Assembly: GCA_900168235.1 (NCBI GenBank)
Contig: FUZG01000003.1
Coordinates: forward strand, 1-64,000
Length of the DNA stretch: 64,000 bases
Origin: Lachnospiraceae bacterium
GTDB lineage: Bacteria > Bacillota > Clostridia > Lachnospirales > Lachnospiraceae
Reading direction: 5' to 3'
Positions 1 through 64,000 of this stretch are shown here, in pieces. How positions within the stretch are numbered: the first letter of the stretch is position 1; each line of letters starts with the position of its first letter. The notes under the pieces are model-generated. The model did not search any database. It was not told the origin of the DNA and saw only the letters and a list, made by a program, of their open reading frames with translations. Position numbers and translations under genes: made by a program.

Positions 1-287
1 ATTATAGATGGATTGCTAATCCCGTTTCTAAGAGCCAGTTCCTGATATGAGAGTTCACTTGTTAAGTAAGACTCTACTATAGATAGCTTCTCTTCGAAAG
101 AGTAAACCGTCCGATTGCGTGATCTTTTTAGCCCGTCATCACCAAATTTGTTATAAACAGCAACCCATTGTCTTAATGATTTTTTATCAGACAAACCATG
201 TCTTTGTGCAAGAACACCATAGCTACCATGACCATCCAAATATTCTGTCACCAACTTTTTCTTGAATTCATAACTGTATTTCGCCAT
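1..287 (-). CDS. IS3-family (IS150-like) transposase OrfA, partial
   Basis: The minus strand from an ATG at 287 reads about 95 codons without a stop and runs off the left edge. It begins MAKYSYEFKKKLVTEYLDG, then a helix-turn-helix typical of the first IS3/IS150 ORF (GSYGVLAQRHGLSDKKSLRQ) and a second HTH-like repeat further on (SYQELALRNGISNPS). OrfA normally binds the element ends and is joined by frameshift to the DDE catalytic OrfB, which would lie outside this window. A terminal inverted repeat sits just upstream, so this is an insertion sequence whose left end lies at about 344. Completeness of the element cannot be judged. Confidence 0.85.
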   Translation of the reverse strand, partial: MAKYSYEFKKKLVTEYLDGHGSYGVLAQRHGLSDKKSLRQWVAVYNKFGDDGLKRSRNRTVYSFEEKLSIVESYLTSELSYQELALRNGISNPSI

Positions 288-320
288 AAAAAAACCGACC
301 TCCCAATCGTTAGATTTTTG

Positions 321-344
321 GTCTAACTTTTGGGGGTCGGTACA
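321..344 (-). mobile_element. Terminal inverted repeat of the IS150-like element
   Basis: Read on the minus strand, the end begins TGTACCGACCCCCAAAAG and continues to GTTAGAC. TGTAC followed by a C-rich then A-rich stretch is typical of IS150-group IS3 elements. The outermost base is 344. A short hairpin (GTTAGA/TCTAAC) around 310-328 lies inside the end. Any target duplication would be the GGG/GGGT next to 344, but the other end is not in view. Confidence 0.7.
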
Positions 345-379
345 GGGTACGGGGGATGAATCTATCCGGCTTTTATTTA

Positions 380-1795
380 TTATACAGGATATGCACCATT
401 TTTTGTATCTGCCTTAGCAGGATCGATTGCTTCCTGCTGAGCTTTTCTGTACTTGAAGAAGTCAGTTGCAACCTGCGGGAACAGTGCATAAGACAGAACG
501 TCCTCAGGCTGCTGGTTGTACTCTGCCATCTCCTTCTTATACTTCTCAAGCTGCGGCTCGATGTGATCTGCCGGTCTGTCTGTGATCGGTGTCTCACCCG
601 GAATGATCTTTGCAACTACTTCAGGATTCATAGGCTTTACTGTCTGGCCATAGAGTCCACGGCAGAGATCCTTTGTCTGACCTGAGCAAACCTTGTATCT
701 CTCGCCCATAAGAACGTTCATAACAGCCTGTGTACCAACGATCTGTGAAGACGGTGTTACAAGAGGCGGCTCACCAAGATCCTTACGTACGCGCGGTACT
801 TCCTCAAGAACCTCCTGAAGCTTATCTTCCTTACCCTGCTCGCCGAGCTGCTTGATCATGTTTGAAAGCATTCCGCCCGGTACCTGGTAACGAAGTGTAT
901 TGATGTTAACGCCCATAACCTTCGGGTTAAGAAGTCCGCTCTTTAAGCATTCTTCACGATACGGCTCGAAGTGCTTACCAACTTCGATAAGCTTATGCAG
1001 GTCAAGACCTGTGTCATACGGTGATCCTTCAAGAGCCTTTACCATAACCTCTGTAGAAGGCTGTGAAGTACCCATTGAAAGCGGTGAAGCTGCTGTATCG
1101 ATAACATCTACGCCAGCCTCGATAGCCTTGAGATATGTCATGGAAGCCATACCGGATGTGTAGTGAGTATGAAGCTGGATAGGAAGCTTTGAACCCTTCT
1201 TCAGAGCTGTTACGAGATCGTAAGCTGCGCCCGGAAGGAGAAGACCTGCCATATCCTTGATACAAATGGAATCAGCGCCCATATTTTCGATATCGCGTGC
1301 GATATTTTCCCAATACTCAAGAGTATATGCATCACCAAGTGTGTAGCAAAGAGCGATCTGTGCGTGACCGTTCTCTTTCTTTGTAGCCTCTACTGCTGTT
1401 CTGAGGTTACGAAGGTCATTTAAGCAGTCAAAGATACGGATAACGTCGATACCGTTTGCGATAGACTTCTGTACGAAATACTCTACAACATCATCTGCAT
1501 AGTGGCTGTATCCGAGGATATTCTGTCCACGGAAAAGCATCTGCAGCTTCTGATGAGGAAGTCCCTTACGGAGCTTTCTAAGTCTTTCCCACGGATCCTC
1601 TTTAAGGAAACGCAGGCAGGAATCGAATGTAGCACCACCCCAGCACTCAACTGAATGGTAGTTGATCTGGTCCATGGTGTCGAGAATAGGAAGCATCTGC
1701 TCAATCGGCATTCTTGTAGCGATCAGAGACTGATGAGCGTCACGAAGAATGGTCTCGGTAATGCCGACCTGCTTCTTTACTGTTACTTCAGCCAT
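380..1795 (-). CDS. oadA: Oxaloacetate decarboxylase alpha / pyruvate carboxylase-type carboxyltransferase (471 aa)
   Basis: TIM-barrel carboxyltransferase that moves CO2 between carboxybiotin and pyruvate/oxaloacetate, in the cytoplasm. The barrel opens with TETILRDAHQSL, where Asp19 is a metal ligand; the LHTHYTSG loop near residue 208 gives two metal-binding histidines; the CIKDMAG motif holds the conserved lysine. The length fits the form without a C-terminal biotin domain, and a separate biotin carrier is encoded two genes upstream. The start at 1795 is chosen because GGAGG lies about eight bases before it; an in-frame ATG five codons earlier overlaps that ribosome site. It is last of five genes in one direction. 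The family includes OadA, PycB and the transcarboxylase 5S subunit, and sequence alone does not separate them. Confidence 0.9.
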   Translation of the reverse strand: MAEVTVKKQVGITETILRDAHQSLIATRMPIEQMLPILDTMDQINYHSVECWGGATFDSCLRFLKEDPWERLRKLRKGLPHQKLQMLFRGQNILGYSHYADDVVEYFVQKSIANGIDVIRIFDCLNDLRNLRTAVEATKKENGHAQIALCYTLGDAYTLEYWENIARDIENMGADSICIKDMAGLLLPGAAYDLVTALKKGSKLPIQLHTHYTSGMASMTYLKAIEAGVDVIDTAASPLSMGTSQPSTEVMVKALEGSPYDTGLDLHKLIEVGKHFEPYREECLKSGLLNPKVMGVNINTLRYQVPGGMLSNMIKQLGEQGKEDKLQEVLEEVPRVRKDLGEPPLVTPSSQIVGTQAVMNVLMGERYKVCSGQTKDLCRGLYGQTVKPMNPEVVAKIIPGETPITDRPADHIEPQLEKYKKEMAEYNQQPEDVLSYALFPQVATDFFKYRKAQQEAIDPAKADTKNGAYPV

Positions 1796-1877
1796 TAGTT
1801 TATCCTCCAAAGTTTTACATAAAGGCGATCACTGCGGTTTCCCCGCAGCTTACACCCGATTTTTTAAGTAATGATCG

Positions 1878-3005
1878 TCAGCCTACTCCGAATACGGCCA
1901 TGAAAGTACCTGCAACTACGGCTGTACCTACTACGCCCGCAACGTTCGGTCCCATAGCATGCATCAGGAGGAAGTTTGACGGATCTGTCTCCGCACCAAC
2001 TTTCTGGGATACACGAGCTGCCATGGGAACGGCAGATACACCTGCCGAACCGATAAGAGGATTGATCTTTCCTCCGGTAACAACACACATGATCTTACCA
2101 ACAAGTACACCTGCGATGGTACCGATACTAAATGCAATAAGACCAAGAACAACGATCTTGATAGTTGTGATGTTAAGGAATGCCTTTGCACTTGTTGTAG
2201 CACCTACGGAAGTACCGAGCATGATAACAACAATGTACATCATTGCATTACTTGCTGTTTCCTGAAGCTGACGTACAACGCCGCACTCACGGAAAAGGTT
2301 ACCGAGCATCAGCATACCGATAAGAGGAGCTGTTGTCGGAAGGATCATTGATACGATGATAGTAACGATGATCGGGAACAGGATCTTCTCCATCTTTGAA
2401 ACCGGACGGAGCTGCTCCATCTTGATCTTTCTCTCCTTCTCAGTTGTCAGCAGCTTCATAAAGAAAGGCTGAATGATCGGAACGAGAGACATGTAGGAAT
2501 AAGCTGCAACGGCGATAGGACCGAGGATAGCTGTCTGTCCGAGCTTTGAAGCAAGGAAGATAGATGTCGGGCCGTCAGCACCACCGATAATGGAGATAGC
2601 CGCAGCTTCCTTATCATTAAATCCAAGAGCGATTGCTCCGAAGTATGCAGAGAAAATACCGAACTGTGCTGCAGCGCCGAGGATAAAACTCTTCGGGTTA
2701 GCGATAAGCGGACCAAAGTCTGTCATGGCACCTACGCCCATGAAGATCAGACACGGAAGGATCGCCCATTCATCCAGCATAAAGAAGTAGTGCAGAAGTC
2801 CGCCCTCTTCCATAATCTCCGGATAAATATTGACCAGCAGCATACCGAATGAGATCGGTACGAGAAGCAGAGGTTCGAACCCCTTTACAATGGCAAGATA
2901 CAGGAAGACAAGTGCCACAACGATCATGATCACTTCTTTATATGTCATGGTCGAAAATGCGGACTCTGCTGCCAGATTTGCCAGCGTATTCGCAATATAA
3001 TCCAT
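1878..3005 (-). CDS. oadB: Na+-translocating decarboxylase beta subunit (375 aa)
   Basis: Polytopic membrane protein that decarboxylates carboxybiotin and couples this to Na+ export. It shows the family signature [12 protein letters not shown] near residues 139-150, including the Asp used for Na+ and proton transfer, and a second conserved region, [17 protein letters not shown], near the C terminus. There are about nine hydrophobic segments and the length matches OadB/MmdB/GcdB. It lies between the biotin carrier and the alpha subunit genes. The same beta subunit serves oxaloacetate, methylmalonyl-CoA and glutaconyl-CoA decarboxylases, so the substrate must come from the partner subunits. Confidence 0.95.
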
Positions 3006-3041
3006 TATTGAAACCTCCAGTTTCAGAAAATCGCCGGTAAA

Positions 3042-3419
3042 TTACTTAAGTGTAGCTAGAAGTGTGCCAGCCTCACATGCGTCACCAACTGCTACATTGA
3101 TGCTTGCAACTGTACCGTCCTGAGGAGCAACTACCGGGATTTCCATCTTCATTGCTTCGATAGTGATAACGGTATCACCCTTCTTAACTGCATCGCCAAC
3201 CTTTGTATCCAGCTTGAATACCTTACCAGCTGCACCGGCTTCTACACGGATGCCGCCTGCTGCGCCGGTTGCTGCCGGAGCTGCTGCAGGTGCTGCTGCC
3301 GGAGCTGCCGCAGGTGCTGCCTTCTTTGCCGGAGCTGCTGCAGGTGCTGCGCCTGCTCCAACTTCATCAACTGTTACATCATATGCTGTACCATTAACGG
3401 TAATAGTATAATTTTTCAT
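3042..3419 (-). CDS. Biotin carboxyl carrier protein of the decarboxylase complex (125 aa)
   Basis: Small carrier whose biotin shuttles CO2 between the carboxyltransferase and the beta subunit. An N-terminal segment of about 25 residues is followed by an Ala/Pro linker (roughly residues 25-55) and a C-terminal biotinyl domain with the EAMKMEIP motif; the biotinylated lysine is near residue 91. Length and linker resemble MmdC/GcdC of Na+ pumps. The gene sits 36 bases upstream of the beta subunit gene. Only one carrier is encoded here for two different carboxyltransferases. Confidence 0.95.
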   Translation of the reverse strand: MKNYTITVNGTAYDVTVDEVGAGAAPAAAPAKKAAPAAAPAAAPAAAPAATGAAGGIRVEAGAAGKVFKLDTKVGDAVKKGDTVITIEAMKMEIPVVAPQDGTVASINVAVGDACEAGTLLATLK

Positions 3420-3485
3420 GATTATTCCTTTCGTTTCGGAGAAATGCTTTAGAATAATTCCCCATGTTTTCTGAAAATAATTTTA

Positions 3486-4313
3486 TCAGTGTCTTCTCAG
3501 AGAACGGACAACAAATGTATCCGGAGAAACATAAACACCTGTTGCCTCACTTTCGTAAGCCGCGATAGCTGCTGCTATAACTGCGATCAGTTCCTGATCA
3601 TCAGCTGCTGCAGGTGCTGCGGGCACTTCAGTCTTTTCAACTGCCGGTGCAGGAGCAGAAGCAGGCTTAGCTGCAGTCTTCGGTGCTTCAGTCTTCTTCT
3701 GAGCTCCTGTAACTATAAGTCCCATGAGCCAGATAACGATACTGATGAAGATCAGAACAACAAATGTTGTTCCCATACCAAGAACAGTATTGAGAGCGGC
3801 ATTTGTGATCTTTTCGCCCCATGTTCTTTCTACATTGACTGCGATGCTGGAGATCGCCATTCTCTTTGTCAGGATCACTTCCAGCTCAGCAGTTCTCGGA
3901 GAACCGTCTGCCTTAAGATTAGTACCTGTAAGAGTAAGATCCGCGATAACTTCTTTGTCATCAGCACTGATCTTCGCATCTTTTGATACCTCAGCTACAG
4001 ATCCCAGCTCCTCTACTGCGGAGAGATAAGAAGAAAGTCCGCTCTGGAATGCACCTGCATCAACCTTAAGTCCATAGGAAGACTCGATATTTGATACAAC
4101 TGCTTCGATATCCTCGATATCAGCTTCTGACAGCTTCTTAGCGTTCTCTTCATCAACTACGCCATAAAGGTTTTGGGCAACAAACTGTGCAACAGAAGTA
4201 ACCGTTGCCGAATCGTATTCGACTTTAGCTGCTTCCTTACCGCAGGCGGTCATGGAAAGGACAAGGCATACGACAAAGGAGACCAATGCCAGCTTTTTCA
4301 CAAGATTTTTCAT
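3486..4313 (-). CDS. OadG-like gamma subunit with lipoprotein-like extracytoplasmic extension (275 aa)
   Basis: The C-terminal third has one membrane helix (GMGTTFVVLIFISIVIW, near residues 180-200), a Pro/Ala-rich linker and a tail typical of OadG/MmdD, which hold the complex together. The N terminus is a signal peptide ending in a lipobox (LSMTAC, Cys near 24), followed by about 140 residues predicted outside the cell. Classical gamma subunits are near 80-130 residues, so this is an extended form. The start at 4313 is preferred because AAGGA lies eight bases upstream; a start three codons earlier would leave no spacing. The role of the extracytoplasmic part is unknown. It follows the carboxyltransferase gene by 17 bases. 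Confidence 0.8.
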   Translation of the reverse strand: MKNLVKKLALVSFVVCLVLSMTACGKEAAKVEYDSATVTSVAQFVAQNLYGVVDEENAKKLSEADIEDIEAVVSNIESSYGLKVDAGAFQSGLSSYLSAVEELGSVAEVSKDAKISADDKEVIADLTLTGTNLKADGSPRTAELEVILTKRMAISSIAVNVERTWGEKITNAALNTVLGMGTTFVVLIFISIVIWLMGLIVTGAQKKTEAPKTAAKPASAPAPAVEKTEVPAAPAAADDQELIAVIAAAIAAYESEATGVYVSPDTFVVRSLRRH

Positions 4314-4330
4314 GAAATACATCCTTTCTG

Positions 4331-5758
4331 TTAAATTGTTCCGTGTTTTTTATCCGGGATCATTGAATCCTTCCCATAAAGCATTTCAAATGCACCTACT
4401 ACATACTTTCTTGTATCAGCAGGATCGATAAGTGTATCTACATATCCACGTGCTGCAGCGCTTACGGAACTAGCCTGAAGTGCATCGTACTCAGCAGCCT
4501 TCTGGCTCTTTACAGAAGCATCCTCTCCATCGTAAAGGATCTCTGCTGCGTGCTTTCCGTCGATAGCACCAACCTTTGCGCTCTTCCATGCATAAACATA
4601 GTCAGCACCGATTGCCTTGGAGTTCATTACAACTGCTGCAGAACCATAAGCTTCGCCAACGATAACATTTACCTTCGGAACGGAAGCTGATGCAAGTGCA
4701 GATGTAAGCTGTGCTGCAAGTGTTGCGATGCTTCTCTCAGCATGCTCGCAGTTGCAGAATCCGCTTACGTTTGTAAGTGAAAGGATCGGGATATTGAAAG
4801 CGTCACAGAACTTAACGAACTTTACAGCCTTCTTTAAGCCCTTGATAGTAAGGACATTCTTGAATGTTTCCTTCTTTTCGCCTGTAATCTCAGAGCGGTT
4901 TGCAAATACGCCGACTGTAGCACCGTTCAGACGGATAAAACCTGTAACCATGTGCTTTGCGTATCCTGCTTTTGTCTCAAAGAATACCTGATCGTCAGCA
5001 AGACGGATGATAGCCTGTACTGTATCACCTGAAAATGCTGCCATATCAGCTGCTGCACGGTTAAGATCATCCTCAGACTCTTCGAGATAAGCCTCGCCGT
5101 CGCAGTTATCCGGAAGGTAAGAAACCAGCTCACGGATCTTTGCTACAGCATCATCGCCCTCAGCACAAACATCAACCACGCCTGCCTCAGTATACTTATA
5201 CTCTGCAGATGCAGTATCCTTCTTCTCCTCGTAGTTGCCCTTTACAGCATTAGGAGAATGTACGAACAGCTTTCCGCTCTTCGCTTCCATAACGACAAAA
5301 TCAGAAAGTTCTGTAAGAACTGCCATTCCGCCGCCTGCATTACCAAATACTGCAGTGATCTGCGGGATCACACCGGAGCACTCTGCCATTGCCTTGTAAA
5401 TGGAACCAACTGCTGCAAGAGCATCTGTAGACTCAGTAAGGCGCATGCCTGTGGAGTCAAGGAGTCCGATGATGGGATATCCTGTCTTTCTCGCCAGCTC
5501 ATAGAGACTGACAATCTTCTTAGCATGCATTTCGCCAACGGAACCGCCGAGCTGGTCTGCATCCTGACTGTAAACATATACCAGTCTTCCTTCAATCGTT
5601 CCGTATCCGGTTATAACACCGTCTCCCGGAGCGTCCTCTGGCTTCGCATTAAAATCTGTACTCCTTGCCTGAACGCTGGCACCGATTTCCACGAAGCTGT
5701 TACCATCGAGCAGGGATAAGATCCTTCTGCCCGCTGAGCTTGTTGTGAGATTGCTCAT
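4331..5758 (-). CDS. mmdA: Acyl-CoA carboxyltransferase, methylmalonyl-CoA decarboxylase alpha-like (475 aa)
   Basis: Crotonase-fold carboxyltransferase with two subdomains, as in MmdA, propionyl-CoA carboxylase beta and transcarboxylase 12S. Conserved stretches include the first-subdomain segment IGLLDSTGMRL near residue 100, the AVFGNAGGGMAVL oxyanion region near 140 and VIVGEAYGSAAVVM in the second half. It transfers CO2 between an acyl-CoA and biotin. It is the first gene of the operon with a good ribosome site (TGGAGG). At 475 residues it is a little shorter than many relatives (about 510). Its substrate is not certain: methylmalonyl-CoA is most likely, with glutaconyl- or malonyl-CoA possible. 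No methylmalonyl-CoA mutase or epimerase is encoded in the window. Confidence 0.85.
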   Translation of the reverse strand: MSNLTTSSAGRRILSLLDGNSFVEIGASVQARSTDFNAKPEDAPGDGVITGYGTIEGRLVYVYSQDADQLGGSVGEMHAKKIVSLYELARKTGYPIIGLLDSTGMRLTESTDALAAVGSIYKAMAECSGVIPQITAVFGNAGGGMAVLTELSDFVVMEAKSGKLFVHSPNAVKGNYEEKKDTASAEYKYTEAGVVDVCAEGDDAVAKIRELVSYLPDNCDGEAYLEESEDDLNRAAADMAAFSGDTVQAIIRLADDQVFFETKAGYAKHMVTGFIRLNGATVGVFANRSEITGEKKETFKNVLTIKGLKKAVKFVKFCDAFNIPILSLTNVSGFCNCEHAERSIATLAAQLTSALASASVPKVNVIVGEAYGSAAVVMNSKAIGADYVYAWKSAKVGAIDGKHAAEILYDGEDASVKSQKAAEYDALQASSVSAAARGYVDTLIDPADTRKYVVGAFEMLYGKDSMIPDKKHGTI

Positions 5759-5921
5759 ACTTTCAGTCCTCCATTAAAATATTTCTAAATGCGCATAATG
5801 AAACATCTTGTATCTATATGCAAAAGGTTACTGTTCACAAAAACTCCTCTAAAAACCACTCGAACAGTCAAACTTGCACAAACAACATGAGATGTCCTGC
5901 TCAAAACTTTACGCGATTGTA

Positions 5922-5930
5922 AGTATACCA
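5922..5930 (-). promoter_or_regulatory. Candidate extended -10 promoter of the decarboxylase operon
   Basis: The minus strand reads TGGTATACT, an extended -10 (TGnTATAnT type), about 165 bases before the first gene. No good -35 hexamer stands at the usual distance, which is common for extended -10 promoters. Confidence 0.45.
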
Positions 5931-6043
5931 CAAAGAAAAGCGAATAGATAGTGCTAAAACATGTGTAGTTGCAGTAAATGTTAATTTTCTAACATAACTT
6001 TTTCCATCAAATCCGATGCAAAACCGACGTAATTTATATATTT

Positions 6044-6053
6044 TTGTATACAA
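6044..6053. promoter_or_regulatory. Perfect TTGTATACAA palindrome, candidate GntR/FCD operator
   Basis: A 10-base perfect inverted repeat inside TTTGTATACAAT, upstream of the decarboxylase operon. Similar short palindromes are bound by FCD-type GntR regulators. Another perfect copy is at 50555-50566 and a one-mismatch copy lies in front of the GntR gene at 18654-18663. Confidence 0.4.
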
Positions 6054-6237
6054 TTTAGTCATTTTTCCTATATACATGGGTTTTATGCGGTCCATGCATA
6101 TTATGCAATCGTTAAAGTGCATGTATTTTATTTAATACTTTAGCAATTTTCACGATCATGATCTTTTTTATGTACATGACAAATTTCGCAGGATTCGACA
6201 AAAGAACATAAAGTGTTATACACAAACAATACAGCAA

Positions 6238-6279
6238 CAAGTTACGCTAGGCTCGACAAAACCTCGCCAAGCGAACTTG
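6238..6279. repeat. Intergenic palindromic repeat, family A, copy 1
   Basis: CAAGTT-a-CGCT-a-GGC is followed by the core TCGACAAAACCTC and then GCC-a-AGCG-AACTTG, so the two arms pair. Near-identical units are at 43277-43318 and 52573-52614. Confidence 0.85.
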
Positions 6280-6287
6280 CATAACAC

Positions 6288-6318
6288 GCACTAAGCTCGA
6301 AAATACCTCGCTAAGTGC
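6288..6318. repeat. Intergenic palindromic repeat, family A, copy 2
   Basis: GCACT-a-AGC, core TCGAAAATACCTC, GCT-a-AGTGC. The core matches copy 1 closely but both arms differ and are still complementary. The same unit occurs at 33428-33458, and a variant at 52623-52653. Confidence 0.85.
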
Positions 6319-6322
6319 TCCG

Positions 6323-6362
6323 AAAAAAAACCAAAGAAAACTTAATCAAAAGTCTTCTTTGG
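6323..6362 (-). terminator. Intrinsic terminator of scpB
   Basis: On the minus strand CCAAAGAAGACTT pairs with AAGTTTTCTTTGG (stem at 6331-6362, one mismatch) and is followed by eight T residues. It lies about 20 bases past the scpB stop. Confidence 0.85.
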
Positions 6363-6380
6363 CTTATTATCACAAGGTCA

Positions 6381-6998
6381 TCAGATACCTACCGGAATAG
6401 GATTTTCTGAACTTCCTTCATCCTTATTTTCATCAACGCTTTCGGAAAGAGCCTCAAACTCAGCCTGTTCACGGAAGTCCTCTACCTTTTCAGGGTTGAG
6501 TCTCGGGAGTTCCTCAAGGGACTGTACTCCGAATACTCTTAAAAACTCTTCCGTAGTTCCGAAAAGGATCGGTCTTCCCGGCGCGTCCAGTCTTCCGAGT
6601 TCCTGGATCAGATTATACTCCAGAAGCTTATCCACCGCATGGCTGGAGCTGACTCCTCTGATATGCTCTATCTGGAGTCTTGTAACCGGCTGCTTGTAAG
6701 CTACTATGGAAAGTGTTTCAAGGACCGAATCTGAAAGATGGTAGGTTCTGGGTGCATTTGCAACCTTTACCAGATAATCATAAAGTTCAGTCTTTGTGCA
6801 GAGCTGAAGTGAATCTTCCAGATGGATCAGCATTACGCCGCTCTCCTCTTTCTCATATTTCTTTTCCAGTTCTGCCGCTGCTTTATTTACTTCCTCAACC
6901 GATACTTCCGCGACTTCGGCAAGCTTCTTGATCTCAACTGCCGAACCCAGAGTAAATAAAACTGCTTCGATTATTGACTTTAATTTCTTCTGTTCCAT
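6381..6998 (-). CDS. scpB: Segregation and condensation protein B (205 aa)
   Basis: Subunit of the SMC-ScpAB condensin complex that organises and separates chromosomes. The N-terminal winged helix starts KSIIEAVLFTLGSAVEI, and a second winged-helix region contains ETLSIVAYKQPVTRLQIEHIRG and the loop LGRLDAPGRPILFGTTEEFL, all typical of ScpB. The length is normal. It follows scpA with a 35-base gap and ends in an intrinsic terminator, so it is last of the operon. Confidence 0.97.
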   Translation of the reverse strand: MEQKKLKSIIEAVLFTLGSAVEIKKLAEVAEVSVEEVNKAAAELEKKYEKEESGVMLIHLEDSLQLCTKTELYDYLVKVANAPRTYHLSDSVLETLSIVAYKQPVTRLQIEHIRGVSSSHAVDKLLEYNLIQELGRLDAPGRPILFGTTEEFLRVFGVQSLEELPRLNPEKVEDFREQAEFEALSESVDENKDEGSSENPIPVGI

Positions 6999-7033
6999 CC
7001 TTACCTTCTGTTAAAAAATATTTTTGCAGACGA

Positions 7034-7777
7034 TCAGGCTGCCTTTCTTACTGTAATGACGATCTCGTCACCGTCCTGCTCCGCATTTAAGTTTCCATGA
7101 CGGATAAGCTCCAGGACGCTTAAAAAAGTAACGATGATCGAAAGCCTGTCTTTGCTGTCTGCGAGAAGTTCTCTAAAGCTGAAGGCTTCCCTGCTCTCCG
7201 CATACTTACGGATCTCTTCGGTTCTTTCCTCCAGGCTTATCTCTTCTTTTTCGATCTTTCCGAACTTTGAACGTATCGGGTCGATCTTGTCCTCCTGCCG
7301 TTTCATCGTTTCATGGAAAATACGGCTCAGAGCTGCAAGTGTAGTACCGTTTAAGAGTACCTCATAATCAACAGGCGGCTTCACATTTTTAAGCTCTTCC
7401 GGCATGGTAGCCGGCTTGAACATAGCGTGCGCTGCGTCCTGCTGCATATCCTTCAGCTCATAGGACATATATTTATAAATCTTATATTCCAGCAGCTGCT
7501 GAACAAGTTCTGATCGGGGATCGACTTCTTCACCCTCTTCATCAACTTCCTTCGGCAGCAGCATCTTACACTTGATATCAAGGAGTGTAGTCGCCATAAC
7601 AAGAAATTCACTCATGATATCCATATCTGCCTTCCTCATGGAGTCCAGATATTCAAGATACTGTTTTGTGATCAGCGAGATCGGGATGTCATAAATATCA
7701 ACTTTATTTTTGTCGATCAGATGAAGGAGCAGATCCAGCGGTCCCTCAAATGCCTCAAGTTTTACCTCAAGTGCCAT
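7034..7777 (-). CDS. scpA: Segregation and condensation protein A (247 aa)
   Basis: Kleisin subunit of condensin. The N terminus has the ScpA hallmark FEGPLDLLLHLIDKNKVDIY with PISLITKQYLEYL, which contacts the SMC neck; the C-terminal winged helix (FLSVLELIRHG) contacts the SMC head. Length is as expected. It lies three bases after a small acidic gene and immediately before scpB. Confidence 0.97.
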   Translation of the reverse strand: MALEVKLEAFEGPLDLLLHLIDKNKVDIYDIPISLITKQYLEYLDSMRKADMDIMSEFLVMATTLLDIKCKMLLPKEVDEEGEEVDPRSELVQQLLEYKIYKYMSYELKDMQQDAAHAMFKPATMPEELKNVKPPVDYEVLLNGTTLAALSRIFHETMKRQEDKIDPIRSKFGKIEKEEISLEERTEEIRKYAESREAFSFRELLADSKDRLSIIVTFLSVLELIRHGNLNAEQDGDEIVITVRKAA

Positions 7778-7780
7778 CTC

Positions 7781-8044
7781 TTACCTCTCGTACCAGTTCT
7801 TGTCAGCTACTGCGCTTCCGCGCTCCGAAAAATCGATCTTTAGATCAAAATCATCATTTTCCGGTATCTCAATATCGAAATCATCCTCTGCACGTTCTTT
7901 CTTCATCTCGGAAGTACGGGACTCAGTCCTCATATTCCTGTGCAGGACGAAATCTTCCGGAAGGCGTCTCCTTTTTGCAAAAGACGACTTCACAGGTGCC
8001 GGCTGCTGTTTTTCAGCCGAGCCATACTCCATCGGAAGTTTCAT
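7781..8044 (-). CDS. Small charged hypothetical protein (87 aa)
   Basis: Not recognised. The first half is basic (KRRRLPEDFVLHRN), the second half strongly acidic (FDIEIPENDDFDLKIDF). No membrane segment or cysteine is present. It fits tightly between its neighbours (16-base gap upstream, three bases before scpA). Its own ribosome site is weak: GGAG stands about 12 bases before the ATG. The packing is the main reason to call it a gene. Confidence 0.6.
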   Translation of the reverse strand: MKLPMEYGSAEKQQPAPVKSSFAKRRRLPEDFVLHRNMRTESRTSEMKKERAEDDFDIEIPENDDFDLKIDFSERGSAVADKNWYER

Positions 8045-8060
8045 ATTTTATGACAGCTCC

Positions 8061-8543
8061 TTACTTCTTCTGGAAAATATCCTCTATATTGAATCCGAAG
8101 ATAGTTGTACGGAATCCATTGTAGATATCTTCATAGGGTGCCGCGCTTATCTGCGACTTGGGGAAGGCTGCTCTCCACTGTCCCGTTACAGTGTCTGCGA
8201 AGATCCTGTCATCATCAGGATGTCCGTTTGACAGCAGAGACGGAAGTACATAGAAAACCATCATACACTGCATATCCATAAGCTTATTTGACTTATTAAA
8301 CATGCCTGCATTCTCATATTCGTTCTTTGCATATGAAATGAGAGCAAGTGCAGCGCTCTGCATCTCTTCTTCTTTATTTTCTGAATCATACATAGCGACG
8401 ATCTCTTCATTTACGTCTGCTACGCGGCTGCGGTATTCATTAAAGAAATCCTCGTAGTATTTCTTTTTGAAGTTGCGCATTCCCTCTTTGAATCCGATCT
8501 TTGATAAAAGATGGGGTATGATCTTTTCAAGCTTCTGTGACAT
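8061..8543 (-). CDS. Conserved-looking hypothetical protein (160 aa)
   Basis: Not recognised. A soluble protein with predicted helices, a FNEYRSRVADVNEEIVAMYD segment, and a C-terminal TTIFGFNIEDIFQKK end. There is no signal peptide. The start at 8543 is chosen because GGAGG lies eight bases upstream; an in-frame ATG five codons earlier coincides with that site. It lies between yebC and the scp genes on the same strand, which suggests co-transcription only. Confidence 0.75.
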   Translation of the reverse strand: MSQKLEKIIPHLLSKIGFKEGMRNFKKKYYEDFFNEYRSRVADVNEEIVAMYDSENKEEEMQSAALALISYAKNEYENAGMFNKSNKLMDMQCMMVFYVLPSLLSNGHPDDDRIFADTVTGQWRAAFPKSQISAAPYEDIYNGFRTTIFGFNIEDIFQKK

Positions 8544-8584
8544 TCCGGAGTCCTCCATATCCCTTTATAAATCAGTTACAAATC

Positions 8585-9313
8585 TTACTCGTTCCAGTTG
8601 TGGTAAACAGCCTGAACGTCGTCATCCTCATCAAGAAGATCAAGGATTCTCTGGATCTTTGTGATGGACTCTTCGTCTGTTACATCTACATAGTTCTGCG
8701 GGATCTTTGTAACCTCAGCAGATACCATCGGGATTCCTGCTTCCTTAAGTGCCTTCTCAACTTCCTCAAATGCATCAGGAGTTGTCAGGATCTCGTAGCT
8801 GTCATCCTCTTCGTTGAAATCATCAGCGCCCGCATCAAGAGCAGTCATCATGAGATCATCAGCAGATCCTTCGTACTCTTCCTTATCAACGATGATCTGT
8901 CCCTTGTCATCGAACATGAAGGATACGCATCCCTGTGTACCAAGGTTTCCGCTTCCCTTTGTAAATGCAGAACGAACGTTAGCTGCTGTACGGTTCTTAT
9001 TATCTGTAAGGCAGTTTACGATGATAGCTGTACCTGCAGGACCATATCCCTCGTATGTGCAGTACTCGTAGTTTACGCTTGCGCCTTCACCGGATGCCTT
9101 CTTGATACCACGCTCGATAGTGTCGTTCGGCATGTTGGAAGCCTTTGCCTTTGCGATAACCTGAGCAAGCTTAAAGTTGTTGTTCGGGTCCGGGCCGCCC
9201 TCTTTTACAGCAACTGCGATCTCACGACCGATGATAGTAAAAATCTTTCCCTTTGCAGCATCATTCTTTTCCTTCTTGTGCTTGATGTTTGCAAATTTTG
9301 AATGTCCTGACAT
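8585..9313 (-). CDS. yebC: YebC/TACO1-family protein (242 aa)
   Basis: Highly conserved family linked to translation (relief of ribosome pausing) and often labelled a transcription regulator. The start MSGHSKFANIKHKKEKNDA, the motif GPDPNNNFKLAQVIAKAKA, and GRGTQ-region equivalents (FMFDDKGQIIV) are diagnostic. The length is normal (about 240). A ribosome site (AAAGGAG) lies directly upstream. Confidence 0.96.
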   Translation of the reverse strand: MSGHSKFANIKHKKEKNDAAKGKIFTIIGREIAVAVKEGGPDPNNNFKLAQVIAKAKASNMPNDTIERGIKKASGEGASVNYEYCTYEGYGPAGTAIIVNCLTDNKNRTAANVRSAFTKGSGNLGTQGCVSFMFDDKGQIIVDKEEYEGSADDLMMTALDAGADDFNEEDDSYEILTTPDAFEEVEKALKEAGIPMVSAEVTKIPQNYVDVTDEESITKIQRILDLLDEDDDVQAVYHNWNE

Positions 9314-9404
9314 AATAAATCTCCTTTTTCTTTCAGATCCGCGCAGCCGGCTGGTACAATTTTTTGTCGCGCACAGATTTTTTCTAATTTAATATCAAAT
9401 AATT

Positions 9405-10277
9405 TTAATTTCCGGATGTCCCGGGTCCAGGGTCAACCGGCTCCGCCTCCTCTTTCGGAAGCCGGGTGCATCGAACTGACTGAATAACGCGTCCCTTTAC
9501 ATAAGCGATCCTGAAACGGTATCCTGCAAACTCTGTTTCAAAATCCTCTCCTGTTTTCGGCACGTGACCTAAGCGGTCAGTCATAAATCCATTTAAGGTT
9601 TCATATCCGTCATCAGGAAACTCGATCCCGAGCTTTTCTCCAACCTCTTCCAACGGGGCAAGTCCCGCGCAGATAAAAGTATCATCTCTCTGGAGACGGA
9701 TCTGAGTTTCCTCATTATCATGTTCATCCTGAATATTTCCGACGATCTCTTCCAGAATATCTTCCATGCAGACGATTCCCGTTGCCTGACCATATTCGTC
9801 AACAACGATCACCATGTGTATCTTTTTCTGCTGCATCGTACGGAAAAGTGAATCGATCTTGCGGGTCTCCGGTATAAAATGCGCCTCCATTAAGAGACCA
9901 TCTATCTCCGTGAGCATCTTCTGCCGGTTTTCCTGATGGATGTTTGCTTTCATGGCGTCCTTAAAGTGAAGGATACCGATGATATTGTCCACGTTGTCCT
10001 CGTAGACAGGATAACGGGAAATATTTCCGTCCAACATAATATCGACAGTCTCATCCAGTGTCAGACTGCCTTCCAAACCGATGATATTCTCCCGGTGGGT
10101 CATTATGTCCTGGGCTTCCTTATCGCCGAAATCCAGGATCTTGGTGATCATCTCCGCCTCAGAAGCCTCGATGACACCGCTTTCATGGCCTTCATTGACC
10201 ATGGAGATTATCTGATCTTCATTCAGTTTTTCTTTTTTGAATAATCTTTTCAGTGATAGCATATACCGCAAAATCAA
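9405..10277 (-). CDS. CBS-pair / CorC_HlyC domain protein without membrane domain (290 aa)
   Basis: Two CBS motifs (about residues 55-175; one contains GYGQATGIVCMEDILEEIVG-like residues VVDEYGQATGIVCMEDIL) precede a C-terminal CorC_HlyC domain (ETLNGFMTDRLGHVP). Relatives take part in Mg2+/Co2+ efflux or are called haemolysin-like. The DUF21 membrane region usually found at the N terminus is absent, as in gamma-proteobacterial CorC. The first codon is TTG, overlapping the alr stop (TTGA); an ATG 15 bases later is an alternative, and neither has a strong ribosome site. Confidence 0.8.
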   Translation of the reverse strand: MILRYMLSLKRLFKKEKLNEDQIISMVNEGHESGVIEASEAEMITKILDFGDKEAQDIMTHRENIIGLEGSLTLDETVDIMLDGNISRYPVYEDNVDNIIGILHFKDAMKANIHQENRQKMLTEIDGLLMEAHFIPETRKIDSLFRTMQQKKIHMVIVVDEYGQATGIVCMEDILEEIVGNIQDEHDNEETQIRLQRDDTFICAGLAPLEEVGEKLGIEFPDDGYETLNGFMTDRLGHVPKTGEDFETEFAGYRFRIAYVKGRVIQSVRCTRLPKEEAEPVDPGPGTSGN

Positions 10278-11461
10278 TTATAGAAGCCCGAAAAAGCGTC
10301 ACGGACGGAGACAGTTTTTCCATCCTTCATAAAAATCCGGGGGATCCGCCTGCCAAGGTCGCAGACAAGTTCATAATTAAACCTGCCCGAAAGATCTCCC
10401 AGTCTGTCAGCCGTGATCTCTTCATCTCCATCACGACCGATGAGTGTAACTATGTCTCCCTCTTCCGCTTCCGGAATAAGAGAAAGATCGACCATAAACT
10501 GATCCATGCAGACTCTGCCGAGGATCGGTGCTTTTTTACCGCGGATCAGTACCCAGCCCTTATTGGAAAGGGATCTCGGATAACCGTCACCATAGCCGAC
10601 AGGGATAGTCGCTATGCGCATCCGCTTGTCTGCCGTGAAGGTACCGCCATAGCTCACCGACTCTCCAGGCTCAATGTATTTAATATAAACGATATGACTT
10701 TTAAGTTCAAGTACAGGCCTGAGAGGTACTTTTGCAAAGGAAACATCGAGACTCGGCATGAGGCCGTAAAGCGTGATGCCTGCACGTACCATATCCATAT
10801 TTGCCTGTCTGTAGAGCACAAGTCCTGCGGAATTAGAGCAGTGATGGATGTCAAACGTAACCCCGTTTTTCTCTAAAAGCTCTATAAATCCTGAGAACTT
10901 CTCTATCTGACGTTCTGTAGGCTCTTCCCCGGGCATATCAGCCTTTGCAAAATGAGTGAAGATACCTTCGCTCACCACATTCGGAAGCCCGCAGATCTTT
11001 TTCACGAGCTCGACAGAGCTTTCATCAGGTCTCACACCTATCCTGCTCATTGCAGTGTCGACTGCAAGATGGAAATGTATATTTTTTCCCTGCTTTACCG
11101 CTTCTTTAGAAAGCGCCTCCGCCTGATCCTGCCTGAATACCGCCGGACGTATGTCCTCACGTACGAGCGCAGGATAGCTTTCAGGGAATGTATATCCGAG
11201 TATCAGTATCGGCTTTTTGATGCCGAAGTGCCGGAGTTCCAGTGCTTCCTCAGCGGTCGCTACTGCGTAACCCCATATATAATCTTTTTTCTCTGCTTCC
11301 AGTGCGATCTCGTGTCCGCCGTGGCCGTACCCGTCTGTCTTTACTACAGCCAGCATCTTTGTGCCGGGCTCAAGAGCGCTGTGCATACTGTCAAGGTTAA
11401 AATGAATTGCGTCAAGATCAATGTATGCCGCAACACGTTCATACTTATTCAAGTGCTTCAC
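10274..11461 (-). CDS. alr: Alanine racemase (395 aa)
   Basis: PLP enzyme making D-alanine for peptidoglycan. The PLP lysine is Lys41 in LAVVKTDGYGHG; the second catalytic tyrosine lies in SYGGTFTA near residue 270; GRVCMDQFMVDL is also typical. The length is normal. The first codon is GTG with a weak ribosome site, preceded by a GGGGC/GCCCC hairpin at about 11470-11485. D-Ala from this enzyme could in principle feed the dlt-like operon at 52794-58334. Confidence 0.95.
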   Translation of the reverse strand: MKHLNKYERVAAYIDLDAIHFNLDSMHSALEPGTKMLAVVKTDGYGHGGHEIALEAEKKDYIWGYAVATAEEALELRHFGIKKPILILGYTFPESYPALVREDIRPAVFRQDQAEALSKEAVKQGKNIHFHLAVDTAMSRIGVRPDESSVELVKKICGLPNVVSEGIFTHFAKADMPGEEPTERQIEKFSGFIELLEKNGVTFDIHHCSNSAGLVLYRQANMDMVRAGITLYGLMPSLDVSFAKVPLRPVLELKSHIVYIKYIEPGESVSYGGTFTADKRMRIATIPVGYGDGYPRSLSNKGWVLIRGKKAPILGRVCMDQFMVDLSLIPEAEEGDIVTLIGRDGDEEITADRLGDLSGRFNYELVCDLGRRIPRIFMKDGKTVSVRDAFSGFYN

Positions 11462-11518
11462 TCATTCCGGGGCAAATGCCCCATTTAATAACCAACCTAC
11501 AATCATCCCATCTGCTTT

Positions 11519-13036
11519 TCAGCATATGGAACCTATTATATCACCTGCGAGCAAGCCGTGCTTCCCAAATTGTTCCGCACCGATGTCTCCTGCTTTTCCG
11601 TGAAGTGCTGCGCCGAGGGACGCTGCTTTTTCTGAAGGGACGCCCTGTGCAATGAGAGAAATGATGATCCCAGTCAGTACATCACCGCTCCCCGCCGTTG
11701 CGAGGCCGTTGTTCCCGTTCCGGTTTATGACTGTCCTGCCGTCTTTATGCGCGGTAACAGTCCTTGAATCCTTTAATACGCAGGTAAGCTCATATTCACT
11801 TGCAAATTTTTGTGCATTGCCGATCAGATCCGATTTCACCTCAGAGATCGTGCATCCCATGAGCCTGCTCATTTCTCCCACATGAGGAGTGATTACTTTC
11901 GAATTTCCTGCGCGCCTGAGCAGTGCATGATCTTCTGAAATGATATTCAGGGCATCAGCATCAAGGACCATCGGGCGGTCTCCGCACTCCGAAAGCGCTT
12001 CTTTCAGGATAAAACGGGCATCTTCATCAGTACCAAGCCCCGGACCTACTGCAATGACCGTGCTCCACTTTATGGCTTCTCTTAAGGATTTTAGGGTTTC
12101 ATCCTGCTCTCCCGTTCTCCAGACAGAGACCAGTGCTTCAGGAACCGTACTCTGTACCACCGTGCGGTTATTTTCATGAGTAAATACGTGCACCATACCG
12201 CATCCGGTCCTTAATGCTGCTCTTGCAGAAAGCACCGCAGCTCCGGCTATTTCCGAAGAACCTGCTATCAGGAGCACCTTTCCATATGTACCTTTATTTG
12301 AATCGCTCTTCCTGTCTGGAAGGACGATCTCATCATCCGTATATGAAGCCATCATCGGAGTGTGGTCAAGCGATCTCTCAGTGATGCCTATATCCGCAGT
12401 GATGAGTTTTCCTGCATAAAGCGCGCCGGGAAGCAGTATCTCTCCTATTTTCGGAAAAGCGCACGCGACAGTCATATCCGCTTTTACTGCAGCTCCCATG
12501 ATCTTTCCTGTGTCCGCTTCTATACCGCTCGGGATGTCCACAGATATCACATAAGCGCCGTTTTCACGAAGCTCATTTATCTTTTCAACCGCGTCAGCAA
12601 ATACTCCGCCAACGTCTCTTGAAAGGGATATCCCGAATATGGCGTCGATTATCACGGCATATTTTTCTCCCGGAACTGATTCCTGAATCTCTATGCCGGG
12701 CTCAAATGCCTTTACTGACAGAATCTGCTCTGCTTCAAGGGGCGATGCTTTTTTCTCACCTCCGACCATCACGAAGTCTACAGAAAAGCCCTGTTCCATC
12801 AGTATCCGTCCCGCAGCAAAGCCGTCGCCGCCGTTATTTCCAGGACCGCAGACCACAAGGGTTTTAAGGTCACTCTTTCTAAAGCCGTGATCCAACTTTT
12901 CCCCAAGTATCTTCACGGCTTCCTCTGCGACTTTAAGTGCGGCTCTTTCCATCAAAACGGCCGACGGAACGTGCATCTCTTCAGATGTCTTTCTGTCGGC
13001 CCTGCTCATTTCCTCTTTTGAAAGTATGTACTGCAT
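11519..13036 (-). CDS. nnr: Bifunctional NAD(P)H-hydrate epimerase / dehydratase (505 aa)
   Basis: Repairs damaged, hydrated NADH and NADPH. Residues 1-215 form the epimerase (YjeF_N; VCGPGNNGGDGFAAGRIL, then VDIPSGIEADTG). Residues 225-505 form the ADP-dependent dehydratase with a ribokinase-like fold (GSSEIAGAAVLSARAALRTG, VITPHVGEMSRLMG, and NGLATAGSGDVLTG, whose Asp is catalytic). The fused order is the usual one in Firmicutes. It lies between rex-linked genes and alr. Its place beside an NADH-sensing repressor makes sense functionally, but that link is inference. Confidence 0.96.
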   Translation of the reverse strand: MQYILSKEEMSRADRKTSEEMHVPSAVLMERAALKVAEEAVKILGEKLDHGFRKSDLKTLVVCGPGNNGGDGFAAGRILMEQGFSVDFVMVGGEKKASPLEAEQILSVKAFEPGIEIQESVPGEKYAVIIDAIFGISLSRDVGGVFADAVEKINELRENGAYVISVDIPSGIEADTGKIMGAAVKADMTVACAFPKIGEILLPGALYAGKLITADIGITERSLDHTPMMASYTDDEIVLPDRKSDSNKGTYGKVLLIAGSSEIAGAAVLSARAALRTGCGMVHVFTHENNRTVVQSTVPEALVSVWRTGEQDETLKSLREAIKWSTVIAVGPGLGTDEDARFILKEALSECGDRPMVLDADALNIISEDHALLRRAGNSKVITPHVGEMSRLMGCTISEVKSDLIGNAQKFASEYELTCVLKDSRTVTAHKDGRTVINRNGNNGLATAGSGDVLTGIIISLIAQGVPSEKAASLGAALHGKAGDIGAEQFGKHGLLAGDIIGSIC

Positions 13037-13047
13037 TTTTCGCGTCC

Positions 13048-13779
13048 TTACTTTTCTTTAGGGTTATTTTCTTTCTCTTTTTCTTTTTTCTCTGCTTCTT
13101 CGCCGGCATCTTTTATTTCTTTTGCGATCTGCCGTGCCTTTTCTTCTCTTCGTGCTTCCGCACGGGCAAGGATCTCGATTCGTTCCGCCTCTATGTCATA
13201 GTGGATATCAAAAAGATCCACTACCGAGGGTCCGAAGATACCCTGCATGTAGGAATAGAGCTCAACGTTTACAAGCTCCATGTGCTGTTTCTCAAGGATC
13301 TTGCGCTTAAGCTCCATTCTCATGGTCTTGATCCAGTCACCAATGACTTCTATGTCTCTGGTGTTGTCCTTGATCACGTCATAACTTTGTTTCATGGTGA
13401 GGAGCATCAGCTGGTTATTTACCTCAGAGATCTTCTTCGGAAGGTCCTTCATTTCATCGTAGTACTCTTCCAGCTTTTCATTGATCTCATTAATAAGTCG
13501 ACGGCTTTCCTCAAGTTTCTTTTCGGTCTTCCGGTCAGAAGCTTCTCCGGTGCCTTCTTTCATTATTTCAGACATAAGATTGTTCTTTATCTTTTTGAGA
13601 TCTTTCTCTTCGGTATTTATCTTCCCCTGATGCTTGATAAGCTCATTCAGTTCGTCCTGCAGGCGGCGCATCTCCTTTGTTTCACCAATTTCTTTAAGAA
13701 GTCTGTGCCACTTATTGTCGAGTGTCAGGACCGGGACGTGTTTCCCCGCCAACGCCTCGTTAAACTGATCCTCTGCCAT
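13048..13779 (-). CDS. Coiled-coil hypothetical protein (243 aa)
   Basis: No known domain is recognised. The protein is highly charged, with long heptad-like helices at about residues 35-125 and a Lys/Glu-rich helical tail (residues 200-243, KEKEKENNPKEK). It has no signal peptide, membrane helix or cysteine motif, so it is predicted cytoplasmic. It sits five bases after rex and 11 bases before nnr, so it is probably co-transcribed with both. Confidence 0.75.
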   Translation of the reverse strand: MAEDQFNEALAGKHVPVLTLDNKWHRLLKEIGETKEMRRLQDELNELIKHQGKINTEEKDLKKIKNNLMSEIMKEGTGEASDRKTEKKLEESRRLINEINEKLEEYYDEMKDLPKKISEVNNQLMLLTMKQSYDVIKDNTRDIEVIGDWIKTMRMELKRKILEKQHMELVNVELYSYMQGIFGPSVVDLFDIHYDIEAERIEILARAEARREEKARQIAKEIKDAGEEAEKKEKEKENNPKEK

Positions 13780-13784
13780 TCCCC

Positions 13785-14441
13785 TCAGTCATCCTCCCAG
13801 ATTCCGTGCTCGCTCTTATAAACATTGATATTGTATGAAAGTCTCATAAGGCTTTCAGAAAGGTGAACGCTCTCTACGATAACATCATCCGGCACATCCA
13901 GATCCACATGTGAGAAATTCCAAATAGCACGTACTCCGCAATCCACCAGTGTATTTGCAACACTTACTGCGGCTGTCTTTGGAATAGCAATTACACCTAT
14001 ATCGATATTATGCTCTTTAATAAAATCTGCCATTTCCTCGATCGGCATGATAGGTATGTCACGGATAGTCTGACCTATCACATCCGATGACACATCAAAG
14101 ATACCCTTCATAATGAATCCGCGCTTTTCGAAATTCACGTATCCTGCCAATGCACGGCCCAGGTTTCCTGCTCCGATCAGAACCAGACTGTGTGTATGGT
14201 TCAGTCCCAATATCTTTCCTATCTCATCATATAGAAAGCTGACATTGTATCCATAGCCCTGCTGCCCGAAACCGCCGAAGTTATTCAGATCCTGACGGAT
14301 CTGCGATGCCGTCACATGCATGATCTCAGATAATTCCTGTGATGATATTTTCTCAATGCCATCATCTTTTAACTCACCGAGGTATCTGAAATATCTCGGC
14401 AGACGCCGGATTACCGCCCTTGATATCTGCTTGTCTGTCAC
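13785..14441 (-). CDS. rex: Redox-sensing repressor Rex (218 aa)
   Basis: NADH/NAD+-responsive repressor of fermentation and anaerobic metabolism genes. The N-terminal winged helix (RLPRYFRYLGEL, SSQELSEIMHVTASQIRQDL) binds DNA; the Rossmann domain has GAGNLG at residues 90-95 for NADH. The length is typical. The start is GTG, with AGGA seven bases upstream. The gene diverges from the ABC-F gene, and a Rex-like half-palindrome lies in that shared region, so autoregulation or control of the neighbour is possible. Confidence 0.97.
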   Translation of the reverse strand: MTDKQISRAVIRRLPRYFRYLGELKDDGIEKISSQELSEIMHVTASQIRQDLNNFGGFGQQGYGYNVSFLYDEIGKILGLNHTHSLVLIGAGNLGRALAGYVNFEKRGFIMKGIFDVSSDVIGQTIRDIPIMPIEEMADFIKEHNIDIGVIAIPKTAAVSVANTLVDCGVRAIWNFSHVDLDVPDDVIVESVHLSESLMRLSYNINVYKSEHGIWEDD

Positions 14442-14546
14442 TTTACTGTCCTGCTTTCGATTTTTATAGATTTATGTTATTATTAACTCTGTTTGTTCAC
14501 ATCGCAACGATGTTTTTTCGATAATTTCCTAATAAAGTATAATAAA

Positions 14547-14564
14547 TTGTTAATAATTAGTCAA
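14547..14564. promoter_or_regulatory. Candidate Rex operator
   Basis: TTGTTAATAATTAGTCAA matches the known Rex consensus TTGTTAA-N4-TTAACAA in all seven bases of the first half and four of seven in the second. It lies 20 bases before the ABC-F start codon, in the region shared with rex. Confidence 0.45.
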
Positions 14565-14583
14565 TTAAGAAAAGGGTGCTGAA

Positions 14584-16554
14584 ATGCTTCTCCAGGTTTA
14601 CAACGTATCTAAGTCATTTATAGGAAAAGACATACTGAATGGCTGCTCTTTCCACATAGAAGAAAAGGAAAAGTGCGCTCTTGTAGGTGTCAATGGTGCA
14701 GGAAAAAGTACATTACTTAAGATCATCACAGGCATCATGGAGGCCGATACCGGTGACATCACTTTTTCATCCGGCGCTACATGGGGATATCTTTCCCAGC
14801 AGGAGGCTGTTAAGAGCGAGCACACGATCTACGAGGAGCTGCTCTCCGTGAAGCAGGATCTCCTTGACGAAGAACAGGAGCTCCGCGAGCTCGAACACAG
14901 CATGAAGCACCTTGAAGGCGAAGAGCTCCAGAAGGCAATGAACCGCTACTCTGCTCTCCAGCATGATTTTGAGATGAGAAACGGTTATGCCGTAAAGAGC
15001 GAGATCACGGGTGTTCTCAAGGGTCTTGGTTTCTCCGAGGATGAGTTTGACAAGGTGATAAACACTCTGTCAGGCGGTCAGAAGACCCGTGTCGCTCTGG
15101 GTAAGCTCCTTCTCCAGAAGCCTGACCTCATCATCCTCGATGAGCCTACAAACCACCTTGATCTGGCTTCAATCGAGTGGCTCGAGACTTTCCTCCGAAA
15201 CTACAGCGGTGCTGTCCTGATCGTTGCCCACGACAGATATTTCCTTGACCGTATCGTTACAAAGGTTGTCGAAGTCGAGCGAGGCGAGGCACGCACTTTT
15301 TCCGGCAATTATTCTGCGTATGCTGAGAAAAAGAAGCAGCTCCGCGATGCCCAGTTAAAAGCATGGATGAAGAACGAAGCTGAGATCAAGCACCAGGAAG
15401 CTGTCATCGCAAAGCTCAAGCAGTTTAACCGCGAAAAGTCTATCCGCCGTGCGGAGAGCCGCGAAAAGATGCTGGACAAGATGGACAGGGTCGAGAAGCC
15501 CGAGGAGCTTAACGACGCTATGAACCTCACCATCACTCCTTCTATCGAGAGCGGTAAGGATGTCCTGACTGTTGAGGAGCTTTCCAAGTCTTTCCCGGGA
15601 AATGACCTTTTCCAGAATATTTCTTTTGAGATAAAGAAGGGCGAGCGCGTTGCCCTTATCGGAAATAACGGCACAGGTAAGACCACCATGCTGAAGATCC
15701 TGAACCACATGGAACAGGCTTCCGGCGGTACCTTCCGCCTCGGCACCAACGTAAAGATCGGTTATTATGACCAGGAGCATCAGGTACTCCATGCTGAAAA
15801 GACTCTTTTCCAGGAGATCAGCGATGCTTTCCCGTCTCTTGATAATACAAAGATCAGGAATACACTGGCGGCTTTCCTTTTCACAGGAGATGATGTTTAC
15901 AAGCTTATCGGGGATCTTTCCGGCGGTGAGCGCGGCCGTATGTCTCTTGCAAAGCTGATGCTGAGCCAGGCGAATTTCCTTCTTCTCGATGAGCCTACGA
16001 ACCATCTTGATATTACTTCAAAGGAAATCCTTGAAAATGCGCTGAATACTTACGAGGGCACGGTTTTCTATGTAAGCCATGACCGTTATTTTATAAACCG
16101 CACCGCTACCCGCATCCTCGACCTTACGAACCAACAGATAGTGAACTACATCGGTAATTACGACTACTATCTCGCTAAAAAGGATGAGCTCACACAGGCT
16201 ATCCTCGGTACCGAGTCCCAGACAGGTACTCTTGTGAAGGGTGCTGCCGAGCATAAAGAAGCTCTTTCTGCTTCGACTGAGAGTTCTAATGCAGGAAGTG
16301 CGCAGTCCTGGGCTGAGGCAAAGGCTGAACAGGCACGTATCAGAAAGATCCAGAATCAGATAAAGAAATGCGAAGAAGAGATCGACAAGAACGAAACTCG
16401 CTCCGCTGAGATCGATGAACTGCTGTCTCAGGAAGAGATCGCGACAGACCTCGGAAGATGTGCAGAGCTCGCCCGCGAGCAGGAAGCACTCGCTGCCGCC
16501 AACGAGAAACTCATGGAACAGTGGGAAGCGCTTCAGGAAGAGCTTTCCGAGTGA
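14584..16554 (+). CDS. ABC-F family ATPase (656 aa)
   Basis: Soluble protein with two ABC cassettes and no membrane part; ABC-F proteins act on the ribosome (translation factors or antibiotic protection). Cassette 1: GVNGAGKST, then LSGGQKTRVALGKLLL and LIILDEPTNHLDL. Cassette 2: GNNGTGKTTM, then LSGGERGRMSLAKLML and LLLDEPTNHLD. The linker between them is charged, and a C-terminal coiled coil (about residues 570-656) resembles Uup/YfmR types. No resistance claim can be made from sequence. It is a single gene opposite to its neighbours and ends at a strong two-way terminator. Confidence 0.95.
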   Translation: MLLQVYNVSKSFIGKDILNGCSFHIEEKEKCALVGVNGAGKSTLLKIITGIMEADTGDITFSSGATWGYLSQQEAVKSEHTIYEELLSVKQDLLDEEQELRELEHSMKHLEGEELQKAMNRYSALQHDFEMRNGYAVKSEITGVLKGLGFSEDEFDKVINTLSGGQKTRVALGKLLLQKPDLIILDEPTNHLDLASIEWLETFLRNYSGAVLIVAHDRYFLDRIVTKVVEVERGEARTFSGNYSAYAEKKKQLRDAQLKAWMKNEAEIKHQEAVIAKLKQFNREKSIRRAESREKMLDKMDRVEKPEELNDAMNLTITPSIESGKDVLTVEELSKSFPGNDLFQNISFEIKKGERVALIGNNGTGKTTMLKILNHMEQASGGTFRLGTNVKIGYYDQEHQVLHAEKTLFQEISDAFPSLDNTKIRNTLAAFLFTGDDVYKLIGDLSGGERGRMSLAKLMLSQANFLLLDEPTNHLDITSKEILENALNTYEGTVFYVSHDRYFINRTATRILDLTNQQIVNYIGNYDYYLAKKDELTQAILGTESQTGTLVKGAAEHKEALSASTESSNAGSAQSWAEAKAEQARIRKIQNQIKKCEEEIDKNETRSAEIDELLSQEEIATDLGRCAELAREQEALAAANEKLMEQWEALQEELSE

Positions 16555-16573
16555 TAAAAATTTAATTCATAAC

Positions 16574-16610
16574 ACAGGAAGCGGCGAGAAATATTCTCAC
16601 CGCTTCCTGT
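16574..16610. terminator. Bidirectional terminator between ABC-F and icd
   Basis: ACAGGAAGCGG pairs with CCGCTTCCTGT, and the stem extends inward (GAGAA/TTCTC) with one mismatch. T-rich runs follow on both strands, which suits two convergent genes. Confidence 0.85.
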
Positions 16611-16628
16611 TACTTTTATCTTAATTCA

Positions 16629-17831
16629 TTACGCCTCGAGACGCTTACGGATAGCCTTGATAAAGTCGAGGGTGCTGAGTTTCTTTACATCGGCGATGGT
16701 TGTGATGGCTGCGAGGTCACCTGTCATTTCGCCTGCTTCGATGGTGTCGAGCGTAGCCTTGTCGAGCTTGTCTGCAAAGTCTACGAGCTCCTGGATGCCG
16801 TCCAGTTCTCCTCTTTTTCTCAGAGCACCGCTCCATGCAAAAATAGTTGCTACAGAGTTTGTGCTTGTCTCCTCTCCCTTGAGGTGCTTGTAGTAGTGGC
16901 GCTGTACTGTGCCGTGAGCTGCCTCGTACTCGTACTTTCCGTCAGGGCTTACGAGGATGGAAGTCATCATCGCGAGTGAACCGCATGCTGATGCCATCAT
17001 GTCACTCATTACGTCTCCGTCATAGTTCTTGCATGCCCATACGAATCCGCCCTTGCTTCTCATTACACGTGCTACAGCGTCGTCGATAAGTGTATAGAAA
17101 TATTCGATGCCCGCCGCCTCAAACTTATCCTTAAACTCTTCGTCATAAACTCTCTGGAAGATATCACGGAAATCGCCGTCATAGATCTTTGAGATGGTGT
17201 CTTTTGACGCAAACCAGAGATCCTGCTTTACAGAAAGCGCGTAGTTCATGCAGCTTCTTGCAAATCCTTCGATGGAAGCATCGATATTGTGCATACCCTG
17301 GATGACACCTGCTGACTTGAAATCAAAAATTGTCTTTCTGATCTCCTGTCCGTCTTCTCCTGTGAATACCAGCTCAGCCTTACCTGGGCCGGGAACCTTG
17401 AACTCTGTATTTCTGTACACGTCTCCGTAGCTGTGACGGGCAAGTGTGATGGGCTTTTCCCAGTTCCATACGTGTGCCTTGAAGCCCTTTACAAGGATCG
17501 GTGCGCGGAAAATTGTACCATCCATGATGCTTCTGATAGTTCCGTTAGGGCTTTTATACATTTCGTGCAGATCATATTCCTTCACTCTTGCATCATTGGG
17601 AGTGATGGTCGCGCACTTAACGGCTACACCCAGTCTATTTGCTGCTTCTGCTGCATCGATAGTAACCTGGTCTCTTGTCTCGTCACGATGCTTGAGACCC
17701 AGATCGTAATATTCTGCCTTCAGATCAATGAAAGGGTTGATGAGCTCATCCTTGATATACTGCCAGATGATCCTGGTCATCTCATCTCCGTCCATCTCAA
17801 CAAGGGGGGTTTTCATCTGAATTTTTGCCAT
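16629..17831 (-). CDS. icd: NADP-dependent isocitrate dehydrogenase, eukaryotic-like type (400 aa)
   Basis: Converts isocitrate to 2-oxoglutarate, feeding glutamate synthesis. The start [20 protein letters not shown], the substrate loop [20 protein letters not shown], and [13 protein letters not shown] are typical of the type II (IDH1-like) homodimer rather than the E. coli type. The length fits. It lies downstream of the GntR gene on the same strand with a 62-base gap, so regulator and enzyme could share a transcript. No citrate synthase or aconitase gene is in the window. Confidence 0.95.
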
Positions 17832-17893
17832 TATAAGATCCTTTCTGTTGCTGCCTTTCAGGGCAATATCTATGTTCCAAAATTTGTCTTATG

Positions 17894-18592
17894 TCATGCT
17901 CTTTCTTTATTGATAAGATCCCGAAGTCCGTTATCCAGCGAATTTTCAAGGGCATTTAAGATATGCTGATGTGCAAATCTTTCCGCATCTTCCTGACGTC
18001 CCTCGAAGATAGCTTCAGCAATCTGCTTATGCTCATCGTTGCTTATACGGCTTCTGTCATTTTTTGAAAGGGAACTCATTCTGATCGAATGTACATACTG
18101 GTGATAATCCTTCAAGAGGATCTCGAGCCTTTTTGAACCTGATGCTTCGTACATCAGCTCGTGGAAGGATGAATCGAGCTCTGTCACCTTTTCCCAGTGG
18201 CTCCTGCCTGCATGGAAATCTGACATATAGAGGATCTCTTCCATCTGCTCTCTCTGATCCTTTGTGATGTGCTCGCATGCCCATTTTGCAGCGAGACCTT
18301 CAAGCCGTGAACGGATCTCGTAGATATCTACTACATCCTTTGGCGAAATACCGTCAACGATCGCCCCTTTATTCGGAACGATAGTGATAAGTCCCTCCAG
18401 CTCAAGCTGATGGAACGCATCCCTGACCGGAGTCCTGCTGACACCGTAGGTCTCTCCCACTGCGACTTCCTTCAGCTCGTCACCGCATTTGTATCTGCCG
18501 TTTAAGATATCCTCTCTAAGCTGCTGATAAACACGGCCTCGCAAGGAGTATTTGTCACTCACGTCTCTCTGAATATTATCCTTCTCTTCCAT
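17894..18592 (-). CDS. GntR-family regulator, FCD (FadR-type) subfamily (232 aa)
   Basis: The N-terminal winged helix (residues 15-80) contains LREDILNGRYKCGDEL and the recognition helix GVSRTPVRDAFHQLELEGLI. The C-terminal FCD helical bundle (about 90-215) carries the metal/ligand-type residues in YEIRSRLEGLAAKWA, LDSSFHELMYEASG and DEHKQIAEAI. Such regulators sense small carboxylic acids. It is followed by icd. Its upstream region has an imperfect TTGTATGCAA palindrome, and perfect versions occur near two other operons in the window, which suggests a small regulon. Confidence 0.9.
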   Translation of the reverse strand: MEEKDNIQRDVSDKYSLRGRVYQQLREDILNGRYKCGDELKEVAVGETYGVSRTPVRDAFHQLELEGLITIVPNKGAIVDGISPKDVVDIYEIRSRLEGLAAKWACEHITKDQREQMEEILYMSDFHAGRSHWEKVTELDSSFHELMYEASGSKRLEILLKDYHQYVHSIRMSSLSKNDRSRISNDEHKQIAEAIFEGRQEDAERFAHQHILNALENSLDNGLRDLINKERA

Positions 18593-18653
18593 TTACTTCC
18601 CTCTTACGTTCTTGATTTAGCACGTCAAAGCATTAAACAGTTTGTTTGTATCA

Positions 18654-18663
18654 TTGTATGCAA
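18654..18663. promoter_or_regulatory. Candidate GntR operator TTGTATGCAA
   Basis: One mismatch from the palindrome TTGTATACAA, about 60 bases upstream of the GntR start. Consistent with autoregulation, unproven. Confidence 0.35.
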
Positions 18664-18731
18664 CCATACCCGACCTGTCAAGCTAATGTCAAAAAATTTG
18701 TATCTGCACACCTCGACATTTTTTTGTACGT

Positions 18732-18766
18732 AAAAATCCCGCCGGTTCATTTCCGACGGGATTTTT
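18732..18766. terminator. Terminator after the 1266-aa surface protein gene
   Basis: AAAAATCCCG-c-CGG pairs with CCG-a-CGGGATTTTT. It has A/T runs on both sides and lies about 22 bases beyond the stop on the minus strand. Confidence 0.85.
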
Positions 18767-18788
18767 GTTTTAATCACATGCTTTTCAG

Positions 18789-21700
18789 CTATTTTGTTTT
18801 GGTCTTTGTTTTCGTTTTAGTCTTATTCGTGTCATCCGTGACCGTTATAGACACTGTGTTGGTCACGCCTCCGGCGTTCGTTCTGATGATCGCCGAGCCT
18901 TTACCCACAGCATATACCGTTCCGTTCGTTGGATCAACGAATGCGACACCGTTATTTGAGGACTTCCACTCAACAACGCTGAGTTTACAGTGTTTCAGCT
19001 TAACCTTTGCCTTCGAATCGAGCTTCATTGACAAACTCGTCTTTGCTAAGGACGGCTGCTGGATAAACAGCTTGCAGGCTATTATCTCACCCATAACATT
19101 TGCGGATATGGTGGATTCTCCTGCGAGAAGTCCTGTGATCTTACCATTGTCGTCTATCTGAGCGATCTGCCTTCCATTTGCACTCGGCGAATTGTAACTC
19201 ACAATGGTATAATTCTTTACTCCTTTGATCCTAAGTTTCTTCGACTGTCCCGGAACGAGCTTTATATACTTTTTCGTAAACTCCGGAATAGCGCAGACTA
19301 GCTTTCCTGTAACCTTTGTCTTACCGTAGTAAGCCTGGATCTTGGTCACGCCTCGTTTATGAACCGTGATCACTCCTGTGTTGGGATCGATGCTCGCAAC
19401 ATTCGGATTGGAGCTCTTCCAGCTAGTCGGAAGCAGCTCAGGATAAGCCAGATGTTCGATCGCGTTGATACTCGTGTGCGTATTATAGACCGACATCTGT
19501 GATATCGTCTGGTTATATACGAAGAGTCTCACGGACTTTGCCTCTGCTTCAGTTGCAAATGTTCCTGTGATCAGCGTATTACCGGCTTTCTTTCCCTTTA
19601 CTGTACGCTTCTTGGAATTAACCTTTGCGATCTTTTTATTCTCAGACTTAAGCTTTGCCGCACCTACAAAGTAGCTGGCAATGGATGCTTCCTGACGTTT
19701 GATGATCTTTACCCAGTAAATTCCTTTAAGGTTATCCTGATATTCTGCCTCCTGCTCTTCTGACCACGTGATCCACTTTGCAAAGAGAGTACAGTCATGT
19801 GTAACTTTGTCCTTCGCAAAATCCCACTTTCTCGCATAGCTGGTATCAAGATACCATCCAACGAATTTGTGGTCTTTCATCGTCGGCACTGCCGGCTCTG
19901 TGAGAAGTGTATCCTCGATAACCCTCTGGGACGCAACTTCCGATCCACCCATGGAATTAAAGGTAACTACGTAGTAAATGTAGTTTTCTTCATCCGGATC
20001 ATCGTACCACTGTGCATAACACGTTACATCTCCTGTAACAATGTAATCGTCCGTAATGTCAATTCCGCTGCCATCAGGCTCTGTGTTCCATCCAATGAGC
20101 TTGTATCCTCTCTTGGTGAATCCGATGTCAGCCAATGTCTGCTGAGTAGGAACGCCGACGCCTGTACCATTCAGGATCGTATCGCCGCTGAGCACTGCCT
20201 GAGTATCTACCTGATCATTTCCGCTGTAATAATAGATATTGAAGTATCCCTGCTGGAATCTCGCATAAGCTTTCACAGGTTTTGTTACTACATATGCTCC
20301 CGTAACCTTTTCTCCATCTGCCGTGTACCATCCTCTAAATGCATGATCTGCAAGTTTCGGGGCATCCGGCATCTGCAGGTAGATCTTGTTCTCACTCGTG
20401 ATAAAGTCTGTAACGGCATACGGTTCCGTATCCGTGTTGAACTTATAGAAGGTTACCTTGAACCTCGGAAGCCACTTGGCAAACAGTTCCAGATCTTTCC
20501 TTGCCTTCGGTATCTGTGTTGCATAAAGATTTCCGGCTTTGTCGTACCATCCCTGGAACTCATATGCCACAGGCTCACCATTTATCACATCCTGCGGTCT
20601 GTCATTCGCTACTGCGATATTAAGGTCAGTATTATATGTGTGCTTTATCGTTTTAACTAAATCTGTCCCATTGTATGGATACCCGAAATTGTATGAAACA
20701 AGTATGAATCTCCGGAACTTAACATATAAATTTTGATCAGAATAAACAGATGTATATTCCGAAAATTTTACAGATCCATTATTAATATACCAACCAATTT
20801 TCTCATAATGATCTGCCGGATAATGTTCCTCCAAGTACGGATACGTTCTGCTGCTCAGGTCAGAAATTTTCGTTCCCGGTGCAAAATATTCAGAATCCAA
20901 CAATGTTCCGTCTTCTGCATAGAATTTTACAAGATGATGACTGGTATACTGCGCAGTAAATGTATCATTCTGAAGAATCGTTCCATAGCTTGAATACTCC
21001 GAAATACCCGTAGAAGCAGTTCGATTAAAAATAGTTCTCTTTATCTTACTCTTCCATCCTTTAAAGGTACCGGTATCACTAACCGGGTCCTGAGGTATCT
21101 TATCAACATAATCAGCAAGGGTTTTTCCACCAAGAACTTTAATTTCTACAGGATCAGCTCCATCCTGTGAAACAAATTTTAAAACATAATACGTACTATA
21201 AACTGCTGTCAGATCCGTATCCGCAATAACAGCCGTGGTTCCTGTAAATTCTGATGTTTCATCGTTAGAATAATACCATTTTGCAAATTCTTTGCCCTGA
21301 TATTCCGGTATCGGCAGTTTGTTCCCAAATGTTCCTCCCGGAGCGATAGCAGAAACTGTATTCGGAATCACTCCATTTCCGGGATTAAAGAAAACAACCC
21401 AATAAGAATACGGACAATAACATATCTCCGCCGAACCTGCAGGTTTTGTTATTCCTGAACTTGCAAATTGTGTCCTTAAGCTGCTCTCCGTATCACCAGA
21501 ACTATTTCCATAATAGATAATGTACTTTACACCCGAACATGCCTCGAATGCATCCGTTTTAACTTTGCCATTTTTCAAAGTATTTGGAAGGAATATCTTC
21601 TTAACAGATTTGCAGCCATAAAACGCTAATGATTTAATTTCTGTCAATGACTTTGTCTCTGTTCTGTCATTTCCTACCTTTATCTGTGTTACTTTAGAAC

Positions 21701-22589
21701 ACCCATAGAAAGCTTTTTCTCCTATGGTCTGTACAGTATGAGGTATATCTATCTCTCCTGTAATACCGGAACAATTAATAAATGCATAATCCGCAATTCT
21801 TTCTGTCCCATCTAAAATTGTCAAACCGTCATTATAACGTCCTGCTGCACATACCAGTTCCTTATAATCACTGGTATAAATGATTCTTTGACCAGAATCA
21901 GCCGGATCTGTAGCAAAATTTCCATTGGCTTCGACACTGATTGATGCCAGTTTTGTACAATTTACAAACGGTGCCCTGCCTATTCTTGTACATGATTTAG
22001 GTATTTGAATAGTAATCAGATTCGAGCATCCTGCAAAGGCATAGTTTCCAATCTCTTTTATTTCACCATAAAACTGAACCTCCTGGATTGAGTCAGCATA
22101 ATCATTAAGCCACGCACCCTCTCCTTTATCCTGCCCGGGTTCCCATGTCATACTGGTAATTACACCGGCATTAGTTGCACTCTCATTTGCACTGATACAA
22201 AGAATGGTATTTGTCTCATCTGTGAACCACCAATAAACACCACCTTTGATTCCCGGATCAGCCTGAGATACCGTACCGACTACCTGATCAATTCCTGCAC
22301 CTAATGCATTGATACCCGAAAAAGACGAACGGAAGGAGCTAACTACTTCACCCTGCTCATCTTCCTCGTCAATAGCTGCAGATTCTTCTCCTGAAAATGC
22401 ATCAGGATCAGCGTCATTATCCTCTTCATCAATGACGATCTCCTCTGAATCACTATCTATCTCACCGGCAGTCTCCACTGCCGAATCATCTCTTATCTCC
22501 TCTGCCGCATACGCAGGGACAACTCCGGAAAGCACCATACTCGCCGCGAGTAAATATGCGATCATTTTTTTGTAAAACCGGTACCTCAT
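18789..22589 (-). CDS. BspA-like LRR / InlB-repeat / Ig-like surface protein (1266 aa)
   Basis: Secreted surface protein. A signal peptide (MIAYLLAASMVLSGVVPAYA) and an acidic linker (about 35-80) are followed by BspA-type leucine-rich repeats (roughly 170-360; e.g. IGNYAFAGCSNLITIQIPKS). Next come several InlB B-type repeats (about 400-960; motifs such as FKGW, FRGWYTADG, FVGWYLDT) and bacterial Ig-like (Big_2) domains (about 980-1250; KVNSKKRTVKGKKAGNTLI). The C terminus is an alternating Thr-Lys tail, with no LPxTG motif or membrane anchor, so attachment may be non-covalent. Adhesion is likely but unproven. It follows a second LRR gene by 30 bases. Confidence 0.9.
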   Translation of the reverse strand: MRYRFYKKMIAYLLAASMVLSGVVPAYAAEEIRDDSAVETAGEIDSDSEEIVIDEEDNDADPDAFSGEESAAIDEEDEQGEVVSSFRSSFSGINALGAGIDQVVGTVSQADPGIKGGVYWWFTDETNTILCISANESATNAGVITSMTWEPGQDKGEGAWLNDYADSIQEVQFYGEIKEIGNYAFAGCSNLITIQIPKSCTRIGRAPFVNCTKLASISVEANGNFATDPADSGQRIIYTSDYKELVCAAGRYNDGLTILDGTERIADYAFINCSGITGEIDIPHTVQTIGEKAFYGCSKVTQIKVGNDRTETKSLTEIKSLAFYGCKSVKKIFLPNTLKNGKVKTDAFEACSGVKYIIYYGNSSGDTESSLRTQFASSGITKPAGSAEICYCPYSYWVVFFNPGNGVIPNTVSAIAPGGTFGNKLPIPEYQGKEFAKWYYSNDETSEFTGTTAVIADTDLTAVYSTYYVLKFVSQDGADPVEIKVLGGKTLADYVDKIPQDPVSDTGTFKGWKSKIKRTIFNRTASTGISEYSSYGTILQNDTFTAQYTSHHLVKFYAEDGTLLDSEYFAPGTKISDLSSRTYPYLEEHYPADHYEKIGWYINNGSVKFSEYTSVYSDQNLYVKFRRFILVSYNFGYPYNGTDLVKTIKHTYNTDLNIAVANDRPQDVINGEPVAYEFQGWYDKAGNLYATQIPKARKDLELFAKWLPRFKVTFYKFNTDTEPYAVTDFITSENKIYLQMPDAPKLADHAFRGWYTADGEKVTGAYVVTKPVKAYARFQQGYFNIYYYSGNDQVDTQAVLSGDTILNGTGVGVPTQQTLADIGFTKRGYKLIGWNTEPDGSGIDITDDYIVTGDVTCYAQWYDDPDEENYIYYVVTFNSMGGSEVASQRVIEDTLLTEPAVPTMKDHKFVGWYLDTSYARKWDFAKDKVTHDCTLFAKWITWSEEQEAEYQDNLKGIYWVKIIKRQEASIASYFVGAAKLKSENKKIAKVNSKKRTVKGKKAGNTLITGTFATEAEAKSVRLFVYNQTISQMSVYNTHTSINAIEHLAYPELLPTSWKSSNPNVASIDPNTGVITVHKRGVTKIQAYYGKTKVTGKLVCAIPEFTKKYIKLVPGQSKKLRIKGVKNYTIVSYNSPSANGRQIAQIDDNGKITGLLAGESTISANVMGEIIACKLFIQQPSLAKTSLSMKLDSKAKVKLKHCKLSVVEWKSSNNGVAFVDPTNGTVYAVGKGSAIIRTNAGGVTNTVSITVTDDTNKTKTKTKTKTK

Positions 22590-22619
22590 ATCATTTCCTC
22601 CATAAATCTAGAAATGAGA

Positions 22620-23846
22620 TTACTTTCCATTTCCCGATACTTTCCCGGTGGGCATGATGAACGTACTGCCACCGACTATCTTTCCGTATCCGTACAGATT
22701 GTCTTCCGATGTATCGATCTCCTTATACGGAGCATTGATTCCCCAAGGTGTCCCGAAAATCAACGGCTCCTCGTTCTCTCCATTACTTTTTGAGCCGGAT
22801 TTATCTTTCCCTGTCGAAGACCCACTGGACCTGTCACTATTGTTATCGGCGGATGAAGCGTTTTCATTTACCGCGCTGTTCGAATCTTCATAAGTCTCAT
22901 TTTCAGGATCAGCGTCTTCCGTTTCATCCGAGTTTTCAAGCGCATCTATATATCTTTCTTCTGCCCGCACTTTACTCACGCCGACTTCTGCCGTGAGCTT
23001 CTTCACACCCTCAAAAGAGCTGGTATCCGCTGTAGTAAGAGTGCTCTCCGCTCCCACGTACACCAGTCTTCCGCAGTCCCTGAAAGCATATTCCTGCACG
23101 GAAAGCACAGAATTTGGCAGATAGGCAAACTCAAGAGATGCTGAATTTGTAAAAGCAAACGGCGGTATAGAAGTAACCTGATTCGAGACATAGACTCTCT
23201 TCAGATTAGAAGCTCCCCAGAACGCATATGGACGTATCGATGTCACAGTAAAGGGCATCTCATACACATCCCCTCTCCTTCCGGGAATAAACTGGATTAT
23301 CTCGGTTGAATCTTTATCGTATATGACACCGTCATTCAGGAAAAATGCGCCATTCCCTTCTGCAAGCGACACTTTATAAAGCGCAGAATTTCCTGCAAAT
23401 ACGCCGTTCCCCATCTTTCGAAGGGATGCAGGAAGAGATGCCATGCTCATATTTGTGCACATGCCAAAGGCGCTGTCCTTCACCTCTTCGATGCCTTCCG
23501 GGAGAATTATCTCCATGAGGTGATTACAGCGGTAAAATGCCTTTTCTCCTATTACCTTTACGCCGGACGGGATATTTATCCTCTCAAGAGTCCTGTCTCC
23601 CATAAAGGCACCGTCTGCTATGGCTGTTACCGTATTCGGGACACTGACCTGCGTCATCCCGTCAGTTACGTCATAGCTTATGAGCACGCCGTCCGCGTCG
23701 ATCTTAAATGAACTTTCTGCCTGTGATCTTCCGGGCTTGACCAGGAATATTACAAGAAAGGCTGCCGCACCAAGTACGGCAGCCGAAATGATCCCGGTCG
23801 CCCTGAGCATATTTAGTTTATGCTCAAGCTTTTGCTGTTTTTGCAT
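22620..23846 (-). CDS. Membrane-anchored BspA-like LRR protein (408 aa)
   Basis: An N-terminal membrane segment (IISAAVLGAAAFLVIFLV, residues 14-33) is followed by BspA-type leucine-rich repeats (about 55-290; ITVADGAFMG-like units such as IGEKAFYRCNHLMEIILP). The rest is a Ser/Asn/Glu-rich low-complexity region (about 310-365) and a unique C-terminal end. It is predicted outside the cell and anchored by its first helix. Its start overlaps the end of the 1379-aa gene by 23 bases, so the two are translationally close. The ligand is unknown. Confidence 0.85.
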   Translation of the reverse strand: MQKQQKLEHKLNMLRATGIISAAVLGAAAFLVIFLVKPGRSQAESSFKIDADGVLISYDVTDGMTQVSVPNTVTAIADGAFMGDRTLERINIPSGVKVIGEKAFYRCNHLMEIILPEGIEEVKDSAFGMCTNMSMASLPASLRKMGNGVFAGNSALYKVSLAEGNGAFFLNDGVIYDKDSTEIIQFIPGRRGDVYEMPFTVTSIRPYAFWGASNLKRVYVSNQVTSIPPFAFTNSASLEFAYLPNSVLSVQEYAFRDCGRLVYVGAESTLTTADTSSFEGVKKLTAEVGVSKVRAEERYIDALENSDETEDADPENETYEDSNSAVNENASSADNNSDRSSGSSTGKDKSGSKSNGENEEPLIFGTPWGINAPYKEIDTSEDNLYGYGKIVGGSTFIMPTGKVSGNGK

Positions 23847-26800
23847 TTGATACCGGATCCTTCTTTAAGAATAAGAAAATTGACAGTGCGGCAAGTCCGA
23901 TCGAAAGCACCCACTTCGGGCTGATCGGATCTCCTGTCTTCGGTGTAGAGTCGAGACTTCCCGCAGACAGGTTATTTACATCAACATAGAATCCATACGG
24001 CGAGAAGTGTGTTGCCGTAAATGTTGCACACGGACTTCCATCGATCATGGTAAATCTGGTGGACAGATTCTCAAGATCTCCGCCGTGGCTCACTGCTGCA
24101 ACCCTGTTATTTCCTCCGTAGAGCGCGAGCTCCTCAGGAATCGGAACGGTAAGTGTAACGGAAACGCCCTGCGGATCCTCAAGCTTTGTCGTTCCTGTAG
24201 AATCATACAGACTGATATCCATTGCGAAGTAACGATATCCGCTGAGGTCACCATATCTCTTCTTAAGGGCATCCTCAAATTCCGCATCAGCAACATCTGT
24301 CTTTGTGATCTTTACTACGTAATTGTCAGTCGTTCCCTCAATAGTTCCGCTGGCATCGCCAAGTCCTGTATCACCTGTATCTACGGGCACGGATGTACCT
24401 GTTGTGACCGGTGTGTTCGTACGTGCAGGCGGTGTGACTGTATTACTGGTCACAGTAGTCGCAGACGAACTCGACGAACTTGTTGAGCTGGACGAGCTTG
24501 AACTCGATGAGCTGGAGCTGGACGAACTGCTGGAGCTCGATGAACTGGAGCTGGATGAGCTTGATCCTGTCTTATAGATCGAGAACTTTCCGGAATTTGT
24601 TCCTGTGTATGTTCCGATACCCTCGATATAAGCCGCAGCAGTCTTCTTACCAACTTTTACGTTGTTTTCATACTTTACAACTACGAAGTCTGTATCCTTT
24701 TTCAGCTCAGAGGTTGTGGTCTCTGAGTCAAATACATGAACTGTCGGATATACCATTTCTCCGGTATATGCAGCATTCTCAACTTCGATCGTACAGTCGC
24801 CTATGTCACGCCTGATATAGAAGCTGACCTCTGCCTTTGAAGCATTTGCATATGCTCCCAGTCCTATTACCGTTGCAGTTGCAGTTCCCGGATAATAGTT
24901 ATTCTTGTATTCAACTCTGTAATCAATGCCCTCATTCAGTATCTTGTCATAGTTTGCTGTTTCACGAACGGTAAGTGCCGGCTGGATAGCTCCTCCTGTG
25001 TAGGTGAACATGTCAGGATTCAGCGCATCTATGGAGAATGAGATACTGTTTCCTGATGTGGAGCCGCCTCCTTCTCCTCCACCGCCACCGCCTCCTCCGC
25101 TGCCGGAGTTATCGATGACTGTAAATGTACATGGTATAGTCTCATTTGAATAATTGACGCCGTCACCTGCAATATTGATCGTTACGTTATCCTTAGAAGA
25201 AATAGTGATCTCCGCAGTCGAAGGTGTATAGAACGAAGGATCAACGAAGGATCCTGTTCTCTTGTCAACTATTACAAAATCTGCACTGTTGTCTGTTCCG
25301 CCCTTTACTGTGTAGGTTGCAGAATTTCCATCGTACTTAAATGAAGTAAGTGCGACTGCATAGCAGTACTTTGCAAATTCTATAGGATCATCATCCGGAT
25401 TTACTTCGGAGCTCTTCCAGAACAATCCGTCCGTACTGCTTCTGTTAGCTAATACATATGTTGCATCAGATGCACTTGCCTCTGTTCCATACAGATAATA
25501 CTGCTGGGTATTGTAATCATTGCCCGCAAATGCGTTGCTGTCATAGCTTACTCCCGCATTTCCAACATAGATATTTGCAGGTGTGCCGATGCGTGTAAAT
25601 GCACTATCGCCGACACTATTTATACTTGATCCAAGTGAAACCGTAGTCAGTGACCAGGTATTTTCAAAGCAGTGGTCAGGAACTGCCTCTATCCTGCCAT
25701 TCTTTAATGTAACCGTAGTCAGAGTATCAAGTTCTGCAAATGCATATTCCCCGATCTCCGTAATGTTATCAGGCGCAGAATATGATCCTATTCCTGCTAT
25801 ACCCTCAATGACTCTCTGATTTGCATTACCATTTGAATCAGGTCCTGTGAGGACGCCATCCGAATATGCAAAATTTGGTGCACTGATAGAAAATTCAGTG
25901 ATCGCGTCATCGCCAAGGAACGGTGCAGTTCCTATTGTTGTAATACTGTTCGGAAGAGAAACCTTTGTCAGATTCGTGTCTCCCGCAAACTGCTTTGAAT
26001 CAATGACCTTTAATCCATTATCTTCAGCCGTAAATGTAGTGAGATTAGTATTATTTGCAAGCGATGTACTTGTTGAAAGCTTTATCTCCTCTATACCTGA
26101 AGGAATGTTCAGCGTAGACAGATTGGACTGAGGTTCATAACCCGTAAGGGTCGTTGTTCCGCCGCTGTCCCACGGTGACGATGTGAGATTCTTTACAGTG
26201 AGATAATAACCATCCTCGCCGTATGTCACATTATGGAACGGAACAAATTTGTAGGAACCTGTATCTGTTGATATCTGATTATTCATCGCATATCTGTACA
26301 GACCGTTATCCGCACTGATGATACCGGTAATCTCAAAGTCCTGATTAACGCCTGTAAACAAGCTGGAACCAATGTTTGACGCCGGTATGCTTGACGGAAC
26401 TACGAGACTAACCAGTGCCGACTGGTTTGCAAAGGCACTGTCTCTTAAGGTATCAACAGTTGATGGCAGTGTGATCTTTGTAATCTTTTCATTTGCTTCA
26501 AAAGCACCTGTACCGATACCCGTTACAGTTTTTCCATTAACTGTATCAGGTATAGTCATCTCGGACTCATAAATTGAGGGTGAAACATTGGTGATGATAC
26601 CGTTATTATCTACAGTATATCCATCAGTCGTTTCCTCTCCGCTGCCGCCAAGATCATTAAATGTTATTCCATTCTTATAGCAATACTTATATATATCTGA
26701 ATAATAACTTGAATCTGATGCATGATTCGAACGGTCAAAGTACTTAAATGCACTAACGGTCAAACCCGCAAGCGCAGTGATGATATCACCCTCTGTATCA

Positions 26801-27963
26801 ACGGAAACATCATAATCCCAATCCTTATAGGAAGATGAACGTCCATCATTATTTAAGAGAGTAAAATCTGTGATTCCTGATGAGCTTGTAAATGCTCCGT
26901 TTGGAATACTCGTAAGGCTTCCGGGAAGCTTAACAGTTATCAATCCTGTACAATTTGCAAAGGAATCACTTTCTAAAGATGTACATGTCTCCGGCAGCTC
27001 TATGGATGACAATCTTTCACAACTCGTAAAACATCCTGTTGGAACACTGATGATACTCGTATCCTGCAGATTCACGCTTGATAATGCAGAACAACCATAA
27101 AAAGCATTTGAACCTATAGACTGAAGTGCATCTGTAAATGTAACTGACGTAAGCGCAGTACACCCGTTAAACTCATTATTTCCAAGCGTCTGAAGATTTG
27201 ACGGCAACGTTATGCTCGTCAGATCAGAACAGTTTTCAAAAACATGGTCACCAAACGTAGTACAGTTTCCTGAGAAAGAAATCGTTCTAAGCGCCGAATT
27301 AGCAAAAGCATAACTCGCCAGCGTTCCCAGATTTGAACTGTCGATATTGACGTTTGTTATTCCACTGCTTTCAAAACAGCTTGTTCCTATGGTCTCTACA
27401 CTCGATGGAATATTTATTGATTCCAATGCACTGCAGCCTTTGAAAGCTTCTGACTCGATAGTAATAAGCGAAGAAGGAAATGTAATGGAGCTCAAACCTG
27501 TGTTGTTAGCAAATGCTCCCGATCCAATTAATTCCAGATATGTTGCATTGCCAAGTTCAACACTAGTCAGAGCAGACGAATCGCCATTAACAGCTGCTGA
27601 ACAAGACGCAATCTGCCTAATAGGAATATCTAACTTATCGTATTCCTGGTCTCCATTAGTATCAAAATCAACCGTTGCAGGAATATCCAGTTTCGAAATG
27701 TCCTCTTTAGCATGATAGATTTCACTGCTGTCGTCATATGTATATCCAACTAATTCAGCCCAACCTGAACCTTCATCGTGAAAATTAAATTCCAGCACGA
27801 TATTTCCGTCAGACCAGTCATGTCTCGTGCTACTCGCCGCAGATACTCCCGGTGCCGGAATTGCAGCCACTATCAGCGCAGTAGCCATAAGAAGTGCCGC
27901 GATAGTTCTACGCACGCTTCTCTTTAATCTGAGTTTCTTGATCTTCTTCCCTTTTACACTCAT
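23824..27963 (-). CDS. Large BspA-like LRR cell-wall protein with poly-Ser stalk and sorting signal (1379 aa)
   Basis: A long, basic signal peptide (about residues 1-43) is followed by many BspA-type LRR units (about 100-840), e.g. IGSNAFYGCSALSSVNL. A Gly-rich joint, further beta domains, and an almost pure serine stretch of about 35 residues (near 1135-1175) come next. The C terminus has a sortase-like signal: PKTGD, a hydrophobic helix (WVLSIGLAALSIFLFL) and a short tail with lysines. The start at 27963 is chosen because GGAG lies seven bases upstream; an ATG seven codons earlier has no such site. It is the first gene of a three-gene surface operon and probably mediates adhesion; no sortase gene is in the window. 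Confidence 0.9.
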   Translation of the reverse strand: MSVKGKKIKKLRLKRSVRRTIAALLMATALIVAAIPAPGVSAASSTRHDWSDGNIVLEFNFHDEGSGWAELVGYTYDDSSEIYHAKEDISKLDIPATVDFDTNGDQEYDKLDIPIRQIASCSAAVNGDSSALTSVELGNATYLELIGSGAFANNTGLSSITFPSSLITIESEAFKGCSALESINIPSSVETIGTSCFESSGITNVNIDSSNLGTLASYAFANSALRTISFSGNCTTFGDHVFENCSDLTSITLPSNLQTLGNNEFNGCTALTSVTFTDALQSIGSNAFYGCSALSSVNLQDTSIISVPTGCFTSCERLSSIELPETCTSLESDSFANCTGLITVKLPGSLTSIPNGAFTSSSGITDFTLLNNDGRSSSYKDWDYDVSVDTEGDIITALAGLTVSAFKYFDRSNHASDSSYYSDIYKYCYKNGITFNDLGGSGEETTDGYTVDNNGIITNVSPSIYESEMTIPDTVNGKTVTGIGTGAFEANEKITKITLPSTVDTLRDSAFANQSALVSLVVPSSIPASNIGSSLFTGVNQDFEITGIISADNGLYRYAMNNQISTDTGSYKFVPFHNVTYGEDGYYLTVKNLTSSPWDSGGTTTLTGYEPQSNLSTLNIPSGIEEIKLSTSTSLANNTNLTTFTAEDNGLKVIDSKQFAGDTNLTKVSLPNSITTIGTAPFLGDDAITEFSISAPNFAYSDGVLTGPDSNGNANQRVIEGIAGIGSYSAPDNITEIGEYAFAELDTLTTVTLKNGRIEAVPDHCFENTWSLTTVSLGSSINSVGDSAFTRIGTPANIYVGNAGVSYDSNAFAGNDYNTQQYYLYGTEASASDATYVLANRSSTDGLFWKSSEVNPDDDPIEFAKYCYAVALTSFKYDGNSATYTVKGGTDNSADFVIVDKRTGSFVDPSFYTPSTAEITISSKDNVTINIAGDGVNYSNETIPCTFTVIDNSGSGGGGGGGGEGGGSTSGNSISFSIDALNPDMFTYTGGAIQPALTVRETANYDKILNEGIDYRVEYKNNYYPGTATATVIGLGAYANASKAEVSFYIRRDIGDCTIEVENAAYTGEMVYPTVHVFDSETTTSELKKDTDFVVVKYENNVKVGKKTAAAYIEGIGTYTGTNSGKFSIYKTGSSSSSSSSSSSSSSSSSSSSSSSSSSSTSSSSSSATTVTSNTVTPPARTNTPVTTGTSVPVDTGDTGLGDASGTIEGTTDNYVVKITKTDVADAEFEDALKKRYGDLSGYRYFAMDISLYDSTGTTKLEDPQGVSVTLTVPIPEELALYGGNNRVAAVSHGGDLENLSTRFTMIDGSPCATFTATHFSPYGFYVDVNNLSAGSLDSTPKTGDPISPKWVLSIGLAALSIFLFLKKDPVSNAKTAKA

Positions 27964-28016
27964 AACTTTTCTCCGCCTTCTCATTATTTGTAGACTCTCC
28001 TGGATCAGGTTGAGTA

Positions 28017-28104
28017 GTTAATGTCCTGTTTTCGTGTAGTCTCGGGGTAAGAATCCGTTCGCCCCTCCCCACCTGCACCGCATCAGGACGCTGCCTCCAT
28101 TAAC
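28017..28104 (-). ncRNA. Possible structured leader RNA upstream of the surface operon
   Basis: As minus-strand RNA, GTTAAT then GTCCTG (separated by a nine-base bulge) pair with CAGGAC-ATTAAC, twelve pairs in all. The enclosed region has a GGGG/CCCC hairpin. It ends about 53 bases before the start codon. I cannot assign it to a known riboswitch class. Confidence 0.35.
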
Positions 28105-28186
28105 GTCCCAAAAAACACGGCACAGTATTACTCTGCTTATGATATCGGTCTGCACTATTCTAAAAATTAGAGTCGGAAGATTAAAT

Positions 28187-28290
28187 GTTACTGTTCAGAC
28201 TCAACCGGAGCACTCCGCTGCGGAGGTTGCGACCATGGGATAGGGCAAAATCAGTTACCGGAGCGAGCTGAAAGCGAGTGAACAGTAACG
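28187..28290. repeat. Intergenic repeat, family B, copy 1
   Basis: It is bounded by GTTACTGTTCA and its exact reverse complement TGAACAGTAAC. The right part (GGCAAAATCAGTTACCGGAG, then CGAGCTGAAAGCGAG) matches the reverse complement of the element at 62992-63138; the left interior differs. Confidence 0.8.
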
Positions 28291-28420
28291 ATTGAATCCT
28301 GTCTGCATCTGTCCAACAGCCAAAATTTATCCCGTAAAATGCAAAAAATTGTTCTAAAAAAAAACATAAATGTATAAATCTTAGTCCATTGCCGCACTTT
28401 GATTCGCAGACATTTTTATG

Positions 28421-28429
28421 TGCTATAAT
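28421..28429 (+). promoter_or_regulatory. Extended -10 promoter of the HD-GYP operon
   Basis: TGCTATAAT matches the extended -10 consensus perfectly; a weak TTGATT lies 19 bases upstream. It stands about 70 bases before the start codon. Confidence 0.6.
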
Positions 28430-28452
28430 CAATTTGATTTTAAAGGGGTTTC

Positions 28453-28485
28453 ATGCGTGATGAAGGGGTTCTCATGCATGAGTAG
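28453..28485 (+). CDS. Possible ten-codon leader peptide
   Basis: The frame encodes MRDEGVLMHE and stops at TAG. AAGGGG lies five to six bases before its ATG. The stop directly abuts the GGGGG ribosome site of the 1219-aa gene, so translation of the two could be coupled. It lies in an imperfect 20-base direct repeat (28443-28462 and 28463-28483), so it may be chance. Confidence 0.3.
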   Translation: MRDEGVLMHE

Positions 28486-28497
28486 GGGGAATAACAT

Positions 28498-31400
28498 ATG
28501 AAGGAATGGAAAGTCTGGAAGATTGTTCTGTTTGTTTCGTTGTGTGTATGCATGAACGTTGGCGGAAGGATCATGTCCGTCTGGTTAGGGCTGCCTCTCT
28601 GGGCTGACTCATTCGGCACGGCGCTCTGTGCCTATATCGGCGGACCGGTCTGCGGTGCTATTGTCGGCGTCACAGGAAATCTGGCGTACAGCATGATAAA
28701 CCGCCTTTCTGCCGCTTACACCATAACCAGCATCGCTCTCGCTGTCATAATAGGCAGAGCTGCAAAAAAACGCTGGTTTGATCAATTCTACGGCTTCATG
28801 AAAGCCACTTCTTTAGCTATGCTCACGGCACTTATTGTTTCTGTGCCCATAAATCTCGTTTTTTCAAATGGATATACCGGAAATATGTGGGGTAATGGAG
28901 TCATCGATTACCTTTTAGACAGAAACTGCCCTCCTTTTATATGCTCAGTAATGGGACAGCTCGCAATAGAGTTTGCCGATAAAATACTTACCATGGCTGC
29001 GGTATATATCATTATCTTATTTGAGCGCGACCGCAGTGAAAATGACAAAAATAACGGCGCATCCGTAAAGAAAGGCGCTGCAGGCACTGCCATTATCCTG
29101 TGCCTGTCTCTGGGTCTTTCACTTGCATGTTCTGCCCCCGCTGAGGCAAGACCTCAGACAGAAGTGATAAATTACAACGACTATGTCCAGAGCATTTACA
29201 GCAGTAATAACGGACTGCCCTGCGGTGAAGCAAATGACATCGCCCAGACCAATGACGGAGTTCTCTGGATCGGCACATATGCAGGACTGTACCGCTATAA
29301 CGGACGCGAGTTCCGCTGGATAGACGACTACGAATCCGTTAAAAACGTGAACTGCCTCTATGTGGATGAGGAAGGACGTCTGTGGATAGGCACCAACGAC
29401 AACGGTCTGTCCATCATGATCCGTGAAAAGGTCGTAAACGTGCTGGATCAGTCATCCGGTCTCCCCTCCAACTCTGTGAGGAGCATCATCCGTTCAACAG
29501 ACGGTTACTACTATGTCGGCACCTCAAACAGTATGCAGGTCCTGACAATGAATAACGGTCTGAAGGTCGTAAGCACGCTTGATGACGTGAAATACGCTGA
29601 CAGCATCGCAGCAGATCTTAAAGGACATGTAGCAGCCGTAACCTCTGACGGAACTCTTTTCCTATTAAATAATGGAGAAGTTCAGTCTTCAGTAAACCTG
29701 TCAGATGGAGAAGAAATTTTTAACTGCTGTACTTTTTCAGCGGACGGAAAGCTGAAAGTCGGCACTTCTGCTGACCATATTTATACCTACGATATTTCCG
29801 GCGACGAGTTCAACAAACTGAACGTAATGACCTGCGATGATGTAAACAGCATAAATGATATAAGCTATCTCAGCGACGGAACACTTTTTATATCAACCGA
29901 TAACGGTGTTTCCTATATAGACAGCAGCGGCTATCATCGTTTGAACACAAACGAATTTGATAACTCCATCGACAATATGCTGAATGACTATCAGGGGAAT
30001 CTGTGGTTTACATCCTCAAGACTCGGTCTCCTGCGTCTTTCCAAATCTCCGTTCATGGATGTTTACGGCTCTATCGGTATGGAACGGCGAGTCGTAAACA
30101 CGATCGTTAAATGGCTGGATTCCTATTATATCGGTACAGATACAGGTCTCGATGTGATGGATAAAAACTGCCGCAACCAGATTTACAATGAATTGACAGA
30201 TTCCCTGTACGGCAAGCGTATCCGCTGCATGTATGTGGATGATAAGAACCATCTCTGGATCTGCACCTACGGAAGCGGCTTATTAGAATATTCACCGAGC
30301 GGCGAAGTCTGGCAGTACAATTCTGAAAGCGGAAGCTTCGGAAACCGCGCACGTATAGTCACAGGTTTATCAAACGGCACTATCCTCGCGGCAGGAGATA
30401 CCGGAATCAGTTTTATAAAAAATCATGAAATACAGCAGACGATACGTAACGAGGACGGACTTATCAATTCCATGATCCTCACTCTCACCGAGCAGAAGGA
30501 CGACACTATCTTAGCAGGAACAGACGGCGACGGTATTGCCGTTATCAAAAACGGTAAGGTCCAGAAAATGATCACCCGGGATGATGGTCTGAGCAGCGGT
30601 GTAATCTTACGAACTGTAAAGGATCCAAAATCTGATGGTATTTTCATCGTTACAAGCAACAGCCTCTGCTATCTCGCCCCCGAGGGAACTATCCGCGTGC
30701 TGGATAAATTCCCGTATTTCAATAACTATGATATCTGGGTCAAGGACGATGACACACTTTTTGTCATGTCCAGTGCAGGTATTTATGTAGTTGAACGGGA
30801 TGAGCTGGTGGAAGGCGGCGAGATCGCATGGGAGCTCCTCGATGCCAGACGTGGTTTAGGAACCTCTCTTACTGCAAATTCATGGAGCTACTTCAACGGA
30901 AACGATGAATTATTCCTGCCATGCGACACCGGAGTTTATATCATTGATGTAGAAAAATATAACAGCGACATCCGCTCCTACAGGATGCAGCTCGCTTCTG
31001 TCCGCCTTGACGGCGTATCCCAGCCTCTCCCGCGGACCGGAGTCATTGATGTAGGCAGGGGCGTGAACCGAATAGAGCTCGGTCCTGAAATCCTGAACTA
31101 TACCGTTCAGGAGCCGAATGTGGGCTATTATCTGGAAGGCTATGATACACAGTGGACAACCGTTCCTCAGAATAACTTAGGAAGCATCATTTACAGTAAT
31201 CTCCCATCCGGCGATTACACCTTCCATCTGGCGATCATCGACAATGCCGGTGAAAAGGTGCTGGAGGAGCGAAAGTTTGACCTTACCAAAGAGGGCGAGA
31301 TCTATGAACAGCCGGGATTCCTGGCATATATGCTGATACTCCTCATCCTGTTCATCATCTGGTTCACATGGCTCGTGGTACAGAGACAGATAAATCAGCA

Positions 31401-32157
31401 GCAGATAAAGATCAACATGGCGAACGAAACTGTCATGGCGATCGCAAATGCCGTGGATGCCAAGGATGTACGCACTCATCAGCACTCTTCCCGCGTAGCG
31501 GAATACTCAGTGCTGATAGCCGATGAAATGGGATGCTTCAAGGGAATACATCACAGAAAAGCTCTTTCGAACCTCAGGAAAGCCGCTCAGATGCATGATA
31601 TCGGAAAGATCGGTATCCCTGACAGCGTTCTGAACAAAGTGGGAAGGCTTACTGATGAGGAATATGCAAAAATGAAGTCCCACGTTATAGGCGGTTCTGA
31701 GATACTTAAGGATTTCACTCTCGTAGAGCATGTTTTGGATGGAACCCGTTATCACCATGAGCGCTATGACGGACGGGGCTATCCTGAAGGATTAAAGGGT
31801 GAAGAAATCCCGCTCTTCGCGCGGATCATCGGAGTTGCAGATGCTTTCGATGCCATGACATCAAACCGTGTTTACCGTAAACACATGGATTCGGATTATG
31901 TCATGAACGAAATGAAGCGCGGACGCGGAACACAGTTCGATCCTGATGCACTGGATGCCTTTATGAGGCTGGTAGACAGAGGCGTTATCAATCTGGACGC
32001 TATCTACGCAGAAAAGCAAAAGGAAGCAGAAAATCTCGACAAGGATTCACAGGAAGAGCTTAACCGCCGTGTTGAAGAGGATAAGAAGATCCAGGCGTCA
32101 GAGATGCAAAAAGATGCACAGAAGGATTCAGCAGATGAGAAAGGAGCTAAGGGATGA
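28498..32157 (+). CDS. ECF-S-like membrane domain / beta-propeller / HD-GYP sensor (1219 aa)
   Basis: Predicted cyclic-di-GMP phosphodiesterase with a large sensor. Residues 1-185 form about six membrane helices resembling an ECF transporter S component. A further hydrophobic segment (about 195-215) precedes a two-component-type beta-propeller outside the cell (about 225-830; e.g. NDGVLWIGTYAGLYRYNG). A Y_Y_Y domain follows (about 855-925), then a membrane helix (about 940-960) and a cytoplasmic HD-GYP domain (965-1170) with HDIGKIGIP near 1033 and HHERYDGRGYPEG near 1090. The tail is charged and helical. All HD-GYP catalytic motifs look intact. The stop overlaps the start of the BMP gene, implying co-translation. 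Confidence 0.9.
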   Translation: MKEWKVWKIVLFVSLCVCMNVGGRIMSVWLGLPLWADSFGTALCAYIGGPVCGAIVGVTGNLAYSMINRLSAAYTITSIALAVIIGRAAKKRWFDQFYGFMKATSLAMLTALIVSVPINLVFSNGYTGNMWGNGVIDYLLDRNCPPFICSVMGQLAIEFADKILTMAAVYIIILFERDRSENDKNNGASVKKGAAGTAIILCLSLGLSLACSAPAEARPQTEVINYNDYVQSIYSSNNGLPCGEANDIAQTNDGVLWIGTYAGLYRYNGREFRWIDDYESVKNVNCLYVDEEGRLWIGTNDNGLSIMIREKVVNVLDQSSGLPSNSVRSIIRSTDGYYYVGTSNSMQVLTMNNGLKVVSTLDDVKYADSIAADLKGHVAAVTSDGTLFLLNNGEVQSSVNLSDGEEIFNCCTFSADGKLKVGTSADHIYTYDISGDEFNKLNVMTCDDVNSINDISYLSDGTLFISTDNGVSYIDSSGYHRLNTNEFDNSIDNMLNDYQGNLWFTSSRLGLLRLSKSPFMDVYGSIGMERRVVNTIVKWLDSYYIGTDTGLDVMDKNCRNQIYNELTDSLYGKRIRCMYVDDKNHLWICTYGSGLLEYSPSGEVWQYNSESGSFGNRARIVTGLSNGTILAAGDTGISFIKNHEIQQTIRNEDGLINSMILTLTEQKDDTILAGTDGDGIAVIKNGKVQKMITRDDGLSSGVILRTVKDPKSDGIFIVTSNSLCYLAPEGTIRVLDKFPYFNNYDIWVKDDDTLFVMSSAGIYVVERDELVEGGEIAWELLDARRGLGTSLTANSWSYFNGNDELFLPCDTGVYIIDVEKYNSDIRSYRMQLASVRLDGVSQPLPRTGVIDVGRGVNRIELGPEILNYTVQEPNVGYYLEGYDTQWTTVPQNNLGSIIYSNLPSGDYTFHLAIIDNAGEKVLEERKFDLTKEGEIYEQPGFLAYMLILLILFIIWFTWLVVQRQINQQQIKINMANETVMAIANAVDAKDVRTHQHSSRVAEYSVLIADEMGCFKGIHHRKALSNLRKAAQMHDIGKIGIPDSVLNKVGRLTDEEYAKMKSHVIGGSEILKDFTLVEHVLDGTRYHHERYDGRGYPEGLKGEEIPLFARIIGVADAFDAMTSNRVYRKHMDSDYVMNEMKRGRGTQFDPDALDAFMRLVDRGVINLDAIYAEKQKEAENLDKDSQEELNRRVEEDKKIQASEMQKDAQKDSADEKGAKG

Positions 32158-33344
32158 AGCGGGTATATATCGCAACTATATTAACTTGTCTTGTCATACT
32201 GGCAGCTTTCATCGGCTTCTTTCGCATCCTTAATCTTGCAGGCGGGAAAGAAACTCTGAAGATCGGTTTTATCTATGATAACGATGAAAGTACCGCATAC
32301 ACCTACAATTTTTCTCTTGCGAGGGATTCTCTGGAGAAAAAATACGGTGAAAAGATCCAGATCCTGACATGCAGTAATGTTATGGATGACGAAATGGAGG
32401 AACCTCTTAGAGATTTAGCAGGTCAGGGATGTGACATAATCTTTTTTAACGGCTACAGTGAGCTCGTCATGAAGCTCGCGCCGGAATACCCTGATACACA
32501 ATTCTGCCAGACTTCCTATATGGATATGAGTCAAAAAACTGTACCTGCCAATTATCACACTTTTAAGGGTGAAGCCTATCAGGGACGCTATGTGAGCGGT
32601 ATCGCCGCAGGCATGAAGATCGATCAGATGATAAAGGACGGACTTATCACCGAGGATAGGGCTCTTGTGGGATTTGTTGCAGCCTACCCCACATCGGAAG
32701 TCATTTCCGGTTATACAGCATTTATCCTGGGAGTACGGTCGATCGTTCCGAGTGCTTCCATGAAGGTCTGCTACACTCATACATGGAGCAGTTACGCTCA
32801 GGAAAAAAGCGCAGCCCAGCGCCTGATAAACAAGGGATGCGTGATAATTTCCCAGCATACCGATACCATAGGTCCTGCTATCGCCTGCGAGGAGACCCCC
32901 GAAGAAAAGAAGGTTTATTTCGTAGGATACAATCAGAGTATGTCGGAAGTTGCGCCAGTATCTTCTCTCGTAACTTCCAGGATCTGCTGGGAACCCTATG
33001 TTTTAGGAGCCGCAGACGCAGTGATGTCAAATAAAAAGATAGAATCCGTGGTATCAGGTCATGTACATGGAACCGACATTTCTGCAGGCTTTGATAAAGG
33101 ATGGGTTGAGATGCTGGACCTGAACAGACAGGCAGTCGCTCCCAACACACAGAACGCCATGGAAAATGCTATTAAAAAGTTTAAGCGGGGAAAGACAGAT
33201 TTCGTTTTCCAAGGAGATTATGTAGGAGTTGACCCGAACGATCCATCAAAGACCTGGAATCTGAAAAAAGCCTACATTGAAAATGAAAACACTTCGTATC
33301 CTACGTTCAACTACGTTATTTCGGACATCATCAGTGTTGAGTAA
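32154..33344 (+). CDS. BMP/PnrA-family substrate-binding protein, membrane anchored (396 aa)
   Basis: An N-terminal hydrophobic segment (about residues 4-26) is followed by a Bmp domain: LKIGFIYDNDESTAYTYNF, GCDIIFFNGYSELVMKLAPE, ANYHTFKGEAYQGRYVSGIA and a C-terminal part with HVHGTDISAGFDKGWVEM. Family members bind nucleosides for ABC importers (PnrA) or act as sensors. No ABC permease or ATPase is adjacent, and the N terminus lacks a clean lipobox (ILTC), so it is more likely anchored by its helix. The four-base ATGA overlap with the HD-GYP gene suggests it delivers a ligand signal to that sensor; this is inference. Confidence 0.88.
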   Translation: MKRVYIATILTCLVILAAFIGFFRILNLAGGKETLKIGFIYDNDESTAYTYNFSLARDSLEKKYGEKIQILTCSNVMDDEMEEPLRDLAGQGCDIIFFNGYSELVMKLAPEYPDTQFCQTSYMDMSQKTVPANYHTFKGEAYQGRYVSGIAAGMKIDQMIKDGLITEDRALVGFVAAYPTSEVISGYTAFILGVRSIVPSASMKVCYTHTWSSYAQEKSAAQRLINKGCVIISQHTDTIGPAIACEETPEEKKVYFVGYNQSMSEVAPVSSLVTSRICWEPYVLGAADAVMSNKKIESVVSGHVHGTDISAGFDKGWVEMLDLNRQAVAPNTQNAMENAIKKFKRGKTDFVFQGDYVGVDPNDPSKTWNLKKAYIENENTSYPTFNYVISDIISVE

Positions 33345-33373
33345 AACTCGAAGCTACCTCGCTAAGTGCTCCG
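33344..33373. repeat. Degenerate family A repeat
   Basis: AACTCGAAGCTACCTCGC followed by TAAGTGCTCCG keeps the family core and right arm but has lost the matching left arm. It begins at the stop codon of the BMP gene. Confidence 0.6.
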
Positions 33374-33377
33374 TTCC

Positions 33378-33420
33378 GTAAATTCACTAAACTCGACAGA
33401 ACCTCGTTAAGTGAATTTAC
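33378..33420. repeat. Intergenic palindromic repeat, family A, copy 3
   Basis: GTAAATTCACT-a-AAC, core TCGACAGAACCTC, GTT-a-AGTGAATTTAC. Its 11+3-base arms pair fully and differ from those of the other copies, so base changes on the two sides match. Confidence 0.85.
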
Positions 33421-33427
33421 ATGGCAC

Positions 33428-33458
33428 GCACTAAGCTCGAAAATACCTCGCTAAGTGC
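33428..33458. repeat. Intergenic palindromic repeat, family A, copy 4
   Basis: Identical to the unit at 6288-6318 (arms GCACT-a-AGC and GCT-a-AGTGC; core TCGAAAATACCTC). Confidence 0.85.
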
Positions 33459-33470
33459 TCCGCTCAAAAA

Positions 33471-33504
33471 ACGGTACATGATCAAAAATATGATCATGTA
33501 CCGT
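33471..33504. terminator. Bidirectional terminator between BMP gene and alaS
   Basis: ACGGTACATGATCA pairs perfectly with TGATCATGTACCGT around a six-base loop, followed on the plus strand by TCTATTTTTT and preceded by AAAAA. It serves two convergent genes. Confidence 0.9.
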
Positions 33505-33524
33505 TCTATTTTTTAAATCATCAT

Positions 33525-36230
33525 TTATTTGATCTGGCCTTCAAGGACCTCTGCTACCTTTGCGATAGCATCAGGGATACCTGCAGGGTTCTTACCGCCT
33601 GCCTGAGCCATGTTCGGACGACCGCCGCCGCCACCGCCTACAAGGGCTGCGATTCCCTTGATGAGGTTTCCGGCATGAGCACCCATCTTCTGAGCTCCGT
33701 CTGTTGCAGATGCTACGATATTGACCTTTCCGTCATTCTCGCTGAAGAGAACTGCAACGCCCTCTCCCATCTCTGCCTTGAGCTTATCTGACAGATCACG
33801 AAGTCCGTTCATATCAACACCGTCAACACGTGTTGCGATGTACTTAACGCCCTTAACTTCCTTGATCTGATCTGCTGTATTTCCAAGAGCTTCGCTTGCA
33901 GCCTTGCTCTTAAGAGACTCATTCTCACTCTTAAGTGCACGGATCTCATCCTGCATCTTCTCGATTCTCTCTGTAAGAGTTGCAGGAGTAGCCTTTGCTG
34001 CTGCAGCCGCTGCATTAAGCTCCTTCTCAACATTTGCGTAGTACTTGAGTACGTTTGCACCTGTGATAGCCTCGATACGGCGAACACCAGCTGCTACACC
34101 GGACTCACTCAGAATCTTGAAGAACTGGATATCTCCTGTGTTCTTTACGTGAGTACCACCACAAAATTCCTTGGAGAACTCACCCATCTCAACGACACGT
34201 ACTGTATCGCCGTACTTCTCGCCAAAGAGAGCCATAGCTCCGGTCTTCTTTGCATCCTCCATGGAAAGGACTTCTGTTACGACCGGAATCTGCTCTGCGA
34301 TCTTCTCATTAACCTCAGCCTCAACCTTTGCGATCTCATCAGCTGTCATAGCCTGGAAGTGAGAGAAGTCAAATCTGGTACGGTCAGAATCCTGATAAGA
34401 ACCTGCCTGCTCAACGTGTGTTCCGAGAACATCACGGAGAGACTTCTGCAGAAGGTGAGTTGCAGAGTGGTTACGGCATGTTGACATACGGTTAGATGCA
34501 TCAACCTTTAGTGTTACAGCATCGTTCAGCTTGAACATACCCTTAACAACATGACCTACGTGTGCGATCTTATTTCCTGCAACGTGCTCTGTAGACTCAA
34601 CCTGGAATACAGCCTGTCCGTTTCCAAGAGCTGTACCCTCAGCACCGTCATCAGAACCGATCACGATGATACCTGTATCACCTACCTGACCACCCATTGT
34701 TCCGTAGAACGGTGTCTCAGTTGTGATGATTGCACCCTTCTGTCCGTCAGAAAGAGCCTCTACAACTGCTTCCTCGTCACCGAGAGAAACCATTGCAGTG
34801 ATCTTGCTGTCTGCAACAGTCTTGTCATAACCTACGAATGTGCTGCTTACAGCAGGATCGAGGTCATCATATACAGTAGCGGCATGTCCGCTGTAGTCAG
34901 CATTTTTACCGGACTCCATACGGTCCTTACGAGCCTGCTTCTTCTGAGCTTCCATAGCCTCACGGAAACCAGCCTCATCAACAGTAAATCCGCTCTCCTC
35001 AAGGATCTCCATTGTATTCTCAAGCGGGAAACCGTATGTATCATAGAGACGGAATGCATTCTCGCCGGAAAGCTGCTTCTGTCCGCTCTTCTTCAGCTCT
35101 TCTTCCATCTGATTCAGGATATCCATACCCTGCTCATATGTCTTCTCGAACTTCTCTTCCTCTGCCTTTACTACGCTGAGGATGAAGTCCTTCTTTTCCT
35201 CGAGCTCCGGATAACCGTCCTTAGAACCGTTGATAACGTTTTGTGCGAGTGTAGGAAGGAATGAACCCTGGATACCGAGCTTTCTTCCGTGACGTACTGC
35301 ACGACGGATGATACGGCGAAGAACGTATCCACGACCATTGTTGGAAGGCATGATACCGTCAGAGATCATGAATGTCATCGCACGGGCATGGTCTGTAACG
35401 ATACGAACTGATACATCAGACTCCTCTGTGCCCGGCTTGCCGTACTCTCTGTTTCCGCCAAGTGCACAAATCTCATCACGAAGAGCCTTTACAGTATCTA
35501 CGTCAAAGAGTGATCCTACATCCTGTACAGCAACTGCAAGACGCTCAAGACCCATACCTGTATCGATGTTCTTCTGCTCAAGCTCTGAGTAGTTATTGTT
35601 TCCATCATTATCGAACTGTGTGAATACGATGTTCCATACTTCCATGAAACGATCGCCTTCACCGCCCATTACATCCTCAGGACCGTTTCCGTACTTCTCT
35701 CCGCGGTCGTAGTAGATCTCAGAACAAGGACCGCAGGGACCTGCGCCGTGCTCCCAGAAGTTATCCTCTTTGCCAAACTTGTAGATACGCTCAGCAGGGA
35801 TATGCATCTCGTTAAGCCAGATGTTGTATGCTTCTTCGTCATCTACGTATACAGAAGGGTAAAGTCTCTCAGGATCAAGACCTACGCGCTCTGTAAGGAA
35901 CTCCCATGCCCACGGAATAGCTTCTCTCTTGAAGTAATCACCGAATGAGAAGTTACCGAGCATCTCAAAGTATGTACCGTGACGAGCTGTCTTACCTACG
36001 TTCTCAAGGTCACCTGTTCTGATACACTTCTGACAGGTTGTCACTCTCTTTCTCGGCGGGATCTCAGCACCGGTGAACCAGGGCTTCATGGGCGCCATAC
36101 CGGAGTTGATGATCAGCAGAGAATTATCATTATGCGGAACCAGCGAAAAGCTGTTCAGTCGGAGACATCCCTTCTCTTCAAAGAAGGAAAGGAACATCTC
36201 ACGAAGTTCATTAACGCCATATTTCTTCAT
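33525..36230 (-). CDS. alaS: Alanyl-tRNA synthetase (901 aa)
   Basis: Charges tRNA-Ala. The N-terminal class II catalytic domain starts NELREMFLSFFEEKGCLRL and contains TCQKCIRTGDLENVGKTARH and HGAGPCGPCSEIYYDRG. The editing domain has the metal site HSATHLLQKSLRDVLGTH (near residue 590) with a distal EFCGGTH near 690. The C-terminal C-Ala domain ends with a Gly-rich stretch (VGGGGGGRPNMAQAGG). The length is as expected. I see no T-box leader upstream. Confidence 0.98.
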   Translation of the reverse strand: MKKYGVNELREMFLSFFEEKGCLRLNSFSLVPHNDNSLLIINSGMAPMKPWFTGAEIPPRKRVTTCQKCIRTGDLENVGKTARHGTYFEMLGNFSFGDYFKREAIPWAWEFLTERVGLDPERLYPSVYVDDEEAYNIWLNEMHIPAERIYKFGKEDNFWEHGAGPCGPCSEIYYDRGEKYGNGPEDVMGGEGDRFMEVWNIVFTQFDNDGNNNYSELEQKNIDTGMGLERLAVAVQDVGSLFDVDTVKALRDEICALGGNREYGKPGTEESDVSVRIVTDHARAMTFMISDGIMPSNNGRGYVLRRIIRRAVRHGRKLGIQGSFLPTLAQNVINGSKDGYPELEEKKDFILSVVKAEEEKFEKTYEQGMDILNQMEEELKKSGQKQLSGENAFRLYDTYGFPLENTMEILEESGFTVDEAGFREAMEAQKKQARKDRMESGKNADYSGHAATVYDDLDPAVSSTFVGYDKTVADSKITAMVSLGDEEAVVEALSDGQKGAIITTETPFYGTMGGQVGDTGIIVIGSDDGAEGTALGNGQAVFQVESTEHVAGNKIAHVGHVVKGMFKLNDAVTLKVDASNRMSTCRNHSATHLLQKSLRDVLGTHVEQAGSYQDSDRTRFDFSHFQAMTADEIAKVEAEVNEKIAEQIPVVTEVLSMEDAKKTGAMALFGEKYGDTVRVVEMGEFSKEFCGGTHVKNTGDIQFFKILSESGVAAGVRRIEAITGANVLKYYANVEKELNAAAAAAKATPATLTERIEKMQDEIRALKSENESLKSKAASEALGNTADQIKEVKGVKYIATRVDGVDMNGLRDLSDKLKAEMGEGVAVLFSENDGKVNIVASATDGAQKMGAHAGNLIKGIAALVGGGGGGRPNMAQAGGKNPAGIPDAIAKVAEVLEGQIK

Positions 36231-36426
36231 GGATATATAACCTTTCTAATTTCTATAAACTGCATAAACTAACGAAGTGCTCCGAGCTTCACTCTCCCGC
36301 ACTTCTACGAAAACTCACATTCCGCACTATCGTGCTGCATGTTTCGTTTCCGTTACCTTGTCAAATGTCTGCATCGTCATGCATGCAAGCATGCTGACAA
36401 TGCAGCCGCTTGCCAAGAGTTTATGC
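36231..36426. other. Intergenic region between alaS and glyS
   Basis: It holds the alaS leader. An imperfect palindrome around GAAGTGCTCCGAGCTTC ends in a GTGCTCCG motif that also follows family A repeats. A GCATGCAAGCATGC inverted repeat lies near 36380. Neither a T-box motif nor a gene is seen. Confidence 0.5.
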
Positions 36427-37821
36427 TCAAAAATCGAACTTGCCTGCGAAGTACTCGCCGAGCTTGTCGATCGCTACTCTCTCCTGCTTCATTGTATCTC
36501 TGTCACGGATTGTTACTGCGTGATCTTCCTCAGAGTCAAAGTCGTATGTGATGCAGTACGGAGTACCGATCTCATCCTGTCTTCTGTATCTCTTACCGAT
36601 AGCACCACGGTCATCGTACTCAACGTTGTAGTGAAGAGCCAGCTCATCTGCGATCTTCTGTGCAGCCTCGCCAAGCTTCTTGCTGAGCGGAAGGACACCG
36701 ATCTTTACAGGTGCGAGTGCCGGATGGAAGTGAAGGACTGTACGTGTATCGCCGCCCTCGAGCTCTTCCTCATCATAAGCATCGCAGAGGAATGCGAGAA
36801 CTACACGGTCTGCACCGAGTGAAGGCTCGATAACATACGGAACATACTTCTCGTTTGTTGTGTCATCGAAGTAGCTCATATCCTCACCGGATGTATTCTG
36901 ATGCTGAGTCAGGTCATAGTCTGTTCTGTCAGCTACGCCCCAAAGCTCGCCCCAGCCAAACGGGAAGAGGTACTCAAAGTCTGTTGTAGCCTTGGAATAG
37001 AAAGCAAGCTCTTCCGGATCATGGTCACGTGTACGAACGTGCTCCGGATTAAGACCGAAATCAAGAAGGAACTTATGGCAGTAATCCTTCCAGTAATTGA
37101 ACCACTCAAGGTCTGTTCCGGGCTTGCAGAAGAACTCAAGCTCCATCTGCTCAAACTCTCTTGTACGGAATGTGAAGTTACCCGGTGTGATCTCGTTACG
37201 GAATGACTTACCGATCTGACCGATTCCGAAAGGAACCTTCTTACGGCTTGTACGCTGTACATTCTTGAAGTTTACAAAGATACCCTGAGCTGTCTCGGGA
37301 CGAAGGTAAACTGTATTCTTCGCATCCTCAGTAACACCCTGGAATGTCTTGAACATAAGGTTAAACTGGCGGATATCTGTAAAGTTGTGCTTTCCGCATG
37401 TAGGACATCCGATGCTGTGCTCCTTGATGAAATCCATCATAGCCTCATTTGTCCAGCCATCAACAGAAGACTCAAGAGTAAACTTATTCTCCTCTGCCCA
37501 GTCCTCGATGATCTTGTCCGCACGGAATCTCTCATGACACTCTTTACAGTCGATCAGAGGGTCTGAAAAGCTCTTGATATGGCCGCTGGCAACATATGTC
37601 TGTGTGTTCATAAGGATGGCGCAGTCTACACCAACATTGTATCTGTTTCCTGTTACGAATCTCTGCCACCAAGCCTTCTTAACGTTGTTCTTAAGCTCAA
37701 CGCCGAGGTTACCGTAGTCCCATGTGTTTGCGAGACCGCCGTAGATCTCTGATCCGGGATAGATAAATCCTCTTCCTTTTGCCAGGGTCACAATCTTGTC
37801 CATTGTTCTTTCAAATGCCAT
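36427..37821 (-). CDS. glyS: Glycyl-tRNA synthetase, dimeric type (464 aa)
   Basis: Class II synthetase of the single-chain alpha2 (eukaryote/Gram-positive) type, not the GlyQ/GlyS tetramer. It has [23 protein letters not shown] at its N terminus, [33 protein letters not shown] and the C-terminal anticodon domain starting [20 protein letters not shown]. The start at 37821 is chosen because GGAG stands eight bases upstream; an in-frame ATG 23 codons earlier would add a basic extension not found in the family. Confidence 0.97.
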
Positions 37822-37909
37822 TGCTTTTCTCCTCTTATACCTTTCTCCGCCGCGTGGTTTCGTGACGGGATCAGCAGTTTTTATCATCACGCCTTGTTGC
37901 GTAATTTAC

Positions 37910-38608
37910 TTAGTAAATGATAGCTGCCGGTTTCTCGCCGCTCTTTACAGTCGCCTGTTTTGAACGGACCGGAGTAACGTTTTTGCTGATATATCTGATC
38001 TTTTTCGGGGTAACTACTGTCGTGTCATCATTTACAATGACCGCATGACCCTTCAATCCTGAAATATCCTCGTCCGTAAGGACTTTACCGCCATCTATCG
38101 TCGAAATCTTTGATGAGATATCAGACAGTGCCGATGCACCGTCCGGCAGTTCTGCAAATTTCAGATCCTTACTGTTAAAGTCTGAATAATCTTCCGCAGA
38201 TGCATAATCGATAGTCATTGTCACATAACCGTTCTTAAAATTAAGTCCGGTAAGCTTAACGGCATTTTCAGCGCCCTTTTCGGAATTATAGGATGTGATC
38301 TCGTCCTCTGCCATCTTCTTCAGACCATCCGCATCGTATTCCACTGTATCGAAGGAATCAACAGTGATCTCCGTGAGCGACCCGTCTGAATGGATTTCCA
38401 GCTCATTTCCCTCTATAGCCTTGCTCTTTCCAAGACCGGAAAATGCGCCTATTATCTTGATACCGCTGAAAATAACAAATCCGAACACTGCGAGAAGGAC
38501 CAGAGCAAATACAGTACGAGCTGCGTATGCCTTGATCCTTCTCATTTTCTGACGTTTACTTTTTCTTTTACGTTTCAATTTACTCACCGCCATTTGTCCT
38601 GCAGTCAT
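37910..38608 (-). CDS. Single-pass membrane hypothetical protein (232 aa)
   Basis: Not recognised. The N terminus is strongly basic (KLKRKRKSKRQKMRRIKAYA), followed by one membrane helix (TVFALVLLAVFGFVIFSGI, about residues 32-52). About 180 residues, mostly extended and Asp/Ser-rich, are predicted outside the cell. There are no cysteines. The start is uncertain: ATG at 38608 or at 38593. It lies between recO and glyS on the same strand, so it is probably part of that run. Confidence 0.7.
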   Translation of the reverse strand: MTAGQMAVSKLKRKRKSKRQKMRRIKAYAARTVFALVLLAVFGFVIFSGIKIIGAFSGLGKSKAIEGNELEIHSDGSLTEITVDSFDTVEYDADGLKKMAEDEITSYNSEKGAENAVKLTGLNFKNGYVTMTIDYASAEDYSDFNSKDLKFAELPDGASALSDISSKISTIDGGKVLTDEDISGLKGHAVIVNDDTTVVTPKKIRYISKNVTPVRSKQATVKSGEKPAAIIY

Positions 38609-38676
38609 TATTTTGCATACACCGTTGTATTATAATCCGTACTATTTCACATTTCAAGCATAGGACTTAAACGATA

Positions 38677-39333
38677 TCACAGTCCGATCTCTTTCATGAT
38701 CTCGAGACTCTTAAAACGAACATTAAGAAAATGGTGCGTATATTCCCTGACTAATAAGATAAATTCCCTTAAAACCTCATCATTTACCTGAAATGAAAAT
38801 ACTTTTAGAGGCGGTGTTTCCATGATAAAGCTTATCGCATGAACCGTTCCCGGAAGAAGTGTCCTGTTATTCGGAAGTCCGGGAAACTCTCCGTTTATCT
38901 GGATCGCTTTAACCTCAAATGTATGACGGATAAGCCTCTTATCGCTGTTTTCCTTCAAAAGCGCCGTTAAGCCCGCATAGACCAGCTTTAACAGAGCCAT
39001 CCCGTCATCATTTTCCCTGGCATAATATGATGCCACTTCAAGAAAATAGGATCCGAGATAAAATGCCTCCAGATCCATACGTATTCCCTCAAAGTAGTTA
39101 TTTATCTCAGCGTCTCTAAGGTTATAGGCGCTCCGCCCTTCCTTCAGCCTGAAAAGACCAAAGGTAAAGGGCTCCGTCGCCGCCATAAAGCGGTTTCCGG
39201 TCTTCCTCACACCATGGGCAAAAACAGTGATCTTTCCTCTTTCAGATGTGAGGATCGTGAGACGCCTGTCATATTCAGAATAGTCGGCACTTTTCAGGAT
39301 AATGCCGTGAACCTCTGTAAAATCCTGTATCAT
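38677..39333 (-). CDS. recO: DNA repair protein RecO (218 aa)
   Basis: Loads RecA at gaps in the RecFOR pathway. The N-terminal OB fold reads EVHGIILKSADYSEYDRRLTIL-type residues, then GKITVFAHGVRKTGNRF and EPFTFGLFRL; the helical C-terminal half contains YLGSYFLEVASYY and IRHTFEVKAIQINGEFPG. Many relatives carry a four-cysteine zinc site after this point, and here those cysteines are absent. It is slightly shorter than usual (about 240-250). It lies 20 bases after era, a common pairing. Confidence 0.93.
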   Translation of the reverse strand: MIQDFTEVHGIILKSADYSEYDRRLTILTSERGKITVFAHGVRKTGNRFMAATEPFTFGLFRLKEGRSAYNLRDAEINNYFEGIRMDLEAFYLGSYFLEVASYYARENDDGMALLKLVYAGLTALLKENSDKRLIRHTFEVKAIQINGEFPGLPNNRTLLPGTVHAISFIMETPPLKVFSFQVNDEVLREFILLVREYTHHFLNVRFKSLEIMKEIGL

Positions 39334-39353
39334 CTGCCCCTGACCGATATTGC

Positions 39354-40262
39354 TCAGCGATCCTGCAGGTCTTTTGCGCTGTATCCAAATGCTCTCATTT
39401 GTTTCTCATCATCTCTCCAGTCCTTACGAACCTTTACCCAGAGACGGAGTGTCACTCTCTTGTCCAGAAGCTTCTCTGCCTCGAGACGTGCACCTGTGCC
39501 GATCTTTTTCAGCATCTGACCGCTCTTTCCGATGATGATTCCCTTATGAGAATCCTTTTCGCAGTAGATAGTAGCATCGATCATCCAGATCTTCTGCTTT
39601 TCCTTCATGCTGTCGATCTCCACTGCAATACCGTGAGGAACCTCTTCTGAAAGGTTTCTTAACGCCTGCTCACGGATAAGCTCAGCTACGATATTTCTCT
39701 CTGTTTCATCAGTAACAGTGTCTTCATCGTAGAAAGGCTCACCGTAAGGAAGTCTCTGGAACACTGCATGCAGGAGCTCGTCCTTATTAATGCTGTGCTT
39801 TGCGGAAACCGGAATGATCTCCTCAAAGTCCATGAGATCCTTGTATGCCTCTATTACAGGCGGGATCAGCTCATTTTTAACTGTATCGATCTTGTTGATA
39901 ACAAGGATGACCGGTACATTTGCTTTCTGTAAAACTTCCGCAATATGCTTCTCGCCGGCACCGATAAAAGTTTCCGGCTCAACAAGCCACAGAACGCAGT
40001 CAACTTCTGAAATAGTCCTCTCCGCTGCCTTATCCATGTATTCGCCGAGACGGTTCTTCGCCTTGTGGATACCCGGAGTATCGAGGAATACGATCTGACC
40101 TTCATCATTTGTGAAAACAGTCTGCATCCTGCGTCTGGTGGTCTGCGGTTTTCTGGAGGTGATCGCAAGCTTCATTCCGAGAATGTGATTCATGAGTGTG
40201 GATTTACCCACATTCGGTCTGCCAATAATCGTTACAAATCCTGCCCTTTTCTGATTTTCCAT
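39354..40262 (-). CDS. era: GTPase Era (302 aa)
   Basis: Ribosome assembly GTPase acting on 16S rRNA. The G1 motif GRPNVGKST lies at residues 13-21; QIVFLDTPGIHKAKN (G3) and ILVINKIDTVK (G4) follow. The C-terminal KH domain contains ERDSQKGIIIGK-type residues (CEKDSHKGIIIGKSGQMLKK) that bind rRNA. The length is typical. A GC-rich hairpin without a T run (40277-40300) lies in front of it, after the M16 gene. Confidence 0.97.
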   Translation of the reverse strand: MENQKRAGFVTIIGRPNVGKSTLMNHILGMKLAITSRKPQTTRRRMQTVFTNDEGQIVFLDTPGIHKAKNRLGEYMDKAAERTISEVDCVLWLVEPETFIGAGEKHIAEVLQKANVPVILVINKIDTVKNELIPPVIEAYKDLMDFEEIIPVSAKHSINKDELLHAVFQRLPYGEPFYDEDTVTDETERNIVAELIREQALRNLSEEVPHGIAVEIDSMKEKQKIWMIDATIYCEKDSHKGIIIGKSGQMLKKIGTGARLEAEKLLDKRVTLRLWVKVRKDWRDDEKQMRAFGYSAKDLQDR

Positions 40263-40276
40263 TTAATTCCTTTACC

Positions 40277-40300
40277 GGGCGCGTGCTCTATGACGCGCCC
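40277..40300. other. GC-rich hairpin between the M16 protease gene and era
   Basis: GGGCGCGT pairs with ACGCGCCC around an eight-base loop. No T run follows on either strand, so it may be a processing or partial termination element. Confidence 0.5.
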
Positions 40301-40315
40301 TTCTTAAAACATTGT

Positions 40316-43237
40316 TTATGAAAGTGTCTTTGTCACTTTGAAGAGATCTGCGTTTTCTGACACTTTTTCCTCGCCGCCGATACAGCAGATATTTCCTGCA
40401 TCTCTTATAGCTGCGGCAAACGGTGCAAGTGCACGGATCTCCTTTACACCTGTAGATAAAACTTCATCTCTTTCCTTCTGAACTTCTTCAAAAGGAACAT
40501 GACCGAGATATGCAGCCATGCTGCGAACGCCCTGTGCTCTCGGGTTCAGCGGTGTGTCCATATCCGAAATAGCACCGATGACAAATTTTGTCATATCTCT
40601 GTCTGTTGCATCGAATCCTGCAATGTAATCCGCTGCCTTATCGAAAACATCAACAGTTTCCTTGATATGAGGATCACGGTATGAAACCATGTAGCACTCA
40701 CCTGTGCGTCCAAAAGCGCTCATACAGCCATATGCACCGCCTTTTACACGGATATTCTGCCACAGATACTCGTATCCCATCATGACCTTCAGAACCTTTA
40801 AGGATCCTGTGTACTGAAGACCGTAATCTCTGTAGTCAGCAGCCTTTGCAACATACTGAACCTGTGAAGAAGTGCGGAAGCCTTCGTTCTTCTTTTCCGC
40901 TGTAAACTTCCAGACGCCTCTCTCGCTCTTTTCAGCAGAAAGCTTCTCTGAAAAGCCCTCTGTGCTGTTTACAACATCAGCATATGACTCTGCTGATCCT
41001 GTGTAATCCACGAAAAGATTATCGCGTCTCAGAACGAGGTCACGAACCTTTTTCAGCTTATCGATAAGGTCATCAGCCTTTTCATCAAAGTTCTTATCAA
41101 GATCCTGCAGAAGCTCATACTGAGCGATTCCGTTCACCTGCTCGATAAACGCGCTTGAAGGTGAGAAATAGGATGTAGCTCTCATCACTGCTGTAGAGTG
41201 TCCTGATGAAACCATGCGTACTGACATACGGCTCTTCAGCATGGAAAGCACTTCGTGAAGGCGCTTTTTGTCCTCAAGCTTTGTTGTAAGGAGCACTTCA
41301 GGAATGATATCAAAAGCAAACTGAAGCTTTGACTCAAGATATCTGCCCTTAACCTCAAGCATGCTGCGGAACACATTCTTTTCGTGATGATCTGTATATG
41401 CTGCGATAGAGAAATCAATTCCGCCGCTCTGAAGGTTCATCTCATTATTGAGATCAGCATAGCTGTAGTGCTCAGTATCCATCTGACCTAAAAGGTTCTT
41501 CCAGATGCCAAGGTACGGCGCAAGATCCTCCGGTACAGAATCCAGATCAAAGAGGAATGTCAGGTATGACAGACCATTTGTGAAAATATCATGATGCAGG
41601 AACTTGATACCGTTCTTCTCTTCTGCCTTATTTACGAAAGGCTCAGCCTTTTTCTCGATGTCAGAGATAGAAAGAAGCGGGATAGTCTCCAGCTCTTCCT
41701 GTGTGCTGGGCTCATCCTGATAAGCTTTAAGTGCCTTTGTATCCTGAACAAGCTTATCGATCTCATCCTTTGAAAGGCTGTTCTTGTACTCAGCAAGCTT
41801 TGCTGCGACAGCCTCATCCTTCTCAGCAGTAAGACCTCGTACCGGACGCATAACAACAACGGATGAATGAGGGTTATCAAGAAGATACTTACGGATAAGC
41901 TCCTCGAAATATCCTTCCTTTGCAGCCTTTCTCAGGAACTCGAATGTAGCGTTCTCCTCGATATGCATGAAAGGACGATCCTCATCATAAAGCCATGAAT
42001 CAAAGGACTGAAGTCCATACATGAGTCCCTTCGGGAACTGACCGAAATCAGCCTCTCTGTAACGGAACTCAAAATAGTTAATTCCGGCAAGGAGTGCCTT
42101 CTGATCGATACCCTCTTCTGCGTTCTTTGTAAGAACCTCGCGAATGGTATCAAGGAATCTGTCCTTATCTGCAAGATCCGCATTTTTCGCAGTAATAGAG
42201 AAATACGGCTGGTATACGCCATTATCGTATGATCCGTCTATATCCTTACCGATGTGACGGTCAAGGAGAGTCTGTGAAAGCGGAGCTCCCGGAACGTCGA
42301 GCAGCGCATACTCAAGGATCTGGAACGCGAGATAAAGCTTCGGATCGAGATTATCTCCGATAACCGCGTTGTATGAGAGATAAGCATTTCCCTCTATCGG
42401 CTGATCCTCTGTAACAGAGTACTCTTTCTCCACATAAACAGGCTCCTTGAAAGGCTCCTGACGGATAAGACTGCTGTCGATATCCTCGCGGTCATACTCA
42501 GACAAGTACTCCTTATCAAGCCAGAGAAGCTTCTCCGCCATATCACAATTACCGTAAAGGTAAATGTAGGAATTTGACGGATGATAGTACTTCGCGTGCA
42601 TAGCCTTGAAGTTCTCGTATGTAAGGTCCGGGATCACCTCAGGATCTCCGCCAGACTCATTTGCGTACTGTGTGTCAGGATAAAGAGAAACAAGGATCGC
42701 ACGGCTCAGCACGTCATCAGGTGATGAAAATGCGCCCTTCATCTCGTTATAAACAACACCGTTGTAAGTAAGAGGCGCATCCGCGCTCTCTAGTTCATAG
42801 TGCCAGCCTTCCTGCTTGAAGATCTCCTCTCTCGTATAAATATTCGGATGGAGGACTGCGTCCATGTAAACATCCATGAGATTCTGGAAATCCTTGTCAT
42901 TTGTGCTGGCTACCGGATAAACAGTCTTATCCGGATAAGTCATGGCATTAAGGAAAGTATTCAGACTTCCCTTAGCAAGCTCAATGAACGGATCCTTCGC
43001 CGGGAACTTCTTCGATCCGCAGAGAACAGAATGTTCCAGAATATGCGGTGTACCTGTAGAATCAGCCGGCGGTGTACGGAAACCAATGGTAAAAACCTTG
43101 TTCTTATCATCATTCTCGAGGATCATGATACGAGCACCGGTCTTCTTATGAGAAAAACGGTATCCCTTAGAATGAAGATCCGGTATCTCCCTCTCCTCAA
43201 GAAGCTCATACCTCTCCTTCACAGCATCAATATTCAT
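40316..43237 (-). CDS. M16C metallopeptidase, presequence-protease-like (973 aa)
   Basis: A zinc peptidase of the pitrilysin group, usually degrading peptides in the cytoplasm. The inverted zinc motif HILEH (His65, Glu68, His69) lies in GTPHILEHSVLCGSKKFPAK; the distal glutamate region follows (KGSLNTFLNAMTYPDKTVYP). The M16C associated domain is in the middle. Four M16-type domains fit the length of PreP/Cym1-type enzymes. There is no signal peptide. It is a single gene flanked by repeat-rich intergenic DNA. Confidence 0.93.
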   Translation of the reverse strand: MNIDAVKERYELLEEREIPDLHSKGYRFSHKKTGARIMILENDDKNKVFTIGFRTPPADSTGTPHILEHSVLCGSKKFPAKDPFIELAKGSLNTFLNAMTYPDKTVYPVASTNDKDFQNLMDVYMDAVLHPNIYTREEIFKQEGWHYELESADAPLTYNGVVYNEMKGAFSSPDDVLSRAILVSLYPDTQYANESGGDPEVIPDLTYENFKAMHAKYYHPSNSYIYLYGNCDMAEKLLWLDKEYLSEYDREDIDSSLIRQEPFKEPVYVEKEYSVTEDQPIEGNAYLSYNAVIGDNLDPKLYLAFQILEYALLDVPGAPLSQTLLDRHIGKDIDGSYDNGVYQPYFSITAKNADLADKDRFLDTIREVLTKNAEEGIDQKALLAGINYFEFRYREADFGQFPKGLMYGLQSFDSWLYDEDRPFMHIEENATFEFLRKAAKEGYFEELIRKYLLDNPHSSVVVMRPVRGLTAEKDEAVAAKLAEYKNSLSKDEIDKLVQDTKALKAYQDEPSTQEELETIPLLSISDIEKKAEPFVNKAEEKNGIKFLHHDIFTNGLSYLTFLFDLDSVPEDLAPYLGIWKNLLGQMDTEHYSYADLNNEMNLQSGGIDFSIAAYTDHHEKNVFRSMLEVKGRYLESKLQFAFDIIPEVLLTTKLEDKKRLHEVLSMLKSRMSVRMVSSGHSTAVMRATSYFSPSSAFIEQVNGIAQYELLQDLDKNFDEKADDLIDKLKKVRDLVLRRDNLFVDYTGSAESYADVVNSTEGFSEKLSAEKSERGVWKFTAEKKNEGFRTSSQVQYVAKAADYRDYGLQYTGSLKVLKVMMGYEYLWQNIRVKGGAYGCMSAFGRTGECYMVSYRDPHIKETVDVFDKAADYIAGFDATDRDMTKFVIGAISDMDTPLNPRAQGVRSMAAYLGHVPFEEVQKERDEVLSTGVKEIRALAPFAAAIRDAGNICCIGGEEKVSENADLFKVTKTLS

Positions 43238-43481
43238 TTATAAAAAATCCTCCTGTAAGCTAATGATTAATTACAACAAGTTACGCTAGGCTCGACAAAA
43301 CCTCGCCAAGCGAACTTGCGCAGCAAGCGGCAAACAACGACAATGCAAAGCATTGTCGAGTTTCCCCTACCTGCAAAAGCCATAAGCGAAGTATATGGAT
43401 TTATATGCGAGGAAATAATTCGAAGACAAATGCGGGCATTGTCGAGAATTATTGACGAAGCAGATAAATTCATAGACGAGC
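43238..43481. other. Repeat and hairpin-rich intergenic region
   Basis: It carries a family A repeat (43277-43318), a perfect GACAATGC-aaa-GCATTGTC hairpin near 43339-43357, and a long imperfect palindrome near 43415-43455. In the latter, AATAATTC with GACAAATGC pairs with GCATTGTC and GAATTATT. A 68-codon open frame on the minus strand runs through it and looks spurious. Confidence 0.65.
43277..43318. repeat. Intergenic palindromic repeat, family A, copy 5
   Basis: Identical to copy 1 at 6238-6279 over the whole unit (arms CAAGTT-a-CGCT-a-GGC; core TCGACAAAACCTC). Confidence 0.85.
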
Positions 43482-44363
43482 TTACCCTCTAAGGTAAGAT
43501 AACACCTCGTCATACACTGCCACCCCCGTATTATACCCATGTTCATAGAACGATTCCAGCTTATTAAGGTCCGCCTCCGTTCTGCCTACAACCTTCTCCG
43601 TAGGGCGGATGACAAACACTTTACCTTCTCTCTCGAGCCTCTCTAAGATATCGAGCTGGCGGTTATAAACCTTGGGTCTCTTTAATACGGCACGGACAAG
43701 CGCCGGATTATCTTTATAAAGCTTCTTAACGATAGCATCGGTGCCGGACTTCAACTTTTTCCTATATCCCATTTCACGGGTAAGGATAACGATATTTTTC
43801 GTATTGCCCATCATGAGGCTGTGTCCGTAGGGAATAGAATCGGCAAGTCCGCCATCCATGTAATAATCCGCTCCCATCTTTACAGCGGGTGCTGCAAGTG
43901 GCAGAGAACATGATGCTCTGCAGATTTTGAATAATCTCTTTCTGCTCTTATAATCCGAGAGATATTCCGGCTTTCCTGTGGTGAGATTGGTCACGACCAT
44001 CTCGACACGCATGCCGCGCTTCTGATAACTCTCGAAATCAAAGGGGATAAGCTTATTCGGATACTCGTCAAAAAGCTTATCCATATCATAAAGATAATGT
44101 GTCCTGAAAAAATGCTCAAAAGACCATCCGCGCATTTTTTTGTCATGAACGATAAATACGTCCTTGGTTCGCCCGATCTGACCTGATGCATAATCTACGG
44201 CATTGCAGGCTCCGGCCGAAACTCCGACCGTATATGGGAGGTACAGATTTTTTTCCATAAAGTAATCAAGTACTCCCGCTGTAAACACGCCTCGGGAACC
44301 GCCGCCCTCAAGAACCAGTCCTGAACGCGGAAAGCTTTCCCAACTCCTATAATCTTCCTTCAT
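43482..44363 (-). CDS. Patatin-like phospholipase (293 aa)
   Basis: Predicted serine lipid acyl hydrolase with a Ser-Asp dyad. The oxyanion motif GGGSRG is at residues 20-25, the nucleophile Ser49 in GVSAG, and the aspartate in DGGLADSIP near residue 171. The length and C-terminal DUF6363-like part match bacterial RssA/YjjU-type proteins. There is no signal peptide. Its ATG overlaps the stop of the upstream sigma-like gene by four bases, with GGAGG upstream, so the two are coupled. Confidence 0.92.
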   Translation of the reverse strand: MKEDYRSWESFPRSGLVLEGGGSRGVFTAGVLDYFMEKNLYLPYTVGVSAGACNAVDYASGQIGRTKDVFIVHDKKMRGWSFEHFFRTHYLYDMDKLFDEYPNKLIPFDFESYQKRGMRVEMVVTNLTTGKPEYLSDYKSRKRLFKICRASCSLPLAAPAVKMGADYYMDGGLADSIPYGHSLMMGNTKNIVILTREMGYRKKLKSGTDAIVKKLYKDNPALVRAVLKRPKVYNRQLDILERLEREGKVFVIRPTEKVVGRTEADLNKLESFYEHGYNTGVAVYDEVLSYLRG

Positions 44364-45121
44364 TCTGCGATATGTCCTCCTGCCAGACCCTCGATGTGAT
44401 TTCCTGTAAGACGTATCGCTTCGATAACATCTTCCAGAGTGAACTGTTCATTTTCGTCTACCAGTTCCTCCGGTGTCACGTCTCTTCTGAGCTCTGCCGC
44501 AAGTTCCTTTGCAGCTTTTCCGATCTCAGTGATCTTTTCAACAACTTTATCCATGCGGTCGCGCTCTTCGTTGTCACGATTGATGGCAGCGTCCATGGCA
44601 TCCATTACAGTCTTTCCGATGAAACCGTCAACCTCGTCCTCTGAGTCGAGAGTCACAAGAAGGTCAACTGCCATCATGAGGCCTATATTACCTTCACCGA
44701 TAAGATCTTCCAGACGCATACCGTGATAAACATAGAGCTTTGCAATGTCCACGACATCCTCAAGGTACATATTTAAGAGCTTGCTCTTTGCTTCGTCATC
44801 ATTTCCGGCATAAACGCTGTGAATGATCGCTTTCTTCTCTTCCGGTGAATACTTAGGGAGCTCTCTCAACTCTTCCAGATAAAACTTCAGATAGTTTCCG
44901 TTCTCGCTGTCGAGAGGAAGATCTATCTCTTCCTCGCCGTCCCACTCGCCGAATTTTATATTGAGAGTCTCAAAATACTGGCGGGTCAGGGCATCCTGCT
45001 CCTCTGTGAGCTTTAAGGGTCCGAAGAGATTCTGATACTCTTCCTCTGCGAGATAGTTGTGACCTTCGTGTGCGAGACGCACTGCCCGGTCAAGTGTTGC
45101 TTTATATTCTGTAACATTCAT
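44360..45121 (-). CDS. Degenerate sigma-70-like protein lacking region 4 (253 aa)
   Basis: The middle aligns with sigma-70 region 1.2-2.2: NYLKFYLEELRELPKYSPEE, then RLEDLIGEGNIGLMMAVDLL. Next comes a region 3-like stretch, ELRRDVTPEELVDENEQFTL. The aromatic promoter-melting segment expected after region 2.2 (YATWWIRQ type) is missing, and no region 4 helix-turn-helix follows; the protein is complete at 253 residues. It may bind core polymerase or have lost that role. It overlaps the patatin gene by four bases. Confidence 0.75.
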   Translation of the reverse strand: MNVTEYKATLDRAVRLAHEGHNYLAEEEYQNLFGPLKLTEEQDALTRQYFETLNIKFGEWDGEEEIDLPLDSENGNYLKFYLEELRELPKYSPEEKKAIIHSVYAGNDDEAKSKLLNMYLEDVVDIAKLYVYHGMRLEDLIGEGNIGLMMAVDLLVTLDSEDEVDGFIGKTVMDAMDAAINRDNEERDRMDKVVEKITEIGKAAKELAAELRRDVTPEELVDENEQFTLEDVIEAIRLTGNHIEGLAGGHIAE

Positions 45122-45177
45122 TAAAAAATTCTCCTAAAAACTACGATGTAAGAGTCAAAATTTTTCCCTTACTAATG

Positions 45178-46083
45178 TCATTTTACTGACTGCACATGTT
45201 CATGTGTGTAGAGATGCTCTGAGCAATACTCATAATTTCCGTTACACTTACTGCAATAACGGAACTCCAGCTCAGGATTTGTGACATCTGTTCTTCCGCA
45301 GACAGCGCAGGTGTGCTTAGCTAAATTGAGCTCGCGGTTTATCATCGCATCACGTCCTGCATATACAGGTGTCCAGCCCTTGCTCTTTGCCTTATTCATC
45401 TCTTTCCTGAATTTTCTTCTCCTGTTTCTCTCTTTTGGATTAATAGAGATCGAAGATTTTGTTGAGAAATAGAATAACAGGAAATTCAGAAGTGAAACAA
45501 CGATTATTCCTCTGCCATACCATTTACTGAAATAAAAGTCTACTACGATCAATCCTGCATCCAGGAAAGCAAGCCATTTTATAGGTATCGGGAACAGGAA
45601 ATAAACCCTTATCACCATATCAGGATAGCTCGCTGCGAAAGCAAGGATGAGCGTCAGGCTGACGTAATAAGTGGATACCTCATACGAAATGAGCTCACCC
45701 ATATGTGACGGCTGATATCCAAGGTAGAGACCTATACCATAAATGATAAAAGCACCAACTACAGTGAAAAGAAATCCTGAGAGCATGTAGAGGTTAAATC
45801 TGAAATCTCCCCAGGTCCTTTCAAGCGACGTACCGACCCAGTAATAGAAAAACAATGTAATGATGATCAGGGGTCCTAATGTAAAGGGAGGCACTAGTAT
45901 CCAGCTGAATATGCGCCATACCTGTCCCTGAAGGATGAGATACGGATCAAAACTGACATTATTCGCAACACCCATCATTTGAAGCACATAACCTGCCACA
46001 TAGGTCAGGATCACAAATTTTGTCAGTTCCGGAATGGCGTATTCGCCGTATTTTCTCTCAAGTTTATAAAGCCAGTTATTCAA
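45178..46083 (-). CDS. Rhomboid-like membrane protein with C-terminal zinc ribbon (301 aa)
   Basis: About six membrane helices at residues 22-215 show rhomboid-like features: QGQVWRIFSWILVPP, then a helix ending WVGTSLERTWGDFRFNLY. The catalytic GxSG motif and the later histidine are not found, so it is probably an inactive relative. The basic linker KERNRRRKFRKEMNKAKSKG is followed by a Cys-rich end (CAVCGRTD, YCSKCNGNYEYC, SEHLYTHEH) that should bind zinc. It starts with TTG, with AGGAG seven bases upstream. It lies upstream of the sigma-like gene on the same strand. Confidence 0.78.
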   Translation of the reverse strand: MNNWLYKLERKYGEYAIPELTKFVILTYVAGYVLQMMGVANNVSFDPYLILQGQVWRIFSWILVPPFTLGPLIIITLFFYYWVGTSLERTWGDFRFNLYMLSGFLFTVVGAFIIYGIGLYLGYQPSHMGELISYEVSTYYVSLTLILAFAASYPDMVIRVYFLFPIPIKWLAFLDAGLIVVDFYFSKWYGRGIIVVSLLNFLLFYFSTKSSISINPKERNRRRKFRKEMNKAKSKGWTPVYAGRDAMINRELNLAKHTCAVCGRTDVTNPELEFRYCSKCNGNYEYCSEHLYTHEHVQSVK

Positions 46084-46202
46084 AATATCACTCCTGTTCT
46101 TCCATATTTTTGTCTATCGGACAGCATAGCACACAACACACGTGTTTGCCACACTTCACGCAAACATTCCAAAAATCCCTACATATTTAATTTCAATATC
46201 AT

Positions 46203-46231
46203 TTGCTAAATTATTGGTCTCGCAGTATACT
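46203..46231 (+). promoter_or_regulatory. Promoter of the 1420-aa activator gene
   Basis: TTGCTA (46203-46208) and TATACT (46226-46231) are separated by 17 bases, a standard sigma-A arrangement about 57 bases before the gene. Confidence 0.6.
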
Positions 46232-46288
46232 ATATCACGTTGCGTACAATTAAAAAATTAAGAGTTTTGAAAGGATTTACTTATCTAT

Positions 46289-49200
46289 ATGAGATATTCA
46301 TTGGGAATTGACATCGGGTCTACTACCGTTAAGGTGGCTCTTCTCGACGAAAATAAAAAGCTTGTTTACTCCGATTACCGCCGTCACTTTGCGGACATCA
46401 AGGAGACTCTCCGGGACCTTCTCGAAGATGCCTTTAAGGAAACAGGCGACGTAGAGATCGCTCCTGTCATAACCGGTTCAGGCGGACTTGCTCTTGCAAA
46501 TACCGTAAAAGTACCCTTTGTTCAGGAAGTTATCGCTGTTGCAACTGCACTCAAGGAGCAGGCACCTAAGACAGATGTTGCCATCGAGCTTGGCGGAGAA
46601 GATGCCAAGATCATCTATTTTGAAGGCGGCAATGTCGAAGAGCGAATGAACGGTGCATGTGCCGGCGGTACAGGTGCATTTATCGATCAGATGGCATCTC
46701 TCCTCCAGACAGATGCTCCCGGATTAAATGAATATGCAAAGGATTATCAGTCTCTCTATACTATCGCTGCCCGCTGCGGTGTTTTTGCAAAAACAGACAT
46801 CCAGCCCCTTATCAACGACGGCGCACGTAAAGAGGACCTTGCCGCATCTATTTTCCAGGCAGTTGTAAACCAGACTATTTCAGGTCTTGCCTGCGGAAAG
46901 CCGATCCGCGGTCATGTTGCGTTCCTCGGTGGACCGCTTCATTTCCTTACTGAACTCAAGGCAGCATTTATCCGTACCTTGAAGCTTGACGACGAGCATG
47001 CTATCACACCGGAAAACTCCCACCTCTTTGCAGCGATGGGCTCTGCCCTTAACCACGAAGAGGAGACACGACTTCTCTCCGCTCTCATCGATCAGCTTCG
47101 CGGTGATATAAAGATTCAGTTTGAAGTTCCGCGTATGGAGCCTCTTTTTAAGGATAAAGATGAATTTATGGCTTTTGAGCAGCGCCACGCTCAGGCGCAG
47201 GTTGCTACAAAGGACCTCTCATCCTACCGCGGAAATGCATACCTCGGTATCGATGCAGGTTCCACGACCACAAAGACTGCTCTCATAAGCGAAGACGGAA
47301 GACTTCTCTACTCCTTCTATTCAAGCAATAACGGATCTCCGTTAAAGACTGCTATCCGCTCTATCAAGGAGATCTACGACCTGAAGCCGAAGGATGTCCG
47401 TATCGTAGGCGCTTGTTCCACAGGTTACGGTGAAGCCCTCATGAAGTCTGCTTTCCAGCTTGACGAAGGTGAAGTAGAAACAGTTGCGCACTACTATGCT
47501 GCTGCTTTCTTCAATCCCGAAGTTGACTGTATCCTTGACATCGGCGGTCAGGATATGAAGTGCATAAAGATAAAAAACAACTCCGTTGATTCTGTTCAGC
47601 TTAACGAAGCATGTTCCTCAGGATGCGGTTCCTTTATCGAGACCTTTGCAAAATCCCTTAATTACTCTGTTGAGGACTTTGCCAAGGAAGCGCTTTTTGC
47701 AGAGCACCCCATCGACCTTGGTACACGATGCACTGTATTCATGAACTCAAGAGTAAAGCAGGCGCAGAAGGAAGGCGCTCCTGTTGCTGATATTTCTGCA
47801 GGTCTTGCTTATTCTGTCATCAAAAATGCACTCTTTAAGGTTATCAAGGTAAGCGATGCCAGCGAGCTCGGACGCCACATCGTTGTACAGGGCGGAACTT
47901 TCTACAATAACGCAGTTCTCCGTGCCCTTGAAAAGATCGCAGGATGTGAGGCTGTAAGACCTGACATCGCAGGTATCATGGGTGCTTTCGGTGCTGCCCT
48001 CATCGCCCGTGAGCGTCACGAGGCAGGAACTGATTCCACCATGCTCTCCATTGACGAGATCAATGCTCTGGAATACACAACTTCCATGGCTAAGTGTCAG
48101 GGATGTAATAACCACTGCCGTCTCACTGTAAACCACTTCACAGGCGGACGTACATTTATTTCCGGAAACCGCTGTGAAAGAGGCGCAGGAAAGGCAAGAA
48201 CTCATACTGATGTTCCGAACCTTTTTGACTATAAATACCACAGGATCTTTGATTACGAGCCCCTCCCTGCAGATATGGCACCGAGAGGAATCATCGGAAT
48301 CCCCAGAGTCCTGAATATGTACGAGAATTATCCGTTCTGGTTCACATTCTTTACAGAGCTCGGATACAGGGTCGTTCTCTCACCCCGTTCAAGCCACGAC
48401 ATCTACTCACTTGGTATCGAATCTATCCCGAGTGAGTCAGAGTGCTACCCGGCAAAGCTTGCCCACGGTCACGTTACATGGCTTATCAGAAACGGCATAA
48501 AGAGGATCTTCTACCCCTGCGTATTCTATGAGCGTAAGGAGTTCCCGGATGCGGGCAACCACTACAACTGCCCGATCGTTACTTCCTATCCGGAGAACAT
48601 TAAGAACAACGTGGAAGAGATCACAGACGGAGATATCGAATTTATCAATCCATTTATGTCATTCGAGTCTCCTGAGACCATCTATCCGAGAATGATCGAG
48701 GCGTTCCCTGAGATCAGCCCTTCCGACATCGTTTCCGCTGTCAGAAAGGCCTGGAGCGAGCTTGCTGAGGAGAGACGCGATGTACAGCGCCGTGGTGAGG
48801 AAACTCTCCGCTACATGAAGGAACACAACATGCACGGTATCGTCCTTGCAGGACGTCCTTATCACTGTGATCCGGAGATCAATCACGGTATTCCGGAACT
48901 TATCACACAGTATAACGTTGCTGTTCTTACGGAGGATTCCGTCTCTCACCTTCAGGATGTGGACCGCGAGCTCCGTGTAATGGACCAGTGGATGTACCAC
49001 TCCAGACTGTACGCTGCTGCACAGTTCGTAAAGACCCGTGAAGATCTGGACCTGATCCAGCTCAACTCCTTTGGATGCGGTCTCGACGCTGTTACAACAG
49101 ATCAGGTAAATGAGATCCTCTCCGACTCCGGAAAGATCTACACCTGCCTGAAGATCGACGAAGTAAATAACCTTGGTGCTGCACGTATCCGTGTCCGCTC

Positions 49201-50551
49201 ACTGCTGGCCGCACTCCGTGTCCGCAAGATGCATGACGATAAGCGTGAGATCGTATCTTCCGCTTTTGACCGTGTAGTTTATACAGAGGAAATGCAGAAA
49301 GAAGGCTACACTATCCTCTGTCCTCAGATGTCTCCTATCCACTTTGAGATCATCGAAACTGCTTTCCGTAATGCAGGCTACAACCTCGTAGTAATGGATA
49401 ACGACGGCCGTGAAGCTGTTGATATGGGTCTTAAGTACGTTAATAACGACGCATGCTACCCGTCACTCATGGTCATCGGTCAGGTTATGGACACCCTGCT
49501 CTCAGGCAAGTATGACCTGCACAAGACAGCAGTCATCATGTCCCAGACAGGCGGCGGCTGCCGTGCGACAAACTACATTGGATTTATACGCCGTGCCCTT
49601 AAAAAGGCAAATATGGACTATATCCCGGTAATCTCCCTGAACCTCGTAGGTCTGGAAGGAAATCCCGGATTTAAGCTCACACGCGACCTTATCATGCGTG
49701 CCATGTACGGTCTGGTATTCGGAGATATCTTCCTCCGCTGCGTACTGAGGATGCGTCCTTACGAGCTGAAGAAGGGCTCCGTTGATGAAGTTCACAGAAA
49801 GTGGGTAAAGATCTGTCAGGACTTTGTTTCTAAAAAGAAGCCTTCTTTCTTTAAGTTCAGATCTATCTGTAAGAATATTATCCGCGACTTTGACAATATC
49901 CCTATCGATGAAGACCTGAAAAAGCCCAGAGTCGGCGTTGTCGGCGAGATCCTTGTTAAGTTCCTGCCTGCAGCTAATAACCACTTAACAGACCTTCTGG
50001 AAAAAGAGGGTGCAGAGCCTGTTGTTCCGGATCTCATGGACTTCCTGCTCTACAGCTTCTATAACCAGATCTACAAGGCTGAGAAGCTTGGTCAGTCAAA
50101 GAAGACTGCGAGAAATGCATGGCTTGGAATCAAGGGTATGGAGTTCCTCAGAAGCGCTGCTGTTTCTGAGTTTAAGAAGTCAAAGCACTTCGAAGCTCCG
50201 AACCACATCGAGACTCTTGCTAAATATGCTGATAGTATCGTATCCGTAGGAAATCAGACCGGTGAAGGCTGGTTCCTTACAGGAGAAATGCTCGAGCTTA
50301 TTCACGACGGTGTAAACAACATCGTCTGCACACAGCCTTTCGGATGTCTTCCGAACCACGTTGTGGGTAAGGGTGTTATAAAAGCTATCAGAAAGGCTCA
50401 CCCGACCTCAAATATCGTGGCTATCGACTACGATCCGGGTGCATCTGAGGTAAACCAGCTGAACCGTATCAAGCTCATGCTCTCTACGGCCCGCACCAAT
50501 CTCAATGCCGCAGAAAACAAGGCTTCACACTCTTCCGAAAAGGTTGGCTGA
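46289..50551 (+). CDS. Double BcrA/BadF/HgdC-type ATPase with DUF2229 (1420 aa)
   Basis: Large member of the 2-hydroxyacyl-CoA dehydratase activator family. ATPase domain 1 (1-270) begins [18 protein letters not shown] and has [14 protein letters not shown], with the [4Fe-4S] cysteine; domain 2 (about 315-590) begins [16 protein letters not shown] and has [18 protein letters not shown]2229 follows from about 650 ([19 protein letters not shown]), then a dehydratase-D-like part. Cysteines in [13 protein letters not shown] may hold another cluster. Homologues pump electrons for dehydratases, but the partner here is unknown. It is transcribed alone. Confidence 0.92.
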
Positions 50552-50554
50552 AAA

Positions 50555-50566
50555 TTTGTATACAAA
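50555..50566. promoter_or_regulatory. Perfect TTTGTATACAAA palindrome
   Basis: A 12-base perfect inverted repeat a few bases after the 1420-aa gene and about 180 bases before the 100-aa gene. It contains the same TTGTATACAA found at 6044-6053. Confidence 0.4.
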
Positions 50567-50641
50567 GCTTGTTCAAAATAATGGACACAGCCTTTTTACG
50601 TAACAAATTTGTATTTCTGTGCTATCATAATAGTAACTCTT

Positions 50642-50672
50642 GCCGGGTCCGGTTCAGGGCCCGGCGTTTTTT
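50642..50672 (+). terminator. Terminator or attenuator before the 100-aa gene
   Basis: GCCGGG pairs with CCCGGC and is followed by GTTTTTT. A candidate extended -10 (TGCTATCAT, near 50619) lies upstream, so it could act inside the leader of the next gene or end the previous one. Confidence 0.65.
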
Positions 50673-50738
50673 ATATCGCAGGGGCGATCGCATTTTCCCT
50701 GCCTGATAAAACACTTGCGGAGAGAGGGGTACAACGCT

Positions 50739-51041
50739 ATGGGGACAAATAGGGAAGATACCATAAAAGATCTTTTTAAATCTTTTACAGGTCAGGAATA
50801 TCAGAAAGGTGTACAGCCCGGCGAATCGAGCTACGACAGAAACGCCGGTGTACTGAAGAGCGGTATTGACGGCTCTATCTACAAAGACGACGAGATCAAC
50901 GAAGCTGCTGCTTACTTTGAATCTCGTGCCAAGGAATTACTGACGGATCCCGAAACTAACCGTATGGGCGAGTTTTATCGGATCGGCTACGAAGCTATCA
51001 CTATCATGAAGGGGCGCATAGGCTCCGGAATCGGATCATAA
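50739..51041 (+). CDS. Small hypothetical protein (100 aa)
   Basis: Not recognised. A short, hydrophilic protein ending in Gly (MKGRIGSGIGS) with a Tyr-rich middle. It has no membrane segment or cysteine. The ATG at 50739 is chosen because GAGAGGGG lies about nine bases upstream; upstream codons in frame run through a terminator hairpin. A terminator follows at once, so it is its own unit. Confidence 0.7.
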   Translation: MGTNREDTIKDLFKSFTGQEYQKGVQPGESSYDRNAGVLKSGIDGSIYKDDEINEAAAYFESRAKELLTDPETNRMGEFYRIGYEAITIMKGRIGSGIGS

Positions 51042-51045
51042 ATAA

Positions 51046-51087
51046 AAACGCTGCAGCAGAGGTTTTTTGCCTCATACTGCAGCGTTT
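51046..51087. terminator. Bidirectional terminator
   Basis: AAACGCTGCAG pairs with CTGCAGCGTTT, with an inner AGG/CCT pair. It separates the convergent 100-aa and Dabb genes. Confidence 0.85.
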
Positions 51088-51124
51088 CCTGTTAATTTTT
51101 GGTTTTTGGGCAGTGACTTACTTT

Positions 51125-51430
51125 TTAGATCTCATAATCTATGCATGTTCTGCTCTTTGTGTTCGGACGAACTACTCCATCTGCAACTTTAACGTGCTCA
51201 GGATGAACCGCATAGCCCTTGAGCGCTTCAGGGCTCTCTAAGGTACTGTCGAGCATGAGATCACAGTTTGAGGACTCCAGCAGGCCGTCAATCCTTACAT
51301 TTACCTCAGTAAGACCGGGAACTTTTCCAACAAGTCCCTCGAGACCTGCTTTTATCTTCTTCTTTATCTCTGCTTTTTCCTCAGCGCCGAGCTCGTCCTT
51401 AAGCTGCCAGAGAATGATATGTTTTACCAT
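51125..51430 (-). CDS. Dabb (stress-responsive A/B barrel) domain protein (101 aa)
   Basis: A small dimeric ferredoxin-like fold. It starts MVKHIILWQLKD and has the family pattern with LEGLVGKVPGLTEVNV, then YAVHPEHVKVADGVV near the end. The precise role of such proteins is rarely known. The start at 51430 follows AAGGAG by eight bases; an upstream ATG six codons earlier is unlikely. It is a single gene on the minus strand. Confidence 0.9.
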   Translation of the reverse strand: MVKHIILWQLKDELGAEEKAEIKKKIKAGLEGLVGKVPGLTEVNVRIDGLLESSNCDLMLDSTLESPEALKGYAVHPEHVKVADGVVRPNTKSRTCIDYEI

Positions 51431-51622
51431 GTGATAATCTCCTTCCAAGTGTTTATTTGATTATTGTACATGATAACACAACAAATATCACCAAGAGCGA
51501 GAATATCAAGAAATTGCACACACATTAAATCCATTTTTCTCTTATTAAGCGGCAAAAATTTGCCGATAAAGCTGTATACAGATTTTTAAGCGACTATCTA
51601 AAATTGATAGGAGGACACAGCC

Positions 51623-52228
51623 ATTTTTAACATTACATATCCTACAAATACAAGTGTGACTATATCCGCACTGAAACATAGAGTATCCGCAGAGATTTCC
51701 GCACGCCGTTCCGAGAGCAGGACCCAGACTGCTTATATCCTGTTTGAAATGGCTGCGCGTTTTTTCATTTCGATCGGTATTTCCTATATTTTTTATGATT
51801 TTCTGATCCTTGTAAACGGCGGATCAAAAGGCTGGTATTTGGCAGCCGCTATAGCCTGTTTCTTTACGCTTGCAGTTTTTTTCCTGTGGATCATTCCGTT
51901 TTTATCAGATGCGAGACCTATCTATCGGATGGAAGCGCTGGTCAAGGTCTGGAAAAAGCTCTCCTACATCGAGCTGTCTCTTAGAAGCCTTGATTCTGCT
52001 ACATTCGACGAGAATGAGTCTGTCCTGATACGTCCTTACGAGGATGTGGGATTTATCCTCAAGCAGCAGAACGGCAAGGAGTATCCGGTATTTCTTCCCT
52101 ACAAGGCAGAGATACTGTCTGAGTCTGACGGTCAGGTGATGCTGGACCTCAGGATCTACGACGACTACGCCGCAAAGGTCAGCAATTTCCTTGATAACAG
52201 TGCTGAGAAGGTTTTTGATACGGTGTGA
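51623..52228 (+). CDS. Two-TM membrane protein, apparently starting at ATT (201 aa)
   Basis: Not recognised. Two hydrophobic segments (about residues 45-65 and 73-92: WYLAAAIACFFTLAVFFLWI) precede a soluble half of about 100 residues with beta-like segments (VGFILKQQNGKEYPVFLPYK). The only strong ribosome site, AGGAGG at 51609-51614, lies eight bases before an ATT at 51623 that opens this frame with no stop. The first standard start is a GTG at 51656 without a ribosome site. Either could be right; the ATT reading is favoured by spacing. Confidence 0.7.
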   Translation: MFNITYPTNTSVTISALKHRVSAEISARRSESRTQTAYILFEMAARFFISIGISYIFYDFLILVNGGSKGWYLAAAIACFFTLAVFFLWIIPFLSDARPIYRMEALVKVWKKLSYIELSLRSLDSATFDENESVLIRPYEDVGFILKQQNGKEYPVFLPYKAEILSESDGQVMLDLRIYDDYAAKVSNFLDNSAEKVFDTV

Positions 52229-52268
52229 GGTTAATAGTCAATAATTTGTAGTTCATAATTGACGCCTT

Positions 52269-52306
52269 CAGGAGAATACTTATCTTTCTCCTGAGAGCTG
52301 TTTTTT
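52269..52306 (+). terminator. Terminator after the ATT-start gene
   Basis: CAGGAGAA pairs with TTCTCCTG, followed by AGAGCTG and TTTTTTG. It lies about 40 bases after the stop. Confidence 0.7.
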
Positions 52307-52342
52307 GTTAAATCGGAAGAATCTGATGTGAATAGTACGCAT

Positions 52343-52389
52343 AAAAGGACTGGTGACTTAGAAATATCTTCTAAGTTACCAGTCCTTTT
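52343..52389. terminator. Strong hairpin downstream of the tRNA gene
   Basis: AAAAGGACTGGT-GACTTAGAA pairs with TTCTAAGT-ACCAGTCCTTTT (one bulge). It lies just past the 3' end of the minus-strand tRNA and has T runs on both strands. Confidence 0.85.
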
Positions 52390-52401
52390 CGCTTATTATG
52401 A

Positions 52402-52473
52402 AGCAGATAGCGGGATTCGAACCCGTGTCGCTGGCTTGGGAAGCCGGAATACTAACCACTGTACTATATCTGC
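52402..52473 (-). tRNA. tRNA-Gly (anticodon CCC)
   Basis: The minus strand folds as a tRNA: acceptor GCAGATA/TATCTGC, T arm CGGGTTCGAATCCCG, and anticodon loop TTCCCAA giving CCC. The discriminator base is T, as expected for bacterial tRNA-Gly. CCA is not encoded. One mismatch (C-A) lies in the anticodon stem. Confidence 0.93.
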
Positions 52474-52572
52474 ATTTATGAAGCCGACATATCTTATCGA
52501 CATCTTTATAGTACTAAAATTCTTACATTCAGTCAAGATTCCGCACCTAGTGTATACAAAAATTTGCACTAA

Positions 52573-52614
52573 CAAGTTACGCTAGGCTCGACAAAACCTC
52601 GTCAAGCGAACTTG
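52573..52614. repeat. Intergenic palindromic repeat, family A, copy 6
   Basis: As copy 1 (6238-6279) but with one change (GTC instead of GCC in the right arm). Confidence 0.8.
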
Positions 52615-52622
52615 CATAACAT

Positions 52623-52653
52623 GCACTACGCTCGAAAATACCTCGCTAAGCGC
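52623..52653. repeat. Intergenic palindromic repeat, family A, variant
   Basis: GCACTACGC, core TCGAAAATACCTC, GCTAAGCGC. It is like the 6288-6318 unit with changes on both arms. Confidence 0.7.
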
Positions 52654-52661
52654 TCCGAAAA

Positions 52662-52697
52662 ATTACTGGAGCGAGCTAAAAGCGAGCAACCAGTAAT
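52662..52697. repeat. Short hairpin related to family B
   Basis: ATTACTGG and CCAGTAAT flank AGCGAGCTAAAAGCGAGC. The same internal motif, AGCGAGCTgAAAGCGAG, lies in the family B element at 28187-28290. Confidence 0.75.
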
Positions 52698-52725
52698 CCT
52701 CTCAAACAAAATCATTAGGCAGATG

Positions 52726-52761
52726 AAAAAAAAGGAAGCGGAAACAATGCTCTCCGCTTCC
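52726..52761 (-). terminator. Intrinsic terminator of the dlt-like operon
   Basis: On the minus strand GGAAGCGG pairs with CCGCTTCC around a 12-base loop and is followed by eight T residues. It lies about 30 bases past the PLP enzyme stop. Confidence 0.85.
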
Positions 52762-52793
52762 GTCACCTCAAGCCACAATGATCCCAAAAACCA

Positions 52794-53948
52794 TCACCCC
52801 AGCGGAACATTAATCTCCGCCGCGGACTCCGAGTCCCGAATAAGCTTCATCTCCGAGCCTGTATCAAGCCAGAGCTCAGGAAGCCTGCGGGATAAAAACA
52901 GCGCAGGTGCCTCCATTGCGGAATAAGCTCCTGTTCTCTCGAAGACAAGCTCATCGTCGATCTCAAGTGATGACAGACTAATGTCTCTCGCCAGAACATC
53001 CGCTGTAGTGCAGAGACTGCCGCAGAGGGTGTAGATTTCCTCATCGCCGTCACGCTTGTTCACCTGACGGATCGGAGGCATCTTCATAGCCATCATCTGG
53101 CCAAAATAATTCACATGGTGCATACCGCCGTCGAGAATAGCGTAATTCACGCCTCTGGTGCACTTAATATCGCAGACAGAAGTATGATACTCTCCGCATG
53201 TAGCCGCAAAATAGCGTCCCATCTCGATGCTTAAAGGGTATTCCTTCGCAAACTCTATAAGGAGAGGCGCCGCCTCATTGAGAATCTCATCATCCTTTTC
53301 CTGTAAAGGCGGATTAAAGTATTCAACAGCAAAACCTGTTCCGTACTCAACTATCTCAGGATCAAAGCCATTCTCTGCCTTTAACTTTGCGAGAATCTCT
53401 CTCACCTCATCAAGATCCTTCTTGATCTTCTTAGCCTTGTTCTTTCCCGTGCCCGAGAAATAGTGAAGGCCCATGAAATTAAGATGCGGCCAGTTTTCAG
53501 CAGAAGAAAGGACATAGATCAGGTCCTCTTCGCTCATTCCAAACTGACTGCCCGCAGAAAAACGAAGGATAACATTCAGCTTTCCGCTGACGCCTTCCTT
53601 CTCTGCTCCTGCCTCCAGAAGCTCCACGTGACGAACACTTTCAGCCGTGAGTATCTCAGAGCCATACCGGATAGCCTCACGAATGTCTGAAAGCTCCTTC
53701 ATCACGCCGGAGTAAAGAATCTTTTCAGGCGGTATATGAAGTCTCCTGACTATAGAAAGCTCACCCGGACTGCAGACCTCAAATCTGGTAATGGCATCCG
53801 GAAGCGGACCTGCCAGTATAAACGGGTTCGCTTTAATAGAATACACAAGCGGTATCCCCGGAAGTGCCTTGTGAACTTTTTCCACCATTTCCGAAAAAAC
53901 ATCGGAACGGAAAATATAATAGGGTGTCTGAGGCTGCATCTTAATCAT
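52794..53948 (-). CDS. Fold-type III PLP-dependent decarboxylase (384 aa)
   Basis: It resembles diaminopimelate/ornithine decarboxylases and BtrK, which decarboxylates an amino acid held on an acyl carrier protein. PLP would bind Lys39 in YSIKANP. Barrel motifs are FEVCSPGELSIVRRL, YGTGFAVEYF and EMGRYFAATCGEY; the C-terminal half has LCGSLCTTADVLARD, with the active-site cysteine-like motif, and TGAYSAME. It starts three bases after the carrier protein gene and is last in the operon. Substrate cannot be read from sequence; alternatives are DAP, ornithine or a carrier-bound amino acid. Confidence 0.85.
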   Translation of the reverse strand: MIKMQPQTPYYIFRSDVFSEMVEKVHKALPGIPLVYSIKANPFILAGPLPDAITRFEVCSPGELSIVRRLHIPPEKILYSGVMKELSDIREAIRYGSEILTAESVRHVELLEAGAEKEGVSGKLNVILRFSAGSQFGMSEEDLIYVLSSAENWPHLNFMGLHYFSGTGKNKAKKIKKDLDEVREILAKLKAENGFDPEIVEYGTGFAVEYFNPPLQEKDDEILNEAAPLLIEFAKEYPLSIEMGRYFAATCGEYHTSVCDIKCTRGVNYAILDGGMHHVNYFGQMMAMKMPPIRQVNKRDGDEEIYTLCGSLCTTADVLARDISLSSLEIDDELVFERTGAYSAMEAPALFLSRRLPELWLDTGSEMKLIRDSESAAEINVPLG

Positions 53949-53951
53949 TAT

Positions 53952-54182
53952 TTATTCCTCTGAAAGGCTCTCGATGAGCTTTGTCAGTGCATCAAGAGAG
54001 TCGAAATTCTCTGCCTTTAATTCCTTGGGTGTGATCTCAATGTCAAATTCGTCATCCAGCTCAGACACGATAGAAACAATATCAAAGGACTCCAGAAGTC
54101 CGCCAGAAACCAGCTCTGTCTCATTCTCAAAGTCAATGTCAGGTCTCTGATCCTGAAGGATTTCAAGTATTCTTTCTCTCAT
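53952..54182 (-). CDS. Acyl/peptidyl carrier protein, DltC-like (76 aa)
   Basis: Four-helix carrier. Ser32 in GGLLESFDIVSI is the likely phosphopantetheine site; the local sequence resembles DltC (ILDSxGTV) with Glu in place of Asp. The following EFDIEITPKEL and a LDALTKLIESL helix complete the fold. It is 76 residues, normal for DltC. A strong AGGAGG precedes it. It follows the adenylation gene and precedes the PLP decarboxylase, so it probably carries an aminoacyl group for both. Confidence 0.93.
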   Translation of the reverse strand: MRERILEILQDQRPDIDFENETELVSGGLLESFDIVSIVSELDDEFDIEITPKELKAENFDSLDALTKLIESLSEE

Positions 54183-54221
54183 GTTTAGTTTCCTCCTGCA
54201 AATAAAAAATAAATATATATA

Positions 54222-55739
54222 TCATATTATCCCTGCTATGGACTTTAGGGAAGATATATCTGTCTTTCCGTTAGGAAGTTTTGGAAGATCCTCAAGCTTA
54301 TTCACTTTTCTCGGGACCATAAAGCCCGGAAGCTCAGTCCTTAAGAATAAAACAAGGTCACGTTTCTCTGCCTCTCCTGAGTAGAAAAGCCAGATCACTT
54401 CCTTTGAATGATCGTAAAGCACTGCACTCTCAGCAACACCTGCTGACTGAGACGCTGCTGCCTCGATCTCGTCAAGCTCGACACGGTGACCCATGTGCTT
54501 TACCTGGCGGTCACGGCGTCCGTGGAACTCAAGGATACCGTCCTCACGGAACTTTCCAATGTCACCTGTTCTGTACATCCGTTCATAGTACTCAGTGACG
54601 AGCGGATTTCTCGTAAATGCTTCCTCCGTGCGCTCCGGGTCTCTGTAATATCCAAGCGCCAGGATCGGTCCGCTGACACAGATCTCACCCTCTTCACCGA
54701 CTGCAGCTTCCTCTCCGTTGTCCTTTAAGAGAAATACCTTGTAATTATCATAGGGTACGCCGATCGGAAGGACTTCATCCTCTGCGACCACGTGATCAAT
54801 GCGGAAATATGTACATGAAGCAGTAGCTTCCGTAGGACCGTACTGATTTACAAAAACTGCATCAGGCAGGTTCTCCTGCCACTTCTTAAGCACCTTTCCC
54901 GGCATTACAGAACCGGAGAAACAGATTTTCTTAAGTGTAGTGAGCTTCGTATCCTCAAAAACACCAAGCTTTGTCAGTACAGTAAGAGCTGATGTGCTCC
55001 AGCCGACTGCGGTGATTTCCTTCTCATTCATGAAATTAAAGAGCTCATCCGGCTGCATAAAATATTCCTTCGGCACCAGATGATCCGAAGCTCCTGTAAG
55101 GAGAGGCACATAAATATCACGGACTGCCGCTATGTAATCAAGCGGTGACTGGCATCCGATCCTGTCCTCAGTCTTTATGGACATCATATGCGTATAAGAG
55201 CTGATGTAGCACATGAGTGAATGATGGCTTGTGAGCACGCCCTTCGGACGTCCGCTGGAACCGGAAGTAAAGATCACGTACAGAGGATCTATCTCTGTCA
55301 TCTTTGTACGGATCTTATTTAAGATGGGCCATGCTGTCATGCCCACATTAAGCTCCTCACGGGTGTATAAAGGGCATTTGGCAGCTTCTGCATATTTTGA
55401 TGCAGTCTCGGCAAAATTCTCCTCTGTGAAGACCGCAGAGGGTCTCAGGGTATCAAGTATCTTATTAATCCTGTCCTCAGGAAGTGCTGCATCGATAGGC
55501 GCATATACATGACCGCTGTACACAACTGCAAGGTAAGAAATAATAGTGTGCACATTTCTGCCCATCATGACAGCTATAGGCGCAGGATCCGTAACCTTCT
55601 CTGCAAGACGGCTTCCCATCCTGCGGGCTTCCTCCATTACCTGTCTAAAAGTCACTGACTCCGCTGAATCTTCGTATGCAACTTTATCCGGCATGATACG
55701 GCCTGTTTTTTCAAGCCACTCCAGAACATTCTTTTCCAT
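54222..55739 (-). CDS. Amino-acid adenylation enzyme, DltA-like (505 aa)
   Basis: Activates a carboxylic or amino acid as an AMP ester and loads the carrier. Motifs in order: P-loop FTSGSSGRPKGV (157-168), NQYGPTEATASCTY (298-310), YRTGDIGKFREDG, GRRDRQVKHMGHRVELDEIE, and LPNGKTD with the catalytic lysine near the C terminus. In DltA the loop reads FCGE with a cysteine linked to D-Ala choice; here it reads FSGS (Ser275). The substrate may therefore not be D-alanine. The gap to the carrier gene is 39 bases. Confidence 0.9.
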   Translation of the reverse strand: MEKNVLEWLEKTGRIMPDKVAYEDSAESVTFRQVMEEARRMGSRLAEKVTDPAPIAVMMGRNVHTIISYLAVVYSGHVYAPIDAALPEDRINKILDTLRPSAVFTEENFAETASKYAEAAKCPLYTREELNVGMTAWPILNKIRTKMTEIDPLYVIFTSGSSGRPKGVLTSHHSLMCYISSYTHMMSIKTEDRIGCQSPLDYIAAVRDIYVPLLTGASDHLVPKEYFMQPDELFNFMNEKEITAVGWSTSALTVLTKLGVFEDTKLTTLKKICFSGSVMPGKVLKKWQENLPDAVFVNQYGPTEATASCTYFRIDHVVAEDEVLPIGVPYDNYKVFLLKDNGEEAAVGEEGEICVSGPILALGYYRDPERTEEAFTRNPLVTEYYERMYRTGDIGKFREDGILEFHGRRDRQVKHMGHRVELDEIEAAASQSAGVAESAVLYDHSKEVIWLFYSGEAEKRDLVLFLRTELPGFMVPRKVNKLEDLPKLPNGKTDISSLKSIAGII

Positions 55740-55761
55740 TTTTTATCCTTTCAGATCCATG

Positions 55762-57351
55762 TCAAAACTTTGCATAGATCATTCCTGCTGCGTCGTATCC
55801 GTTGCCGTATGCGCCGAAGAGAACAACCACAAGCACACAGACATACCAGAAGAGCACACGTACCGCAAACGGCATCGCCATGAGCTTTGCTCGGATAGGA
55901 TACGCTCTCTCCTTCAGCACACTGACAATGATAACAACTATCATTCCGACTGCAACAGTCATATAATCCCAAAAATCCATGCCGAGAAGCCCCAGACTGT
56001 CCGTCAGGACCTTCAGATGGAAATTTGTAAATATCTGCCTGAACATTTCAAGTCCCACGCCGAAAGTATCTGCGCGGAAAAACATCTCTCCTATGATAAC
56101 AAGGAAAAAGAGCTTTATAAAGCGGAACACACGAACAGGCAGTGAATTTTCCGTCAAATGCAGTATTTTAAGGAGCGAAAGGAACGGTCCTTCCACGATA
56201 TTTTCAAATTCGATCAGCACAAAATAGTACATTCCGTAGAAAATATATGTCCATCTGGGACCGTGCCAGAGACCATTTGAAAGCCATACAAGGAAAAGCG
56301 CCAGCGCCGGTGCCGCAAGGTTTCCAACGTACTTTCCGAACCTGTCACGGATCTTTTTCGTGAATTTCATGACCGGCTTTGAAAGGGTCACAGGATAGAA
56401 AATATAATCCTTGAAGAACGTACCGAGAGTGATATGCCAGCGTCTCCAGAAATCAGACGCATTTTTTGCAAAAAACGGCTGACGGAAGTTCTCATGCATA
56501 TGTATCCCAAGGGTCATACCGCTTCCGATAACGATGTCGATGGTACCGGAAAAATCCATATATTCCTGAAATGTGAACAGCACCGCTGCCGCAAGTGACA
56601 GTGATCCGTCCATGATATTATTCTGAAAAAGTATATCAACCGCAGGCGCCAGATGGTCTGCGATAACAAGCTTCTTAAATAAACCCCAGAGTATCCGCTG
56701 ATAGCCTTCCGCGAGATTCCGCGCTTCAACAGGTCTTCCGGCTGAAAGACCGTCTGCGATCTCATTAAATCTCGAAATCGGTCCCTCAAGGAGCTTAGGG
56801 AAAAATGTGAAGAACAGCAGGAGCTTTATAAAATCGTGCTCTGCCTTGATATCTTCACGAAATACGTCAGTTAGGTACGCGATCGCTTCCAGCGTAAAAT
56901 AGGAAATACCTACAGGCACAACGAGATCCAGCATATTCCAGTTGAAGTTACCGTGGAAAGCCTGGCTTATGCGGACAATCGTGAGTCCGACAAAGTCGGC
57001 GTACTTCATGACAACGAGTATCAGGAGAAGCAAAATCACTGCACCTGCAAGCACCTGTTTTCTCTTTTTTGTCCTTGCCTTACGCTTTAATTCCTTATTT
57101 CCGGCAATCTTCTCCATGATGCGTCCGGCTGTGTAAGCTATCCCGGATGACACTATAGGGAATATCACCAGCGCTCCGCTGAAACTCAGGAAAAACAGCA
57201 GGTTTGCTGCGAGAAGCACATATCTCCTGCCCCTTGCCGGAGTCATCTGATACATAAGGAGCACGACCGGCAGGAATATTACAGGATAATACCAGACTGC
57301 ATAGGATATGCCGGTTCCTGAAGTCATGTATTCAAAAAAATGCTCTATCAT
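55762..57351 (-). CDS. MBOAT acyltransferase, DltB-like (529 aa)
   Basis: Membrane-bound O-acyltransferase with about eleven hydrophobic segments. DltB moves D-Ala from carrier to teichoic acid. Family motifs are SYFTLEAIAYLTDVF, FFPKLLEGPISRFNE, WRRWHITLGTFFKDYIFYP and SNGLWHGPRWTYIFYG, where the histidine is the catalytic one. At 529 residues it is longer than DltB (about 390-420), closer to AlgI-type members (about 470-520). Its ATG overlaps the stop of the SGNH gene by four bases, so the two are coupled. Confidence 0.92.
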   Translation of the reverse strand: MIEHFFEYMTSGTGISYAVWYYPVIFLPVVLLMYQMTPARGRRYVLLAANLLFFLSFSGALVIFPIVSSGIAYTAGRIMEKIAGNKELKRKARTKKRKQVLAGAVILLLLILVVMKYADFVGLTIVRISQAFHGNFNWNMLDLVVPVGISYFTLEAIAYLTDVFREDIKAEHDFIKLLLFFTFFPKLLEGPISRFNEIADGLSAGRPVEARNLAEGYQRILWGLFKKLVIADHLAPAVDILFQNNIMDGSLSLAAAVLFTFQEYMDFSGTIDIVIGSGMTLGIHMHENFRQPFFAKNASDFWRRWHITLGTFFKDYIFYPVTLSKPVMKFTKKIRDRFGKYVGNLAAPALALFLVWLSNGLWHGPRWTYIFYGMYYFVLIEFENIVEGPFLSLLKILHLTENSLPVRVFRFIKLFFLVIIGEMFFRADTFGVGLEMFRQIFTNFHLKVLTDSLGLLGMDFWDYMTVAVGMIVVIIVSVLKERAYPIRAKLMAMPFAVRVLFWYVCVLVVVLFGAYGNGYDAAGMIYAKF

Positions 57352-58334
57352 GAGTACAGCACCGCCTTATCCAGATTTTTATCCCAATCTATGTAAAAAA
57401 TCTCATTTCTGTGATCCGGCAGATCATAATTTTCGTAAAGATATCCGCCAAGATAATCCATAACCTTTACAGATCCTTCAAAATTTACGTGATTTCCGTT
57501 ATCCATGGTATCTGTCATCCAGTCGATGCCTATTTCATCAAGCTTCTGATTCAGATCCAGATACTTAACATCCCATTTTTCCGCCCAGTTCTCCACTACG
57601 CGGTGCTTTCCCTTGTTCCAGTTGGTAGCACTTGGAGCTGAGACCAGCAGAAATTCAACGTTCTGCTCTTTACAGATATTCATGATATCACGAAGTATCC
57701 GCTCATTCTCCTCAGGCATCTTCACCTTAGGCGCATCCTCATTCATGTAGTCGCCGCCCTCATAGGGACGGACCATGGTTTCTACGAGAAATCCCTTGAA
57801 AACCTCAGCATCACTGTAATAAACATCTTTGCTTTTCACGGATTCCGGAAGATAGGATTTATAAAAAATATGATAGTGAAAAAGCGGGAACTTCTCTTCC
57901 ATAAGGTTTGTGAACTTCGCTTTCTCGTCACGATAAGCTCCTGCTTCCTCAAAAACTGCATCAGTTTCAAGGATCACGAGCTTCGGGCTCTGAACCTTAA
58001 GGGTTTCTGACAATATCTCCCTTGAGTCGCAGAGTCTGAGGGCACTGGCGCCGAGATTGTAGGATGCGGCACCGTGATCCCTATACAACTGCAAAGGTGA
58101 AAATGAGCGGTATGACTCACTGTTTCCCACAAAAAGCACATCCATGCTCTCAGGACGCTCCTTTGCCACAACCTCATTTTTCATCCTGACTGCCGTAATA
58201 TTATATACTTCTCCGCTCTCCGGACGGATGAGCATAGAAAGCACCATCAGGACAATAAAAAGACCGCCCATAAATATCACGATGCGGACGGCCTCTTTGT
58301 GTTTTATAATAAAATCTTTCATATTCTCCCACAT
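57348..58334 (-). CDS. Membrane-anchored SGNH-like (DltD/AlgX-type) protein (328 aa)
   Basis: One N-terminal membrane helix (IVIFMGGLFIVLMVLSMLI) is followed by an extracytoplasmic SGNH-like domain: FVGNSESYRSFSPLQLY (Ser block), NLGASALRLCDSRE, and NGNHVNFEGSVKV, which supplies the Asp/His-like block. It resembles DltD, which works with DltB on D-alanylation. It is the first gene of the five-gene operon and is followed by the MBOAT gene with an ATGA overlap. No ribosome site is clear for ATG at 58334; ATG at 58322 is an alternative but its GGGAG is too close. Confidence 0.8.
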   Translation of the reverse strand: MWENMKDFIIKHKEAVRIVIFMGGLFIVLMVLSMLIRPESGEVYNITAVRMKNEVVAKERPESMDVLFVGNSESYRSFSPLQLYRDHGAASYNLGASALRLCDSREILSETLKVQSPKLVILETDAVFEEAGAYRDEKAKFTNLMEEKFPLFHYHIFYKSYLPESVKSKDVYYSDAEVFKGFLVETMVRPYEGGDYMNEDAPKVKMPEENERILRDIMNICKEQNVEFLLVSAPSATNWNKGKHRVVENWAEKWDVKYLDLNQKLDEIGIDWMTDTMDNGNHVNFEGSVKVMDYLGGYLYENYDLPDHRNEIFYIDWDKNLDKAVLYS

Positions 58335-58400
58335 GTTAAAAAGCGATATTATTTCCTTTGTACACCGATTTTTGATTATAAAGCAAAACGGTTTTTACGT

Positions 58401-58724
58401 CTACAAAGTACGCTTATTTTCACCAAGGAGTTTCATGGTCTGTGAGAGGATCATGTCTTCCGTGGGAACTGACTCTGATCCGCTTTCTTCTGCGGGAACT
58501 GACTCCGGTTCACTGTCTTCCTGAAATGTCACTTCATGATCAGGCATCACTTCTATGTTTTCTTCCCGGATCTCCGGATTTTCCTCTTCAAAAGTGACCT
58601 CGTGATCCGGCATTACTTCTGTATTCTCTTCTCTTATCTTTTCCACGTGCTTTATCGCGCTTCCGCAGAATCTGCAGAATCTATCCTCTTCGCTTACGCG
58701 CTTACCGCAATTCGTACAGAACAT
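58401..58724 (-). CDS. Zinc-ribbon protein with internal repeat (107 aa)
   Basis: An N-terminal zinc ribbon (FCTNCGKRVSEEDRFCRFCG) precedes an acidic tail. The tail has two near-identical copies of about 23 residues built around EVMPDHEVTF (near residues 34 and 57). There is no membrane helix or signal. GGGAG is seven bases before the ATG. The acidic repeats are encoded by similar DNA, so they are a recent duplication. Its function is unknown. It lies 66 bases before the SGNH gene, on the same strand. Confidence 0.75.
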   Translation of the reverse strand: MFCTNCGKRVSEEDRFCRFCGSAIKHVEKIREENTEVMPDHEVTFEEENPEIREENIEVMPDHEVTFQEDSEPESVPAEESGSESVPTEDMILSQTMKLLGENKRTL

Positions 58725-58838
58725 TTATTTTTCTCCCGAATATTTTTTAGGATCTAAAAACCTGTGAATCCTTATCTTATTTTATCATATCTTATATTCA
58801 GATATCCTTAAAAAAGACTATATTTTCACTTGCGGCGG

Positions 58839-59441
58839 TTAAGCACGGCGTCTCTTCCTATTCACAAAATAGTCCAGGATCCCGCCAAACACGATGATGC
58901 ATCCTGCAACTATCAGCACGCGCTTTGCGGCTTCCTGAGGGATCGCTCCCTTTGACTGAATGGACTCCTGATAAAAAGTGAGTTCATAGCGGATTTCCAC
59001 GGGATCTCCCATTGCCGTGGTGTCACCAATAATAGGAAAACTGCGGTCCATTGCAAGAACAGGTATCTCAAATACGGAATTTCCCCCATCCTCGGCAAGA
59101 TTGTAATAGGTCTTATTTCCGACCCGCACGTAGTCATAATGGACACTGCTCCACAGAAGCCTCGCATATGCCCGTCCATCCTTCACAGTGAGGTACGTCG
59201 GTGAGCTTATGCTCGCGCGTCCGCTGCCCCCTGTCATATTTACCTCGATAGAGTATTCACCGTCAGGATATGACACTTCCATCGGAACCGGCTCCTCATT
59301 AAAAGCCGGGTCACTGTCATTAGAATTTCCGGCATAAACAGGAACCGTGCATAAAACTACTCCCGACAGCCCAAGCAATGCGGTCACGAGAACGCATAAC
59401 GCACAGATATACAGTTTTTTGATAAATCCAATACCATTCAT
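58839..59441 (-). CDS. Membrane-anchored NEAT-like domain protein (200 aa)
   Basis: A signal peptide (about 1-38) is followed by a beta-sandwich domain at 50-155 with a NEAT-like pattern: YPDGEYSIEVNMTGG, then SPTYLTVKDGRAYARLLWSS and YDYVRVGNKTYYN. NEAT domains often bind haem through a Tyr-x-x-x-Tyr; a YDYV/TYYN arrangement is seen but not the classical motif. The C terminus is a membrane helix (VLIVAGCIIVFGGILDYF) with a basic end (NRKRRRA). It lies nine bases downstream of the ABC permease gene, so a transport link is plausible. Confidence 0.6.
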   Translation of the reverse strand: MNGIGFIKKLYICALCVLVTALLGLSGVVLCTVPVYAGNSNDSDPAFNEEPVPMEVSYPDGEYSIEVNMTGGSGRASISSPTYLTVKDGRAYARLLWSSVHYDYVRVGNKTYYNLAEDGGNSVFEIPVLAMDRSFPIIGDTTAMGDPVEIRYELTFYQESIQSKGAIPQEAAKRVLIVAGCIIVFGGILDYFVNRKRRRA

Positions 59442-59449
59442 AATAATCT

Positions 59450-60181
59450 TTATATGTTCTGTTTTTTGTAAATAAAAAATACGGACATCAGTCCGAAAAC
59501 CAGCAGATAACAGCTAAGCACCATAAAACCCATGTATCCCGCAGACACTCCGTTTGCTATATTTCTTATCATCCTGCAGCTAACAGACAGAGGAAGTATG
59601 GAGACCACCTCTCTGAAACCTGAGGGCATCTGCTCCGTTGAAAAAAATGTGTTGCAGAGAAACGACATCGGAACGATTATGTACGAATTGAATCTGGGCG
59701 CATCCGAATAGCTTTTCGCAAAAAATGACAGGGTCAGTGCAATAGTCGAGAACACAACACCGTTAAAAAACATGACAAATAGCGATAATGCATTGAATAT
59801 CAGCCCTGTATTTATGGGCATCGTGAGGAGCAGTATAAGCCCTCCCGCATACATTCCACGTAAGCTCCCGCCTATGATCTGCCCCAGTATAAACTGCCAC
59901 AAAGGTGTGGGCGACACCATGACCTGATCCAGCGCCTTCTCATAAAGCCTCTGGACACTCATATTCTGTATTATCGAGCCGAAACTTCCCGTCATTGTCG
60001 CCATTGTCACGATTCCCGGTATCAGGAAGTGGAGATACGGCTCTCCGTGTGATGTCGTCTGGATTCCCATTCCAAAAATAATGAGATACATGACAGGCGG
60101 AATAAGCGCGGCTACTGTTATCTTGTAAAAATCTCTGCGGAACTCTACCCATTTTTCCCAGAGAACTGTGATTATACCCAT
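59450..60181 (-). CDS. ABC-2 type transporter permease (243 aa)
   Basis: Six predicted membrane helices in the ABC-2 (exporter) pattern; IPPVMYLIIFGMGIQ and FLCNTFFSTEQMPSGFREV are typical of this family (NodJ/YadH-like). The start at 60181 is chosen because AAAGG lies seven bases upstream; longer in-frame readings overlap the ATPase gene and are unlikely. It lies 25 bases after the ATPase gene. Exported substrate unknown. Confidence 0.88.
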   Translation of the reverse strand: MGIITVLWEKWVEFRRDFYKITVAALIPPVMYLIIFGMGIQTTSHGEPYLHFLIPGIVTMATMTGSFGSIIQNMSVQRLYEKALDQVMVSPTPLWQFILGQIIGGSLRGMYAGGLILLLTMPINTGLIFNALSLFVMFFNGVVFSTIALTLSFFAKSYSDAPRFNSYIIVPMSFLCNTFFSTEQMPSGFREVVSILPLSVSCRMIRNIANGVSAGYMGFMVLSCYLLVFGLMSVFFIYKKQNI

Positions 60182-60206
60182 TCTAAACCTTTCAACTGCG
60201 TGTTTC

Positions 60207-61040
60207 TCAGAGCTTCCTGCCTGCGCAGACCACAAATACATCCTCAAGCGTGGTAGCGCGGAAGGATGTGTCGCCCTCTTCGCTCTCAAGATAAGCGATG
60301 GCATCCTTCCTGTCATGAAAATACCTGCTTACGAGCCCCTTCTCTGTAGTCTTGTCCACAGCAAAAGCCCCAAGCTCTTTTATCAACGCCTCCGGTGAAT
60401 CGCATTTCTGAAGCTTTCCGCCGTTCAAAAGCGCCACCCTGTCGCATAGAGCCTGGGCTTCTTCCATGTAGTGAGTCGTGAGGACTATGGTCATATTTTT
60501 GTTATTAACCTGTCTTAAAAGGTTCCACATCTGCCGTCTGGACAGGGCATCCATGCCTGCCGTCGGTTCATCAAGGAGCAGTATCTCAGGCTCTGTCATG
60601 AGGGCTCTGCATATCATGAGCTTTCGCTTCATTCCGCCGGACATGCGCCTCACACTGCGGTTCCTGTAGCCAGCGAGTCCATAGTATTCCAGCAGCTCGT
60701 CGGTTTTCTCCCTGATCACCTTCTTCGGCATATAGTAGAGGCGTCCCTGATATTCCATGACCTCATCCGCAGTCATATCCTGCCTCATGGAATACTCCTG
60801 TGTGATCACACTAAGCTTTCGCCTGAGTGATGACGCCTTTCTGTCGATCTTTACCCCATCGATCAGTATTTCTCCATCGGTCGGGAGAAGGATCGTGCTG
60901 AGCATGCTTATGGTTGTTGTCTTTCCTGCCCCGTTGGGTCCCAGGAGTCCAAAAAATTCACCCGTCTCTATATTCAGGTTTACATGGTCGACCGCAGTGA
61001 AATCGGCGAATTTTTTTGTAAGATTCTTTATTTCGATCAT
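60207..61040 (-). CDS. ABC transporter ATP-binding protein (277 aa)
   Basis: A standard ABC-2 partner: Walker A GPNGAGKTTT, signature RRMSGGMKRKL, Walker B ILLLDEPTAGMD, and switch histidine in VLTTHYMEEA. The length (277) is a little above the usual because of a C-terminal extension. It is the first of a three-gene unit (ATPase, permease, NEAT-like). GGAG lies seven bases before the ATG. Confidence 0.93.
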   Translation of the reverse strand: MIEIKNLTKKFADFTAVDHVNLNIETGEFFGLLGPNGAGKTTTISMLSTILLPTDGEILIDGVKIDRKASSLRRKLSVITQEYSMRQDMTADEVMEYQGRLYYMPKKVIREKTDELLEYYGLAGYRNRSVRRMSGGMKRKLMICRALMTEPEILLLDEPTAGMDALSRRQMWNLLRQVNNKNMTIVLTTHYMEEAQALCDRVALLNGGKLQKCDSPEALIKELGAFAVDKTTEKGLVSRYFHDRKDAIAYLESEEGDTSFRATTLEDVFVVCAGRKL

Positions 61041-61089
61041 AAATCTCCAAGTGATCAGTTTCCGTCCGCATTACGCTTACGGATCATTT

Positions 61090-61779
61090 TCATGAGCGGC
61101 CACGCTTTGCCACGATCAGAGAATAATATCCGGCATCATCCGGAATCTCATCTATTCCCCTGTATACCTTTTCATTATCGCAGCCACAGTTTTCAACTGC
61201 ATTGACCGTGAGCCCGCTCTCTCTCAAAATCTCCTTAACTTCGCTCATATGGCTGGCTGACTTCATCAGTACATAATTTCCATCATAATCCAGAGTGTGT
61301 TCCTCTTTATGGACAGCAGGAACGATATGGAGCTCTTCATCCCATTCTGCAAGAGAAATATTAAGTCTCGCAGCCGCCGCACAAAATGAGGTGATACCGC
61401 TTATAAGCTTCACTTCAAAGCCATCCCTTTCAAGGATATGCTGGAGATAGGAAAATGTACAATAAATTGTCGGATCCCCAAGAGTGATGTAGGCTATGTT
61501 CTTCCCCTGTTCAAGGTAAGACTCTAAAAGCTTTGCACCTTTTTCATGCTCTTCCCGAAGCTTTTCCCTGTCCTTTACCATAGGCATATAAACGCCCACA
61601 AGCTCTTTATCCGCGATCTCAGGCACAGCGGCAGAAGCGATCCTGTACGCAAAGGATTCCTTCGGATCCTTTCCCGCAACTGCGACCACGTCACATTCCT
61701 TTATCATCCGTACTGCCTTTAAGGTCAAAAGTTCCGGATCTCCGGGGCCTATACCAACACCGTAAGCTATTCCATTCAT
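61090..61779 (-). CDS. cbiL: Precorrin-2 C20-methyltransferase, CbiL/CobI-type (229 aa)
   Basis: SAM-dependent methyltransferase of corrin synthesis. It begins YGVGIGPGDPELLTLKAV, with YITLGDPTIYCTFSYL and LISGITSFCAAAARLN. The length fits CbiL. The start at 61779 is chosen because TAGGAG stands ten bases upstream. It lies at the hydE stop (61781), so it is co-transcribed. No other corrin genes lie in the window, so it is either a dispersed pathway gene or a related tetrapyrrole methylase. Confidence 0.85.
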   Translation of the reverse strand: MNGIAYGVGIGPGDPELLTLKAVRMIKECDVVAVAGKDPKESFAYRIASAAVPEIADKELVGVYMPMVKDREKLREEHEKGAKLLESYLEQGKNIAYITLGDPTIYCTFSYLQHILERDGFEVKLISGITSFCAAAARLNISLAEWDEELHIVPAVHKEEHTLDYDGNYVLMKSASHMSEVKEILRESGLTVNAVENCGCDNEKVYRGIDEIPDDAGYYSLIVAKRGRS

Positions 61780-61780
61780 T

Positions 61781-62854
61781 CTAAAAACTCCTATAACAAT
61801 CTGTAAAATCCGGATGGTCTCCTCTTCCTTCTGCAATATGATAACCGATCCGTTCTACCCGCCTTCTAAGGCACATATTACATTCTGCCGCTTCATCCCC
61901 TGTACAGATCTTTCCGTCATACAAAAGATATTTTCCTCTGACATTTGTCGGGGACAGATTTGGCATCAGGACATTTGCTCCTGCAAGAATTCCTTTTTCC
62001 CTGCCCATCACATCAGCGGTTCCGAGTGCTGTTGTTGCAGGAAGGAGGACCTTCGGAAAAAGCAGTCTCAAAACCGCAAGAAGCTTAAGCGTATGATCAA
62101 CACTTCCATCCGGTTCATTCCCGAAAGGCGTATCCTTATGCGCTATAAATGGTCCAATCCCTATCATATGAGGCTGTAATTCCTGCATAAAAACAATGTC
62201 TTCGTAGATATTATCAATGGTCTGATAGGGAGATCCAACCATAATACCACATCCCACCTGATAGCCTATTTCCTTCAGGTCATGCAGGCATTTTTTTCGG
62301 TTCTCACAGGACATTCCTGCGGGGTGCAGTTTGCTGTAGTGCTCAGGATCTGCGGTTTCGTGGCGTAACAGATACCTGTCTGCTCCTGCGTCATAGTACT
62401 TTTTATAGCTCTCATAGGATTTCTCACCGATGGAGAGGGTGACCGCGCAGGATGGATGCTTCTCTTTGATGGCTTTCACAATATGACATATTCTTTCATC
62501 CGTAAAATACGGGTCTTCGCCGCCCTGGAGCACAAATGTCCTGAACCCAAGCTCATCACCCAGATCACAGCATGACAAGATTTCTTCCTCTGTGAGACGG
62601 TATCTGTCCGCCTTCGCATTTCCGCACCGTATACCGCAGTAGTAACAGTCATTTTTACAAAAATTCGTGAACTCTACAAGTCCTCGGATATAAACTTCGT
62701 TTTTGAAGTTCTGCTGAGCCGTGCGCCTTGCTGTCTGAAAAAGATATTCTTTTGTATCGTCATCATCGCACATAAAAATGTACCTCAGCCGATCTGCTGA
62801 GATTTTCTTCTCGTGCTCCAATGAATCTATTATCGCTCTGACTTCATTATCCAT
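61781..62854 (-). CDS. hydE: [FeFe]-hydrogenase maturase HydE (357 aa)
   Basis: Radical SAM enzyme for H-cluster assembly. The cluster motif is CKNDCYYC (Cys66, Cys70, Cys73) in EFTNFCKNDCYYCGIRCGN; other markers are LQGGEDPYFTDERI, YLLRHETADPEHYSKLHP and VGSPYQTIDNIYEDI. BioB/ThiH-type relatives are less likely because of the HydE-specific context around KLHP. hydF and hydG are not in the window. It is the first gene before cbiL. Confidence 0.9.
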   Translation of the reverse strand: MDNEVRAIIDSLEHEKKISADRLRYIFMCDDDDTKEYLFQTARRTAQQNFKNEVYIRGLVEFTNFCKNDCYYCGIRCGNAKADRYRLTEEEILSCCDLGDELGFRTFVLQGGEDPYFTDERICHIVKAIKEKHPSCAVTLSIGEKSYESYKKYYDAGADRYLLRHETADPEHYSKLHPAGMSCENRKKCLHDLKEIGYQVGCGIMVGSPYQTIDNIYEDIVFMQELQPHMIGIGPFIAHKDTPFGNEPDGSVDHTLKLLAVLRLLFPKVLLPATTALGTADVMGREKGILAGANVLMPNLSPTNVRGKYLLYDGKICTGDEAAECNMCLRRRVERIGYHIAEGRGDHPDFTDCYRSF

Positions 62855-62938
62855 AAACTATCGCCTTCTTAATTTTCGGATTTGACGCGCCAAACTCATT
62901 TTATGCGCATTTAGTCTATCAATTATAGCAAATATCAC

Positions 62939-62969
62939 CAGGTTCGACAAAACCTCGCCAAGTGCTCCG
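62939..62969. repeat. Degenerate family A repeat
   Basis: AGGTTCGACAAAACCTCG then CCAAGTGCTCCG. It keeps the family A core and right arm; the left arm is short. Confidence 0.6.
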
Positions 62970-62991
62970 CACACCAAAAATCCGCCAAATC

Positions 62992-63138
62992 GTTACTGTT
63001 CACTCGCTTACAGCTCGCTCCAGTAACGGATTTTGCCAATTAAATCGCCTCTGGCGATGGGCAAAATCCAATGGCTCGCCTTCGTTATTGGGGGCATAAC
63101 TGCGCAGCGTAGTGCGCAGTTTGCCTCTGAACAGTAAC
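62992..63138. repeat. Intergenic repeat, family B, copy 2
   Basis: It is bounded by GTTACTGTTCA and TGAACAGTAAC. Read in reverse it shares GTTACTGTTCAGA and GGCAAAATC...GTTACTGGAGCGAGCTG with copy 1; the interior differs. Flanks AATCCGCCAAATC (62979-62991) and GATTTGGCGGATT (63162-63174) are also inverted repeats. Confidence 0.8.
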
Positions 63139-63169
63139 GCCAAATCTTCTCTACTTACAAAGATTTGGC
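63139..63169. other. Hairpin after the NIF3 gene
   Basis: GCCAAATCTT pairs with AAGATTTGGC. It lies about 12 bases past the stop of the minus-strand NIF3 gene and has no T run. Confidence 0.5.
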
Positions 63170-63180
63170 GGATTAATATT

Positions 63181-64000
63181 TTAATATCTGTACTGGTCTT
63201 CTACTCTTACATAGTGAACTTTTACGTCTTCCGGCAGGAGATCACGCACCCATTTAGCTGCGTACTCCATTCCGGGTTCTTCCAGATTGAAATGACCTAC
63301 ATTGAAACATGCCTTATTTTTACCGAGTGCAACTGCATCGTTTATATATGACAATACGTTCCACTCAACGATCTCACCGGGGATCACGGCGTCGATACGT
63401 CCTTCTTCCATCTCCTTTATTATTGCTGTGGCATAGTCATGATAATGACCGTTTTCATCAACCTTTTCCTCCATGAAAAGCCCCGGACAGAGGTGACCTA
63501 CGATGGCGATCTTTGAGATCTTGTGAGCCGGATCACCGATATAGCGGAGTCCGTTCATGTGGAATCTATCTTCCAGAAAATCCTTCATTTCCTGAACAGT
63601 TGTCTCAGGAACGTGATACACGAAAGTGCAGGGCGTACTGCTCTGAACCTGATACTCTTCCCATCCGAGCTTCCATGCTACGCCTGAAAAAATGCTGTCC
63701 GGCACGTTTGCATGCATGCGGTCATGATCTCTCCAGATCGTGATGTGATGCTCCTTTATGAGCTTCTCTTTTTCATCAACGACTTCATTTCTAAAATTAG
63801 TCTTCCACTCAGGAAAGTCCGGTGTCATGTAAAAAATCGGCTCATGAACGATAAGGAGATTTGCTCCGAGCTCTATAGTCTTTCTTATAACATCCATAGT
63901 CGGTGCAAGTGCTGTGACTACGCCTGTGCACTCATCCTCCGGATCACCTGCCTTATAACCGTCACAGGTAATGCTCTCATCAACAGGCGGATGATATGCA
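63181..64000 (-). CDS. NIF3-family dinuclear metal protein, partial
   Basis: The frame is open to the right edge; residues upstream of the first ATG (63897) include ITCDGYKAGDPEDECTGVV, which belongs to the NIF3 family. ELGANLLIVHEPIFYM gives metal-binding residues, and VVGHLCPG-type AIVGHLCPGLFM lies in the middle. Near the C terminus FNVGHFNLEEPGMEYAAKW gives the second metal set (His, Glu). The biochemical role of the family is uncertain; some members were called GTP cyclohydrolase-like. The 5' end is outside the window. Confidence 0.88.
   Translation of the reverse strand, partial: AYHPPVDESITCDGYKAGDPEDECTGVVTALAPTMDVIRKTIELGANLLIVHEPIFYMTPDFPEWKTNFRNEVVDEKEKLIKEHHITIWRDHDRMHANVPDSIFSGVAWKLGWEEYQVQSSTPCTFVYHVPETTVQEMKDFLEDRFHMNGLRYIGDPAHKISKIAIVGHLCPGLFMEEKVDENGHYHDYATAIIKEMEEGRIDAVIPGEIVEWNVLSYINDAVALGKNKACFNVGHFNLEEPGMEYAAKWVRDLLPEDVKVHYVRVEDQYRY

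Follow-up and report, generated by a model that had tools for sequence, protein, structure and literature searches.

A proposed carrier-fed envelope-acylation operon with a BtrK-like decarboxylase in a Lachnospiraceae bacterium

What does an amino acid decarboxylase do at the end of an operon that resembles the D-alanylation (Dlt) machinery? The question is raised by five genes in a 64,000-nucleotide stretch of DNA (the window) from a Lachnospiraceae bacterium. The source bacterium is related to gut Lachnospiraceae. The original prediction for this locus was a dlt-like operon, in which an amino acid is loaded onto a carrier protein, decarboxylated there and moved to the cell surface. As a whole, this interpretation is partly supported. 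Among the open-access matches listed (titles and abstract openings, with subscription papers and preprints outside the scope) none describes a dlt-like or MBOAT-SGNH operon that includes a decarboxylase. Similarly, the excerpt of PMC12419801 that we used describes operonic association of SGNH-MBOAT with other genes, and that excerpt mentions no decarboxylase.

Layout of the operon

All five predicted genes are found as open reading frames on the minus strand between positions 52794 and 58334. The gene for an SGNH-fold acyltransferase (57348..58334, 328 aa, with an N-terminal helix) comes first, followed by those for an MBOAT acyltransferase (55762..57351, 529 aa, PF03062), an amino-acid adenylation (AMP-forming) ligase (54222..55739, 505 aa, PF00501 and PF13193), a carrier protein (53952..54182, 76 aa, PF00550) and a BtrK-like fold-type III PLP decarboxylase (52794..53948, 384 aa, PF02784 and PF00278). 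Pfam supports four of the five proteins, the SGNH protein being the exception. By their coordinates, the SGNH and MBOAT genes overlap by 4 nt, and the remaining gaps measure 22 nt (MBOAT to ligase), 39 nt (ligase to carrier) and 3 nt (carrier to decarboxylase, as predicted). Hence, there is no space for a DltX gene inside the operon.

A promoter-like site (TAGACG-17-TATAAT, 58375..58403, minus strand) lies upstream of the SGNH gene. It is a consensus match only, and the region holds 22 such sites where shuffles lead us to expect 10.8. Directly after the decarboxylase gene follows a terminator-like stem-loop (52734..52761, minus strand) with 11 pairs and the T run TTTTTTTT, one of 8 in the region against 5.3 expected. 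The genes flanking the operon vary among genomes and give no lead to the polymer that might be modified. Elsewhere in the genome (C5, L095) there is an orphan carrier gene with an MBOAT and an SGNH-like gene. Nearby lies a sulfatase-family gene, whose weak likeness to LtaS (71 of 970 bits) is a lead only.

The decarboxylase and its ligase

The PLP enzyme has the motif residues Lys39, Glu242, Cys313 and Tyr342. That it is LysA is ruled out: it scores 143 bits against the LysA model TIGR01048 (cut-off 298), and a true LysA is encoded at another site in the same genome (427 bits). A sequence search of the PDB returns BtrK at the top (1.7e-31; best LysA 1e-20), and the enzyme has the LCT motif of BtrK, not the CES/EPGR of LysA. 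The original prediction named phylogeny as a check, and the tree agrees with it. The enzyme groups with BtrK, SbnH, an exosortase-A decarboxylase and ligase-neighbouring decarboxylases (support 96/92), and this clade is separated from six LysA rows and one ornithine decarboxylase (100/99), in a tree that has a midpoint root only and whose single ornithine decarboxylase sits on a long branch. The tree included BtrK itself and an enzyme labelled VinO-like from its mutase neighbours. The structural comparison points the same way but less clearly: with the AlphaFold model (pLDDT 90.2), Foldseek ranks BtrK first (7.8e-30), with LysA close behind (1.2e-27). Taken together, sequence and model support a BtrK-like enzyme rather than a diaminopimelate or ornithine decarboxylase, by fold only narrowly.

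Membership in the BtrK clade does not prove a carrier-bound substrate, because two other members of the clade do not fit it: SbnH, whose substrate is a free siderophore intermediate (PMC7857480, in part), and an enzyme from Geobacillus, for which the 9 kb seen around the gene show no annotated ligase.

The ligase scores 342 bits against the amino-acid adenylation model TIGR01733 (cut-off 317) and 277 bits against the DltA equivalog TIGR01734 (cut-off 560). No ligase in the window's genome exceeds the DltA cut-off, and only 4 of 150 genomes of the family contain one that does. In the ligase of the operon, the pocket residues Asp201, Ile203, Arg207 and Ser275 correspond to GrsA positions 233, 235, 239 and 301. 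Ile203 and Ser275 replace the amino-binding Asp197 and the Cys269 of DltA (B. cereus numbering; for their roles see the accessible part of PMC11253843), both of which are present in 6/6 DltA-type ligases. Thus the predicted Ser275 does align with the DltA cysteine. By itself it is weak evidence, since another ligase of the same genome, which is not linked to a decarboxylase, also has serine there. A stronger mark is Ile203 in place of the amino-binding Asp, together with Asp201 and Arg207.

Asp233 and Ser301 (GrsA numbering) occur together in 82/82 ligases linked to a decarboxylase (a single gene enters this count two times), in 1 of 13 ligases without such a link and in none of 6 DltA-type ligases. 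This correlation may partly reflect shared descent; the decarboxylase-free ligases are largely alike and the counts ignore kinship. In genome G231 an Asp233 ligase is present although a BtrK-like decarboxylase is missing. Arg239 is found in 67/67 ligases of the window's class, where we infer that it binds a carboxylate. A basic residue at this position is not diagnostic, because the Lys239 of a second ligase class also occurs in 12 of the 13 decarboxylase-free ligases.

Ser301 corresponds to Ser299 of VinN, which, according to the parts of PMC7756342 and PMC11253843 we drew on, is proposed to recognise the carboxylate of methylaspartate together with Arg331. VinN Arg331 is absent from the window-class ligase. 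A Lys-Arg pair occupies this loop in the ligases of L244, L238 and L245, and Phe-Arg in that of L237. Since the window class has no such pair, the ligase lines seem to differ in how they bind the carboxylate. We dropped the idea of reading the substrate off VinN, as the loop residues differ. The sole basis for preferring Glu over Asp as the most likely substrate is the absence of Asp235 combined with the presence of Asp233 and Arg239.

The carrier matches PF00550 at exactly its cut-off (20.8 bits), with Ser32 as attachment residue; Leu30, Ser32 and Asp34 are each kept by 95% or more of the 74 sequences in the alignment (window included). Against the two DltC models it reaches 30.8 of 68 and 21.4 of 52 bits.

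The transferases and the conserved module

The MBOAT protein (PF03062, 51.9 bits, cut-off 27) reaches 141 bits against the DltB equivalog TIGR04091, whose cut-off is 375. In an alignment of 69 sequences (window included), His306 and His363 are each shared by 95% or more of those present at the column; both are candidates for the catalytic histidine of this family. The protein ends in M-I-Y526-A-K-F529, where Met replaces the first Phe of FXYXXF, the tyrosine acyl-shuttle motif of PatA and DltX (PMC12148441, in part). Tyr526 and Phe529 are kept in at least 95% of the 69 sequences, many of which read FXYXXF. Judged from its sequence, the MBOAT protein is PatA-like, with the putative shuttle motif, which Dlt keeps on DltX, fused to its C-terminus.

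For the SGNH protein there is no Pfam or NCBIfam match at 0.01. Its AlphaFold model (pLDDT 94.2) finds SGNH/GDSL enzymes with Foldseek, including DltD (6pfx) and PatB (7tlv). DltD ranks 28 among 49 fold matches, and the protein is not placed in the DltD family. Ser72 and His282 are invariant across 35 aligned sequences. The description as a dlt-like operon holds for the presence of ligase, carrier, MBOAT and SGNH protein, but the transferase half is PatA-like and the Dlt cut-offs are not reached.

Do the five genes belong together? Likeness to the PLP enzyme was the sole criterion for choosing 80 named loci. In 60 of them a single strand bears members of all five families inside 7 kb, whatever their order, which is more than chance. 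In strict order, MBOAT and SGNH stand ahead of the ligase-carrier-decarboxylase trio in 18/80 loci and behind it in 27/80. Of the 20 loci short of all five, 16 are cut off by the end of their contig no more than 4 kb from the PLP gene, on one or both sides. The real exceptions are L132, L151, L188 and L190, which have no contig end nearby and lack SGNH or both transferase genes.

The expectation that the decarboxylase travels with ligase and carrier is borne out: 75/80 loci carry both, and in the survey of 150 family genomes 33/37 decarboxylase genes have a matching ligase no further than 3 kb away, the other four not being beside any listed ligase. All but one of 36 decarboxylase-bearing genomes also have the ligase, whereas 27 of 62 ligase-bearing genomes do without the decarboxylase. 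Where the decarboxylase stands apart from any ligase, an Asp233/Ser301 ligase is found elsewhere in 5/5 genomes checked (G022 is among those left out). The counts retain the exceptions: G231 (described above), G048 (both genes at contig ends), G101 (where no ligase passes the cut-off applied), and the pair G156 and G192 (decarboxylase apart from ligase).

PLP-dependent alpha-decarboxylation requires a free alpha-carboxyl group. Therefore, an amino acid bound to the carrier must be attached through the carboxyl of its side chain, like the substrates of BtrK and VinO. The original prediction of decarboxylation on the carrier agrees with the BtrK-likeness and the linkage of the genes, but it lacked this mode of attachment. 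Building on gene content, protein families, module conservation, the pocket-decarboxylase correlation and the shuttle motif, we infer the substrate, whether loading or decarboxylation comes first, the transfer, the polymer and the physiological role as follows. The operon is probably a self-contained envelope-acylation system. The ligase would activate an amino acid with two carboxyl groups and load it onto the carrier; L-Glu via its gamma-carboxyl is the most likely substrate, and L-Asp via its beta-carboxyl the second choice. The BtrK-like enzyme would then strip the free alpha-carboxylate, leaving gamma-aminobutyryl-carrier (or beta-alanyl-carrier). At the cytoplasmic face the MBOAT protein would accept the acyl group on its own Tyr526. 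The membrane-anchored SGNH protein would take it onto Ser72 and, outside the cell, esterify a hydroxyl group on an envelope polymer with it. The result would be a positively charged aminoacyl ester on the envelope.

Alternatively, the PLP enzyme could decarboxylate the free amino acid first and the ligase load the finished product, with the rest as proposed. IdnL3 with free beta-glutamate is a precedent (PMC11284099, in part), and SbnH from the same clade acts on a free intermediate. We consider this order unlikely, as the Arg239 and Ser301 of the window class would suit a substrate that retains its second carboxylate; the carrier gene directly before the decarboxylase gene (76 of 79 carrier-bearing named loci) argues weakly in the same direction. 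The decarboxylated acyl-carrier could also supply the acyl group for a glycolipid, for a substituent on a sugar or for some small molecule, and MBOAT and SGNH may even use another donor. The trio stands without MBOAT and SGNH in L188, L190 and L125 (contig end 3.7 kb downstream), beside ORFs that we read as glycosyltransferase-like, and a hexapeptide transferase lies near it in L125 and L188. Yet MBOAT and SGNH accompany the trio in three quarters of the named loci, in some strictly before it and in others strictly after it, and the window operon is tightly packed end to end, which makes such a diversion decidedly improbable.

Least credible of all is ordinary D-alanylation with the decarboxylase as a chance passenger. 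Ligase, carrier and MBOAT do match the DltA, DltC and DltB models weakly, and no ligase in the genome lies above the DltA cut-off. However, all three fall below the equivalog cut-offs, the pocket has lost the Asp and Cys of DltA, and the five families recur together. We reject a classical dlt operon on these scores and the ligase pocket.

If on-carrier decarboxylation followed by MBOAT-SGNH delivery is correct, many gut bacteria bear surface esters of GABA or beta-alanine, which would go unnoticed in standard assays for D-alanine. Their surface charge would be altered, and hence perhaps their sensitivity to cationic peptides. The ligases with and without decarboxylase would be a natural set for deriving pocket rules of side-chain activation. 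More tentatively, gut Lachnospiraceae and Ruminococcaceae might share a widespread, undescribed envelope chemistry, in which carrier-fed PatA-like MBOAT-SGNH pairs transfer such esters in place of D-alanylation where genuine DltA is rare. Up to three MBOAT-SGNH pairs in the window's genome might even be supplied by a single ligase and a single decarboxylase.

Comparison with known systems

The Dlt system (DltA-DltC-DltB-DltX-DltD) has the same ligase, carrier, MBOAT and SGNH parts and a carrier-bound aminoacyl donor, as we propose for the window operon. Unlike Dlt, the window operon has an extra decarboxylase, a ligase pocket without the amino-binding Asp and Cys, a tyrosine motif fused to the MBOAT protein instead of a separate DltX, and a ligase, carrier and MBOAT protein below the Dlt equivalog cut-offs. 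With the PatA-PatB-like O-acetyltransferases it shares the fused C-terminal motif and the membrane-anchored SGNH partner. Non-Dlt MBOAT-SGNH pathways work without a carrier protein and with an acyl-CoA donor, according to the part of PMC12148441 consulted. By its genes, the window operon departs from this, having ligase, carrier and decarboxylase; if our proposal holds, it is an exception to the rule given there that Dlt is the only system in which a carrier protein supplies the MBOAT-SGNH pair.

In BtrK-BtrI (butirosin) and VinN-VinL-VinO (vicenistatin), genes for a ligase and a carrier likewise accompany that of a PLP decarboxylase from the same clade. There the product enters an antibiotic, whereas the window operon goes on with an envelope acyltransferase pair. 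Its ligase also belongs to the DltA/NRPS line and lacks the Lys330-Arg331 loop of VinN. Ligase and decarboxylase are likewise adjacent in the exosortase A-associated pair (TIGR03098/TIGR03099), in L237 near glycosyltransferase genes, but the window proteins score far below those cut-offs (204 of 592 bits for the ligase and 171 of 478 for the decarboxylase). We know of no function for that pair. The window operon is not a Dlt operon, and it is more than a simple PatAB pair; it is best read as a carrier-fed hybrid of known parts.

Operon layout and decarboxylase identity

The minus strand carries five open reading frames at 52794-58334 in the predicted order: SGNH, MBOAT, ligase, carrier and PLP decarboxylase. 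Their coordinates give a 4-nt overlap between the SGNH and MBOAT genes, then gaps of 22 nt (MBOAT-ligase), 39 nt (ligase-carrier) and 3 nt (carrier-PLP), the last being the three bases claimed in the original prediction. A promoter-like site lies 5' of the SGNH gene and a terminator-like stem with eight T (52761-52734, minus strand) 3' of the PLP gene; both are consensus matches only, at levels not much above those in shuffled sequences. Just downstream of the operon are a tRNA-Gly (CCC; 52402-52473, minus strand) and a 20-pair palindrome (52343-52389).

Pfam identifies the PLP enzyme (PF02784/PF00278), the ligase (PF00501/PF13193), the MBOAT protein (PF03062) and, with a score exactly at the cut-off, the carrier (PF00550). 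The SGNH protein has no match in Pfam or NCBIfam. Modelled with AlphaFold from 35 sequences (mean pLDDT 94.2), it resembles SGNH/GDSL enzymes in fold; the 49 matches at E <= 0.001 include DltD (6pfx) and PatB (7tlv). Ser72 and His282 do not vary across the 35 sequences. The operon proteins match broad families only, and score below the cut-off of every curated equivalog model tested. For example, the PLP enzyme scores below the NCBIfam cut-offs for the exosortase-A decarboxylase (TIGR03099; 171 bits, cut-off 478) and for LysA (143 bits, cut-off 298). The true LysA of this genome (427 bits) is encoded on another contig.

The original prediction likened the gene arrangement to that of BtrK-type pathways, and the tree places the decarboxylase near BtrK. 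In a maximum likelihood tree of 33 rows with a midpoint root, the window's family falls inside a clade (96/92) with BtrK, SbnH and further enzymes, while six LysA rows and one ODC are separated from it (100/99); SbnH, ODC, Thermus LysA and others sit on long branches. BtrK is also the closest solved structure (1.7e-31), ahead of SbnH (6knh, 1.5e-23) and LysA (2p3e, 1e-20). Fold matches of the enzyme's model (pLDDT 90.2) again rank BtrK first and second (7.8e-30, 9.8e-29), but discriminate weakly because LysA follows closely (1.2e-27). The sequence marks agree with the tree: the window enzyme keeps Lys39, Glu242-x-Gly-Arg, Cys313 and Tyr342, shares its LCT stretch with BtrK, the VinO-like enzyme and SbnH, and lacks the CES and EPGR marks found in Cetobacterium LysA and the genome's own LysA.

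The further clade members are an exosortase-A decarboxylase (L237), a Geobacillus enzyme (L239), an enzyme that we label VinO-like for its neighbouring genes, a ligase and a methylaspartate mutase (L244), and enzymes with a ligase nearby from Streptomyces (L238), Paenibacillus (L245) and Rahnella (L240), the first two of these three with an annotated carrier gene alongside. The clade is not purely carrier-linked, since SbnH uses a free intermediate (excerpts of PMC7857480) and the 9 kb surrounding the Geobacillus enzyme contain no annotated ligase. In the same excerpts, L-ornithine decarboxylases stand apart from BtrK, SbnH and MccE, which are grouped together with DAP decarboxylases and one D-ornithine decarboxylase. 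On the L244 plasmid (Streptomyces sp. NBC_01343, not the vicenistatin source), the ligase and type III PLP enzyme adjoin the mutase in a VinN/VinO-like cassette.

Linkage of the decarboxylase to the ligase

We examined 80 named loci picked via the PLP enzyme alone (the best 80 of 582 confirmed), some from genomes also sampled as other relatives. All five families lie on one strand within 7 kb in 60 of these 80. Taken in strict order, 18 of the 80 read SGNH-MBOAT-ligase-carrier-PLP and 27 of the 80 ligase-carrier-PLP-MBOAT-SGNH. Ligase and carrier are present in 75. The full set is found, among others, in Lachnospiraceae, Ruminococcus albus, R. bromii, Roseburia porci and Agathobacter ruminis.

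Separate searches of 150 family genomes found the decarboxylase (E <= 1e-30) in 36 and the ligase (E <= 1e-80) in 62, with a ligase within 3 kb of 33 of the 37 decarboxylase genes. The ligase is present in 35 of the 36 decarboxylase genomes, while 27 of the 62 ligase genomes have no decarboxylase. Hence, a decarboxylase gene predicts a ligase much better than a ligase predicts a decarboxylase. Within the genus, 40 of 47 relatives, several of them incomplete genomes, carry the decarboxylase (E <= 1e-30).

Other arrangements occur. Two Pseudobutyrivibrio loci (L188, L190) hold a ligase-carrier-decarboxylase trio without MBOAT or SGNH; in L188 the trio is preceded by a hexapeptide transferase and followed by a ligase just short of the DltA cut-off (551 of 560 bits). 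At L057, L058 and L060, decarboxylases of this family have neither ligase nor carrier alongside; these genomes keep an Asp233/Ser301 ligase elsewhere.

Ligase pocket and predicted chemistry

PLP alpha-decarboxylation requires a free alpha-carboxyl, and therefore the amino acid would have to be loaded on the carrier through its side chain. Precedents are Glu-gamma to GABA (BtrK) and Asp-beta to beta-alanine (VinO type). In the operon, side-chain-loaded Glu-gamma or Asp-beta would be decarboxylated on the carrier to GABA or beta-alanine.

Pocket residues carry GrsA numbers, which were assigned by alignment, some of the numbers coming from excerpts of PMC11253843. The window ligase has Asp233, Ile235, Arg239 and Ser301. 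The serine predicted at the DltA cysteine position (residue 275, here Ser301) is indeed there; all six DltA-type ligases, four over and two just under the DltA cut-off, have Ser233 and Cys301, and none has the Asp233/Ser301 pair. The pair occurs in 82 of 82 decarboxylase-linked ligases (the window, 14 from an unbiased ligase survey and 67 named loci, with kinship left in the count and one gene, L180 = L200, counted twice). Among ligases without a decarboxylase alongside it occurs in 1 of 13, kinship again left in; the exception, G231, has no decarboxylase in its genome. Two more ligases with the pair lie on loci too short to read the decarboxylase state, one genome (G156) having its decarboxylase on another contig and one (G048) at a contig end. 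Five genomes picked for a decarboxylase away from the ligase all have an Asp233/Ser301 ligase elsewhere, and in three there is, in addition, a His233/Gly301 ligase next to a carrier and an MBOAT.

Two pocket classes accompany the decarboxylase. The window's class, LDYIAA[VI]RD, has the order ligase-carrier-PLP in 66 of 67 named loci (exception L143) and Arg239 in 67 of 67 ligases. Among loci of the FDFDVSVKD class, 2 of the 3 named ones and most of those in other relatives read ligase-PLP-carrier; the Lys239 of this class is not diagnostic because 12 of the 13 decarboxylase-free ligases share it.

Window Ser301 corresponds by position to VinN Ser299, which, with Arg331, is proposed to recognise the methylaspartate carboxylate (excerpts of PMC7756342 and PMC11253843). 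Arg331 has no counterpart in window-class ligases, where we infer that Arg239 takes its part. Asp235, the amino-group holder in DltA (Asp197) and VinN (Asp230), is lost. That the window class lacks it hints at a substrate whose amino group is more distant from the carboxyl being activated, and hence at Glu. If the amino acid is loaded and decarboxylated in this way, our low-confidence guess from the pocket gives glutamate a slightly better than even chance; aspartate is possible though doubtful, and any other substrate improbable.

Thirteen decarboxylase-free loci that have a ligase and an MBOAT (L205, L207, L209-L213, L215, L219, L220, L223, L226, L228) represent another carrier-fed, uncharacterised class of MBOATs within the family, with a carrier match in 11 and a Tyr233/Gly301 pocket in 10. 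In G231, a formyltransferase-like gene directly follows the carrier (L230, 2-850).

Transferase pair and known systems

The genome has eight MBOAT matches, the window's included, and only three ligase matches, none of which reaches the DltA cut-off. A single ligase and decarboxylase could thus, we infer, serve more than one MBOAT-SGNH pair. The closest MBOAT paralogue (L094, contig C10, 7993-10580) is one half of another SGNH-MBOAT pair (41% and 56% to their counterparts in the operon) with no ligase, carrier or decarboxylase alongside; this pair may share the operon's carrier. At L095 (C5, 1862-11914), an MBOAT with the tail FIYAGF and an SGNH-like gene have their own orphan carrier and no ligase; nearby are a TupA-like ATP-grasp gene and a gene of the sulfatase family that is weakly LtaS-like. 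L106 (C11, 8423-11305) holds a ligase-carrier pair with a Tyr233/Ser301 pocket, then a 353-aa gene without Pfam match that we read as GNAT-like, and a polysaccharide biosynthesis (flippase family) gene nearby.

The operon's MBOAT scores well below the DltB cut-off (141 of 375 bits). His306, His363, Tyr526 and Phe529 are kept in at least 95% of aligned MBOATs (n=69, window included). The protein ends in MIYAKF, and many relatives in FVYMQF, FYYMQF, FIYMQF or similar. The same motif ends the MBOATs of all three decarboxylase-free sets examined (L230, L231, L232), so PatA-like MBOATs fed by a carrier seem to be more widespread than the decarboxylase. According to excerpts of PMC12148441, PatA places an acetyl group on the Tyr of such a tail, there is evidence that its SGNH partner takes the acyl group from it, the same tail sits on DltX in Dlt, and MBOAT-SGNH pathways other than Dlt have no carrier protein.

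Full-text searches of one library found no description of this combination, at least among the matches listed. The operon has a carrier, as Dlt does, and a tail fused to its MBOAT, as PatA does. The parts are known; together they would work as a variant that joins Dlt, PatAB and BtrK.
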